A stretch of DNA of 50,132 bases, taken from the NCBI GenBank assembly GCA_024225395.1, contig JAAEMR010000053.1, forward strand, positions 1 through 50,132. Reading direction: 5' to 3'. The number at the start of each line of letters is the position of its first letter. Position 1 is the stretch's first letter. Below, in pieces: positions 1 to 50,132 of this stretch. The position numbers were made by a program, and so were the translations under genes. The DNA is from Gammaproteobacteria bacterium. GTDB taxonomy: Bacteria > Pseudomonadota > Gammaproteobacteria > GCA-001735895. The notes under the pieces were generated by a model, which did no database searches, was not told the origin of the DNA, and was given only the letters and a program-made list of their open reading frames with translations.

Positions 1-1
1 G

Positions 2-277
2 GAATCTGAGAATAATCAAGACCCTGTGTTAGCCATGCGATTTAGCAAGCGTAAGCATAATATAATCTGGGGTGATGATGTATTAACTCAGGAGGCACTT
101 AGCTGTCTGTTTGAATATCTGGAGTCAGGTTCTCCTTATCACATACGTTATAGATTAAATCCGGGTGAGGGTGTAATTTGTAATAATGTTTTACACACGC
201 GTTCTGCATTTACAGATAGCGCCGACAATAAACGTGTTTACTATAGAGCGCGTTATTACAACAGAATTAAAATTTAG
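2..277 (+). CDS. TauD/TfdA-family 2-oxoglutarate dioxygenase, C-terminal fragment (5' end outside window)
   Basis: The reading frame is open from the left edge of the window, so this is the end of a gene that starts upstream; the internal GTG at 26 is probably not its start. The visible 91 residues carry the C-terminal signature of Fe(II)/2-oxoglutarate dioxygenases of the TauD/TfdA type: a distal iron-ligand histidine in NNVLHTRSAF, then an arginine-rich strand YYRARYY that in this family binds the 2-oxoglutarate carboxylate. The proximal HxD motif would lie outside the window. Such enzymes often oxidise sulfonates or similar small acids, but the substrate cannot be read here. It runs in the same direction as the next three genes, 12 bp upstream of the first, which suggests one operon. 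Confidence 0.65.
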   Translation, partial: ESENNQDPVLAMRFSKRKHNIIWGDDVLTQEALSCLFEYLESGSPYHIRYRLNPGEGVICNNVLHTRSAFTDSADNKRVYYRARYYNRIKI

Positions 278-289
278 AGAGATTTATAT

Positions 290-478
290 ATGCTGTGGTT
301 AAGTGAAGTACTGCTACAAAACCCCGAAGTGGAATCCTTTGAAGATCTGAAAGAAGTAATTACTGCTCGAGCGGCAAGTGGTGAACGCTTTTTTCGCATG
401 GATATCAAACCTCCTTTTGTAGATACTCCTGCCGACTGGGAAGATCGACTTGAGGCTGTTTTTACGGCTGTACGATAA
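290..478 (+). CDS. Small acidic protein of the dioxygenase/DsrC-like cluster
   Basis: A 62-residue protein starting at ATG 290, 12 bp after the dioxygenase stop and 15 bp before the Cas6-like gene. It has no signal peptide, membrane segment or cysteine. It is acidic overall, with an N-terminal helix-like stretch (MLWLSEVLLQNPEVESFEDL) and a compact motif MDIKPPFVDTPADWEDRL near the C-terminus. I recall short proteins of this type being labelled 'sulfur relay protein DsrC' in sulfur-oxidiser genomes, but no DsrC catalytic motif is visible, so I do not assign that function. Tight spacing and codon use like its neighbours support it as a real gene. Its role is unknown; it may be a structural partner within this cluster. 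Confidence 0.6.
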   Translation: MLWLSEVLLQNPEVESFEDLKEVITARAASGERFFRMDIKPPFVDTPADWEDRLEAVFTAVR

Positions 479-493
479 TTAGAGAGTATTGAC

Positions 494-1189
494 GTGTATT
501 GGCAAGAAGACGATAACAAGGGTGAAAAGTTTCAGGTTCCTGAAGATATTGTTGATTTGTTATTCAAAATAGAATGCAAGTCATTACCTTTGGACCATGG
601 GTTTGTACTCTCTGAACAAATACTTCAGCAGATCCCGTGGATGAAAGATGAGCCTCAGGCTGCGATTCATCAAATACATGTAGCCGAGTCTGCAAATGGC
701 TGGATGCGACCAGAAAATTCTGCAACAGAAGTATTGAATGTATCTCGCAGAACAAAAATGATTCTTCGTCTGCCTTCAACCCGGCTTGAAGATATTAAAA
801 GTTTAACTGGAAAAACCCTGGATATTGATGGGCACCCATTAAAAGTAGGTGGCTTTACAACAAGAAAGTTAAGCAGGCTGACGACGATATTTGCACGCTA
901 TATGGATACACAGGGAATTGAGGATGACCACCAGTTCCTGCAAAATATGCATCAGCAATTACTGGATAAAAATATTAAAGTAAAAAAGATGCTAAGTGGA
1001 AAACTGTTAACTCATAGAACAGACCAGGGTGAGTTAATGACTCGAAAGCTGATGGTAAGTGATCTGGATGTTACTGAATCTGTCCTGTTACAGGAGCAGG
1101 GATTAGGTGATAAACAGTTACTGGGAATGGGAGTGTTTATGCCTCACAAAGGTATAGATGCAGTAAATAAGGAACAGGAGAAAAGCTAA
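494..1189 (+). CDS. Cas6/Cmx6-like RAMP-fold protein outside any CRISPR locus
   Basis: A 231-residue protein with a GTG start at 494, 15 bp after the preceding gene. The sequence follows the layout I know for the Cas6 variant of type I-MYXAN systems (Cmx6, TIGR02807): LPLDHGFVL near residue 33, AIHQIH near 55, SRRTKMILRLP near 83, LTGKTLDIDGHPLKVG near 102, a central helix with FLQNMHQQLL, then SVLLQEQGLGDKQLLGMGVF ending in MPHKGI. The last block resembles the glycine-rich loop of Cas6 and other RAMP proteins. Cas6 normally cleaves CRISPR repeat RNA, but no array and no cas1, cas2 or effector gene is present. It sits between a dioxygenase and a DsrC-like gene, so a role in RNA processing or sulfur metabolism is open. 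Family assignment is from memory of the consensus. Confidence 0.65.
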   Translation: MYWQEDDNKGEKFQVPEDIVDLLFKIECKSLPLDHGFVLSEQILQQIPWMKDEPQAAIHQIHVAESANGWMRPENSATEVLNVSRRTKMILRLPSTRLEDIKSLTGKTLDIDGHPLKVGGFTTRKLSRLTTIFARYMDTQGIEDDHQFLQNMHQQLLDKNIKVKKMLSGKLLTHRTDQGELMTRKLMVSDLDVTESVLLQEQGLGDKQLLGMGVFMPHKGIDAVNKEQEKS

Positions 1190-1200
1190 GAGTGAAGGGG

Positions 1201-1235
1201 TTATAGCTGCGATGTAGCTTTAGCCTGCTCCTACA
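1201..1235. repeat. REP-like palindromic element
   Basis: Read on the minus strand this short intergenic stretch begins TGTAGGAGCAGGC and continues into a GCTACATCGCAGCTA block. Its layout recalls dispersed REP sequences of gammaproteobacteria (TGTAGGAGC followed by an inverted repeat). A related copy lies near 8135. It separates the Cas6-like gene from the DsrC-like gene and may stabilise or trim the transcript. Confidence 0.45.
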
Positions 1236-1297
1236 ATTCTATATATAAGACGCCCTGATTATATAACCAATGGGATAAGTGACATTTTGGGTTAGTT

Positions 1298-1678
1298 ATG
1301 GGAGAGTATGCCACGAAATTTTTCAATCAAACATTAAACAATATCGAGGCAGAACTTATGGCACTTGAGTCAGTAGAAAGAACGGATAATGGTTACCTGG
1401 TTAACGCAAATGACTGGAATGAAGAGATCGCTGCAGAAATTTTCGCTGAAGAAGAAATCACTCCTACCGAGGAACATTGGGATGTTGTTAAATATGTGCG
1501 TGAGGAAACCTTAAATGGTGATGAGCCGAACGAGCGTAACATCATGAAGGCAATGGGAAAGATCTGGGGTCGCAAAGTTAAATCTAAGGAAATGTATGAA
1601 ATGTTTCCTGGTATGCCTTCCAAGCAGGGGCTTAAAATTGGTGGTTGCGCACAGTCTACCCGTAAAGGCGGATACTAA
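1298..1678 (+). CDS. DsrC/TusE-family sulfur-carrier paralogue with atypical C-terminus
   Basis: A 126-residue protein with the DsrC/TusE/DsvC core: NGYLVNANDWNEEIA, EEEITPTEEHWDVVKYVRE, NIMKAMGKIWG and MYEMFPG. Canonical DsrC proteins carry sulfur on a C-terminal cysteine inside LPKPTGC, with a second cysteine ten residues earlier. Here the tail reads QGLKIGGCAQSTRKGGY: both usual cysteine positions are changed (the upstream one is Leu; the end is RKGGY) and a single cysteine appears between them. This fits the paralogues proposed to be regulatory rather than sulfur-transferring. ATG 1298 gives an N-terminal extension of about 20 residues; ATG 1358 has a better Shine-Dalgarno (GAGG) and would give a 106-residue protein of normal family length. 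It lies downstream of the Cas6-like gene. Confidence 0.8.
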   Translation: MGEYATKFFNQTLNNIEAELMALESVERTDNGYLVNANDWNEEIAAEIFAEEEITPTEEHWDVVKYVREETLNGDEPNERNIMKAMGKIWGRKVKSKEMYEMFPGMPSKQGLKIGGCAQSTRKGGY

Positions 1679-1824
1679 CCTTTAAATCGAGTGTATTGCT
1701 GAGGTAGTGTTATTAATCTACCTCTCTACCACCATAGTGATAGTGACGAATAAGGTGTAATCCCTTATATTCGCGTCCACTTAAAATTTTTGATTTATTG
1801 TGCACAGCGTGCAGAGGAAAACAA

Positions 1825-2028
1825 ATGAGCGATAAAGCAGCTAAGATCCAAGAGTTGATTGCCATGCAAAAGAAATTTATTGCATATGAGCAAGAGAACG
1901 GTGTTAACTTTAAAGATTACTTCACACCAGAAGCAGGTCATGTATTAGACGGATATCGTCAGACTTATATGGAAAAAGCCATGGAGCTGGTAGATGTTGC
2001 TCATGCAGAGAAAGGATCTCAGCCTTAA
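1825..2028 (+). CDS. Small uncharacterised helical protein
   Basis: A 67-residue protein starting at ATG 1825, preceded by GAGGAAAACAA, a good ribosome binding site; a TTG at 1798 in the same frame has none and is rejected as start. The product is highly charged and mostly helical in appearance (IQELIAMQKKFIAYEQENG, then YRQTYMEKAMELVDVAHAEK), without cysteines, signal peptide or membrane segment. I do not recognise a family. It follows the DsrC-like gene by about 145 bp and is closed by a strong hairpin terminator, so it may be the last gene of the transcription unit or a separate small transcript. A role linked to the DsrC-like protein is inference from position only. Confidence 0.6.
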   Translation: MSDKAAKIQELIAMQKKFIAYEQENGVNFKDYFTPEAGHVLDGYRQTYMEKAMELVDVAHAEKGSQP

Positions 2029-2054
2029 TATCTGGCTAATCTTTTAGATTTATT

Positions 2055-2085
2055 AAAAAGCCGCTTTTATAGTGGCTTTTTTTTT
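2055..2085 (+). terminator. Rho-independent terminator
   Basis: AAAAGCCGC and GTGGCTTTT pair around a TTTTATA loop (one G-U pair) and are followed by an uninterrupted T-run. It sits 26 bp after the 67-residue gene, and ends the sulfur-relay cluster transcript. Confidence 0.85.
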
Positions 2086-2182
2086 GTCAGAAATGTCTGA
2101 TTTTAGCCAGGTTTTATTTACCGTTAAAAGATTGACAGACGATAAGATGAATAAATTGATGCTACTTTTTTTAGGATAAAAC

Positions 2183-2503
2183 ATGCTACTTAATATCAAT
2201 ATCGAAGACCGGAACTATCCGGTTAATGTGCCAGATGAAATGCTTTCTGAAGCTGCTGAATTTTTTAATACAGTTGATAGTGATATGGATAAAGGATGGC
2301 AAATGAGTAGAAGCTGGGTGGATAATCCGGATGTTGAGCAGCGTTGCCAGATTGTTGCAGATAAAATTCTTGGGGCTTTTGAACTGGGGAATAAAAAACT
2401 AATATTTTTGCTTTCAGCTTATATTTTAGCAAAGCAACCGGGTGTTAAGACGGTATATGTAAGCACCAATGGTGAAATGCAGGAAACTGTTTTCGAATCT
2501 TAA
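2183..2503 (+). CDS. Uncharacterised 106-aa protein
   Basis: A 106-residue protein starting at ATG 2183, preceded by TTTTTTAGGATAAAAC, a usable ribosome binding site. It begins with a short strand pattern (MLLNINIEDRNYPVNVPDEML), continues with an acidic central part (NTVDSDMDKGWQMSRSW) and a helical C-terminal half (VADKILGAFELGN, LIFLLSAYILAKQPGVKTVY). It has one cysteine and no clear signal peptide or transmembrane helix, although the IFLLSAYILA stretch is hydrophobic. It lies behind the terminator of the DsrC-like cluster, with its own leader of about 100 bp. I do not recognise the family and cannot assign a function. Confidence 0.6.
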   Translation: MLLNINIEDRNYPVNVPDEMLSEAAEFFNTVDSDMDKGWQMSRSWVDNPDVEQRCQIVADKILGAFELGNKKLIFLLSAYILAKQPGVKTVYVSTNGEMQETVFES

Positions 2504-2529
2504 TTTACAAATCCGGCATCACAACTTTG

Positions 2530-2726
2530 ACCACGAACCAGGGTAGGATGCCCGTAGCTGGAACAATGCAGGAGCTATTGTCGGGGCACGAAGAGCACGA
2601 AGTTATAAAGTATAATTAATCAGGTCCAAATAATAACCGTCCAATCCAGGTTTTTTACCAAATATCCAAATTATCTAAACAACTCCCTATTGTTTTACCT
2701 GCATGTTCTTCGTGCCTTCGTGTTGC
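2530..2726. repeat. Dispersed intergenic repeat, copy A
   Basis: This 197-bp element fills most of the 355-bp gap before maeB. Its first 73 bp (2530-2602) match copy C at 18224-18296 at about 58 of 73 positions without gaps. From 2586 to 2602 it has two cacgaag units, and these pair with inverted units at 2708-2726 (CTTCGTGCCTTCGTGTTGC). The stretch between the arms is AT-rich and has no reading frame. Four further members with similar or related arms lie at 11546, 18224, 34230 and 37011. Confidence 0.75.
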
Positions 2727-2858
2727 AAATGGTTTTTCAAAAGAATCGATTTCATGATTTTTTCTAAATCCTGATTATTAGCAAGGTGTTTTAAGTTATT
2801 AGATTGAATACTCCTCTTCACTATACTGCTGTTATTCTTCAATAATCTGGCTAACAGT

Positions 2859-5126
2859 ATGTCTGACGATTTCCGCGAAAAAGCACTTGAATACCATAAA
2901 AAACCGACACCTGGAAAACTCTGTATTCAGGCTACCGTTCCATTAACCACACAAGCTGACCTGGCTCTAGCATATTCGCCAGGTGTTGCTTATGCCTGTG
3001 AAGAAATAGAGCAGGAACCTCTGAAAGCCAGTGACTATACTGCGCGTGGAAATCTGGTGGGTGTTATTACCAATGGAACAGCTGTTTTAGGTCTGGGAGC
3101 TATTGGACCACTGGCCTCAAAGCCGGTTATGGAAGGCAAGGCGGTATTATTCAAAAAATTCGCTAATATAGATGTCTTCGATATCGAAATTAAAGAATCG
3201 GATCCATTAGTCCTGGCGCAGACAATAGAACGTCTTGAGCCCACGTTTGGCGGCATAAATCTGGAGGACATCAAGGCACCTGAGTGTTTCATCGTGGAAG
3301 AATACCTGCGAGATAAAATGTCTATACCGGTATTTCATGATGATCAGCATGGCACGGCAATAGTTGTGTCTGCAGCCATGACCAGTGCGTTGAATATTGT
3401 TGGTAAATCGATTGACGAGGTTAAGTTAGTGGCTTCAGGTGCCGGTGCTGCTGCGCTGGCCTGTCTTAATCTACTCGTTTCTATGGGCCTGTCAAAAGAG
3501 AATATTATCGTTACCGATATTGATGGTGTGGTTTATAAGGGCAGAAAGGAGAGTATGGACCCATACAAGGATCGTTATGCGGTGGATACTCCTCATCGTA
3601 CTTTATCCGAAGCTATCGACGGTGCAGATATTTTCCTGGGTCTGTCTGCAGCCAATGTTTTAAAACCTGAGATGTTAAATAAAATGTCAAACCGGCCGAT
3701 CATTTTTGCACTGGCCAATCCTAACCCCGAAATTGCTCCTGATGAGGCGTTCAAGGTACGAGATGACCTCATTATCGCAACGGGTAGATCTGATTATCCA
3801 AACCAGGTCAATAATGTCCTGTGTTTTCCGTTTCTGTTTAGAGGTGCTCTGGATGTTGGGGCTACAGAAATTAATGAAGCGATGAAAATTGCTGCGGTTC
3901 ATGCGATTTCCCGTCTGGCACAGGCTGGCAGTACCTCTGATATTGTGAGTTCGGCTTATGCTGGAGAATCATTAAGATTTGGTCCCGAGTACTTGATTCC
4001 GAAACCTTTTGATCCAAGGCTGATTACCGAAATAGCCAGTGCTGTTGCAGAAGCAGCAATGGAATCTGGCGCAGCCACCCGGCCTATACAGGATATGGAG
4101 GAATATCGAGACCAATTAACCAGTTTCGTTTATCGCTCCGGTTTGATGATGAAACCTGTATTTGACCTTGCCAGAAATAGTAAAAAGAAAGTGGTGTTTG
4201 CAGAAGGTGAAAATTTACGGGTTCTACAGGCTGTGGAGAGTATCGTTCAGGAAAAAATTGCCTATCCCATTTTGCTGGGACGACCCGATATTATTAAATC
4301 TCAAATTAGAGATTATGGTTTGAGTATGCGTGAAGGCATCGATTTTGAAATTATTTACGATGTAGATGAAGAAAAGTTTGCTGACTGTTATCACTCGATA
4401 ATGAAAAGGCGAGGGGTTACTCAATATGAAGCACAGGACCTGATACGTTCAAACAGAACTTTGCAGGCCGCTCTGATGGTTAAAACAGGCGAAGCAGATA
4501 CATTGATCTGCGGTTCTGTCGGTCGTTTTCATCATCACCTGAAACACGTTATGGACGTGGCAGAACAACCGGATGGAGAGCAGAAATTCTCTACCTTGAA
4601 TGTTCATATTATTGACTCTGGTACATTATTTATCTGTGATACCCAGGTTGCCAACAATCCGGATGCAGATCAGATAGCCAGCATGACACTGGCTGCTGCC
4701 AGGGAAGTTAAACGCTTCGGAATCATTCCAAAAGTCGCCCTGTTATCACATTCCAATTTTGGTAACCGGGATTCAGCGAGCTCAATAAAAATGCGAAAAG
4801 CGCTGGATTTGATACGTCAACTGGATCCTGAACTGGAAGTTGATGGTGAAATGCAGGCTGATTCAGCCCTGTCACAAAATAAACGGGATGATAAATTTTC
4901 TGGATCTTCTTTAATCGGGCAGGCTAATTTACTGATTATGCCAAATCTTGATGCGGCTAATATTACTTCAAATCTGTTAAGAGTATTACGCTGCGGAGTC
5001 TCGATCGGTCCCATTTTAACGGGTTGTAATCTACCCGGGCATATTGTTAATTCTTCTGTAACGGTAAGAGGATTGATCAATATGACTGTTATGGCCGTGG
5101 TGCAGAGTATTCAGATTAAACAGTAA
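2859..5126 (+). CDS. maeB: NADP-dependent malic enzyme with phosphotransacetylase-like domain
   Basis: A 755-residue two-domain protein that decarboxylates malate to pyruvate, giving NADPH. Residues about 1-430 form the malic enzyme: the substrate region [43 protein letters not shown] with the metal-binding acidic residues, and the nucleotide-binding loop [12 protein letters not shown]. Residues about 430-755 resemble phosphate acetyltransferase ([33 protein letters not shown]). In MaeB enzymes this tail is regulatory rather than catalytic, responding to acetyl-CoA. Length matches the family (about 750-760). No Shine-Dalgarno is obvious before ATG 2859. It stands alone, downstream of repeat copy A. 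In an autotrophic or mixotrophic sulfur oxidiser it would link C4 acids to pyruvate and biosynthetic reducing power. Confidence 0.95.
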
Positions 5127-5199
5127 AATTTTATACTCTTCAGCCTGACAGAACCCGTCATATAACCTGGTTTAGTTAGAAAACCTGTTGATAATATGA

Positions 5200-5227
5200 G
5201 TGTCTGTCTGTTGAACTCGACAGGCAC
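5200..5227 (+). terminator. Possible weak terminator hairpin downstream of maeB
   Basis: GTGTCTGTC and GACAGGCAC can pair over nine positions with one G-U pair around a TGTTGAACTC loop. No T-run follows, so it may act as an RNA 3' end stabiliser rather than a terminator. Confidence 0.4.
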
Positions 5228-5272
5228 TTAATTCACTGGTGCTGTTCATTTCTTTTTGCATGCGCCTTAATA

Positions 5273-5301
5273 TTGACTATATTAGCAAAATCTAATATAC
5301 T
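5273..5301 (+). promoter_or_regulatory. Sigma-70-type promoter with embedded inverted repeat
   Basis: TTGACT at 5273-5278 and TATACT at 5296-5301 are spaced by 17 bp, close to consensus. A perfect 8-bp inverted repeat, TATATTAG at 5278-5285 and CTAATATA at 5292-5299, fills the spacer and overlaps both boxes. It looks like an operator for a dimeric repressor. The promoter lies 30 bp upstream of the gene at 5331, whose start has no clear Shine-Dalgarno. Confidence 0.65.
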
Positions 5302-5330
5302 GTCGCGTTTTTTACTGCCCGTAACTAGAC

Positions 5331-6719
5331 ATGACATCTTCATCAGTGGAAACAAGACAGGCAAAACGAATTGCGAGTATTATCAGTGTAGTTATATTCG
5401 TTTTAGCCGGTATTAACGGTATCTTTACTTATTCAGGTGCCCACCTGTTCATTAAGGAAATGCTGTTTGCCCTGTTATTTGCTGTTGCAGTGCAATTCTC
5501 CATAGCTATCAGTCTGATTGCTCTACCTTTTGTGCGTGGTATCGGTAAATTAGTGTTGCTGGTTGTCTACCTGGCTGCTTTAACCCTGTCGACTCTATCG
5601 GCCTATACCTTTATTTATAATGCGGGTTTGCCGGGCACATTGGGCGACAGCAATTCAGTCAATACCCAGCTTAAGGCACGTGTAGCAGATCAACTGAGTG
5701 AAGTGATTCTGGTCGAACAGGCCTTTATTGATGACAAAACAGAGCAATTGGCTTTTCTAAATCGCCAGGCAGAAGAGGAAGCATTAAGAGGATATAGATC
5801 TGGATTAGGTGCAGGTAAAGGTCCAAAGTATTATGCAAAAATGGAAGCGTTACAGGCTGACGAAGTTCGTTTTCAGGCACAAAAAAATAAATATAGCGAA
5901 GCAAAAAAGATCTATTCTGAAATGGATGCCGAGCTGGCTATTAAATCAGAAGGCCAACGCGACAGGTTAATATTACTCTTATCACGCCTGAAATCGGTGG
6001 TGATTACCGAAGAAGCAAAGCTCATCGTGACCGATATTTCTCAGAGTAAACTGGCGGTTATATTAAGCCCGGTTGAAACGGCGATGAGTGTCATTTTGGA
6101 TAGAGATTCCTACTCAGTTCAATTAATCGTGAGCATTATCTGGGCAGCCGTTTTTGATTTGCTGGCATTGTTCATGGGTATTATCCGTTACTATATCCTG
6201 CGCCCTAAATATTCAATTCTAACGGGAATATACGATTCTATTGCTTCTTTTGTGACCTTTATCATTCGCCTGGGTTATATCAAAAAAGATGCCCGGCAAA
6301 AATATAATCTGCAAATACAGAACCAGAGTCATGGCACGCCTCTAAACTCATCTGAGATGCAATCTTTTGCAACCTATGTCATGGCCGGCAGTTTATTTTC
6401 TGCGGAAGAAGATCAGGATGCTATCGAACCGCTACAAAAATTGATCAGCAATATCGAACCGTTAAAACTTGCAGATGATCCACGAGGAGTCGGTATTCCA
6501 TTTGACGTTGTTGATGGTCAGAAAGATTTAAAAACATTAATGGCTATGTTGATCCAGAACGAGGTTTTTCTTTCTAATGTAGAACACGGTGTTTATGTCA
6601 TGAATACGGGTAGTGAAATGGCTCAGAAGCTTTTGGTATTTATTCAAATGGGATTGAAAGACCCGGGTAAGCAAAAAGATATTTCACGTTTCATGATGCC
6701 GGCAGAAGCCACTCTGTAA
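5331..6719 (+). CDS. Uncharacterised integral membrane protein with coiled-coil loop
   Basis: A 462-residue protein. Three hydrophobic segments near residues 14-35, 44-66 and 71-93 are followed by a long charged stretch (about 105-215) rich in Glu, Gln, Lys and Ala that should form a periplasmic or cytoplasmic coiled coil. A fourth membrane segment lies near 262-288 (LIVSIIWAAVFDLLALFMGI), and the last 165 residues look soluble. The topology resembles membrane-anchored signalling or scaffold proteins, but no known catalytic motif is visible and I do not recognise the family. The gene stands alone behind a near-consensus promoter with an embedded palindrome, so it is probably regulated. The ATG at 5331 directly follows CTAGAC, with weak ribosome binding. 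Confidence 0.75.
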   Translation: MTSSSVETRQAKRIASIISVVIFVLAGINGIFTYSGAHLFIKEMLFALLFAVAVQFSIAISLIALPFVRGIGKLVLLVVYLAALTLSTLSAYTFIYNAGLPGTLGDSNSVNTQLKARVADQLSEVILVEQAFIDDKTEQLAFLNRQAEEEALRGYRSGLGAGKGPKYYAKMEALQADEVRFQAQKNKYSEAKKIYSEMDAELAIKSEGQRDRLILLLSRLKSVVITEEAKLIVTDISQSKLAVILSPVETAMSVILDRDSYSVQLIVSIIWAAVFDLLALFMGIIRYYILRPKYSILTGIYDSIASFVTFIIRLGYIKKDARQKYNLQIQNQSHGTPLNSSEMQSFATYVMAGSLFSAEEDQDAIEPLQKLISNIEPLKLADDPRGVGIPFDVVDGQKDLKTLMAMLIQNEVFLSNVEHGVYVMNTGSEMAQKLLVFIQMGLKDPGKQKDISRFMMPAEATL

Positions 6720-6772
6720 TTACTACCTTTTTCCTGTTTCAATGAAACCGTTAACAGGGTTATACTGTATTC

Positions 6773-6940
6773 ATGCATTTTCTGATACTACTGCTTTTCG
6801 CACTGACATTTTTTCTTTTCTATACATTCAAATTGCTCAGGCGACCTGAGTCACGCCGTTACCTCATTATTTTATTAATCATCGATACCTGGTTATCAAT
6901 CGTATTATTTTATCTGTTGTATAGCGCTGCATTTGATTAA
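6773..6940 (+). CDS. Small 55-aa membrane protein
   Basis: An intact frame from ATG 6773 to TAA 6940. The product has two hydrophobic helices (MHFLILLLFALTFFLFYTF and YLIILLIIDTWLSIVLFYLL) separated by a basic turn KLLRRPESRRY, as expected for a helical hairpin with positive residues inside. It starts 54 bp after the previous gene and has only a weak ribosome binding site. Hydrophobic small frames can arise by chance in AT-rich DNA, but the positive turn and the clean two-helix layout argue that it is real. Function unknown. Confidence 0.5.
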   Translation: MHFLILLLFALTFFLFYTFKLLRRPESRRYLIILLIIDTWLSIVLFYLLYSAAFD

Positions 6941-6988
6941 ATATTTTCAACTATCCTTAGATCAAAGAAAAATACAAATAGCTATTTA

Positions 6989-7000
6989 CAACAGCTGTTG
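6989..7000. promoter_or_regulatory. Perfect 12-bp palindrome upstream of the iron ABC operon
   Basis: CAACAGCTGTTG is a perfect palindrome about 65 bp before the binding-protein start. It is not a Fur box (no GATAATGATAATC-like repeats are seen here). It may be an operator, but the regulator is unknown. Confidence 0.35.
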
Positions 7001-7010
7001 AATAGGACTA

Positions 7011-7056
7011 TTCTCCTCCTGATAAAAATTTTATATATCAAGATCAAAGAGGAGAA
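7011..7056 (+). promoter_or_regulatory. Leader with anti-Shine-Dalgarno that can mask the ribosome binding site
   Basis: TTCTCCTC at 7011-7018 is the exact complement of the ribosome binding site GAGGAGAA at 7049-7056, with a 30-nt AT-rich loop between them. Folding would hide the Shine-Dalgarno of the gene starting at 7066, giving possible translational control. No known riboswitch core is recognisable. Confidence 0.45.
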
Positions 7057-7065
7057 AACAATAAA

Positions 7066-8085
7066 ATGTATAGACTACTATTAACATCTGCGGCATTACT
7101 TGCCATGTCCACTCAAACGGTTCAGGCTTCCGGTCGACTCACTATATATTGCAGTATGCAGGGTGACTGGTGTCAGAAAGCTTCAGAAGTTTTCGGCAAA
7201 AAATATGACGTAAAAGTATCCATGACTCGTAATGGTTCAGGAAGCACCTATGCAAAAATTCTAGCTGAGAAAGATAATCCAAGAGGTGATATCTGGTACG
7301 GTGGAACATTAGACCCACATAGTCAGGCGGGTGTTAATGGATTGCTGGAATCATATAAATCACCGATGTTGAGTGAAATAAGAGAGCCTTACAGAAATCC
7401 TGCTGCCAGCGGTAAAAACCATACCACGGGTATTTATGTTGGTATTCTGGGTTTTAGTGTCAATACGGATTTACTCAAGAAGGCTAATTTGGATATGCCT
7501 AAATGCTGGGGCGATATCATCAAGCCGGAATTTAAACGAAATGTTCAGGTAGCAAGCCCTCAGAGTTCAGGTACTGCCTATACGGCGTTAGCGACTTTTA
7601 CTCAACTGGATGGTGAAGACAAGGCGTTTGAATATCTGACTAAATTACACAGTAATGTTTCACAATATACCAAGTCAGGTTCTGCTCCTGGTAAAAATGC
7701 GGCACGTGGCGAAGTCATGGTCGGCATAGGATTCTTACACGATCATGGTAAGCAGAAAGGTCTGGGCTTTCCTTTAGAGCTGGTGGCTCCCTGTGAAGGA
7801 ACGGGTTATGAGATTGGTGGTTTAAGCATCATGAAAAATGCCCGTAACATGGATAATGCCAAAAAGTTTGTTGACTGGGCTTTATCTAAAGAAGGTCAGG
7901 AAGTTGCGGCCGGCGTTAAAGCTTACCAGGTTCCAACTAACAAGAATGCTGCTATCCCTGCAGAAGCTATTCGTCCTGAAAATGTTAACCTGATCAATTA
8001 TGATTTTGTTAAGTACGGTACTGAAGAAAAGCGCAAAGCTTTGATCAGCCGTTGGGTTCAGGAAATCAAACCTTTAGCAAGGTAA
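7066..8085 (+). CDS. Fe(III)-type ABC transporter substrate-binding protein
   Basis: A 339-residue secreted periplasmic binding protein. Residues 1-21 are a signal peptide ending VQA, before SGRLTIYCSM. The mature part has the layout of the AfuA/FbpA/FutA class: IYCSMQGDWCQKASEVFGKK, GSGSTYAKILAEKDNPRGD, IWYGGTLDPHSQAG, and a C-terminal SKEGQEVAAG. Members of this class carry ferric iron, though some bind phosphonates or sugar phosphates, and the ligand cannot be settled by eye. Its ATG at 7066 follows a strong GAGGAG site that is complementary to upstream sequence. The permease and ATPase genes follow, after 221 bp containing a stable hairpin, which would let the binding protein be made in excess. 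Confidence 0.85.
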   Translation: MYRLLLTSAALLAMSTQTVQASGRLTIYCSMQGDWCQKASEVFGKKYDVKVSMTRNGSGSTYAKILAEKDNPRGDIWYGGTLDPHSQAGVNGLLESYKSPMLSEIREPYRNPAASGKNHTTGIYVGILGFSVNTDLLKKANLDMPKCWGDIIKPEFKRNVQVASPQSSGTAYTALATFTQLDGEDKAFEYLTKLHSNVSQYTKSGSAPGKNAARGEVMVGIGFLHDHGKQKGLGFPLELVAPCEGTGYEIGGLSIMKNARNMDNAKKFVDWALSKEGQEVAAGVKAYQVPTNKNAAIPAEAIRPENVNLINYDFVKYGTEEKRKALISRWVQEIKPLAR

Positions 8086-8107
8086 TATCATAGTTTCGTG
8101 ATCTAAA

Positions 8108-8164
8108 GGTTGTTTCTACATTTGATATATCTTATGTAGGAACAACCGGCAGGTTGTGATACAC
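8108..8164. repeat. Hairpin and REP-like element between binding protein and permease
   Basis: GGTTGTTTCTACA at 8108-8120 pairs with TGTAGGAACAACC at 8135-8147 (one G-U pair). The second arm also starts a REP-like block (TGTAGGAACAACCGGCAGG) that contains its own ACAACC/GGTTGT inverted repeat. The two alternative pairings share one arm. There is no T-run, so an RNA-stabilising or attenuating role is more likely than simple termination. Confidence 0.6.
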
Positions 8165-8306
8165 CCTAAAAAAAATCTTATAAATGATATTGTTTTTGCT
8201 TTTTCCGATTCTGACTTAGCAACTTTCTTCTTACTCCGCCTCTGCTAAGGTTACATTTAAAAGTTAAAACATTGTCATATTAAAGAATAATGAATGTTAG
8301 ATTAAT

Positions 8307-10391
8307 ATGAAATTAGCTTCTGCGTTAATGGCTTTTGATGCACGGATCAAATGGATAATCATCGGCTTAATTGGCTGGGTTTTGTTTCCATGGAAAGGTC
8401 TGGAATATGGAATTTTTGAATCGACTCAATCTGAAATTTTTGAAGCTTATGCCTGGCAGGGAGTAAACACTTCTTTAATTTCATTATTCTCATTGATCAC
8501 TTTATGGATAAGGCCGTGGAGATCTTTATCCAAAGCGCTGTTAATCGATGCCATAATCTCTATTGGCACTTTTATTGTTGTTTTATTGACAGCAAATTAT
8601 GCAAAAGAATCCCTGGGTTATGGCTCTGCGATTCAACTCATTGTTTTACTCGGGATCTTTTCTCTGACACTGGCCAGAATGGGCTTTGTTCAGGGTGACC
8701 CCTATATGACAACAGCCATCGTGTTTGTGATGGCATCGATAGTTGTTTTTGTGCTGTTTCCCATTTTAATCATATTTTCAAAAGTCATCATTGCTGAAGA
8801 TGGCACTTTTACACCCTATCTATTTTTCCAGAATGTAACCGGTTTTGGCGTTTTCAGGACGCTTAAAAATTCTCTGGTGATGGCTCTACTGGTAGGCGCA
8901 TTAGCCACTTTTTTTGGTCTTTCATTTGCAATTTTCACTGTTCGTGTAACTAAACGTTTTTCCGGTCTCACGCGAATCTTTTCCATGTTGCCGATTATTA
9001 CGCCACCGTTTGTTATTGGCTTATCATTGATTTTAATTTTTGGACGTAACGGCACTATCAATGATGGATTGATATTTCTTTTCGGTGATGGAGGGTTGTT
9101 TACCGGTGAACAGGGCTGGTTCGAGCGTTCTCCATATATTTATGGTTTCTGGGGAATATTACTGGCTCAGACGCTGTCTTTTACGCCTATCTGTTACATG
9201 CTACTTGTTGGCATGGTTTCAACCATCAATCCTGCCGTAGAGGAAGCCTCTGTAACAATGAGAGCAACCCCTACTCAAACATTTCTTCAGGTGACTTTAC
9301 CTCTACTTCGCCCGGGTATTGCGAATGCTTACCTGTTAGGTGTTATTTCTTCACTGGCGGATTTTGGTAACCCCATTGTGTTAGGTGGTGATTACGATGT
9401 GCTTGCCACAGAGATCTACTTTAGTATTGTTGGTGCACAACTGGATTATCCGCGAGCAGCCACTCTGGGAATTTTATTATTAAGTTTCTCGTTATTAAGT
9501 TTTACCATTCAACGGCGCTGGATCGGAAAAAAATCTTATGTGACAGTCACCGGTAAAGGTAGCGGAGGTTTCTTTCAACCTTTACCCAGATGGGTGCGGA
9601 TTGGTGCAACGACCGTAACCCTGACCTGGATGTTTTTTACAGCCGTTTTATATTCCAGTATTTTACTGGGTGGTTTTGTTGAGAACTGGGGCGCGGATTA
9701 CACACCAACCCTGGCTCATTATGAAGAACTGTGGGCTCGCGGAATGGACTATGGAGCCTGGCCATCTTTTATAACCACCCTACAGTTTTCAGCGGTTGGA
9801 GCACCGCTAACAGCTTTGATGGGACTGATGATTGCCTATATTACGACCCGGCGCCAGTTTGTTGGAAGAAAGATGGTTGATTTTAGTGCAATGATCAGTT
9901 TTGCAATTCCTGGAACTGTCATCGGTATAAGCTATGTGCTTGCCTTCAATACGGCACCTATATTATTAAATGGAACAGCCATCATTATTATCATTTCATT
10001 TATTTTTAAGAATATGCCAGTGGGTATTCGCGGTGGAATTTCTGCATTATCACAGATAGACCGTTCTCTTGAAGAAGCGTCGTTAACGCAACGTGCAACC
10101 TCAATCAGGACCATTTTTACCATTGTGTTACCTTTATTAAGACCTGCTTTGATTTCTGCAATTGTATTTAGTTTTGTGAAATCTATGACAACAGTGAGTG
10201 CCATTATCTTTCTGGTAACGGCTGATACTCAGGTGGCAACAACATATATTTTAGGCAGGGTTGAAGATGGTGATTATGGACCTGCAATCAGTTATGGCTC
10301 GGTATTGATAGTGACTATGTTAATTGTCATATTGGCTGTGGATAAATTTATTGGACGATCAAGAATTGAAAGAGGGCAGGCACCAGGATGA
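8307..10391 (+). CDS. Fe(III)-type ABC transporter permease, double-length
   Basis: A 694-residue inner-membrane permease formed by two fused binding-protein-dependent transport domains, as in the FbpB/AfuB class. About a dozen hydrophobic segments are visible. Each half carries an ATPase-contacting EAA loop: EEASVTMRATPTQTFLQVTL near residue 314 and EEASLTQRATSIRTIFTIVL near 590. The extra N-terminal segment of about 150 residues, with three to four helices, is typical of the longer members. The gene ends in TGA overlapping the ATG of the ATPase gene by 4 bp, so the two are translationally coupled. The start at ATG 8307 lacks a clear Shine-Dalgarno. Confidence 0.9.
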   Translation: MKLASALMAFDARIKWIIIGLIGWVLFPWKGLEYGIFESTQSEIFEAYAWQGVNTSLISLFSLITLWIRPWRSLSKALLIDAIISIGTFIVVLLTANYAKESLGYGSAIQLIVLLGIFSLTLARMGFVQGDPYMTTAIVFVMASIVVFVLFPILIIFSKVIIAEDGTFTPYLFFQNVTGFGVFRTLKNSLVMALLVGALATFFGLSFAIFTVRVTKRFSGLTRIFSMLPIITPPFVIGLSLILIFGRNGTINDGLIFLFGDGGLFTGEQGWFERSPYIYGFWGILLAQTLSFTPICYMLLVGMVSTINPAVEEASVTMRATPTQTFLQVTLPLLRPGIANAYLLGVISSLADFGNPIVLGGDYDVLATEIYFSIVGAQLDYPRAATLGILLLSFSLLSFTIQRRWIGKKSYVTVTGKGSGGFFQPLPRWVRIGATTVTLTWMFFTAVLYSSILLGGFVENWGADYTPTLAHYEELWARGMDYGAWPSFITTLQFSAVGAPLTALMGLMIAYITTRRQFVGRKMVDFSAMISFAIPGTVIGISYVLAFNTAPILLNGTAIIIIISFIFKNMPVGIRGGISALSQIDRSLEEASLTQRATSIRTIFTIVLPLLRPALISAIVFSFVKSMTTVSAIIFLVTADTQVATTYILGRVEDGDYGPAISYGSVLIVTMLIVILAVDKFIGRSRIERGQAPG

Positions 10392-11452
10392 ACGATAATC
10401 AATCAAGCGGAGTAGAGCTCAAGAATGTTGTCATGAAATTTGGTGAGCATACGGTTCTACATAATATAGATTTAATAATTCAACCCGGAAGCTTAACAAC
10501 ACTTTTAGGACCTTCCGGTTGCGGGAAAACAACCATATTACGTTTAATAGCCGGTCTTGAGCTACCTACATCAGGACAGGTTTTTTTGGGCGATGAAGAC
10601 GTTTCGGTTTTATCTGCAAGCCAGCGTGATGTAGGCATGGTGTTTCAATCCTATGCTTTATTTCCTCACATGACTGTGGGTGAAAACGTGGGCTATGGAC
10701 TGAAAATGATGGGCATTGTACCGAATGAACGAACTGAAAGAATTAAAGAGTCACTTGACTCAGTCGGTCTTGATGGTTATCAAAGTCGATTTATTGATCA
10801 ATTATCAGGTGGACAGCAACAGCGAGTTGCCCTGGCAAGAGCACTGGTCCTTAAACCAAAAGTCATGTTGTTTGATGAACCACTGAGTAACCTGGACAGT
10901 AAACTACGTCGCCAGATGCGAGAAGATATTCGTCGCCTGCAGCAGGAACTGGCGGTAACGGCAGTTTATGTGACGCACGATCAGGATGAAGCACTGGCCG
11001 TTTCAGATGAAGTGGTGGTGATGAAAGAAGGGGGTATAGCGCAACAGGGTTCTCCGAAACATTTGTATCTCAATCCTGATTCAAAATTTGTAGCTACCTT
11101 TATGGGTGATGCGAATATCGTTGAAGGTGAAGTGAGTAATGTAGGCGGGGAAAGTAAAATTAAGATTGGCGATATTGAAATAGCAGCTGATTCTTCAGAA
11201 CACTATGCGGATGGTAAAACCCAGATAGCCATCAGACCTGAAGCTTTATCACTTATTCGCTCAACCACAGAACCTTCTTTACAGGGAAAAGTGCTTTCCA
11301 GAGCTTATATCGGGGCATCTACTGAATACAGGGTAAAAGTAAATGGCAATGAATTGTTTTTAATTTCCCCAACGGGTAGTGAAGAGTTTGAAATAGGTGA
11401 TGAGGTTCATGTGCTGATTACTCCGCCGGGTATTTCTCCAATTCCTGATTAG
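10388..11452 (+). CDS. Fe(III)-type ABC transporter ATPase
   Basis: A 354-residue ATPase that powers the preceding permease. Visible motifs are Walker A GPSGCGKTT (about residue 39), the Q-loop VFQSYALFPHMTVGEN, the signature LSGGQQQR, Walker B VMLFDEP, and the switch histidine in VYVTHDQDEA. The C-terminal 110 residues form a TOBE-like regulatory domain (IAIRPEALSL), as in FbpC, PotA and UgpC proteins. The start overlaps the permease stop by 4 bp. By itself the sequence could serve polyamines or sugars; the assignment to iron rests on the AfuA-like binding protein upstream. It ends the operon; repeat copy B lies in the following gap. Confidence 0.9.
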   Translation: MNDNQSSGVELKNVVMKFGEHTVLHNIDLIIQPGSLTTLLGPSGCGKTTILRLIAGLELPTSGQVFLGDEDVSVLSASQRDVGMVFQSYALFPHMTVGENVGYGLKMMGIVPNERTERIKESLDSVGLDGYQSRFIDQLSGGQQQRVALARALVLKPKVMLFDEPLSNLDSKLRRQMREDIRRLQQELAVTAVYVTHDQDEALAVSDEVVVMKEGGIAQQGSPKHLYLNPDSKFVATFMGDANIVEGEVSNVGGESKIKIGDIEIAADSSEHYADGKTQIAIRPEALSLIRSTTEPSLQGKVLSRAYIGASTEYRVKVNGNELFLISPTGSEEFEIGDEVHVLITPPGISPIPD

Positions 11453-11545
11453 TCAGTATGTGGAAATTATCCTCGCTTGTTGTTGATTAAATGGATCTGT
11501 ATCTACTCAGCGAGTTTCAACAATCAATCAATTTTAAGATTTTTT

Positions 11546-11674
11546 CACCACCAAGACACGAAGCACTGGAATAAAACAAATTACAGTAAACAAAACTGAG
11601 TCATTCAGCCATTTTCAACAGTTTTAAGAGCTGGTTACTAAATAATGAACTACCTTCGTGTACTTCGTGGTGCA
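11546..11674. repeat. Dispersed intergenic repeat, copy B
   Basis: This 129-bp element lies between the convergent ATPase and surface-protein genes. Its left arm CACCACCAAGACACGAAG (11546-11563) is an imperfect inverted match of the right arm CCTTCGTGTACTTCGTGGTG (11653-11672). The core is AT-rich and non-coding. The arms have the same cacgaag-type units as copies A and E. Confidence 0.7.
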
Positions 11675-11708
11675 TATCGTTTCATTTTATTACGCCGACT
11701 AAATATGA

Positions 11709-12557
11709 TTAGTTAACAATTTTCCACGAACCATCCGACTGTAAACAGGCGGTTCCATAGGCTTCTTCTGTTTTACCACCCACAGTGATTGAATGTTGAT
11801 ATTCTCTACATTGTTGACCCCTGCTATTGGTGCCTTTTCTGGTGGTCACTACATGACCTGATGCTTCATCGGTATCCCAGTAAATTTTTTCCCCAACATC
11901 TGCTGTAGTCGCCTCTATCTGAGCTTCTTCATGTTCACGTTGCGCTTGCTCATCAACCATGTCCAATAGCTTTAGAGTAATCGCGGTAAAAGTGAGCCAC
12001 CTCCAGGCATTGTTGTCACTGATATAGTGTCCATAGCCATAATAAGTATGTCCATAAGGTCTCACTACATAGACATTACGATAGGTCCGGTGCCTGGGAG
12101 TAACAACTAACAGGCGTTTTCCATGGCGAACTTGATAATGATTATTATGGCCATAATGACCCCTGGAGTAATGGCGGTTTACCGGTTTAACCCTGCTGTG
12201 TTTCCGTGGGTAATGATTTGATCGTGGTGTTGTCGAATACCCTTTATTAGGCCGAGTGTTGTTACGATGGGTTGAGTAACTACGTTGTTGGTGCTTACCC
12301 TGATTAGAGGTTTTTCGATTATGGCTTTTTCCCTGCCTGCGTTGATTCGGGTGTGAATCTTTATTCGTTACCCGCGAGCTTTTTTGTTGCTGCCGGCTGT
12401 ATTGTTTCGGTTGCTTGTTATGCTGTCTGTTGCCGTCATTTCGGCGTTGGTCATAACGATGTTCTTTTTTATAAGAATTTGAATCAGCATAAACTGGAGA
12501 AAGTATTAATGAACTCAATACAAAAGCTAACAAAGTGGATAATTTTACTGTTTTCAT
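11709..12557 (-). CDS. Secreted His/Arg/Tyr-rich protein with surface-antigen-like C-terminus
   Basis: A 282-residue exported protein when started at ATG 12557, which directly begins a signal peptide (MKTVKLSTLLAFVLSSLILS, cleavage probably after YADS); an in-frame upstream start would put 18 polar residues before it. Residues about 25-170 are extremely basic and low in complexity, rich in His, Arg, Tyr, Asn, Gln and Lys with repeated YxxH and RxNxR patterns. The C-terminus (CREYQHSITVGGKTEEAYG, then ACLQSDGSWKIV) matches the pattern of the 17-kDa surface antigen family (17kDa_Anti_2), with two conserved cysteines. Location is probably periplasm or outer membrane. The basic domain could bind metal, polyanions or cell wall; this is inference. 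Confidence 0.75.
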   Translation of the reverse strand: MKTVKLSTLLAFVLSSLILSPVYADSNSYKKEHRYDQRRNDGNRQHNKQPKQYSRQQQKSSRVTNKDSHPNQRRQGKSHNRKTSNQGKHQQRSYSTHRNNTRPNKGYSTTPRSNHYPRKHSRVKPVNRHYSRGHYGHNNHYQVRHGKRLLVVTPRHRTYRNVYVVRPYGHTYYGYGHYISDNNAWRWLTFTAITLKLLDMVDEQAQREHEEAQIEATTADVGEKIYWDTDEASGHVVTTRKGTNSRGQQCREYQHSITVGGKTEEAYGTACLQSDGSWKIVN

Positions 12558-12863
12558 CTTTAGATCCCTGTTTAAAATCAAGAATGAGCCATTTGTCTTA
12601 AATACCTGCAAATAGTTGCCGGCTTATTGATCAAAATGGTTTGTACTTAATCATTATCAGGGGTGATGCTGAATGCAGTATGAATCGTTTAATGGGTGTA
12701 TCTATATTAGTGAAAAAGTCAAAACAAATTCATCAAGAACTACACGAAGTACATGAACACCGTTGCAATACACAATTAGCTCATTAGCCAAATTGATTCT
12801 GAGATCAGAAATGGTTTTTTTCAGTGTGTCGGTAGAGAAAAATACAGCATTAATAAACAGATA

Positions 12864-13514
12864 TCAGGCCGTGAATTTTTTTAGTAGTTGTTCAAACTCA
12901 TCTCGTTGAATATCAGTGGCTCCCATATTGATGAGATGCTGGGTGTTCATCTGACAGTCTATTAACTGGTATGCCCCGGATTCTACCAGTGCCTTCAGAC
13001 AGCATTTGGAAGCATTATCTGCATGACTGAACATGGACTCACCATAAAATACCCGGCCCAGACTGACACCATATAATCCTCCCACCATGACATTATTGGC
13101 ATCCCAGCATTCATAAGAATGCGCCAGCCCGGCATTGAATAGCTCTGTATATGCCCGGATCATGGCCGGGCTAATCCAGCTGCCGGGCTGTCCATCTCGA
13201 GGTTCTGCACAAGCTTGCATGACTTCAGTGAAACGCTGGTCAGTGGTTATATGATAAAGGTCTTTACGTAAGAATTTTCGCAACGACCGGTTAATATTAA
13301 AGTTTTCAGGAAATAGTACCGTTCTGGGTGCCGGTGACCACCACAGGATAGGTTCATTTTCATTAAACCAGGGAAAGATGCCATGTTTATAGGCTTCGCT
13401 TAACCATTGGATGTTTAATCTCCCTCCAGCAGCCAGTAGCCCGTTGGGATCGAGCTTGGCAAGACGGGTACCTGGAAACTGGGCGGGCAGGTCGGGGTCT
13501 AACCAGGGAATCAT
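12864..13514 (-). CDS. aat: Leucyl/phenylalanyl-tRNA--protein transferase
   Basis: A 216-residue cytoplasmic enzyme that adds Leu or Phe from aminoacyl-tRNA to proteins with N-terminal Arg or Lys, marking them for ClpAP degradation (N-end rule). Family signatures are visible: WLDPDLPAQFPGTRLA near the start, GLLAAGGRL, YKHGIFPWFNENEPILWWSP, PRTVLFPENF, SWISPAMIRAY, GLYGVSLGRVFYGESMFS and LIDCQMNTQHLINMGA. Length is slightly short compared with the usual 230-240 but all motifs are present. The start overlaps the upstream acetyltransferase-like gene by 4 bp, so it is the last gene of a trxB-DUF482-aat operon. Gene order is common in gammaproteobacteria. Confidence 0.95.
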   Translation of the reverse strand: MIPWLDPDLPAQFPGTRLAKLDPNGLLAAGGRLNIQWLSEAYKHGIFPWFNENEPILWWSPAPRTVLFPENFNINRSLRKFLRKDLYHITTDQRFTEVMQACAEPRDGQPGSWISPAMIRAYTELFNAGLAHSYECWDANNVMVGGLYGVSLGRVFYGESMFSHADNASKCCLKALVESGAYQLIDCQMNTQHLINMGATDIQRDEFEQLLKKFTA

Positions 13515-14671
13515 CCAATCTCCCCGGTTTTTTTATAGGGTGATTTTTTGTGTTGTTCAGCACAATAATCGTTGATGATCTGTTCTTCCTGGCTGAGATA
13601 TTGTTTAATCACCTGATGAAAATTTTCATCGGGAAACCAGTGAGCGGAACAGGTGCGAGTGGGAAGGAAACCGCGGCTAATTTTATGTTCTCCCTGGGCC
13701 CCCGGATCGAAGCGCTGTAAATCATTTTTTATACAGTATTCTATACCCTGATAATAACAACATTCAAAATGTAAATGGTTATAAAATTCATCACAGCCCC
13801 ACAGGCGCCCAAATAAGGTCGTGTCGCTGATGAAAAAAAGAGAGGCGGCAATAATCTGTTTATCGTTTAAAGCCAGTACCACCATGACACGTTTTTTTAA
13901 CTGTCTGCCAATGGTCTGAAAAAAGTCCCTGGTTAAAGTTGCGGTACCGTATTTACGTTCGAATATAGCTGCATATAACTGATGAACCCTGTCCCATTCA
14001 TCAGCACTTAAGTCGTTACCGTATTTTTGAATGATGGTTAAATTTTCATCGGATACAGAAGCGCGTTCTTTTTTAATATTTTTGCGTTTTCTGGAACTTA
14101 AACTGGATAGAAAGTCATCGAAATTCCGAAAACACTGATTAGTCCAGTGATACTGGCAGTCATAACGTAAAAGAAGTTGCTCGTCAGTGTGAGTTTTTAA
14201 GGTGCTCTCACGTTCAAACAGACAATGCCAGCCGCTGAGTTGATGACTAATACAAAACTGTTTAATGATCTTAATTAATTGACTGGTTAATAGCTTAATC
14301 TGGTCGGAGTCGTGAATATTACGATGAATGAGAAATCGTGGACCGGTGGCGGGAGTGTAGGGGATAGCACTGACCAGCTTCGGGTAATAATTTTGTCCGG
14401 AACGTTCATAAGCCTGCGCCCAGTTATCATCGAACACCAGTTCACCGTAGGCATTTGATTTTATGTAACAGGCTATGGCTGCTACAACTGCATTTTTGTC
14501 ACGAATCAGAAAGTAAACGGGTTGCCATCCAAATTCAAATAAGCAGTGATTCTGTTCCAGGGCAATTAGAAATTCATGTCGGGTGAAAGGGTAGTCAGCC
14601 TCACCGAGTTGATTCCAGTCGAATTCATCGATTTCGGTGAGGCTTTGTAATATTTCTACTTTCAGATCCAC
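13511..14671 (-). CDS. GNAT-fold FemAB-like protein (DUF482 family)
   Basis: A 386-residue protein of the DUF482/FemAB-like group (PF04339), predicted to adopt tandem acetyltransferase folds. Recognisable conserved patterns are TPATGPRFL, LSSRKRKNIKKERA, an FERKYGTATLTRDFF segment, LFGRLWGCDEFYNHLHFECC, and RFDPGAQGEHKISRGFLPT with HWF close to the end. The family is widespread in proteobacteria and often sits beside aat, as here, but its substrate is unknown; transfer to a peptide or cell-wall precursor is inferred only from the fold. The gene starts 6 bp after trxB and overlaps aat by 4 bp, so all three are co-transcribed. Confidence 0.85.
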   Translation of the reverse strand: MDLKVEILQSLTEIDEFDWNQLGEADYPFTRHEFLIALEQNHCLFEFGWQPVYFLIRDKNAVVAAIACYIKSNAYGELVFDDNWAQAYERSGQNYYPKLVSAIPYTPATGPRFLIHRNIHDSDQIKLLTSQLIKIIKQFCISHQLSGWHCLFERESTLKTHTDEQLLLRYDCQYHWTNQCFRNFDDFLSSLSSRKRKNIKKERASVSDENLTIIQKYGNDLSADEWDRVHQLYAAIFERKYGTATLTRDFFQTIGRQLKKRVMVVLALNDKQIIAASLFFISDTTLFGRLWGCDEFYNHLHFECCYYQGIEYCIKNDLQRFDPGAQGEHKISRGFLPTRTCSAHWFPDENFHQVIKQYLSQEEQIINDYCAEQHKKSPYKKTGEIG

Positions 14672-14677
14672 GGATAA

Positions 14678-15667
<990 letters not shown>

Positions 15668-15677
15668 TTAAAGTTTG

Positions 15678-15693
15678 GTAACTAGTTAGTTAC
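15678..15693. promoter_or_regulatory. Palindrome in the trxB upstream region
   Basis: GTAACTA and TAGTTAC form a perfect 7-bp inverted repeat with a 2-bp centre, 35 bp before the trxB start. It resembles an operator half-site pair, but no regulator can be named. Confidence 0.35.
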
Positions 15694-15878
15694 AATGTTT
15701 CTATCAATAAATTGCGAGCTAGTTTACATCAAAATGAGTGTTAAGCTGGTTTGAATTTATCTGTTGAATGATCTTTTTGTTAGTTAGTGCCAAACTTTTA
15801 AATTACAAGGTTTCGCTTTATTCGGGTTACTGTAAAATAACCGCATTATCAATTTAAACTAAATTAAATAGGCCCCCT

Positions 15879-18212
15879 TTGGCTCAGGCAAAATCAAAAC
15901 CTCAACCACCCGATAAAACTGATAGCAATATATTGACTAGCCAGCTGGATAAGCGACTGCGTGAAGTAGGCATGTTGATATCATTCGCTCTGGCATTTTA
16001 TATGCTGGTGGCTTTATTGAGTTATGACTCTGCCGATGCCGCCTGGTCTCATAGCGGGTTGAATGAACAGGCGACTAATTTTGGTGGCTCAGCTGGAGCC
16101 TGGTTATCCGACCTGATGCTGTACCTGTTCGGTTTTATGGCTTTTTTCTTGCCGGTTATGCTGATTTATAACGGCGTTATTCTGGTTCGAATCAGGTTAA
16201 AAACTACCGAAGATCGCTATCAAATGCTGGCGGTTCGATGGAGTGGTTTTGCGCTCACATTAATTTCTGGTTGTGCTCTGTCCAGCTTACATTTTTCACT
16301 GAGTAAAGGCGTTATGCCACTGGATGCCGGTGGCATACTCGGACAGATTACCGGGCTTAATTTTTCACAAGTGATGGGGTTCCTGGGAGCAACGGTTTTA
16401 CATTTGGCTTTGTTTTTATCTGGTCTGACGTTGTTTACCGGTATCTCATGGTTAGCGGTTATAGATTTTACCGGTAAGGTAACTTTGATAGCTATAGATA
16501 AGTTAATAGATCAATATTATCTGTTAAAAGATAAACGTGTCGGTAGCCGATTACGTCATGAAAGAGAGCAGGTTTTTAGCGAACAGAAAGTGAAACAGGA
16601 GAAAAGAAAACCCGTCAGAATAGAACCTGTGGTGAAGCAACTTGAGCAGTCTGATCGCGTTTTCAAGGAGCAGCAGATTCCTTTATTTAAGAGTGATGCA
16701 GTGCAGGGGGCTATGCCTTCGCTTGCTTTACTCGATTTACCCCCGGCTAAAACTCAGGGTTATAGCACAGAAGCATTACAGGCGATGTCTCAACAACTGG
16801 AGGTTAAGCTCCTGGACTTCGGTATTGAAATTCAGGTGGAGTCTGTTCATCCGGGACCGGTTATTACCCGTTTTGAAATTTTACCGGCGGCTGGTGTCAA
16901 AGTTAGTCAAATTGCCAATCTGGCGAAAGATCTGGCTCGCTCCCTGTCGGTGATGGCGGTTCGTGTGGTAGAAGTCATTCCCGGTAAACCCTTTATGGGG
17001 ATCGAAATTCCGAATGAGCAGCGGGAAATTGTGGTTCTCAGTGAAATCCTCAAATCTCGTGTTTATGATCAGTCGCATTCTCCTCTTACCCTGGCATTGG
17101 GTAAAGATATCAGTGGAGATGCGGTAGTCGCCGACCTGGCTAAAATGCCACACTTGCTAGTGGCCGGTACCACGGGGTCGGGTAAATCTGTTGCGGTCAA
17201 CGCCATGTTATTGAGCCTGCTGTTTAAAGCCACTCCTGAACAGGTACGAATGATTTTGATAGATCCCAAGATGCTTGAATTGAGTATTTACGACGGGATT
17301 CCTCATTTACTGGCACCGGTTGTTACCGACATGAAAGACGCCGCAAATGGCCTACGCTGGTGTGTGGCAGAAATGGAGCGTCGTTATAAATTAATGGCGG
17401 CTCTTGGTGTAAGAAACCTTTCGGGTTGTAATAAAAAAATTACTGAAGCTATCGATGCCGGGGAACCGATAAAAGACCCTCTTTTTAATCGTGAGCAGGC
17501 AATATTGATGGATCCCGATGCCGAACCCGATAACCTGAAGGCATTACCTTTCATTGTCGTCGTTGTTGATGAGTTTGCCGATATGATGATGGTTGTGGGT
17601 AAAAAGGTTGAAGAATTAATTGCCCGCCTGGCTCAAAAAGCTCGTGCCTCGGGAATACACCTTATTCTGGCAACCCAGAGACCCTCTGTAGATGTCATTA
17701 CCGGATTGATCAAAGCCAATATACCGACCCGTATCGCTTTCCAGGTATCATCAAAAATTGATTCGCGCACCATTCTGGATCAGATGGGTGCGGAAAACCT
17801 GCTGGGGCATGGAGATATGTTATACCTTCCACCGGGTACCAGCTTGCCGGAACGTATTCATGGTGCCTTTGTGGATGATCATGAAGTGCATGATGTTGTC
17901 GCTGAAATTAAAAAGCAGGGGAAACCAAATTACGAAGAGGGGGTCTTACAGGAACAAACGGGCACTGTTCTTCCCGGGGAATTACCCAAAGGTTCAACCG
18001 GCGCTGATCAGGATGCTTTGTACGATGAAGCGGTGGCTATAGTGACTGAAACTCGTAAAGCATCAATTTCTTATGTGCAAAGAAGACTGAAAATAGGTTA
18101 CAACCGGGCCGCCAGGATGATTGAAGAAATGGAAAATTCAGGCGTGGTTTCACAGGTGCAATCAAATGGTAGCCGTGAAGTGTTGGCACCACCGCCGGTA
18201 AAAATAGATTAA
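15879..18212 (+). CDS. ftsK: DNA translocase FtsK
   Basis: A 777-residue septal DNA pump that moves chromosome ends through the closing septum and activates XerCD at dif. Four membrane segments lie in the first 200 residues, then a short linker (about 210-290, shorter than in E. coli), a motor domain with Walker [14 protein letters not shown] and Walker [16 protein letters not shown], and a C-terminal winged-helix gamma domain ([20 protein letters not shown]) that reads KOPS sequences. The start is TTG 15879 with little Shine-Dalgarno; the next ATG, near 15972, would cut into the first membrane segment, so TTG is preferred. The order trxB, ftsK, lolA, rarA is conserved in gammaproteobacteria. 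Confidence 0.96.
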
Positions 18213-18223
18213 ACTAAAAACTC

Positions 18224-18296
18224 ACCACGAACCGGGTCAGGACGCCCTTAGGAAGAACAATGCAGCAGCTATGGTCGAGTCACGAAGAACACCAGG
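18224..18296. repeat. Dispersed intergenic repeat, copy C (left part only)
   Basis: These 73 bp match the left block of copy A (2530-2602) at about 58 of 73 positions with no gaps, including the shared accacgaacc and gaacaatgca cores. No inverted right arm is seen before lolA, so this is a partial copy. It lies in the ftsK-lolA gap. Confidence 0.7.
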
Positions 18297-18396
18297 GATG
18301 AAATAATTGTTTAATATTATTGCAGAATGGGTGGTTAATATTTTTATGGGTAGAACCATTAAATGCGTCTTATAACATTAAGTTATATATTTGGTT

Positions 18397-19023
18397 ATGA
18401 AAAAAAGTATTTTAATAATGTGCCTGGGATTAGCCCAGATTTTTACTCCTTGCTGGGCTACTGAAGTTGAGGACCGCCTGAATAGAGCGATGTCTTCACT
18501 GGATAATTTACAGGCCGATTTCAAGCAGACCCTGTTGGATGAGAATAAAAAAATAGTTCAGCAGTCGATGGGTAAGGTGTCGATTCAGCGACCCGGAAAG
18601 TTTCTGTGGATCTATGAAAAGCCCTATGAGCAACAAATTATTGCAGATGGTAAAGAGTTATGGGTTTACGATGTGGATCTGGATCAGGCGACTGTTAAAC
18701 CGATGGAGGCCAGTCTGGCTACCGCTCCAATCATGGTGTTAATGAAACAGCAGCGTGTTGAAACCGAGTTTGAGGTTAATGAAATTGGTGATCATAAGTA
18801 CTTATACTGGATTGAACTGATCCCCAGAACATCAGATATGGAATACAGTAAAATTTATATTGGCATGGAAGGTGAAGTTATTAAGGCCATGGAATTACGT
18901 GATAGTTTTGGCCAGAGCACACAAATTACATTTGAAAATCAACGTCTAAATATGATTTTTAAACCTGATACATTCAAGTTTAATCCTCCCCCCGGAGTCG
19001 ATGTATTTGGTGTTGGTGGGTAA
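18397..19023 (+). CDS. lolA: Outer-membrane lipoprotein carrier protein
   Basis: A 208-residue periplasmic chaperone that takes lipoproteins from LolCDE and carries them to the outer-membrane receptor LolB. The ATG at 18397 begins a signal peptide (MKKSILIMCLGLAQIFTPCW, cleaved after WA) and is preferred over the TTG two codons earlier. The family core is clear: LDNLQADFKQTLLDE, GKVSIQRPGKFLWIYEKPYE, QQIIADGKELWVYDVDLDQA, and the C-terminal FKFNPPPGVDVFG. The conserved Arg that lines the hydrophobic cavity lies in IQRPGKF. It stands between ftsK and rarA, the usual position in gammaproteobacteria. Confidence 0.95.
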   Translation: MKKSILIMCLGLAQIFTPCWATEVEDRLNRAMSSLDNLQADFKQTLLDENKKIVQQSMGKVSIQRPGKFLWIYEKPYEQQIIADGKELWVYDVDLDQATVKPMEASLATAPIMVLMKQQRVETEFEVNEIGDHKYLYWIELIPRTSDMEYSKIYIGMEGEVIKAMELRDSFGQSTQITFENQRLNMIFKPDTFKFNPPPGVDVFGVGG

Positions 19024-19041
19024 CTTAAAAAGGTCGATAAG

Positions 19042-20346
19042 GTGCAGGATTTGTTTTCAGAGGAGCAGGCATACCAGCCTTTAGCCGATAGGATGCGCCC
19101 GCAAACTTTGCAGCAAATGGTCGGACAGTCTCACCTGTTATCTCCCGGGAAACCTTTAAGACAGGCCATAGAAGCCGGCAAGTTACATTCTATGCTGTTC
19201 TGGGGGCCTCCAGGAACAGGAAAAACCACCCTGGCAAGGCTTATTGCCAAATACAGTGATGCCCAGTTTTTATCCCTTTCTGCTGTTTTATCCGGAGTCA
19301 AAGATATACGAGCTGCAATTGAACAGGCCAAACAGTTTAGTGGCGTGACGGTATTATTTGTCGACGAAGTCCACCGTTTTAATAAATCCCAGCAGGATGC
19401 TTTTCTACCTCATATAGAGGATGGAACCATCGTCTTTGTCGGTGCGACAACGGAAAATCCTTCGTTTGAATTAAATAATGCGCTGTTATCAAGAACCAGA
19501 ACTTACCTGTTAAAGTCTTTTACCGAGCAGGAATTGGAAGAGCTGGTAAAACTGGCTTTGCAGGATGAACAGCGTGGTCTGGGCAGTTTGAAGCTGAAAA
19601 TTGTCGATGACGGTTTAGCCATGTTAATAAAAGCGGCCGATGGTGATGCCCGTCGTGTTTTAACCTTTGTCGAGATACTGGCTGATCTCGAAATAGAAGG
19701 TTTGATCAGTGTGCAACAGGTGACTGAAGTAGTCAGTCAGGGGCACAGGCGTTTTGATAATAAAGGGGATATTTTTTATGAACAGATATCAGCCCTGCAT
19801 AAGTCGGTAAGAGGTTCTGACCCCGATGCTGCATTGTACTGGTTATGCCGAATGCTGGATGGAGGCTGCGACCCGTTGTATATCGCTCGCAGGGTAGTAC
19901 GTATGGCATCTGAGGACATAGGCAATGCAGATCCACGCGCGCTGGAAATTTGCATGAATGCCTGGTTAACCTTTGAACGACTGGGTAGTCCGGAAGGTGA
20001 TCTGGCTATAGGACAGGCGGTTGTTTATCTGGCCTGTGCTGCGAAAAGTAACGCAGTTTACCTGGCCTTTAAGCAGGCGATGAGTGATGCCAGGGAAACC
20101 GGCAGCCTGGATGTTCCTGTTCATCTACGCAATGCACCAACCCGCTTTATGAAAGACCTGGGGTATGGCCAGGACTACCGTTATGCGCATGAAGAAAGTG
20201 ATGCTTTTGCGGCAGGAGAAAAATACTTTCCGGATGACATGACAGTGACCCGGTATTACCAGCCGGTCGATCGAGGTCTGGAAATTCGTATCGCTGAGAA
20301 GTTGAAACATTTAAGAAATTTGAATAAAGAAGCTGATGACAAATAA
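19042..20346 (+). CDS. rarA: Replication-associated recombination ATPase RarA (MgsA)
   Basis: A 434-residue AAA+ ATPase related to clamp loaders; RarA acts at stalled replication forks and single-strand ends. Visible motifs are [20 protein letters not shown] at the start, Walker [17 protein letters not shown] near residue 55, Walker [20 protein letters not shown], sensor 1 [15 protein letters not shown], the arginine finger LLSRTR, and the C-terminal tetramerisation part with [18 protein letters not shown]-like sequence and [18 protein letters not shown]. The start is GTG 19042, preceded by AAGG. It begins 18 bp after lolA and overlaps the methyltransferase gene by 11 bp. Confidence 0.96.
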
Positions 20347-20935
20347 ACCCTATTCAGAATCCTGTGATCAAAATCGTGAATTCATTCAACAGGTTTTCGA
20401 ACAATATATTGACGGTCGTAACACGGTTCTCGAAATAGGCAGTGGAACCGGACAACATGCGGTCTACTTTTCATCGCAGTATGCTGATTTGCTGTGGCAG
20501 ACAAGTGACCTTATCGAAAACCATCAGGCAATTCAGGCCTGGATAGTCGATAGTGGTCTGGACAATGTTTTCTCTCCGATTGAACTGGACTCCAGAGGAG
20601 ACTGGCCTGAGCAGCAATATGATATTCTGTATTCATCAAATACGGTTCATATTATGTCGTCTGATGCAGTGGAACAGTTCTTTAACAAATTACCGTTTTG
20701 TATGCATCAAAATTCGGTGTTTCTGCTGTACGGACCTTTCAATTATGATGGACGTTATACATCAGAAAGTAATGCTCGTTTTGATCTATGGCTAAAACAG
20801 CGTGATCCGGTCAGTGGAATAAAAAATTTCGAATGGTTGAAGGACTTAGGCAGGCAATCTGGTTTAGAATGCACCGAAGATTTTGAGATGCCTGCAAACA
20901 ACAGGCTTCTGGTATGGGAAAAAATTAATAGCTAA
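20336..20935 (+). CDS. DUF938 SAM-dependent methyltransferase-like protein
   Basis: A 199-residue class I methyltransferase-fold protein of the DUF938 group. The SAM-binding motif I reads [15 protein letters not shown] near residue 32; motif II is [13 protein letters not shown], and motif IV lies in [14 protein letters not shown]. The C-terminus ends [20 protein letters not shown]. Members are common in proteobacteria and in eukaryotes (METTL26-like) and have no established substrate. The gene overlaps the end of rarA by 11 bp, so translation is probably coupled. Start at ATG 20336 is supported by the conserved opening [14 protein letters not shown]. Confidence 0.85.
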
Positions 20936-21038
20936 TCAAAATACGTGTTTGGCTGAAACTTATTCAAGTCTATCGAGACTAATTATCTATAGTCATACAA
21001 AAATTTAAATTCAATAAAATTATTAACTGGAAAAATTT

Positions 21039-21776
21039 ATGAAACCAATGAAATATTTTTTAACCGCAGGGTTACTCTGCTGCATGTCAGTTTCGTTTGC
21101 GGCTGATTCTGATACTAACAAAGACATGACTAAAATGCTGAAATCGCGTCTGGGCGGTGCAGTACCCGTTTCTGACCCGGTTAAAACACCCGTGGATGGT
21201 GTCTATGAGACTAAATACGGTTCAAAGATTGCCTACCTGACTGGCAATGGCCGGTATATTTTGATTGGCGATATGATCGATCTTCAGACTCAGGAAAACC
21301 TGACTGAAATATCCCGTCGGAGTGTATCTAAAGAAGTTATTGATAAAGTTGCAGTCAATGATCTGGCAGTGTATCCATCAGCAATTGACGAAACTAAAGC
21401 TGTTCTAAATGTATTCACCGATACTTCCTGCCCCTATTGCAAAAAGCTGCATGAAGAAGTGCCTGACCTTCAAAAAGCAGGTATTGAAGTGCGTTACTTT
21501 CCTTTCCCACGTGGTGGTGCAAGAGGTCCGGGTTATCAGACTTTACAACAGGTATGGTGTGGTGCTGATAAAGCGCAAACGATGGATATTGCGAAGGATG
21601 TAGCTACCGGGAAATTGCCTGCTTCAGATTGTAATAACGCAAAATTTGTAGATACCGCTTATAATATTGGAAATCAACTGGGTGTCAGCGGCACTCCGGC
21701 GTTATTTACGGCTGAAGGTCAAAAAATAGAAGGTTATGTTCCATCCGCTAAACTAATTCCTATGCTGTTAAATTAA
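21039..21776 (+). CDS. dsbC: DsbC-type periplasmic protein-disulfide isomerase
   Basis: A 245-residue exported thioredoxin-fold protein. The signal peptide covers residues 1-22 (LLCCMSVSFAA). Residues about 25-110 form the N-terminal dimerisation domain, with the VDGVYETKYGSKIAYLTGNG pattern. The active site is CPYC in FTDTSCPYCKKLHEE near residue 131, and the cis-Pro loop is GVSGTPALF near 223. A second disulfide pair (WCGADK and ASDCNNA) matches DsbC. It reshuffles wrong disulfides in periplasmic proteins and is kept reduced by DsbD, which is not in the window. It stands alone, followed by a hairpin terminator. Confidence 0.92.
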   Translation: MKPMKYFLTAGLLCCMSVSFAADSDTNKDMTKMLKSRLGGAVPVSDPVKTPVDGVYETKYGSKIAYLTGNGRYILIGDMIDLQTQENLTEISRRSVSKEVIDKVAVNDLAVYPSAIDETKAVLNVFTDTSCPYCKKLHEEVPDLQKAGIEVRYFPFPRGGARGPGYQTLQQVWCGADKAQTMDIAKDVATGKLPASDCNNAKFVDTAYNIGNQLGVSGTPALFTAEGQKIEGYVPSAKLIPMLLN

Positions 21777-21790
21777 CAGCTAACAATCAA

Positions 21791-21825
21791 AGGCCTCTGA
21801 TGGATGTTGCTTTTTTCAGAGGTCT
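21791..21825 (+). terminator. Hairpin downstream of dsbC
   Basis: AGGCCTCTGA pairs with TCAGAGGTCT over ten positions (one G-U). The T-rich loop is followed by ATATTTG rather than a long T-run, so efficiency may be partial. Confidence 0.6.
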
Positions 21826-21934
21826 ATATTTGTGCTGGCATAATTGAATAAGCTTATTGTCACAACTTTGTAGCTTAATCATTTTATAGAAAGCACAATT
21901 CATTAGCTTACTATAAAATTATTGAGACAACATT

Positions 21935-22318
21935 ATGCAGTCATCAGATGGACGCCCGATCTATCTTGATCTGAAGAAAATCAGATTACCCATGCCAGGT
22001 TTCATTTCTATTATGCACCGTGGCTTTGGACTCATTCTTTGATTTTCTATTCCCATATTTACCTATTTATTTGCCCTCAGTCTGCAAAGTGAAGAAGGCT
22101 TTAATCAGGCGCTGGAATATCTGGATTACAAACTGTTTCTACCGCTTTATTTCGTATTAATCTGGGGGTTTATACATCACCTGTTTGCAGGTATTCGCTA
22201 CCTGTTAATTGATGTCGAAATAGGCGTGGATCGACAGACTTCCTATAACAGTTCATACATCGTACTGGTTGCTGCTTTGCTCGTTTCTATTGTTGTATCG
22301 CTGGGGGTGTTGTTATGA
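21935..22318 (+). pseudogene. sdhC: Succinate dehydrogenase cytochrome b556 subunit with in-frame TGA
   Basis: Translated through one stop, this 128-codon frame gives a full SdhC: RPIYLDLKKIRLPMPGFISI, MHRGFGLIL with the Ser and Arg residues that line the quinone site, then HHLFAGIRYLLIDVEIG with the haem-ligand histidine region, and three hydrophobic helices. Codon 36 (22040-22042) is TGA, directly after FGLIL at the start of helix 1. The frame ends in TGA overlapping the sdhD ATG by 4 bp, as in intact operons. Several genes here use TGA as a true stop, so code change is unlikely. The options are a sequencing or assembly error (TGG or GGA to TGA), a recent nonsense mutation, or readthrough. 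Everything else in the operon is intact, which favours error or a very recent change. Confidence 0.85.
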
Positions 22319-22644
22319 GTGGCTTTTCGGGAATGCAAGCCTGGTTAATCCAGCGCTTTACGGCTATTTATATTGCAATTGTCACGGTAATTCTGGCGAT
22401 GATCATCTGGCTTGAAAAACCGACAAATTTTCAACAATGGTCCGCTCTATTTTCTGATCCCTGGATGCAGACAGCTTTAAGCATTTTTATAGTGACTTTG
22501 TTGTTTCATGCCTGGATAGGCTTACGCGATATTATTCTTGATTATATCCATCCTATCTGGATAAAAATGTTGGTGATGACAGGAATAGTACTGATGCTGG
22601 TTGCTTCTGGTTTCTGGTTTTTACGTGCACTGCTACTGGTTTAG
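22315..22644 (+). CDS. sdhD: Succinate dehydrogenase membrane anchor subunit
   Basis: A 109-residue hydrophobic protein with three transmembrane helices that, with SdhC, anchors the complex in the inner membrane and forms the quinone and haem b site. It shows the family sequence [19 protein letters not shown] at the start, where the Arg lies near the quinone site, and [17 protein letters not shown], with the conserved His and the Asp-Tyr pair. Length is close to the usual 115. It overlaps sdhC by 4 bp, and sdhA starts 12 bp downstream. Confidence 0.92.
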
Positions 22645-22655
22645 GTTTAATACAC

Positions 22656-24419
22656 ATGAGTTTAATAAGAAGAAAATTTGATGCTTTGATTATCGGTGCT
22701 GGCGGTGGCGGTCTACGCGCTGCATTACAACTTTCAAAAGCCGATGCCAATGTTGCTGTGGTATCTAAAGTCTTTCCAACACGTTCTCATACGGTGGCTG
22801 CGCAGGGTGGTGTTAATGCGGCCATTGCTAACGTGATGCCGGATAACTGGCACTGGCATATGTTTGATACAGTGAAGGGTAGTGACTACCTCGGAGATCA
22901 GGATGCTATTGAATATATGTGCCGGGTAGCACCTGAACTGGTGTATGAACTGGAGCATTATGGCGTACCTTTTTCGCGTCTTGATAATGGCCAAATTTAT
23001 CAACGAGCCTTTGGTGGTCAAAGCCAGAATTTTGGTGAAAAGCAGGCGGCCAGAACCTGTGCTGCCGCTGATAGAACCGGGCATGCGATGTTGCATGCGT
23101 TGTACCAGCAAAATATTGCAGCAAAAACACATTTTTTCGATGAGTACTTTGCGACGGATTTAATCCAGAATGAAGACGGTGTCATTCTCGGCGCTATCAT
23201 CGTGAGCATCCAGACGGGTGAAGCGATGCTAATTGAAGCCCGTACCACGCTGTTAGCCACCGGCGGAGCAGGGCAAATCTATAAAACCAATTCCAATGCA
23301 CTGATCAATACCGGTGATGGTTTGGGCATGGTACTAAGATCAGGTATTCCGCTGCAGGATATGGAATTTATCCAGTTTCATCCGACCGGAATTGCCGGGT
23401 TGGGCATGTTAATCACCGAAGGTTGCCGTGGTGAGGGTGGCTACCTGACAAATGGAGATGGCGAACGTTTTATGGAACGTTATGCGCCTAATGCTAAAGA
23501 CCTGGCGAGCCGTGATGTGGTGAGTCGATCAATTTATCTTGAAGTTAAGGAGGGTAGAGGCTGTGGCCCGAATAAAGATCATGTCATGCTAAAACTTGAT
23601 CACCTGGGTGCGGAAACGATCATGAAACGTTTACCGGGCATTCGCCAGTCCTGCCTGACATTCCTCGGCATTGATCCTATCGAAGAGCCAATTCCTGTTT
23701 ATCCAACCTGCCATTATTTTATGGGTGGAATTCCGACTAATCGCAAAGGCGAAGTTGTTATGCCGGTTAAAGATACACCTGAAGAACCGGTTCCGGGTTT
23801 ATTTGCTGCTGGTGAATGTGCCTGTGTTTCTGTGCACGGTGCTAATCGTTTAGGGGGCAATTCATTACTCGATATTATTGTATTCGGTAGAGCCGCAGCC
23901 GATGAAATGATAAATTTCATGAAGGAAAATCCCTACCGTTTACCGATGGATGAAGATGCCGTAACAAAAGCCATGGACCGTCTGCATCGCTGGGATAAAA
24001 AGGGAGAGGGTGAGACTGTTGATGGGCTGAAAGATGACCTGAAAGCAGTGATGGAGGAATATTGTGGTGTCTATCGTACTCAGGAGTTACTTGATCAGGG
24101 TATCGAAGAAATGAAAAAAATTCGTGATCGTTTACCCAATGTTTTTATCGATGATTTTTCCAGAACATTTAATACGGCTCGCATAGAAGCACTGGAACTG
24201 GAAAATTTGGTAGATGTGGCGATGTGTACCGTCGTTGCTGCTGCATCCAGGCATGAAAGCCGGGGCGCTCACTCACGAGTTGATTACCCGACCCGGGATG
24301 ACTTGCAATGGATGAAACACAGTCTTTATTTTAAGGACGGTGATCGAATGGATTATAAACCTGTCAGAACTAAACCATTAACGGTGGATACCTTTCCCCC
24401 TAAAGAGAGGGTGTACTAG
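22656..24419 (+). CDS. sdhA: Succinate dehydrogenase flavoprotein subunit
   Basis: A 587-residue catalytic subunit that oxidises succinate to fumarate in the TCA cycle and passes electrons to SdhB. It has the FAD-binding motif [18 protein letters not shown] near residue 12, the covalent-flavin histidine in [12 protein letters not shown] (about residue 43), the active-site region [20 protein letters not shown] with the substrate-binding His and Thr, the proton-relay Arg in DVVSRSI, and [14 protein letters not shown]. The length is that of typical proteobacterial SdhA. It is the third gene of sdhCDAB, 12 bp after sdhD and 2 bp before sdhB. Confidence 0.97.
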
Positions 24420-24421
24420 CC

Positions 24422-25117
24422 ATGAAATTTAATATCTATCGTTATAATCCTGATACTGATAAAGCCCCCTACGTTCAGACTTATGAATTGAAGGATGTAA
24501 ATCCCGAAATGATGCTGCTGGAAGCGCTGTTAACTATTAAAAAAATGGATACATCTTTGGGCTTCAGAAAGTCCTGCCGTGAGGGCGTGTGTGGGTCAGA
24601 CGGAATGAATGTCGACGGTGTTAATCGGCTTGCCTGTGTGACCAGACTGTCTGAATTGAAAGACCCTGTTGAAATTCGACCTTTACCGGGCTTGCCTGTC
24701 ATTCGTGATCTCATTATAGATATGGAACAGTTCTATAAACAGTACCGAGCGGTGAAGCCTTACCTGATTGGATTAGAGCCGGAGCCGGAAGTTGAAAGAC
24801 TGCAAACTCCAAAACAACGCGAATTACTGGATGGCTTATATGAATGCATCTTATGTGGATGTTGTTCGACTTCATGCCCGTCTTTCTGGTGGAATCCCGA
24901 TAAATTCCTGGGACCGGCTGCGTTATTACAGGCATCCCGGTTTATTGAAGATAGCAGAGATGCAGCGACTGTCGAGCGGCTCGATCAACTGGACGATGCC
25001 TATAAACTCTACCGATGCCATACCATCATGAATTGTGTGCAGGTTTGCCCCAAAGATTTAAACCCGACTAAAGCGATAGGCCGGATCAAGGAACGTATGG
25101 TTCAAAAGAAGCTGTAA
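24422..25117 (+). CDS. sdhB: Succinate dehydrogenase iron-sulfur subunit
   Basis: A 231-residue electron-transfer subunit with three clusters. The [2Fe-2S] ligands are in SCREGVCGSDGMNVDG followed by LAC (residues about 55-75). The [4Fe-4S] site is CILCGCCSTSCPSFWW near 144, and the [3Fe-4S] site is CHTIMNCVQVCPKDLNPTKA near 201. All expected cysteines are present. It passes electrons from SdhA to the quinone site formed by SdhB, SdhC and SdhD. It starts 2 bp after sdhA and is followed by sdhE after 6 bp. Confidence 0.97.
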   Translation: MKFNIYRYNPDTDKAPYVQTYELKDVNPEMMLLEALLTIKKMDTSLGFRKSCREGVCGSDGMNVDGVNRLACVTRLSELKDPVEIRPLPGLPVIRDLIIDMEQFYKQYRAVKPYLIGLEPEPEVERLQTPKQRELLDGLYECILCGCCSTSCPSFWWNPDKFLGPAALLQASRFIEDSRDAATVERLDQLDDAYKLYRCHTIMNCVQVCPKDLNPTKAIGRIKERMVQKKL

Positions 25118-25123
25118 CGACAA

Positions 25124-25375
25124 ATGGATAAATACGAAACTCTGTCAGCATTAAAATGGCAATGTCGCCGTGGCATGCTGGAACTGGACGTTTTCCTGCA
25201 AAAATTTTTACAGCATGGATATAATGATCTTGATGAGCGAGAACGTGAAGATTTTTATCAAATTTTGGAATATCCTGATCAGGAATTAGTCGAGTTACTG
25301 CTCGGTCAGGTTTCAGCTACGGAACAGCATATTAATGAAATTGCCGATAAAATCCGCCAGTGTGCGGCTCTATAA
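25124..25375 (+). CDS. sdhE: Succinate dehydrogenase flavinylation factor
   Basis: An 83-residue cytoplasmic protein of the SdhE/YgfY family that helps attach FAD covalently to SdhA. The key family motif RRGMLELD is present in KWQCRRGMLELDVFLQKFL (residues about 13-31), followed by the small helical bundle ending LLGQVSATEQHINEIADKI. It lies 6 bp after sdhB and overlaps the next gene by 41 bp, the same arrangement as ygfY-ygfX in enterobacteria. The link to sdhCDAB matches its role. Confidence 0.93.
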   Translation: MDKYETLSALKWQCRRGMLELDVFLQKFLQHGYNDLDEREREDFYQILEYPDQELVELLLGQVSATEQHINEIADKIRQCAAL

Positions 25376-25799
25376 GGTTCGTTATTCCAGGATTATATTA
25401 AGCCTGGAAATTACTTTTTTGTTGATGTTTTTTGCCAGCCTTTTTGTATACCGGGCTGAGCTCTGGTTTCTACCGTCCTTAATTCTCTCTATTCTCCTGA
25501 CCTATATCTTTTTTAGTTTGTATTCGGTCATTAATCAGTGGCCTAACGGATTAACACTCGAGATCAGGGAATCTACGGCTCAACTAATAGTGCATGATGG
25601 TCAGTCAATGAGCAGCTTTCCCATACAAAAAGTAAACATAAGAATGACTCGCTGGTTTGTTATGCTACAAACTGGAACAACATCAAAACATCAGACTGTG
25701 ACACTTTTCAAGGATAGCTTTGATGACGTGAATCATTATACTAGTTTCAGGCGTAACCTTATTTTAATGCAGAGAGAAGTGATGCAGTATGATAGCTGA
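25335..25799 (+). CDS. YgfX/CptA-like membrane protein
   Basis: A 154-residue protein with two close hydrophobic helices near residues 22-60 (IILSLEITFLLMFFASLF; LPSLILSILLTYIFFSLYSV), and a soluble C-terminal half of beta pattern. This is the layout of YgfX (PF07254), the partner encoded directly after and overlapping sdhE. In E. coli YgfX was described as the toxin CptA acting on MreB and FtsZ, but a role beside SdhE in respiratory complex assembly is equally possible. Sequence identity to YgfX is low by eye and the call leans on context. The exact start is uncertain: ATG 25335 lies inside sdhE, and later starts within the overlap are possible. Confidence 0.65.
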   Translation: MKLPIKSASVRLYKVRYSRIILSLEITFLLMFFASLFVYRAELWFLPSLILSILLTYIFFSLYSVINQWPNGLTLEIRESTAQLIVHDGQSMSSFPIQKVNIRMTRWFVMLQTGTTSKHQTVTLFKDSFDDVNHYTSFRRNLILMQREVMQYDS

Positions 25800-26250
25800 T
25801 TTTGAATCAGTCAGGACCGGTCAAATAATCAAACCTAAAACCTTTTCAGGTTTGATGGATTTATATGAACATAATTATTTGAGGCTAAAAAGAATTGTCC
25901 CGGATCTGGATATAGCCGATGAAATGATATCCATATCTGCAGGCCATCTGGATCTTTATCTGTCGGTCACGGAACGCTGTAAATATACCACCATGTTACG
26001 AATGACCTATCAATTTAGACAAAATGATAAATTGATTTATCAACCCGATATGCACCTGAAGATTTATCATGATGCTCGAATAGCTGAAGTACAGGACAGG
26101 CTGGATAGAAAACATCATCGTATTTACAGCGGGAAAGACTTACAGCAAAAATGGAAGTTAAACCGCTTTCTGTATAAATGGCTGGGTTACTGCATTCATC
26201 AGGGGCATTATTTTCATCCAGTATCAAATGTAAAACGGCTTAAATGTTAG
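25789..26250 (+). CDS. DUF1249 (YqiB-like) protein
   Basis: A 153-residue cytoplasmic protein of the DUF1249 family. The family opening SGLMDLYEHNYLRLKRIVPDL is followed by conserved LDLYLSVTERCKYTTMLRMT, PDMHLKIYHDARIAEV and a C-terminal NRFLYKWLGYCIHQGHYF. The function of the family is unknown. It overlaps the preceding gene by 11 bp, which ties it to the sdh transcript. A promoter for iscR starts about 85 bp after its end. Confidence 0.85.
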   Translation: MIADFESVRTGQIIKPKTFSGLMDLYEHNYLRLKRIVPDLDIADEMISISAGHLDLYLSVTERCKYTTMLRMTYQFRQNDKLIYQPDMHLKIYHDARIAEVQDRLDRKHHRIYSGKDLQQKWKLNRFLYKWLGYCIHQGHYFHPVSNVKRLKC

Positions 26251-26333
26251 TAATTTTTGCTTTAACTAACTTCTTTAACTATCTGAAAATAAAGCATTTA
26301 ATTATAGTTCCCTATTTTTAGGATAAATATTTC

Positions 26334-26385
26334 TTGACGCAAACAAGTGCTTCAGATAAATTCCTGACTAAATTAGTCAGGAATT
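26334..26385 (+). promoter_or_regulatory. iscR promoter and operator palindrome
   Basis: TTGACG (26334-26339) and TAAATT (26357-26362) are spaced by 17 bp and form a plausible sigma-70 promoter. Overlapping the -10 box and start region is a long near-perfect palindrome at 26359-26385 with arms AATTCCTGACTAA and TTAGTCAGGAATT. CTGACTAAATTAGTCAG resembles type 1 IscR sites (TTGACTAWWWTACTCGG), which suggests autoregulation by [2Fe-2S]-IscR. Confidence 0.7.
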
Positions 26386-26397
26386 AACGAGGTGCGT

Positions 26398-26868
26398 ATG
26401 AAACTTTCAACAAAAGGCCGTTATGCTGTAACAGCGATGATGGATATAGCGCTACATGAAAAGGTGGGTCCGGTTACATTAGCGGACATTTCGCAATGTC
26501 AGGGCATATCCCTTTCTTACCTGGAACAATTGTTTTCAAAGTTACGCAACAATGGCCTGGTGGAAGGTGTGCGTGGTCCCGGTGGCGGATACCGACTCGC
26601 TAAATCTGCCAGTGATATATCGGTTGCTGATATCATTGATTCGGTCGATGAAAAACTGGATTTTACAAAATGTGGTGGAAGGGGAGATTGTTATCATGGT
26701 GATAAATGCATCACTCATAAGCTCTGGTACGATCTTACCTGTGATTTACATCATTTTTTAGGTGAAATAAAACTTGATCAATATGTAAACCGTCCCCAAA
26801 TTAGTGAATTAGTTAAAAAACAGGACGTTCAGTACGGTCGATTTTTAAATCGCCGTTCAGCTGCCTAG
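26398..26868 (+). CDS. iscR: Fe-S cluster assembly transcriptional regulator IscR
   Basis: A 156-residue Rrf2-family winged-helix protein. The N-terminus MKLSTKGRYAVTAMMDIALH and the helix-turn-helix region ISQCQGISLSYLEQLFSKLR match IscR closely, followed by VRGPGGGYRLA of the wing. The three cluster-binding cysteines appear as CGGRGDCYHGDKC (about residues 92-104), and the Fe-S-ligating histidine follows in ITHKLW. ATG 26398, with GAGG 8-9 bp upstream, is preferred to GTG 26392. It represses the isc operon when loaded with a [2Fe-2S] cluster. The palindrome upstream is its likely binding site. iscS follows 42 bp downstream. Confidence 0.96.
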   Translation: MKLSTKGRYAVTAMMDIALHEKVGPVTLADISQCQGISLSYLEQLFSKLRNNGLVEGVRGPGGGYRLAKSASDISVADIIDSVDEKLDFTKCGGRGDCYHGDKCITHKLWYDLTCDLHHFLGEIKLDQYVNRPQISELVKKQDVQYGRFLNRRSAA

Positions 26869-26910
26869 AAATTTATTTTTTAGAAGAGTTAAAGTTAACG
26901 AGTATTATTT

Positions 26911-28134
26911 ATGAGTAATGTAAAACTTCCTATTTATCTTGATTACAGTGCAACGACGCCGATGGATGAGCGTGTTGCTGAGAAGATGTGTGAATACCTG
27001 ACGATAGAAGGTCAATTTGGAAACCCGGCTTCTCGTAGTCACGAATTTGGCTGGAAAGCTGAAGCAGCAGTCGAACTGGCACGTAAGCAGGTTGCTGATT
27101 TAATAAATGCTGATCCACGTGAAATCATCTGGACCAGTGGTGCAACAGAATCGAATAACCTGGCTATAAAAGGCGCAGCGCATTTTTATAAGAAAAAGGG
27201 AAATCACTTAATTACTGTAAAGACAGAGCATAAAGCGGTACTGGATACGACTCGTCAACTGGAACGTGAAGGTTTCGAAGTGACCTATCTTGAACCGGAA
27301 GATACAGGTTTAATTGATCTGGAAAAACTAAAAGCAGCCATTCGGGATGACACTATTCTGATTTCTGTGATGCATGTAAATAATGAAATTGGCGTGATAC
27401 AGGATATCGCAACCATTGGTGAATTATGTCGTGAAAAAGGAATAATTTTTCATGTAGATGCAGCCCAGTCTGCCGGTAAAGTAAAGATAGATTTGTCCGA
27501 GCTTAAGGTTGATCTAATGTCTTTTTCCGGTCATAAAGTGTATGGCCCGAAAGGCATTGGTGTGCTTTATGTTCAACGTAAACCAAGAATTCGTCTTGAA
27601 GCACAAATGCACGGTGGTGGACATGAGAGAGGTTTACGTTCAGGTACCCTGGCAACGCATCAGATAGTCGGCATGGGTGAAGCTTGCCGCATTGCCAAAG
27701 AAGAAATGGCTACTGAAAATGAGCGTATTCGCATGTTACGTGATCGTCTTTATAACGGCCTGAACGATATGGAAGAGGTTTATTTGAATGGTGATATGGA
27801 ACAACGTATTGCCGGTAATTTAAATATCAGCTTCAATTTTGTCGAAGGCGAATCGTTAATCATGGCTTTACGTGATCTGGCTGTTTCTTCTGGATCTGCC
27901 TGTACTTCTGCCAGTCTTGAACCTTCTTATGTATTGAGAGCACTGGGACGTAATGATGAGCTTGCACACAGTTCAATCCGTTTTTCGCTGGGTAGATACA
28001 CCACTATCGAAGAAGTGGACTACACCATTGAACTGGTAAAAAAGGCGGTGACTAAACTGCGCGAACTTTCACCGCTTTGGGATATGTACAAAGCAGGTGT
28101 TGATATAAATTCTGTTGAATGGGTTGCCCATTAA
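26911..28134 (+). CDS. iscS: Cysteine desulfurase IscS
   Basis: A 407-residue PLP enzyme that removes sulfur from cysteine and hands it, as a persulfide, to IscU and to tRNA-thiolation proteins such as TusA. The PLP-binding lysine is in [14 protein letters not shown] near residue 209, and the PLP-stacking His in [11 protein letters not shown] near 107. The catalytic cysteine is in [20 protein letters not shown] near 331. Opening [14 protein letters not shown] and the C-terminal [12 protein letters not shown] are typical of the IscS group I. Length is standard. It lies between iscR and iscU. Confidence 0.97.
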
Positions 28135-28160
28135 CGCTAAACAATTGAGGTAATCAAAAA

Positions 28161-28538
28161 ATGGCTTATAGCGAAAAAGTACTGGATCATTATGAAAATC
28201 CGCGTAACGTCGGCGTAATTGACGAAGATAACAATGTAGGCACCGGTATGGTTGGAGCACCAGCCTGTGGTGATGTGATGAAACTGCAAATCAAGGTCAG
28301 TGATAACGGTATTATCGAAGATGCCAAGTTTAAAACTTATGGCTGTGGTTCAGCTATTGCTTCAAGCTCACTGGTTACAGAGTGGGTTAAAGGTAAAACG
28401 CTGGATGAAGCAGCAGAAATTAAAAATACTCACATTGCTGAAGAACTGGCCTTACCACCGGTTAAGATACACTGTTCTGTTCTGGCTGAAGATGCGATTG
28501 CTGCAGCAATTACCAACTACAAAGAAAAAAATCAGTAG
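28161..28538 (+). CDS. iscU: Fe-S cluster scaffold IscU
   Basis: A 125-residue scaffold on which [2Fe-2S] clusters are built with sulfur from IscS. The three ligand cysteines are in GAPACGDVMKLQI (about 37), YGCGSAIASSSLV (about 63) and IHCSVLAEDAI (about 106), with the Asp of ACGD that controls cluster release. The LPPVKIHC segment is the HscA-recognition motif (LPPVK). It lies 26 bp after iscS and is closed by a strong terminator, so the usual iscA, hscB, hscA and fdx genes do not follow here and must be elsewhere or missing. Confidence 0.97.
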   Translation: MAYSEKVLDHYENPRNVGVIDEDNNVGTGMVGAPACGDVMKLQIKVSDNGIIEDAKFKTYGCGSAIASSSLVTEWVKGKTLDEAAEIKNTHIAEELALPPVKIHCSVLAEDAIAAAITNYKEKNQ

Positions 28539-28554
28539 ACTATTGCTAAATATT

Positions 28555-28580
28555 AAAAACCCGCTGTTGCGGGTTTTTTT
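28555..28580 (+). terminator. Rho-independent terminator of iscRSU
   Basis: AAAACCCGC and GCGGGTTTT pair around TGTT and run into a T-tract, 16 bp after iscU. This is a strong terminator and ends the isc transcript after iscU. Confidence 0.93.
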
Positions 28581-28624
28581 ATGTCACAAAGAAAAATATT
28601 AATATAGAGAATTTAATTACGCTG

Positions 28625-28822
28625 ATGCCTGATTATATTTTTCCAGAATGGGCTCGCTGGGTGGCCATGGATGAAGATGGTTTATGGTGGTGCTATGAAG
28701 CTGAACCTCATATGCATGATAAGGGCTGGTATGAAAATGAAGTAGGTCGCAGTAAGAAAATTATCTTACCGAATCTTACCGGGAAGAGTTGGCAGCAAAG
28801 TCTAGAGAAAGTAAACGGCTAA
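28625..28822 (+). CDS. Small Trp-rich uncharacterised protein
   Basis: A 65-residue protein starting at ATG 28625. It is rich in tryptophan (FPEWARWVAMDEDGLWWCYE, then DKGWYENEVG and GKSWQQSLEKVNG), acidic in the middle and has one cysteine. There is no signal peptide. Short proteins with the pattern 'WARWVAMDEDG-WW-Y' are familiar as conserved hypotheticals in several proteobacteria, but I know of no function. It starts 45 bp after the iscU terminator and ends in a bidirectional terminator. Confidence 0.65.
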   Translation: MPDYIFPEWARWVAMDEDGLWWCYEAEPHMHDKGWYENEVGRSKKIILPNLTGKSWQQSLEKVNG

Positions 28823-28823
28823 C

Positions 28824-28852
28824 AAATTCGGCTCGTAAGCGGCCGAGTTTTG
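28824..28852. terminator. Bidirectional terminator between convergent genes
   Basis: AAATTCGGC (28824-28832) pairs with GCCGAGTTT (28842-28850) with one G-U pair; A and T runs at the two ends let it work in both directions between the convergent gene ends at 28822 and 28878. Confidence 0.65.
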
Positions 28853-28877
28853 TATGCTCTTCAGTTACTTTTATAAA

Positions 28878-30059
28878 TTACATATATCCGTCTGTCAGTG
28901 TTTTCATGAAGTTCACCAGATCTTCATAATCGGTAATGCCATCTGAATTATCATTATCGAGCCTGAGAGTTGTTTTCAACTCTTCGGCTATATTTTCTTC
29001 TACTTCTGGCGTAAAAAATAATGATTGAGAAGGTTCTCTTATGTAATCCGCTACACTGATATCATAATGCCTGATAACTTCTTCCAGGGTTTGATAAACA
29101 CCGTTATGCATATATGGTGCTGTCAATTCGATATTGCGTAACGTGGGTGTTCTGAATTTACCTTTTGAAGTAGCAACATCAGCAGGGTCAATATTCGAGT
29201 TTGCGGCAAGACCAACGTCAATACCTGAGGATGGATTATCTGGATTAACTGGAACGCCAATGTTGAAATAATTGAAATCACTAAAAATCGTACCTGAATC
29301 AGCTGCAAACCTGGGTGGGCGGCTAATAGTATGACAATTTGCACATTTTGCACCGCTCATAAATAACTCTAAGCCACGATTTTCAGAAGCAGTCAGTATG
29401 TATTTCCCAACCCGCCATGCATCAAATTTCGAAGTAAATGGATTCATTTCATGAGATTCTTCGAAAGATGCAATTGCCGTGGCAATATTGGTATAAGCTT
29501 CATTCGTATTATCAAAGGCATTTGCACCGTAGACAGCTGTAAAGTCATTGGCATAACTGGCAGCTGAAACCTTAGTAACTACTTCCTCAGCGTTAGGATT
29601 ATTCATTTCTACCGGGTTTAAAAAAGGACCTTTGGCCTGTTCCACCAGGTCCACAGCACGACCATCTAGAAACTGTCCACCCTGGTAGTTAGATGTCGTT
29701 CCGTCAATGGTTACCGAGTTTGTCATTGAAAAATCAGGTATAAATGCGGCATAGGAAGAGGTCGGTGCATTGCGGTTTCCAAACTTTCCAGCGACAGACC
29801 CTTCTGAAACGGGAGCAGCTTGAGAAGCAACCGGATCGGCAAAACCACTGGTAGGTGAGTGACAGTCTGCGCAGGATTGATTCCCTTCACTGGATAAACT
29901 GACGTCAAAAAACAATTTCTTCCCCAGTTGCTGCTCTGCTGTCAGTGAGCTACCTGTATCAGCAGCGGGACTGTTATCACTGCTACTGCCGCAGCCGGTC
30001 ATTAAAAGAGTGGTTAAAATAATTGCCGGAACAAGAGCTGGGTTGAATCTGTTTTTCAT
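28878..30059 (-). CDS. Dihaem cytochrome c peroxidase/MauG-type lipoprotein with EF-hand-like tail
   Basis: A 393-residue exported protein. The signal ends in a lipobox (LMTGC, Cys23), so it should be lipid-anchored. Two haem c sites, CADCH (residues 63-67) and CANCH near 240, define the bacterial dihaem peroxidase/MauG family; the phrase RGLELFMSGAKCANCHT and TPTLRNIELTAPYMHNG are typical. Near the C-terminus RLDNDNSDGITDYEDLVNFM looks like an EF-hand calcium loop or a dockerin-like element, which is uncommon here. It may reduce peroxide or oxidise a protein or small substrate in the periplasm. The gene stands alone, with about 155 bp before the next gene. Confidence 0.9.
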   Translation of the reverse strand: MKNRFNPALVPAIILTTLLMTGCGSSSDNSPAADTGSSLTAEQQLGKKLFFDVSLSSEGNQSCADCHSPTSGFADPVASQAAPVSEGSVAGKFGNRNAPTSSYAAFIPDFSMTNSVTIDGTTSNYQGGQFLDGRAVDLVEQAKGPFLNPVEMNNPNAEEVVTKVSAASYANDFTAVYGANAFDNTNEAYTNIATAIASFEESHEMNPFTSKFDAWRVGKYILTASENRGLELFMSGAKCANCHTISRPPRFAADSGTIFSDFNYFNIGVPVNPDNPSSGIDVGLAANSNIDPADVATSKGKFRTPTLRNIELTAPYMHNGVYQTLEEVIRHYDISVADYIREPSQSLFFTPEVEENIAEELKTTLRLDNDNSDGITDYEDLVNFMKTLTDGYM

Positions 30060-30214
30060 TCAGAGGCGACTTCCTGTTTGAGATAATACAAAATTATATC
30101 GAACAGCGAATGTTATCAACACTGGCATATATCAATAAAGTCAGCTATGAATTTTCCAAAAAAGTCACAAAACTGTGGTTCAATTATCCGATGGTCAGAA
30201 AGCCTGACGTAGAT

Positions 30215-30781
30215 TTACATTCTCTTCCAGTCTATTCGGTCTTGTTTCAATCCAATGTTCATGCCGATGGATAATCTGTGTGATGATGAGTTGTTTTTTG
30301 TAACCAGGTGAGGGGTTTCCGGGTTGAAGAAAATATAATTGCCGGTAACCGGTGTTAAACTGATTTCTTCAGAATCAGTCTGTAAAACCAGGTCACCTGA
30401 ATCTTCGGGTACGGTTAAATACACCACGCCTGAAATTAATTCGTTTAAATTATCATGGGTATGTAAAGTGGTTACATGTCCGGGTGCCATTAAGTTAAAC
30501 CAGTATCCAATATCCAGTTCTTCTTCAGTTACTTGTAATAGTTCTGCGCAGAAACCCAGGCTTTCAGCCATTAAGTTGTTTAGCTCTGAGTTTTCACAAT
30601 TTTCCAGGAAAATATTTTCAAATCGATCATGGAAGAAGTGAGTTTTATTGAGATTATCAGCATCCTGTTGCAATAAAGTTTGCAGGTACTGATCAATAGA
30701 CGTCAGCTGAGATTCAGCCAGTCGGGTAATTCGCCTGAGATAGGGAGAGTCCAGAAAAATCTGTTCGGGAGATTGTGGCAT
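30215..30781 (-). CDS. 2-oxoglutarate/Fe(II) oxygenase-like protein
   Basis: A 188-residue cytoplasmic protein with the double-stranded beta-helix signature of 2OG-Fe(II) oxygenases: HTHDNLNELISGVVYL (His and Asp ligands of an HxD motif), GDLVLQTDSEEISL, then ETPHLVTKNNSSSHRLSIGM with the distal His and the 2OG-binding Arg. It resembles the group of predicted hydroxylases PF13759. ATG 30781 is chosen; a TTG at 30802 extends the frame but lies in the A-run of a hairpin. The substrate is unknown. It is alone on the minus strand, upstream of the dihaem gene by 155 bp. Confidence 0.75.
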   Translation of the reverse strand: MPQSPEQIFLDSPYLRRITRLAESQLTSIDQYLQTLLQQDADNLNKTHFFHDRFENIFLENCENSELNNLMAESLGFCAELLQVTEEELDIGYWFNLMAPGHVTTLHTHDNLNELISGVVYLTVPEDSGDLVLQTDSEEISLTPVTGNYIFFNPETPHLVTKNNSSSHRLSIGMNIGLKQDRIDWKRM

Positions 30782-30800
30782 CACAGTTAAGATATCGTGC

Positions 30801-30836
30801 AAAAAAAAAGCGAATCCAGTCTGGATCCGCTTTTTT
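30801..30836 (-). terminator. Rho-independent terminator of the 63-aa gene
   Basis: Read on the minus strand, AAAAGCGGATCCAG pairs with CTGGATTCGCTTTT (one mismatch) across a short loop and runs into a T9 tract. The A/T runs on both sides would allow activity in either direction. Confidence 0.85.
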
Positions 30837-30855
30837 CTAGTTAACTACTGAGGAA

Positions 30856-31047
30856 TTACTTCCAGTTAGCGAAGTTATCTTCATTCTTTTCTGTACCGTC
30901 TTCAAAACCAGCAGAGTAGGCATCATTTAAAGATTGTTCTTCTCTTTCTGGATGACCCAGGTATCCACCTTGCCAGCCGATAATGTATTGCTCCTGTACA
31001 CCCATGTCTTCCATTTTAGTTGTTGCGTCGCGATAAGCTTGATCCAT
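30856..31047 (-). CDS. Small uncharacterised acidic protein
   Basis: A 63-residue protein starting at ATG 31047, preceded by GAGGAAATTGTT, a good ribosome binding site, and followed by a strong terminator, so it is a self-contained gene. It is acidic, with the run YIIGWQGGYLGHPEREEQ, then LNDAYSAGFEDGTEKNEDNF. No cysteine, signal or membrane helix is present. The pattern DAYxAGFxDG suggests a small helical protein. I do not recognise the family. Confidence 0.7.
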   Translation of the reverse strand: MDQAYRDATTKMEDMGVQEQYIIGWQGGYLGHPEREEQSLNDAYSAGFEDGTEKNEDNFANWK

Positions 31048-31365
31048 AACAATTTCCTCAAATCAGATAAATAAATTAGATCAGTAATCCATGTTGGTAA
31101 CCCGTTAAAATTACCACATGCCTAAAAATGCTGCGTATTATACTAAATAATTCGATAAATATTATATCTCTATTGGGAGGATAGATAATTTGATATCAGG
31201 ATAATAATGGTTATTAATTCCCCAATAGCTGTGATAATACGGCTTTAACGTCTCATCAGGGATATTCGATTAATTTATAAAAATGCTTATTATTGCATCC
31301 TTTATTTTCGTGAACGGTACATCCCTGTACCACTAATTGCAGCAAATTTTTTACAGGTACAAAAC
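31048..31365. other. Intergenic region, 318 bp, divergent promoters
   Basis: Non-coding AT-rich DNA between divergent genes. GGTACA and TGTACC (31316-31331) form a short inverted repeat about 35 bp before the Sel1 gene, a possible operator. No RNA gene or other repeat is seen. Confidence 0.5.
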
Positions 31366-31791
31366 ATGGTAAGTAATACTGATATGAACTTTATTAGTGG
31401 CATGTCCGCTTTTGAAGCCAAAGAATTCGCTCGGGCAGTTCAATTTTTAGTGCCTTTCGCTGAAAAGGGTGATCCTGATGCACAGCACAGAGTCGCTATC
31501 ATGTATCAGAATGGACTGGGCATGGTGAAAAAAGAAAAAGAAGCCTTTGACTGGATGAAAGCCGCAGCAGAGCAGGGGCATGCCGTGGCTCAACATGGTC
31601 TTGGATTTATGTACATGGACGGTGATTGCGTAGAAAAGAATGGTGAAAAAGCCGTTGAATGGTTCACTAAAGCTGCCGACCAGGGACTGGTAGGGTCTCT
31701 GACTACACTGGCGATGATGTATGACAGCGGTGATGGTGTTGAAAAAGACCCTGAAAAAGCCAAACAGCTGTACGCTAAGGCGGGCTTTTAA
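31366..31791 (+). CDS. Sel1-repeat protein
   Basis: A 141-residue protein of Sel1-like (TPR-related) repeats. At least three units are visible: PFAEKGDPDAQHRVAIMYQN, AAAEQGHAVAQHGLGFMYMD and AADQGLVGSLTTLAMMYDS, each with the usual A-x-x-G-x-A pattern and a short YxxG turn. No signal peptide is seen, so it is likely cytoplasmic and mediates protein contacts. Its stop overlaps the ATG of the MoxR gene (TAATG), which couples it to the MoxR-VWA cassette; it may be a docking partner of that chaperone-like system. Confidence 0.85.
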   Translation: MVSNTDMNFISGMSAFEAKEFARAVQFLVPFAEKGDPDAQHRVAIMYQNGLGMVKKEKEAFDWMKAAAEQGHAVAQHGLGFMYMDGDCVEKNGEKAVEWFTKAADQGLVGSLTTLAMMYDSGDGVEKDPEKAKQLYAKAGF

Positions 31792-32834
31792 TGCGTCCGG
31801 CTCACTTATCTAAAGTTCTTGAAGAAGAAGTACTGGGGACATTAAAAGGGTTTCATACGCCGGTCATGTTATGGGGTCCACCGGGAATAGGTAAATCGCA
31901 AATCGTGATGCAAATTGGTACTAACCATAATTTGCCGGTTATCGATATTCGCCTGTCTCAAATGGAACCCAGTGATTTACGCGGTATTCCATTTAAACAT
32001 GAAGATAAGGTGGAGTGGGCTGTGCCTTCCATGCTGCCGGATAAGGATATTCACGGGGAGTCAGGGATTTTATTTCTGGATGAAATTAACTCGGCTGCAC
32101 CCTCTGTTTCTGCGGCTGCTTACCAGTTAATTCTTGATCGTCGCCTGGGTAACTACCAGGTTCCGGATGGCTGGGCTATTTTTGCTGCCGGTAATCGTCA
32201 GGGTGACCGGGGTGTTACCTATGCGATGCCAGCACCTCTGGCCAATCGATTTTCACATTATGAAATTGATTTAAACCTGGATGACTGGGTAGCCTGGGCT
32301 TATAAAAATGGAGTCGATGAACGGATCATTGGTTTCTTACGTTTTCGACCAGAACTGTTATTTGATTTTGATCCGGCGCATAACCCGGTGGCTTTTCCAT
32401 CACCTCGTTCCTGGGAGTTTTCACATCGGGCATTGCAAAAATTTATTGATTTACCAAACCTGTTACTGGGTTCACTGCAAGCCTGTGTCGGTCAGGCGGC
32501 GGGTATTGAATGCCATGCTTTTATTGAGAGCCTGGATCAAATGCCGGATCTGGACAAGATTCTGTCGGGTGAGGATATCAAGGCTCCTGAAGAAATCGAT
32601 TTGCAGTATGCCGTGGCATCAGCGCTGGTAGGACGTGCGATTCGTGCCCAGGGAACCGATAATGCGAATACAGTATTTGGCAATATCCTGAAATATGCCA
32701 GTTGTTTCCCACAACGTGAAATGGGCGTGATGCTGGTGTCAGACATGCATCGGGCAATTGGAAATGAGCTGTTTGAAGTTGCCGAATTTGCTGATTGGGC
32801 GGACTCAATTGCTGACCTGATTTTGTACAATTAA
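31791..32834 (+). CDS. MoxR-family AAA+ ATPase
   Basis: A 347-residue AAA+ ATPase. Walker A is WGPPGIGKSQIVMQIG near residue 27, Walker B ILFLDEINSAAPSV near 90, and a sensor region FAAGNRQGDRGVTYAMPAPL with the arginine finger in ANRFSHYEID near 148. It matches MoxR-type ATPases that work with VWA-domain partners in folding or metal insertion of protein complexes. The partner is encoded 4 bp downstream. The gene overlaps the Sel1 gene by 1 bp, so Sel1, MoxR and VWA proteins should be made together. Confidence 0.92.
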   Translation: MRPAHLSKVLEEEVLGTLKGFHTPVMLWGPPGIGKSQIVMQIGTNHNLPVIDIRLSQMEPSDLRGIPFKHEDKVEWAVPSMLPDKDIHGESGILFLDEINSAAPSVSAAAYQLILDRRLGNYQVPDGWAIFAAGNRQGDRGVTYAMPAPLANRFSHYEIDLNLDDWVAWAYKNGVDERIIGFLRFRPELLFDFDPAHNPVAFPSPRSWEFSHRALQKFIDLPNLLLGSLQACVGQAAGIECHAFIESLDQMPDLDKILSGEDIKAPEEIDLQYAVASALVGRAIRAQGTDNANTVFGNILKYASCFPQREMGVMLVSDMHRAIGNELFEVAEFADWADSIADLILYN

Positions 32835-32838
32835 CGTC

Positions 32839-34221
32839 GTGTCTGACTCCTCTCTGGAAGACATCGAAAACAAGCTCAGTGCAGCGAGAACCCGTCTTAT
32901 TCTGGATAAACCCTTTCTGGGTGCTTTAGTGTTACGTCTGCCATTACAGGCTGCCGATCCCTCATGGTGTGCGACCACGGGCACGGATGCAAAGAAATTC
33001 TATTACAACCCTGAATATATCCAGGAGCTGAAAACGGATGAAGCGCAGTTCGTACTGGCTCATGAAGCTCTGCACTGTGCTTTATCGCATTTTGCACGCA
33101 GGGAACACCGCGTAAAGCATCGTTGGGATATAGCCTGTGATTATGCGATAAATCCGATATTGCAGGATGAAGGCTTAAAACCACCCCCAGGTTCATTGAT
33201 GCTGAGAGAGTATCGAGGCATGACGGCCGAAGAAATTTATCCAATGATTAAAGATAATGACAAGTCTGAAACTCTGGATCAGCACCTTTATGACAAGCAG
33301 GATGAAACTGAAGGCGGGCAGGATAAACAGCAAAATCCGTTAGATCAAAAAGATCAGAAATCTCAATCGGGTGGTGAAGGCCGGGTCAAACCTGATGACC
33401 AGTCATCTGAAGGTGATAATCCAACAGAAAAAACAGATGACCGACCTGAAAATGAACAGGAAAATAAATCTGAACCAGGAAAGTCAAGTTTACCTAAGCA
33501 GACAGATACGCAAAAGACACAACCTTCTTCGGATGAAACTATTGATGGTTCAGAGCAGTCAGCTCAACCAGAGCCGCTGACAGAAGCAGAAAAAAATGAT
33601 CTGCATGTGCAGTGGCAGCAACGTCTGGCCGGGGCTGCCCAGCAGGCACAGCAAGCGGGAAAACTGGCTGATGGCATGGCCAGAATGATTGACTTCTTTC
33701 TACAGCCGACTTTGCCCTGGCGAGTTTTATTAGCGCGTTTTATGAACAGTCTTTCTCGTGATGATTACAGTTATACCCGGCCGTCCAGTCGTCGTGGTGA
33801 TCCGGCTATTTATCCCAGTTTACGAAGTCCGCAAATGAATATTGTGGTGGCTATAGATGTGAGTGGTTCGATTAAACGTGATGAGCTGAATGAGTTTATT
33901 GCCGAAGTGGATTCGTTAAAGTCCCAGGTAAGAGCCAGGGTGACATTCCTGAGCTGTGATTCAAAAATTACCGGGGATAGCCCCTGGGTTTTTGAAGCCT
34001 GGGAATACTGTCAGTTACCCGGGCGTATTATGGGTGGAGGCAGTACCGATTTTAATCCTGTATTCGAGTGGGTAGAGCAGAATGATATCAGACCGGATTT
34101 ACTGGTTTATTTTACCGATGCTGAAGGTAAGTTTCCGGAAATTGAAGCCAGCTACCCGGTTACCTGGCTGGTAAAAGGAAAAGCCCCGGTTCCGTGGGGA
34201 GACCGGATTCAATTAAATTAG
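32839..34221 (+). CDS. VWA-domain protein with HExxH metallopeptidase-like N-terminus (DUF2201)
   Basis: A 460-residue protein starting at GTG 32839. The N-terminus holds HEALHCALSHFARREHR (His75, Glu76, His79), a zinc metallopeptidase HExxH motif, followed by WDIACDYAINPIL. Residues about 150-250 are a low-complexity, highly charged linker of Asp, Glu, Gln, Lys and Ser. The C-terminal half is a von Willebrand A domain with a MIDAS motif (VAIDVSGSIKRDE near residue 338) and GGGSTDFNPVFEW. This is the DUF2201 architecture seen beside MoxR ATPases. The pair is probably a proteolytic or metal-chelatase-like chaperone for an unknown client. It is followed by repeat copy D. Confidence 0.88.
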   Translation: MSDSSLEDIENKLSAARTRLILDKPFLGALVLRLPLQAADPSWCATTGTDAKKFYYNPEYIQELKTDEAQFVLAHEALHCALSHFARREHRVKHRWDIACDYAINPILQDEGLKPPPGSLMLREYRGMTAEEIYPMIKDNDKSETLDQHLYDKQDETEGGQDKQQNPLDQKDQKSQSGGEGRVKPDDQSSEGDNPTEKTDDRPENEQENKSEPGKSSLPKQTDTQKTQPSSDETIDGSEQSAQPEPLTEAEKNDLHVQWQQRLAGAAQQAQQAGKLADGMARMIDFFLQPTLPWRVLLARFMNSLSRDDYSYTRPSSRRGDPAIYPSLRSPQMNIVVAIDVSGSIKRDELNEFIAEVDSLKSQVRARVTFLSCDSKITGDSPWVFEAWEYCQLPGRIMGGGSTDFNPVFEWVEQNDIRPDLLVYFTDAEGKFPEIEASYPVTWLVKGKAPVPWGDRIQLN

Positions 34222-34229
34222 AAGCATTA

Positions 34230-34370
34230 AACCGCAGAGGACGCAGAGCTACGCAAAGGAAATATAGGTTTATTGTAGATTAAGGATTTTTTGTAGACCC
34301 TTTAACCTTGCTAATTTAAAAAGTTTTAAAACATTAAAAAACTCTGCATACCTCTGTGTCCTCTGCGGTT
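34230..34370. repeat. Dispersed intergenic repeat, copy D
   Basis: A 141-bp element. Left arm AACCGCAGAGGACGCAGAG (34230-34248) is the inverse of the right arm CCTCTGTGTCCTCTGCGGTT (34351-34370). The arm motif differs from the cacgaag type of copies A, B and E, so this is a second subtype with the same layout: tandem 9-bp-like units as inverted arms around an AT-rich core. Confidence 0.75.
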
Positions 34371-34391
34371 AATAAATATATACAATACATT

Positions 34392-35510
34392 ATGCAACTA
34401 TCAAACGAAGACAACCTGCGCTTAAACGTTTTACTGGCTCAGGATTTAAAAGCGGTACGCATCGATGAATCTAAAATGATTGTGTATGCATTATCCAGTA
34501 AAGGTGATGCGAAAGTTCAGCTTAATCCTGGCTGCAGGGATGACAAATATATTCGCCTGGTGAAGGAATTATTATCCAATAAAATTATGGGTTCTCCAGG
34601 TGGCTACCCGGTTTATATCAAACGCTGGGCACGTATGGGGCAGGATCGTCAGGAAGAGAGTCTGGCTCAGTTACTGTTGCTTGGTGAGCAGGAAGCCGTG
34701 GTCGCGGTTGTACATGCCCCAACTTTAACGCCTGAAATTGCCCGTCATGCCTGGTGGGCTCATCCTTCTTCAGAAAATGCCCGTCGACTTCTGGAAAAAA
34801 AGGAAATTGCAGAATCAGATCTGGCCCGTGAACTGGCAGAGTTCTTACTTGAGTTTTTACCGTTTGAAGTTGAACACAGAGATATGATCGATTCAGTCAG
34901 GCTGTGCCTTCAGCCTGAACTACTGACCGAAGGTGAAAAAAATGACCTGTGGAAACGAGCAAAAAGAAAGCACAGCCTGTATGTTGGTTTTTTGCATTCT
35001 TTACCCGATGCTTTACCTGAAAAGGATCAGGCTCACCAGTCATTTATTGAAGTCCAGAATCAGCTGTCTGAGTTGCAACAGGCAGGTAATGTGTATGCCA
35101 TTCAATTACTCAGGTATTTATCCGAACCCGGTCAAAAGTTTCTTAAAACCATCGTTCGTGTTTTAGATAAAGCGGCCAGTCAGGATACTATCGTATCTCT
35201 GTTTAATGCTTTTACAGCTTATAATCAGAAATTACCCCTGGCAGAAATTAAGCAAAGAACGATTAAAGAAGCTGAGCAGTTAGCACAGGTCTGGTTAATG
35301 AATAAGGATGATGAGCAACTGCAGTCCTGTCTTAATGCCTGTCCACAATGTCGTGATCAACTCAGAGCGATACTGGTGTTAGCTCAAATGGGAGAGGTGA
35401 CTTTATTTCCCATCTTTGGATTGACTGATGCACTGGGTTCGGTGATGCGTAAGAAGCTTAAACCGTTGACTGATCCATTGCGTGAGCACCTGCAGCGGCT
35501 TCAAACATAA
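34392..35510 (+). CDS. Uncharacterised 372-aa protein downstream of the MoxR-VWA cassette
   Basis: A soluble, helix-rich protein. ATG 34392 (MQLSNEDNLRLNVLL) is chosen, because an earlier in-frame GTG at 34356 lies within repeat copy D and would make part of the repeat coding. The sequence has a conserved-looking N-terminal part (MGSPGGYPVYIKRWARMGQ, about residue 78; HAWWAHPSSENARRLLE near 127), a long helical body and CLNACPQCRDQLRAIL near residue 315 with two CxxC-like cysteines. I do not recognise the family. It runs in the same direction as the MoxR-VWA genes but is separated by the repeat. HAWWAHPSSENARRL resembles sulfur-oxidiser proteins, but this is impression only. Confidence 0.75.
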   Translation: MQLSNEDNLRLNVLLAQDLKAVRIDESKMIVYALSSKGDAKVQLNPGCRDDKYIRLVKELLSNKIMGSPGGYPVYIKRWARMGQDRQEESLAQLLLLGEQEAVVAVVHAPTLTPEIARHAWWAHPSSENARRLLEKKEIAESDLARELAEFLLEFLPFEVEHRDMIDSVRLCLQPELLTEGEKNDLWKRAKRKHSLYVGFLHSLPDALPEKDQAHQSFIEVQNQLSELQQAGNVYAIQLLRYLSEPGQKFLKTIVRVLDKAASQDTIVSLFNAFTAYNQKLPLAEIKQRTIKEAEQLAQVWLMNKDDEQLQSCLNACPQCRDQLRAILVLAQMGEVTLFPIFGLTDALGSVMRKKLKPLTDPLREHLQRLQT

Positions 35511-35602
35511 CGAATGTGTTTATTATCTATCGGTAAACAAAAAAATTTTATATAATTAATCGCTTATATTCTGATTATTGTTCTTTATAAAGCCGGTGAA
35601 GC

Positions 35603-37003
35603 ATGAATTACCTACCTATATTTTATGAGTTAAAAGAAAAAGTCTGTACCATCGTTGGAGCAGGTGGTATCGCATCACGTAAGGCCGATCTGCTGCTCAT
35701 GGCGGGAGCACAAGTGACTGTCATTTCACCGGTTTTAGGTGATGAAATGAGTCGCTTTAATGAAGCAGGCAAAATTCAATGGATCGACAGACCCTTTCAG
35801 GATGGTGATTTAACAGATTCTTTTTTAGTGATCGCTGCCACCAGTGAAAAGCCGGTTAATGAACAGGTTGCTGCTGAAGCTTTAGAACTGAAAATACCCT
35901 GTAACGTGGTTGATAACCCCGATATGTGTAGTTTTATCATGCCTTCAATTATTAATCGTGATCCGGTGCAAATAGCTGTTTCTACCGGGGGGGCCTCACC
36001 GGTACTGGCCAGGCTGATCAGAACGAACCTTGAAAGCTGTACCCCATCGGCTTATGGCAAACTCGCTACGCTGGTTGATCACTATCGAAACGATGTTAAG
36101 AAGACTTTTCCTAAAGTGGAAGAACGTCGTAAATTCTGGGAATCGATTCTGGAAGGGCCCGTCTCAGAGCATGTTTTTGCCGGTCGAAATGATGATGCTC
36201 GCCAGCTACTGGAAAAACTGATCGGTGAAGCGAATGCAGACCCCGGTTATAAAGGTGAAGTTTTTCTGGTGGGTGCCGGGCCGGGTGATCCGGATTTACT
36301 GACTTTTCGGGCTTTGCGATTGATGCAAAAAGCCGATGTGATTGTTTATGATCGACTGGTTTCAGATCCGATTATGGACCTGGTACGCCGTGATGCTGAA
36401 CGCATTTATGCGGGTAAGGAACGATCCAACCATGCTATTCCACAGGAAAACATCAACCAGTTACTGGTGAGACTAGCCAAAGAAGGTAAACGGGTTTTGC
36501 GTCTGAAAGGTGGTGATAATTTTATCTTCGGACGCGGTGGTGAAGAAATTGCTGAACTCATTGATGAAGATATTCCGTTTCAGGTAGTGCCCGGAATTAC
36601 CGCAGCATCAGGTTGCACAACCTATGCGGGTATTCCATTAACTCACCGTGATTATGCCCAGGCCTGTATTTTTGTGACCGGTCATTTGAAGGATGGCACC
36701 AGTGATTTGAACTGGGAAATGTTATCGCATAAAAACCAGACGGTTGTATTTTATATGGGGCTGAATAATGTTCAGTCGTTGTGTGATCAGTTAAAGAAAT
36801 ACGGGCGTGATGCTAAAACACCGGCCGCGCTGATAGAAAAAGGCACAACGCCAGACCAACGCGTATTTATCGGTGATCTGGATACTTTAGCTGGCCTGGT
36901 ACAGAAGAATAATGTGAAAGCACCAACCCTGATTGTAGTGGGTGAAGTTGTTGAATTACATAATAAATTGCGCTGGTTCAAGCCGGGCGAAGAGATTAAA
37001 TAA
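35603..37003 (+). CDS. cysG: Siroheme synthase (fused dehydrogenase/ferrochelatase and methyltransferase)
   Basis: A 466-residue trifunctional enzyme that makes siroheme for sulfite and nitrite reductases from uroporphyrinogen III. Residues about 1-205 are the precorrin-2 dehydrogenase/sirohydrochlorin ferrochelatase part: NAD-binding VGAGGIASRKADLLLMAGA, and STGGASPVLARLIR. Residues about 215-460 are the SAM-dependent uroporphyrinogen methyltransferase: VFLVGAGPGDPDLLTFRALR, ADVIVYDRLVS, RLKGGDNFIFGRGGEE and VVPGITAASGCTTYAGIPLT. All key motifs are intact. ATG 35603 follows a plausible AAGCCGGTGAAGC. The next genes may concern nitrogen or sulfur anion uptake. Confidence 0.96.
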   Translation: MNYLPIFYELKEKVCTIVGAGGIASRKADLLLMAGAQVTVISPVLGDEMSRFNEAGKIQWIDRPFQDGDLTDSFLVIAATSEKPVNEQVAAEALELKIPCNVVDNPDMCSFIMPSIINRDPVQIAVSTGGASPVLARLIRTNLESCTPSAYGKLATLVDHYRNDVKKTFPKVEERRKFWESILEGPVSEHVFAGRNDDARQLLEKLIGEANADPGYKGEVFLVGAGPGDPDLLTFRALRLMQKADVIVYDRLVSDPIMDLVRRDAERIYAGKERSNHAIPQENINQLLVRLAKEGKRVLRLKGGDNFIFGRGGEEIAELIDEDIPFQVVPGITAASGCTTYAGIPLTHRDYAQACIFVTGHLKDGTSDLNWEMLSHKNQTVVFYMGLNNVQSLCDQLKKYGRDAKTPAALIEKGTTPDQRVFIGDLDTLAGLVQKNNVKAPTLIVVGEVVELHNKLRWFKPGEEIK

Positions 37004-37010
37004 CATTTTT

Positions 37011-37141
37011 ACCACGAAGGCACGAAGGATACGACGAATGAAATATTTCATCGATGAATTAACTTATTAAACAGTTAATTAACACAGTTATATTTAAATT
37101 TGAAACTTTAATAAGGGTTTTCTTCGTGTCCTTCGTGCTGC
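37011..37141. repeat. Dispersed intergenic repeat, copy E
   Basis: A 131-bp element. Tandem left arm ACCACGAAGGCACGAAGGA (37011-37029) is inverted in the right arm at 37120-37141 (CTTCGTGTCCTTCGTGCTGC). The AT-rich core has no frame. It is the clearest example of the cacgaagg subtype, and lies directly after cysG. Confidence 0.75.
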
Positions 37142-37171
37142 ATCTTTTAAACTTGTGAGGTTAAATCGTTA

Positions 37172-38050
37172 ATGGCGAAAATTAACATCATGGCTTTACG
37201 CCACAGCGCATTTTATGCCCCCCTGTTGATGACCATCAAAGGTGGCTATTTAAGTAAACAGGGATTAGAGCCCGTTTACACGGTTGCGACCCCTGACAAT
37301 CCCATCGATCAAAATCTGCGTGCTGGTACTGCTCATTTATCTCAGTCTGCACCTGCCGTTAGTTTTGCGGCATTAGAAAAAGGAGAAGAAGTGGATATAG
37401 TTCATTTCGCTTCTATCAATGATCGTGATGGTTTTTACCTGACAGCCCGCGAGAAGAATGAAAATTTCCAGTGGAGTGACCTGGAAGGGCAGGATGTTCT
37501 GGTTGATCACCTGTTTCAACCTCATGCTACTTTGCGCTATGCGATGTTTTTGAATGGTGCAGATTTTGATAAAGTGAATGTTATCGATGCAGGTAATGTC
37601 GAGCAAATGGATCAGGTTTTTCGCTCCGGACAGGGGGCTTATGTTCATCAGCAGGGTCCTGCACCACAGCAACTGGAAAATGATGGCGAGGGTTTTATGG
37701 TGGCCTCTATCGGTGATGCAATTGGGCCAATAGCTTTCAGCAGTTTATGTGCAACTCGTGAGTGGTTAAAAACTGATATGGCCGAAGCTTTTCTGGTTGC
37801 TTATCAGCAAGCTATGACCGATATTATCGATATGCCTTCAATGCAAATAGCAAATACCATCCATGATTTTTTACCGAATATCGATAATGATGTTTTAGTT
37901 TCTACCCTTGATGGCTACAAAAAACTGGATACATGGAAAAATAATATATCAATAAATACAAATAGTTATGATAATTTATTAAAAATATTTCTACATAGTG
38001 GTTATATAACTAAAGCACATAATATAGAAAGCTGCATCCTGAATCGGTGA
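37172..38050 (+). CDS. NMT1-like substrate-binding protein without signal peptide
   Basis: A 292-residue protein of the NMT1/THI5-like (SsuA/NrtA/TauA-related) periplasmic-binding fold. The opening MAKINIMALRHSAFYAPLLM has no signal sequence, so the protein is predicted to stay in the cytoplasm; KGGYLSKQGLEPVYTVATPD, AGTAHLSQSAPAVSFAALE and DLEGQDVLVDHLFQPHATL match the family pattern. The last 45 residues are coded by markedly AT-rich DNA. No permease or ATPase is adjacent. It could be a ligand sensor, as NasS is for nitrate, or an enzyme. It lies between repeat E and an HPP-family membrane protein, close to cysG. Confidence 0.8.
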   Translation: MAKINIMALRHSAFYAPLLMTIKGGYLSKQGLEPVYTVATPDNPIDQNLRAGTAHLSQSAPAVSFAALEKGEEVDIVHFASINDRDGFYLTAREKNENFQWSDLEGQDVLVDHLFQPHATLRYAMFLNGADFDKVNVIDAGNVEQMDQVFRSGQGAYVHQQGPAPQQLENDGEGFMVASIGDAIGPIAFSSLCATREWLKTDMAEAFLVAYQQAMTDIIDMPSMQIANTIHDFLPNIDNDVLVSTLDGYKKLDTWKNNISINTNSYDNLLKIFLHSGYITKAHNIESCILNR

Positions 38051-38057
38051 TTAAACA

Positions 38058-38618
38058 ATGAAACAAACTTTAGCCAAATACTTCAGCAGAATGCGTGGCC
38101 TGGGAAAGTGTGGCGCACGCCATTCGCTAAGCTGGATTTTCTGGTCATGGGTAGGTTCTTTTTTGGGTATTTTACTGGTTGCTTTCTTTAATCAGTTACT
38201 ACCCATTTCCGCTACAGATAATATCTTTCTAATTGGATCATTTGGAGCTTCGGCCGTTCTGATTTATGGAACACCTCACGTGCCTTATGCCCAGCCGAGA
38301 AATTTACTAGGGGGACACTTTATCTCTGCATTGACCGGTGTGGTTATTGCCCAGTATCTGAATATACCCATAGAGTTTCAGGCAGCGCTGGCAGTCTCAT
38401 TTTCGATTGTGTTGATGCATATTACGCAAACCATTCACCCTCCGGGTGGTGCCACTGCGCTGATTGCAATTATAGGGGGTGAACAGGTACAGGATCTTGG
38501 GTTTATGTATACATTGACTCCAATACTTTCCAGTGCCTTTATCATGCTCATAGTCGCGTTACTGGTTAATAATTTGAGGCATGATGAAGAGCGACATTAT
38601 CCAAAGTGTTGGTGGTAA
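38058..38618 (+). CDS. HPP-family integral membrane protein
   Basis: A 186-residue inner-membrane protein with about five helices. It carries the family hallmark HPPGGATALIAIIGG near residue 121, plus GSFGASAVLIYGTPHVPYAQPRN, another conserved block. In plants and cyanobacteria, related HPP proteins carry nitrite. In many bacteria the HPP domain is fused to C-terminal CBS domains; here a separate CBS protein follows 140 bp downstream. It starts 7 bp after the NMT1-like gene, so the two are co-transcribed. Confidence 0.9.
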   Translation: MKQTLAKYFSRMRGLGKCGARHSLSWIFWSWVGSFLGILLVAFFNQLLPISATDNIFLIGSFGASAVLIYGTPHVPYAQPRNLLGGHFISALTGVVIAQYLNIPIEFQAALAVSFSIVLMHITQTIHPPGGATALIAIIGGEQVQDLGFMYTLTPILSSAFIMLIVALLVNNLRHDEERHYPKCWW

Positions 38619-38757
38619 CACTTGCAATAATGTTGATGACAGTTAAATGTTGACCCATATCAACTACCTATACTTTTATAGAAGATACACAAATTAACCC
38701 CAAAAGATAACGAGTAAAATTAATTATCATATCAATACATAATTCATGGGGATAATT

Positions 38758-39366
38758 ATGCAAGTAGATGATTCTCATCACCGGCATTACACAGTTTTAA
38801 GCACAGCAGATTTTTCTGAATGTCCTCTGCAGTTGCCAGAACGGGTTCAGATGGAGGATCTGGCAACCCACGTTTTCACTGATTTTACGCACAATAGACC
38901 GGCTGTTATCAAGGCACATACATCCATTGATGATGCGATGAAACTGATGAGAGACTCGGGTATTCATTTATTACTGGTTATCGATGATGCAGATTCAGAT
39001 TCAAGCGCCAATGACCTGATGGTTACAGTGAAAGGTCAAATAACAAGCGGCGATATTCTGGGTGATCTGCCGGTAAAGTTAGCGCAGGAAAGTGGAGTTA
39101 AACACAGTGAAATCACGGTGGGCATGGTCATGACTCCGCGAAAAGATATTAAAGTGGTGGACTGGAGTACTATCAAAGTTGCAAAAGTAGGGCACGTTAT
39201 TAGCACGATGCATGAATGGAATTGCTGCCATATTCTGGTTGTTGATGATGGTCAGTTACACGGTATCTTTTCGATGAGCGAAATCTCAAAACACATGGGT
39301 CATAATGAATCTGAACCGCTGGTGTGTGCCCATTCTCTGGCCGAGTTAGTGCATACAATTGGTTAG
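38758..39366 (+). CDS. CBS-domain protein
   Basis: A 202-residue cytoplasmic protein with a tandem CBS pair: residues about 45-100 (HNRPAVIKAHTSIDDAMKLM, GIHLLLVIDDADS) and about 120-200 (VGMVMTPRKDIKVVDWSTIK, NCCHILVVDDGQLHGIFSMS). CBS pairs sense adenine nucleotides or other ligands. ATG 38758 is chosen because GGGGAT lies 5 bp upstream; ATG 38746 in the same frame overlaps this Shine-Dalgarno. The nearby HPP gene suggests the pair works as a split form of fused HPP-CBS proteins. A leader of about 125 bp separates the two genes. Confidence 0.85.
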   Translation: MQVDDSHHRHYTVLSTADFSECPLQLPERVQMEDLATHVFTDFTHNRPAVIKAHTSIDDAMKLMRDSGIHLLLVIDDADSDSSANDLMVTVKGQITSGDILGDLPVKLAQESGVKHSEITVGMVMTPRKDIKVVDWSTIKVAKVGHVISTMHEWNCCHILVVDDGQLHGIFSMSEISKHMGHNESEPLVCAHSLAELVHTIG

Positions 39367-39367
39367 A

Positions 39368-40219
39368 TTAGTGAGTGATATTTAAGCTTTCAGTTAACTC
39401 GCAGTATTCAGCATGATTTTCGGTAATATATCCATGACGGATCAGGAAGTCGATAATGACCAGGTTGCAATTGAGTTTGAATTCACTGCTTTGCTGAATA
39501 ATTTGAGCTACCTGTTCGAGTGACATGAGCTCAAAATTTTCCACTTCGCCATCTGTACAACGCGGAATAAAATCGATGGGTAACTCAAGGTCGTAGCACA
39601 GCATGGTATCGGGTTTAAGCCCCAGTTCAGTTTCACAGCGATAGGAAATATTACTCACATGTTTTGCCTGAGCAGCCAGTTCAGCAGGTATTGCTGCTTC
39701 TTCCCAGCATTCTTTTGCGAGATTTTCCTCTGGTTTCAAGCCCCATGGCAGGCCTCCTGCGACAAGATTGTCTAACAATCCGGGGGCATGTCGCTTTAGT
39801 TGAGAACGCCGGCTAATCCACAAATGTTTTTCTCCGTTAAGTAAAACGTAGCCATTCATATGTTGACCGAAAGCAGCAACTCCAAAGTATGGAACGAGTG
39901 CACGATCCATCAGAAAAGTCGGCTGCTCACGGTTTCCGTTTGTTACTGGATACAGTTCATCGTGAAAATAGGGTAACAGATTTTCTTCTAATAGCCTGCG
40001 TGTCAGTTCTTCCATTGACTGATTAAAAGCAGTGAAGCCGGTTGCTGGAGGATTCCAGTTTAAATCATGATTATCTATACTGAAATGACCTGAGATTTGA
40101 ATAAGTTTCTCAGCGAAAGAAGGTTTAACTTCACCCAACTGTAATCCATCTACTTTGAAAGCTATAAAATGGCTGGACTGATATAAATTACATTGTTGAA
40201 TATGTTGCAGATAACTCAT
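39368..40219 (-). CDS. DUF4743/NUDIX hydrolase
   Basis: A 283-residue protein. The N-terminal 120 residues match the DUF4743 type seen in thiamine-pyrophosphokinase-related NUDIX proteins, and the second half is a NUDIX domain. The NUDIX box is read as GLKPEENLAKECWEEAAIP near residue 160: the key glutamates are present, but the usual Arg is Lys and the Gly is Ala. Preceding context WISRRSQLKRHAPGLLDNLV fits the family, in which members have been linked to hydrolysis of oxidised thiamine diphosphate. It is convergent with the CBS gene, with 1 bp between stops, and divergent from the SulP gene. Confidence 0.85.
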   Translation of the reverse strand: MSYLQHIQQCNLYQSSHFIAFKVDGLQLGEVKPSFAEKLIQISGHFSIDNHDLNWNPPATGFTAFNQSMEELTRRLLEENLLPYFHDELYPVTNGNREQPTFLMDRALVPYFGVAAFGQHMNGYVLLNGEKHLWISRRSQLKRHAPGLLDNLVAGGLPWGLKPEENLAKECWEEAAIPAELAAQAKHVSNISYRCETELGLKPDTMLCYDLELPIDFIPRCTDGEVENFELMSLEQVAQIIQQSSEFKLNCNLVIIDFLIRHGYITENHAEYCELTESLNITH

Positions 40220-40394
40220 AAGCGATTAATAAAATATTGTTGGAGAGAAGTGCTCAGCCTGTAGAAAAAACTATTTTTAATCCGAATCCACAAGGTTAAC
40301 GGATTGATTGTAAATTAACACGTTATATTATATTAGCAATTGTTAATATATTTCGTTAGAATCCGCGCCTCTTTTAATCTCCTTAGGCAACTAC

Positions 40395-41951
40395 ATGTTC
40401 GAGTTATCCTGTCCCGGAAAGGTTTGTATCAAAAATGATGTGCTTTCCGGCCTGACGGTTGCTCTGGCGTTAGTTCCAGAAGCTGTGGCATTTGCATTCG
40501 TTGCCGGTGTCGATCCTCTGGTGGGGCTATATGGTGCCTTCATGATGGGCATTATCACGGCTATCTTTGGCGGGCGACCGGGTATGATATCGGGAGCTAC
40601 CGGTGCGATGGCCGTAGTCATGGTTTCACTGGTTTCTTTACACGGTGTTGAATACCTGTTTGCGGCGATTGCGCTAACAGGTTTGATACAGATGAGTGCA
40701 GGTGTTCTTAGACTGGGCAAGTTTATTCAGCTGGTGCCTTTTCCGGTCATGCTGGGTTTTGTTAATGGTCTGGCTATCGTTATTTTCCTGGCTCAATTAC
40801 AGCAGTTCAAAACTATAGGTGCAAACGGTGAACTGGAATGGATGACAGGGCAGCCTCTATACATCATGTTCGCTCTTATTACGCTGACCATGGTGATTAT
40901 CCATTTTCTGCCGAAGTTGACGGTTGCGGTTCCTGCCTCCCTGGCTGCCATTGTTATTGTGACTTTACTGGTTCTCGGGCTTGATCTTGATAGTCGTTCA
41001 GTGGTTGAAGTTTTACGTGATATGTCCGGCAATGCCGAAGCGACGATTGCGGGCGGTTTCCCTACCTTACATATTCCGATGGTCCCACTTAGCTGGGAAA
41101 CATTGATGATCATTCTTCCATTCAGTTTTATTTTAGCCGGTGTTGGTTTAATTGAATCCTTACTGACGTTAAATTTAATTGATGAACTCACCGAGACACG
41201 CGGCCAGAATAACCGTGAATGTATCGGGCAGGGGCTTGGTAATACAGTCAATGGTTTTTTCGGTGGCATGGGCGGTTGCGCAATGATTGGTCAATCGATG
41301 ATCAATATTAACTCCGGTGGTAAAGGTCGTCTGTCAGGTATCAGTGCGGCATTATTCCTGCTGGCATTTATCCTGTTTGCTTCCAGTTTGATTGAAATAA
41401 TTCCAGTTGCGGCTCTGGTTGGTGTTATGTTTATTGTGGTACTCGGTACTTTTGAATGGGCGACCTTCAAGATGTTTGGCAAGGTGCCGGTCGCTGATAT
41501 TTTCACTTCTGTACTGGTTGCTGTGGTGACAGTAATGACCGATCTGGCAATAGCCGTTATTGTCGGAGTTATTGTTTCTGCACTGGTTTTTGCCTGGGAA
41601 CATGCAAAACACATGAATGCAAAATCTTTCATCAACGAAGAAGGCACCAAGGTTTATGAGTTAAGCGGGCCATTATTTTTTGGTTCGGTTCGTGCTTTTA
41701 GTGAAATATTTGACCCTAAGAATGATCCGGAAGATGTGGTTATTGATTTCTATGATTCAAAGGTGGCTGATCATTCCGGTATTGAAGCGGTTGACAGCCT
41801 GGCTGAACGATACAAACGTCATGGTAAAACTTTACACCTGAAACACTTGAGCAAGGAATGTAAAGAGTTACTGGAAACAGCTGGTGGGCTGGTTGAAGTG
41901 AATGTAATGGAAGATCCGAACTATCACGTTGCCGATGATAAATTTGGCTAA
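40395..41951 (+). CDS. SulP-family anion transporter with STAS domain
   Basis: A 518-residue inner-membrane transporter. Ten or more helices span residues about 10-400; the SulP signature regions [20 protein letters not shown] near residue 15 and [20 protein letters not shown] near 45 are clear, as is [20 protein letters not shown] near 280. A C-terminal STAS domain (about 415-500) starts [19 protein letters not shown]. SulP proteins carry sulfate, bicarbonate or other anions with H+ or Na+; the [10 protein letters not shown] variant belongs to the bacterial group often called sulfate permeases, and bicarbonate is also possible. Divergent from the NUDIX gene; the cytochrome gene is 62 bp downstream beyond a hairpin. 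Confidence 0.9.
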
Positions 41952-41959
41952 TTTGTTTA

Positions 41960-42003
41960 AGTTTAAGCTGTGATATATTGTTTTAGCTTTCACACTTAAA
42001 TTT
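41960..42003 (+). terminator. Hairpin downstream of the SulP gene
   Basis: AAGTTTAAG plus TGTG pair with CACA plus CTTAAATTT across a 20-nt loop, with one bulged base. It ends just before the cytochrome gene; no long T-run follows, so termination may be partial. Confidence 0.5.
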
Positions 42004-42013
42004 GGAAAATGGT

Positions 42014-42445
42014 ATGTCGATTCGATTTCTTAGCGTGATATTAACTTTATTTCTGTTTCCATCAGTTCAGGCCAGTGATGATCGGGTAAAAGTAGAATTA
42101 CCCGAAATGATGCGTGGACATATGTTGAACAACATGCGTGATCATTTGCTGGCCCTTGAAGAAATCACTCGTTACCTGGCAAATCAACAATATGATAAAG
42201 CTGCCGAGATAGCTGAAAACAGGCTTGGCATGTCTTCGATGACATCACATGGGGCATCACATATGGGGAAATTTATGCCAAAGGAAATGGCTGCTATCGG
42301 AACCGGTATGCATCGAGCAGCCAGTCGATTTGCATTGGCAGCAAAAGATGCGGAACTTGATGGAGGCTTACATAAAGCATTCTCAGCATTATCTGAAGTC
42401 ATGCAGCAATGTGTGGCCTGTCATTCTGGTTTTAAAGTTCATTGA
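42014..42445 (+). CDS. Cytochrome c'-like monohaem protein
   Basis: A 143-residue exported protein. ATG 42014 begins a signal peptide (MSIRFLSVILTLFLFPSVQA); an in-frame TTG at 42002 lies in the upstream hairpin and is rejected. The mature part is helix-rich with a single haem-binding CVACH close to the C-terminus (CVACHSGFKVH), the layout of cytochrome c'. Many Met and His residues occur in the middle (MSSMTSHGASHMGKFMPKEM). Such proteins bind NO or CO or act as small electron carriers. It follows the SulP gene, but the functional link is unclear. Confidence 0.8.
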   Translation: MSIRFLSVILTLFLFPSVQASDDRVKVELPEMMRGHMLNNMRDHLLALEEITRYLANQQYDKAAEIAENRLGMSSMTSHGASHMGKFMPKEMAAIGTGMHRAASRFALAAKDAELDGGLHKAFSALSEVMQQCVACHSGFKVH

Positions 42446-42951
42446 TTCGCTTCAATACCCGGAGGGGATCATTTTGCAGGTCAAGTTAACAGGTTTTAAT
42501 TGTAGCCACTAAAATCCAGTATTACATTCTGCCTGAAAGAACATGAACCAACCTGATGGGCTGAAGGCATGCGGGAAAAGAGGCAAAAGCAGTCGTTGCT
42601 TTTCGGACATAGTAAATGACGACAAAGAGCCCGTCTATGTGTGAAAACTCAACAAATTCCCAATCAGGAAAATTTTTTCCCACTTCATTAGGATATATCG
42701 ATCAATTTTAAGTGCAATAGTCCGCTTAGAGATTAAATATCATTTGATATCAGATGGCTTATGCCACTTTTGTTTTTGGAAAATAGTTTTCATACACTCT
42801 GTGCCTGTCATTCCTGACAGGTTGTAGGCAACTAGTGTTTTATGGACAAAGCGGCGTTCCAGCCAAAAGGCTCGTATCTCTGGAATCGATCCGTTGCTGC
42901 CATCCACATCATGATGATTTTGAATGTTGCATAAACAAAATCAAGTAATCT
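42446..42951. other. Non-coding region, 506 bp, left flank of the lyase/ABC island
   Basis: No convincing gene. AAAAGCA and TGCTTTT (42585-42603) form a perfect short hairpin. At 42807-42820 GTCATTCCTGACAG is the exact inverse of 49813-49826, on the far side of the LysR-to-hydrolase block. ACAGGTTGTAG at 42817-42827 recurs directly at 49901-49911, and AAAGCGG follows at the same 31-bp offset in both places. This looks like a degenerate mobile-element border. Confidence 0.45.
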
Positions 42952-43842
42952 TCAGCGTTTCGTTTCATAAAGCTCTTGTATGAATCTCACCGCCTTTGGA
43001 TTTGATTGATTAATGTAGAGAACTATATCCAGTGGAATCCTTCCGTAATCTTGAGACAAAATTGCGGTATTTCCGGAAATAAATTCATCATGTATCATTG
43101 AGTGAGGAATCCAGGCTGCTCCGATTCCTGCAACAATCAATTGTGCAACACCGACAGAATTAGCGGACTCAACAGCAACTCGCCCCTTGAGTGAAAGCGA
43201 TTGTGCATTTTGATGGTTCTCTATTATTTTCCCAAAATAGCTTTCAGCCGGATAGGTAATGATATTTGACTCACTGGGTAATACATTGTCTTCATCTAAC
43301 TTTCGCTGCATATCTCCGCCAACAACTGGAACAAGTACGTCCCGGTGCCAAACTGAGCTGGAAACCGCATCACCAAAAGGAGCTTCGGGCTGGTTGCGAC
43401 GTTCATAACTGATTAGCACATCTGCTTCGTGTCTCAAGAATATAGACATAGCGTTATCCCGGTTTTGAGTGCGTAGACGTACACACCAACTGGAATTAAA
43501 AGTCTTTAATCTATGCAAGATATCTGGTACCACGGAAAAGGAAAGTGAGTGCTGCGTAGCAATAACCAATGTTTCGCAAGTTTTTTCTGGATTCTGCAAT
43601 TGACCGCGCAATTGTTGAAGGTGAGCCAACATTGAGCGAATATGAGCCTCATTCTCAGCAAGTCCAGGTGAAATTTCAACCCGGTTAGACTTTCGTATCA
43701 AGAGATCGCAACCAATCCATTGCTCCAATGCTTTGATACGGCGTGAAAATGCAGGCTGAGTCATGTGGCGGCGTCCTGCCGCTGTACTCAAGTTTCGTTC
43801 TTCAAGTAGTAATAGTGCATCTTCTAATAGACGTGTATCCAT
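42952..43842 (-). CDS. LysR-family transcriptional regulator
   Basis: A 296-residue regulator. The N-terminal winged helix-turn-helix is clear (LLLLEERNLSTAAGRRHMTQ then PAFSRRIKALEQWIGCDLLI), followed by a linker helix and a periplasmic-binding-like effector domain. ATG 43842 is preferred to an upstream TTG at 43857. It is divergent from the PLP lyase gene with a 106-bp spacer, the classical LysR arrangement, so it probably controls the lyase and transporter genes in response to their substrate. The closest functional group cannot be read from sequence. Confidence 0.92.
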   Translation of the reverse strand: MDTRLLEDALLLLEERNLSTAAGRRHMTQPAFSRRIKALEQWIGCDLLIRKSNRVEISPGLAENEAHIRSMLAHLQQLRGQLQNPEKTCETLVIATQHSLSFSVVPDILHRLKTFNSSWCVRLRTQNRDNAMSIFLRHEADVLISYERRNQPEAPFGDAVSSSVWHRDVLVPVVGGDMQRKLDEDNVLPSESNIITYPAESYFGKIIENHQNAQSLSLKGRVAVESANSVGVAQLIVAGIGAAWIPHSMIHDEFISGNTAILSQDYGRIPLDIVLYINQSNPKAVRFIQELYETKR

Positions 43843-43948
43843 TATTAGCTCATACAATTTGTTTGGGTACCCTTAAATATTAGCAATATACGGCGCCAAA
43901 TAGAAGAGTTAGTCTAAATAAAAATATGTGTGGAAAGATAAAAGACTT

Positions 43949-45019
43949 ATGAATACAACTATTATTGATAACAGGGAAGAGAAAATATCTTTGCTAAAAC
44001 GTGCACTTACAAAGTTCCCGCGAGAAAGGTTGGGGCACCTGCCAACACCACTAGAACCGCTAGATCGATTAACTGAGGAATTGGGTGGTCCACGAATTTG
44101 GATCAAGCGGGATGATTGTACAGGTCTGTCTACAGGCGGTAATAAAACGCGTAAGCTGGAATTTCTAATGGCTGATGCCCGGAAAAAGGGGGCAGATACG
44201 ATCATCACTCAGGGGGCGACTCAATCTAATCATGCACGCCAGACTGCTGCCGCGTCAGCAAAACTAGGCATGGAATGCCATATCCTTTTAGAGGATCGCA
44301 CCGGATCGAATGATGCTCAATATAACTTTAACGGAAATGTGCTACTGGATCAGTTGCACGGTGCGATAATATCAAAACGCCCTGGTGATTCAGATATGAA
44401 TGCCGAAATGGAAATGCTATCTGAAAATTTGGAAAAGGACGGTAAGAAAACCTACATTATTCCGGGTGGAGGCTCGAATCGAGTCGGAGCACTTGGCTAT
44501 GTTAACTGTGCTCTCGAATTGACCGAGCAGGCAACACAGTTAGATCTCAAAATTGACGCCCTTATACATGCCACTGGAAGCACGGGTACACAGGCAGGTC
44601 TTGTTGCAGGATTAAATGCTGTTGACAGCGATATCTATCTGCTGGGTATTGGCGTCCGTGCACCACAAACTCAACAGGAGGAGATGGTCTTTAACCTGGC
44701 TCGACAAACCATGGATTATCTGGGCATGGGAATCGAAGTTCCCCGGGAAAGCGTACGTGCCAATTGTAACTATGTGGGCCCTGGCTATGGTTTGCCAACC
44801 GATGGTATGACAGAAGCAGTAAAAATGCTCGCTCGCCTGGAGGGGCTGCTGTTTGATCCAGTTTACTCTGGCAAAGGTCTGGATGGCTTAATTGACCTGG
44901 TACGAAAAGGTCATTTCAATGGCATGAGTAATATTGTTTTTCTGCACACAGGTGGTAGTGCTGCCCTGTTCGGATATCCAGAGATCTTTAATCTCCCGGG
45001 CTATCAAGGGGAACCTTGA
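43949..45019 (+). CDS. PLP-dependent lyase, probable L-cysteate sulfo-lyase (CuyA-like)
   Basis: A 356-residue fold-type II PLP enzyme. The Schiff-base lysine is Lys66 in [34 protein letters not shown] binds the cofactor and substrate carboxylate, and [16 protein letters not shown] the phosphate. D-cysteine desulfhydrase and ACC deaminase share this fold, but the segments [28 protein letters not shown] and [11 protein letters not shown] match what I recall of CuyA, which cleaves cysteate to pyruvate, ammonia and sulfite. ATG 43949 is preferred to GTG 43928. It lies between a divergent LysR gene and a betaine-type ABC importer, so substrate uptake and cleavage are probably linked. D-cysteine as substrate is the main alternative. 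Confidence 0.75.
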
Positions 45020-45230
45020 AAAATTCTCCTGGATAGCGAAACGAGGGAAGAATCTCAATGCTACAGACAGGACTTACAGGGAAAAAAGTCTGTCTGGCAG
45101 GCCAAATATTCCGTTTAGGAATGGTAACAATCCAAATTAGCATTGAATTTTTTTTGATGCATAACCGGGGGGACCAACCGGTAACCATAGATAAACCGGA
45201 GTTCCAATCATGAACCAGAGGAGTGATGAA

Positions 45231-46196
45231 ATGAAAAAAACATTAGCAAGTATGGCATTGGCAATATCGATTGCTTTGTCTACAACAACGGCAACGGCGG
45301 GTGAAAAAGTCAATATCGGCTTACCATCATGGACAGGAGCGCAGGCTATTGCCCACCTGTTACAGGCAGTGGTAGTAGAACGTATCGGTGGCGAGGCAGA
45401 ACTTGTGCCGGGTAACAATGCCACAATTTTTCAGGGCATGGATCAGGGTAAGGGCGATATTGATGTTCATCCTGATGTCTGGCTGCCTAACCAGGAAAGT
45501 TTCACCAAGAAATATGTCGATGGTGCCGGAACGGTAGCGCTGAGTAACAATCCGTATGAGGGTAACCAGGGTTTTTGTGTCCCGAAAAATTTTGGTGAAG
45601 CCAATAATATTACCGATATCGCTGATCTGGGGCGTCCTGATGTCGCCGCCAAAATGGACAGTGACAGTAACGGCAAGGGTGAAATGTGGATCGGTGCACC
45701 TGGCTGGGCTTCTGCAAATGTGAATGAAGTGAAGGTCCGTGATTATGGTCTGCTACCCTTCATAGAACCAATCCGTGCCGAAGAGGCCGTGAAAACAGCC
45801 CGGGTCAAGGATGCCATTGCCAAAAACGAGGGTTACGCCTTTTACTGTTACAAGCCTCATGCCATCTGGTATATGTTCGATGTTTATATGCTGAGCGAGC
45901 CGAAGTTTGATCCAGCCAATTATAACATGGTGCAACCCTCTGATTCACCGGACTGGTATAAGAAATCAAAGGTGGCGACAAAGGATGCATTGAAGAATGT
46001 GCAGATTGCCTGGTCTAAATCTCTTAAAAAGCGATCTCCGGCGATTACCGAATTTTTTGAACGCTTTTCTCTGAATGCTGACGATGTCAGTAATTTTGCC
46101 TACGAGATTTCCGGTAAGGGCCGTGATGCAGGCAAAGTTGCGCGTGAATGGATAGCTCAGAACCCGGGGCGTGTTGATGCCTGGCTTGGTCTCTAG
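45231..46196 (+). CDS. Glycine-betaine-type ABC transporter substrate-binding protein
   Basis: A 321-residue secreted binding protein of the OpuAC/ProX class. ATG 45231 follows AGAGGAG at 7 bp and begins the signal peptide (ASMALAISIALSTTTATAGE, cleaved near TAG); an upstream ATG at 45210 is rejected. Mature sequence VNIGLPSWTGAQAIAHLLQA, DVHPDVWLPNQ and AFYCYKPHAIWYMFDVYM is family-like, and aromatic residues typical of a quaternary-amine cage are plentiful. Next to the CuyA-like lyase the ligand may be a zwitterionic sulfonate such as cysteate, taurine or a betaine. It is separated by a terminator-like hairpin from its ATPase gene. Confidence 0.88.
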   Translation: MKKTLASMALAISIALSTTTATAGEKVNIGLPSWTGAQAIAHLLQAVVVERIGGEAELVPGNNATIFQGMDQGKGDIDVHPDVWLPNQESFTKKYVDGAGTVALSNNPYEGNQGFCVPKNFGEANNITDIADLGRPDVAAKMDSDSNGKGEMWIGAPGWASANVNEVKVRDYGLLPFIEPIRAEEAVKTARVKDAIAKNEGYAFYCYKPHAIWYMFDVYMLSEPKFDPANYNMVQPSDSPDWYKKSKVATKDALKNVQIAWSKSLKKRSPAITEFFERFSLNADDVSNFAYEISGKGRDAGKVAREWIAQNPGRVDAWLGL

Positions 46197-46217
46197 TCTT
46201 CGCTGAAAGCAGAGTCA

Positions 46218-46256
46218 GGAGGGTTTCCATAAACACTCCCGGCTTTATTTTTTTTC
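46218..46256 (+). terminator. Attenuator-like hairpin between binding protein and ATPase genes
   Basis: GGAGGGTTT pairs with AAACACTCC around CCAT (one G-A mismatch), then CGGCTTTATTTTTTTTC follows. It sits 22 bp after the binding-protein stop and would let that gene be transcribed in excess over the ATPase and permease. Confidence 0.65.
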
Positions 46257-46284
46257 AACCGGTGGGTATCCAGGGCTCAATTTT

Positions 46285-47361
46285 ATGGTGCATGGTATGG
46301 ACTCGATAACTGATGATCTGGCTCTTGAAATCACCAATGTCTGGAAGGTTTTTGGTGTCAGGGCGGAAGAGGCACTACATGCCGTAAAAGAAAGGGGACT
46401 GAGTAAGGCTCAGGTTCTGGATGAATTCAATGCCGTGGTTGGTGTCGCTGATGTAAGCCTTAATGTCAAAAAGGGCGAGATTTTTTGCATCATGGGTTTG
46501 TCTGGTAGTGGCAAATCAACCCTGGTGCGCCATTTCAACCGTCTACTGGAACCGACAGCAGGTAAAATCCTCATTGATGGAACTGATGTCATGGCTCTTG
46601 GAACCCAGCAACTCCAGCAATTCAGAAATAACAAGATTGGCATGGTGTTCCAAAACTTTGCGCTACTGCCGCATCGTTCGGTACTCGACAATGTCGCGAT
46701 GCCACTTGAAATTCGCAAAATCAACAAAAATGAGCGTATGCGGCTGGCAGCCAACATGCTGAAAACTGTCGAACTCGATGCCTGGGGCAACAAGTATGCC
46801 CATGAACTATCCGGCGGCATGCAACAACGTGTTGGCCTTGCGAGGGCGCTTGCTGCGAATCCGGAAGTGTTGTTGATGGATGAGCCTTTCAGTGCTCTTG
46901 ACCCTTTGATCAGGCGTCAGTTGCAGGACGAGTTCATCAAGCTGTCGGCAAAGATGCAAAAGACAACCATCTTTATTACCCACGATCTTGATGAAGCGGT
47001 ACGTATTGGTGACCGGATTGCCATTATGCGTGACGGTCGTGTGGTTCAGGTTGGTACTGCCGAGGATATTGTTATGTCACCGGCAGATGAATATGTGGCT
47101 GATTTTGTTGCCGGCATTTCACGGCTGAAAATTGTCAAGGCTCATGTAGTGATGCAGCCGATTGATCAATACAAAAGCAACGGTGGAAATCTGCCGGACG
47201 ATGCAGTATGTGTCAAAGAAGACGAATCCTTGAGTCGCCTGATCGAATTGGCCATTGTCAGTGACGCACCAATAATAGTCGAGGATCAAGGCGAAAAGCT
47301 CGGGGTTATTACACGTGCAGATATCTTGCAAACTGTTATTGAAGGGGCGGAGACATCATGA
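46285..47361 (+). CDS. Glycine-betaine-type ABC transporter ATPase
   Basis: A 358-residue ATPase of the ProV/OpuAA class. Walker A is GLSGSGKSTLVRHFNRLLEP near residue 71, the Q-loop VFQNFALLPHRSVLDNVAMP, the signature LSGGMQQRVGLARALA, Walker B VLLMDEPFSALD, and the switch His in FITHDLDEAV. The N-terminal extension before the P-loop (VFGVRAEEALHAVKERGL) is typical of ProV. The C-terminal 85 residues form a reduced CBS-like region ending GVITRADILQTVI, which in OpuA senses ionic strength. It overlaps the permease gene by 4 bp (ATGA). Confidence 0.92.
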   Translation: MVHGMDSITDDLALEITNVWKVFGVRAEEALHAVKERGLSKAQVLDEFNAVVGVADVSLNVKKGEIFCIMGLSGSGKSTLVRHFNRLLEPTAGKILIDGTDVMALGTQQLQQFRNNKIGMVFQNFALLPHRSVLDNVAMPLEIRKINKNERMRLAANMLKTVELDAWGNKYAHELSGGMQQRVGLARALAANPEVLLMDEPFSALDPLIRRQLQDEFIKLSAKMQKTTIFITHDLDEAVRIGDRIAIMRDGRVVQVGTAEDIVMSPADEYVADFVAGISRLKIVKAHVVMQPIDQYKSNGGNLPDDAVCVKEDESLSRLIELAIVSDAPIIVEDQGEKLGVITRADILQTVIEGAETS

Positions 47362-48899
47362 ACGAAATTGCTGCTGAAAATAGCTCTTCCTCCAACAGCA
47401 GTGTAGAAGAGATCTTTGCGAAGGAGCGTGAAAGCAGGATTCCCGAATTTGTCGGCACTCATCCTGAATACTATCAGCAACAGTTTAATAAAATCGGTGC
47501 CGATGCGGGTTTTGTATGGACCTTTAATCTCTGGGCGGGATTAATGGGGCCAATATGGTTTTGTGCCAGGAGTATGTGGAACTGGGGCTTGAGTTTCCTG
47601 ATCCTGGAGACCTTTGCGATGGTACAGATCATCCGTGGTTTTTTTGGTGATTTGGCCGTTGGTGCCTGGGATCGAATTGGTAAGATCGAGGGAACGCTGG
47701 AATTACGTCGCCAGCAGCTGGCCTCAGCAATAGAGAACAATACTGATAAAATTGAAGTTTACCAGCGTACCGTTAAATCGCTGGAGGATTCTATTGGCGG
47801 CATCAGGCTGGAGGCGGAACTGCTGGAAGCATCTGGACTATGGATTGCCCTTAGTGGAATTGCCATGCTGGTTATAGTCAAGGCGGGGCAGGCTATAATA
47901 GCCAATACGCTGTTGGAAAAACGTTTCTCTGACTGGTTATCTGACGCACAGTTAGTTAGTAGAATGACCTCAAAACATCTCACCCTGGCCGTAGCATTTG
48001 TGCTGTTGATAATGTTTGCAACAGTCATTCATTACAGCTTTCCCGGACGCTATGCCTGGTTGATCGAGTTTCCCACCGAACACGGAATACGGCTGACGAG
48101 TATCAAGTGGGTTGAGGATTTTTTCGCCTTTGCAGTTAAGAACGGTGATGCCTTTTTCGACTCGATCACCTACGGAATCCGTCTGGTGCTGGATGGACTC
48201 GAATTAATCTTTGTGCAAACACCGTGGATGGTGGTTGCCAGCTTTATTATTCTGCTCACCTGGTTATCTGCGGGGACCACTGCCGCTATTTACTCCGGTG
48301 CATTTCTGTCGTACATGGGTTTTCTGGGGTTTTGGGAAAAAGCGATGACGACTTTGGCCCTGCTCGGAACAGCGGCCTGCCTATCGATTGTTATTGGCAT
48401 CCCGCTCGGGATGTACTGCGCTCGTCGTGAACGGTTCTACACTTTCATACGTCCGATCATGGATTTCATGCAAACCATGCCGGCATTCGTTTTCATGATT
48501 CCCGTGATTGCATTTTTTGGTACCGGTAAACCGGCCGCGGTGGTAACCACGATGATTTTCGGCGGCACTCCGGTGGTTCGACTGACCGTACTTGGGTTGC
48601 GTGGCGTACCCGAACACGTTCGAGAGGCCGCGATTTCGTTTGGTGGCAATAAATGGTATCTGTTAACCCGAGTTGATCTTCCGCTGGCGAGCCCTTCGAT
48701 ACGCGCAGGAATCAATCAAACCATCATGCTTAGCCTGGCAATGGTCGTAGTGGCGTCATTGATCGGGGCCAAGGGGCTGGGTGAGGACGTGCTTGAAGCA
48801 CTACAGTATGCCAACGTCGGGCAGGGTATTCTGGCAGGATTTTCAATTCTGTTTTGTGCCATGATCCTCGACCGGATAGTTCAGGGCGAACGTAAGTAG
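47358..48899 (+). CDS. Glycine-betaine-type ABC transporter permease with long N-terminal extension
   Basis: A 513-residue permease. The C-terminal part (about 310-510) is the usual ProW/OpuAB domain, with the ATPase-contacting loop EAAISFGGNKWYLLTRVDLP. Residues about 1-300 are unusual: a charged start, hydrophobic stretches near 55-95, a predicted coiled coil around 112-150 (ELRRQQLASAIENNTDKIEV), and more membrane segments near 155-180 and 210-230. ProW itself has an extension of about 100 residues, so this one is about twice as long. It may tune transport or contact the binding protein. It is coupled to the ATPase gene by a 4-bp overlap. Confidence 0.88.
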   Translation: MNEIAAENSSSSNSSVEEIFAKERESRIPEFVGTHPEYYQQQFNKIGADAGFVWTFNLWAGLMGPIWFCARSMWNWGLSFLILETFAMVQIIRGFFGDLAVGAWDRIGKIEGTLELRRQQLASAIENNTDKIEVYQRTVKSLEDSIGGIRLEAELLEASGLWIALSGIAMLVIVKAGQAIIANTLLEKRFSDWLSDAQLVSRMTSKHLTLAVAFVLLIMFATVIHYSFPGRYAWLIEFPTEHGIRLTSIKWVEDFFAFAVKNGDAFFDSITYGIRLVLDGLELIFVQTPWMVVASFIILLTWLSAGTTAAIYSGAFLSYMGFLGFWEKAMTTLALLGTAACLSIVIGIPLGMYCARRERFYTFIRPIMDFMQTMPAFVFMIPVIAFFGTGKPAAVVTTMIFGGTPVVRLTVLGLRGVPEHVREAAISFGGNKWYLLTRVDLPLASPSIRAGINQTIMLSLAMVVVASLIGAKGLGEDVLEALQYANVGQGILAGFSILFCAMILDRIVQGERK

Positions 48900-48953
48900 C
48901 GGGCCGATCATGATAATAATGAGTAAATGTAGTACGGCTACAGGGGTATATAG

Positions 48954-49688
48954 ATGAAAAACCTGGTCTTTGTTCATGGTTACCTTGGGGGCAGTCATCA
49001 GTGGTCCGAGCAAGTTCAGGTATTCTCGGAGCATTTTAAAGTGGTTACCCCGGATTTACCCGGATTCGGTTTGAACAATCATGTCGAGGCACCTGAAACC
49101 ATAGATGGTTTTGCCCATTATGTATTGGCTGAGCTGGACAAGCGGGGCATTGATCAATTCTGTGTTGTCGGTCATTCGATGGGTGGAATGATTGTTCAGC
49201 AAATGGTGGCGCATGCGGCTGATCGTATTGAAAAGCTGGTGCTTTACGGAACGGGGCCTGTTGGTATCATGCCGGGGCGCTTCGAAAAGATAGAAGAATC
49301 CAGGCGCCGTTTACTGGAAGATGGTGTAGAAGAAACCGCACGGCGTATTTCGGCCAAATGGTTTGTTGAAGGCAGGCAGGGTCGTGGTTATGATATCACA
49401 GCCCGCATTGGTACACAGGCTGGACTTCAGGCTGCCCAGGCTGGCCTGACCGCCATGGAAGCCTGGTCAGGTATCGGATTGTTATCCAGGATTTCCAGTC
49501 CGACATTGGTTTTGTGGGGTGACCGGGATCAATCCTATCAATGGCCACAGCCGGAGAAACTATGGCGGGAAATAGCGGATGCACATCTTGGTGTTATTCC
49601 CGGTTGTTCGCATGCAGTCCATCTGGAGAAACCTCATCTTTTTAATGCTATGTTGCTTGATTTCCTGTTACCTATCCCTTCTCAATAA
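48954..49688 (+). CDS. Alpha/beta-hydrolase
   Basis: A 244-residue hydrolase. The oxyanion-hole HGYLGG is near residue 8, the nucleophile elbow GHSMGGMI (Ser near residue 73) is intact, the acid residue is probably the Asp in LVLWGDRDQS near 190, and the catalytic His is in CSHAVHLEKP near 221. The set matches 3-oxoadipate enol-lactonase/BioH-like esterases, but the substrate is not readable. It is the last gene of the island, 54 bp after the permease, so it may act on the imported compound or on a derivative. Confidence 0.88.
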   Translation: MKNLVFVHGYLGGSHQWSEQVQVFSEHFKVVTPDLPGFGLNNHVEAPETIDGFAHYVLAELDKRGIDQFCVVGHSMGGMIVQQMVAHAADRIEKLVLYGTGPVGIMPGRFEKIEESRRRLLEDGVEETARRISAKWFVEGRQGRGYDITARIGTQAGLQAAQAGLTAMEAWSGIGLLSRISSPTLVLWGDRDQSYQWPQPEKLWREIADAHLGVIPGCSHAVHLEKPHLFNAMLLDFLLPIPSQ

Positions 49689-50132
49689 CTATCTAACAAA
49701 GCATACTTGCTTGTAGATAATTATCATGGATATAGGGAAGGAGTCCTTTTTTAAGTTAGAATAATTATTAACCACTGGCTTCTTTGTCCATCAACCACTT
49801 GTCCCCTGCAAACTGTCAGGAATGACTGGACATGGCACTAATTTGACGAATGAAAGGTTACTTGTGACCGGCTCTTAACGACCCGTTCCGGTCAGTCCCT
49901 ACAGGTTGTAGTCTTCGTCAGCAGTGTGGCGAAAGCGGTCGTAGGCTTGACCATCTGGTTGTGAATACAAAGTTCCAACTGCTTACATACAGAGTTAGCT
50001 GCACAAATAGAAAATCAAGGGAAATACCTCCATTCACAAAAAGCTGTAAAATCAATCGAGTCTGATGGTATGGACACGCTCCTTATAAACGGCTCATTAC
50101 TGGGCCAGAGTTGCCACTCTTTACAACCATCA
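49689..50132. other. Non-coding right flank, 444 bp, with repeat remnants
   Basis: No convincing gene on either strand. It holds the 14-bp inverse (49813-49826) and the 11-bp direct match plus AAAGCGG (49901-49938) shared with the left flank of the preceding gene block. GACCGG and CCGGTC near 49867-49893 form an inverted pair around CTCTTAACGACCCGTT. The block continues past the window edge, so its nature cannot be settled. Confidence 0.4.

Follow-up and report, generated by a model that had tools for sequence, protein, structure and literature searches.

Is the in-frame TGA in the sdhC gene of this gammaproteobacterial genome a real stop codon, a codon decoded as an amino acid, or an artefact of the draft sequence? 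Here we present a description of the gene and its operon, together with a comparison with related genomes, a survey of stop codons in the draft and its nearest relative, and an assessment of the possible origins of the codon.

Genome and organization of the sdh operon

The window (the whole stretch of 50,132 nucleotides that was analyzed) corresponds to contig C53 of a draft genome with a total length of 4,450,920 bases, divided among 265 contigs, whose completeness is estimated at 98.85% and whose contamination is estimated at 4.72%. The number of contigs, the contamination estimate and the sister genome described below suggest that the draft was assembled from a metagenome.

The gene for the cytochrome b556-type membrane subunit, sdhC, occupies positions 21935-22318 of the forward strand. 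Its translation gives 127 residues with one internal stop, the TGA at 22040-22042, which is codon 36. Read with X at this codon, the product matches the Sdh_cyt family PF01127 with 83.7 bits (curated cut-off 25.8) and E. coli SdhC (1nek_C) with an E-value of 2e-12. Four open genes follow on the same strand: sdhD (22315-22644; TIGR02968, 95.3 bits, cut-off 41.8), sdhA (22656-24419; TIGR01816, 891.8 bits, cut-off 727.35), sdhB (24422-25117; NF004616, 360 bits, cut-off 228) and a gene for an SdhE/Sdh5-like FAD assembly factor (25124-25375; PF03937, 74 bits, cut-off 27; NF008130, 43.3 bits, below the cut-off of 120). Profile score and operon context are thus those of a C-type SdhC, and only the uninterrupted reading frame is missing. 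Scans of the DNA delivered two promoter-like sites (3.5 expected) and no terminators (1.0 expected).

The initial annotation had described codon 36 as a TGA in an otherwise intact sdhC, and the translation, the PF01127 match and the frame open from 21935 to 22318 bear this out. Its statements that the overlap of sdhC and sdhD is intact and that TGA is a normal stop in the neighborhood also hold, as the start of sdhD overlaps the normal stop of sdhC in an ATGA at 22315-22318 and TGA is the ordinary terminator of several genes in the window. Besides codon 36 the sdhC frame contains neither a frameshift nor a further stop. As judged from the translated product, the stop is not an artefact of a chance frame, because frame, length and protein similarity are kept before and after it, the protein being 87% identical to that of the nearest relative. 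A second copy of a C-type sdhC was not found in the genome, where PF01127, at E-values up to 1, has no more than two matches, both in this operon: sdhC and sdhD. A useful restart of translation after the stop is not plausible: codons 37 to 97 contain no in-frame ATG, GTG or TTG, and the first start codon, a GTG at codon 98, lies beyond the conserved HH motif.

sdhC in related genomes

The nearest relative found, genome G001 (hereafter the sister), is a metagenome assembly from the same genus. It is collinear with the window over positions 17-28584 at a DNA identity of 74-83%. At codon 36 the sister has TCT (Ser), as does G004, while G006 has GCT (Ala); the TGA differs from TCT in two positions. 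A protein search with SdhC delivered matches in 84 of 95 genomes, own genome included and the weaker ones covering only a part of the protein, and an internal stop is listed for the own genome alone. No genome of the same species was found in a contig scan with sdhD as query, which returned three loci, from the sister and two Legionellaceae MAGs, and from which records of the own genome were possibly omitted.

Within the genus, the sdhC of the sister, G004 and G006 shares 68-87% identity with the gene studied here, that of G002, G003 and G007 only 23-30%, and G005 gave no match. Two kinds of C-type complex II may occur in the genus, to go by these identities.

Selection on the interrupted gene

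Codons 37-127 of sdhC differ from those of the sister by 40 synonymous and 17 non-synonymous differences, corresponding to a pN/pS of 0.136. Over the same codons the own genome gives values of 0.309 against G004 and 0.266 against G006; the sister, which has no stop, gives 0.261 and 0.228. By parsimony with these two outgroups, five amino acid changes after the stop fall on the own lineage and four on that of the sister, with four ambiguous sites. The rest of the operon is likewise constrained, with pN/pS values of 0.155 for sdhD, 0.027 for sdhA and 0.029 for sdhB; dS to the sister is about 1.1-1.3.

No clear trace of the relaxed selection that would mark a pseudogene is apparent after the stop. 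Since the part of sdhC behind the stop is under the same constraint as in relatives that lack the stop, the stop is either very young on its branch or not real. An older pseudogene, left from a loss of the C-type complex II long ago in the species, is accordingly extremely unlikely: it would account for the stop itself and for the second complex II encoded elsewhere (see below), but it is opposed by the undiminished purifying selection on codons 37-127, sdhD, sdhA and sdhB at such a distance from the sister, and by an sdhC that has accumulated no other lesion.

Decoding of the TGA codon

The conserved frame after the TGA would also be expected if the codon stood for an amino acid, whether through a suppressor tRNA, selenocysteine insertion or programmed readthrough. 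We consider such recoding very unlikely, and it was rejected on the combined results for the incomplete set of tRNAs recovered, tRNA-Sec, RNA folding, Rfam, release factors and the gene survey. Among 138 gene ends with a C-terminal match, 24 are TGA, 80 TAA and 34 TAG, so that TGA works as a stop in this genome, which also fits a real nonsense codon in sdhC. A reassigned code would place UGA inside many genes and not at their ends; here it lies well inside only one of 144 compared frames, that of sdhC, and the relatives with an SdhC match show no internal stop at this site.

The tRNA search gave 30 matches, 29 of them over the cut-off, including one tRNA-Trp with anticodon CCA. The search for a Trp-suppressor tRNA that the initial annotation had proposed thus brought no support, as no UCA anticodon occurs among the recovered tRNAs, a set that is incomplete (150 of 264 candidates scored; tRNA-Ile and tRNA-Tyr missing). 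Tryptophan is also not the residue that the three nearest relatives encode at codon 36, which is Ser, Ser and Ala. A selenoprotein would call for a tRNA-Sec and a structure just after the UGA. The best candidate for tRNA-Sec scored 40.8 bits (cut-off 47) and is a tRNA-Ser with anticodon TGA. Folding of the RNA that begins at the TGA is not better than that of shuffled sequences (z 0.71), and no Rfam family matched it up to an E-value of 1. Three RF-1 domain proteins are encoded in the genome, one of which carries both SPF and GGQ. We take this SPF-bearing class I release factor to be RF2 by its motif, and its presence speaks against recoding.

A second complex II

A search with the [2Fe-2S] domain of SdhB/FrdB gave a second match, on contig C83. 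At G000:C83:35537-38965 (L149:8537-11965), on the minus strand, the genome encodes a complete b558-type SdhCAB, a succinate dehydrogenase/fumarate reductase, with all genes open. The cytochrome subunit of the b558 family was recognized by TIGR02046 (155.9 bits, cut-off 96), the flavoprotein subunit by NF005749 (1105.7 bits, cut-off 866) and TIGR01811, and the iron-sulphur subunit by NF005746 (398.5 bits, cut-off 243). The cytochrome subunit matches no Pfam family, but one solved chain of the b558 family, 9lay_C, is matched with an E-value of 9.7e-32. The GC content of the stretch is 42.0%, that of the window 42.9%, and this similarity speaks only mildly against contamination. No close match to the b558 operon was found in the sister, of which 577,415 of about 4.5 million bases were covered. 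Downstream of the operon lie antiporter-like and CtaA/COX15-like genes, named by eye.

As the genome encodes another complex II, a real stop in sdhC would not necessarily abolish complex II activity outright. The earlier expectation that a real stop would deprive complex II of its cytochrome b subunit therefore stands for the C-type enzyme, but not for the genome as a whole, given the b558-type SdhCAB.

This bears on the possibility that the codon is a real, very young nonsense allele, which we regard as a serious contender, though short of an even chance. The product would then comprise 35 residues and end ahead of the conserved His expected to bind haem, and SdhC would be lost. Translation of sdhD would probably be reduced because its start overlaps the end of sdhC, leaving SdhAB without an anchor. 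The cells would survive since the b558-type SdhCAB could carry the succinate:quinone traffic. However, enzymes of the b558 type are often tied to menaquinone or to fumarate reduction, and for that reason this one may not replace the C-type enzyme. It is unlikely that the stop is both real and fixed, in a lineage that is starting to replace its C-type complex II by the b558 type before sdhDAB have decayed.

Internal stops in the two draft genomes

Open frames of at least 90 amino acids, not curated genes, served as queries in a survey of the two drafts against each other, from which loci L094 and L095 were left out. The survey disregarded stops in the first 25 and last 10 alignment columns, and only split alignments were taken as signs of a frameshift. 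Before the filter for alignment ends, five of 109 frames were flagged in the own genome (four just near an alignment end) and eight of 104 in the sister (six just near an end). In the final comparison, 144 frames of the sister matched within 670,771 bases of the own genome, over 49,382 aligned residues, and the only one of them with a stop well inside is sdhC. No frameshift was detected as a split alignment in these 144 frames.

The reverse comparison, with the sister as target, covered 143 frames and 49,193 residues and gave three flags. The sister copy (G001:C78:8314-9495, L105) of a cytochrome c peroxidase-like gene, located at 28878-30059 on the minus strand of the window, contains a clear in-frame TAA, and the window copy is open. 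A dienelactone hydrolase-like match in the sister (G001:C40:24742-25092; L097:4742-5092) has an in-frame TGA, but the match is partial and may represent a paralogue. Both names were read from the sequence by eye. The third flag falls in a gapped stretch close to the start of a gene. About one to two lone stops per 140 frames in each draft are compatible with a background made up of assembly errors plus natural nonsense alleles; sdhC is not singled out by them.

Origin of the stop codon

The reading we favor over the young nonsense allele, at about an even chance, is that the TGA is an artefact of assembly or of a strain mixture. On this reading a working C-type sdhC is very probably present in the organism, and the codon would be an error of the draft that arose from a miscalled base, from low coverage or from several strains collapsed into one sequence. 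A normal SdhC would be produced, which together with SdhD would anchor SdhAB to the membrane. Several observations point in this direction. Of 84 matching genomes this is the only one with an internal stop, and constraint is kept after the stop and is strong in sdhA and sdhB, whose products need a membrane anchor. The draft consists of 265 contigs and has a contamination estimate of 4.72%, and the metagenome assembly of the sister has lone stops of its own in other genes, a clear one and a doubtful one. Internal stops in bacterial assemblies are in many cases artefacts, and checks of the raw reads are advised, according to Cooley and Wright (2024, PMC11017572), who did not assess metagenome assemblies.

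Other observations argue against an artefact. With no frameshift by split alignment and no other stop well inside a gene in 144 frames, the assembly is not generally poor. A single error would not turn TCT into TGA, two positions away, unless the other change had come first. By our rough estimate, one in 20-25 random coding substitutions creates a stop, and at that rate one artefactual stop in the residues compared would imply a fairly high error rate. In our judgement, one lone nonsense codon per 144 frames is also a believable natural rate. A young allele would further agree with an sdhC mutation that rose to a peak frequency of 0.95 in a chemostat population of E. coli (PMC4350175). Against it, neither the remainder of sdhC nor the operon shows a sign of relaxed selection.

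Comparison with known systems

A lone stop in one gene of a draft is an ordinary finding. It has little import beyond the genome itself and counsels caution against inferring the loss of a respiratory gene from a single draft. Should the stop be true and fixed, it would show the replacement of complex II in nature at its first step. No report of an sdhC nonsense codon in a comparable bacterium occurs in the titles and abstract openings of the literature matches listed.

With the spurious or recent pseudogenes of draft assemblies treated in PMC11017572, the gene shares a lone in-frame stop that lies in a conserved gene and is absent from near relatives; metagenome assemblies, to which this draft probably belongs, were not assessed there.

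The operon resembles that of the E. coli C-type succinate:ubiquinone oxidoreductase with the SdhC cytochrome b556 (1nek) in the gene order sdhC-sdhD-sdhA-sdhB and in the SdhE-like gene that follows. The sdhC itself has in common with the 1nek type its length, the Sdh_cyt domain, an HR motif before the stop and an H..(4)..GIR-type motif after it, and differs from that type by the TGA at codon 36.
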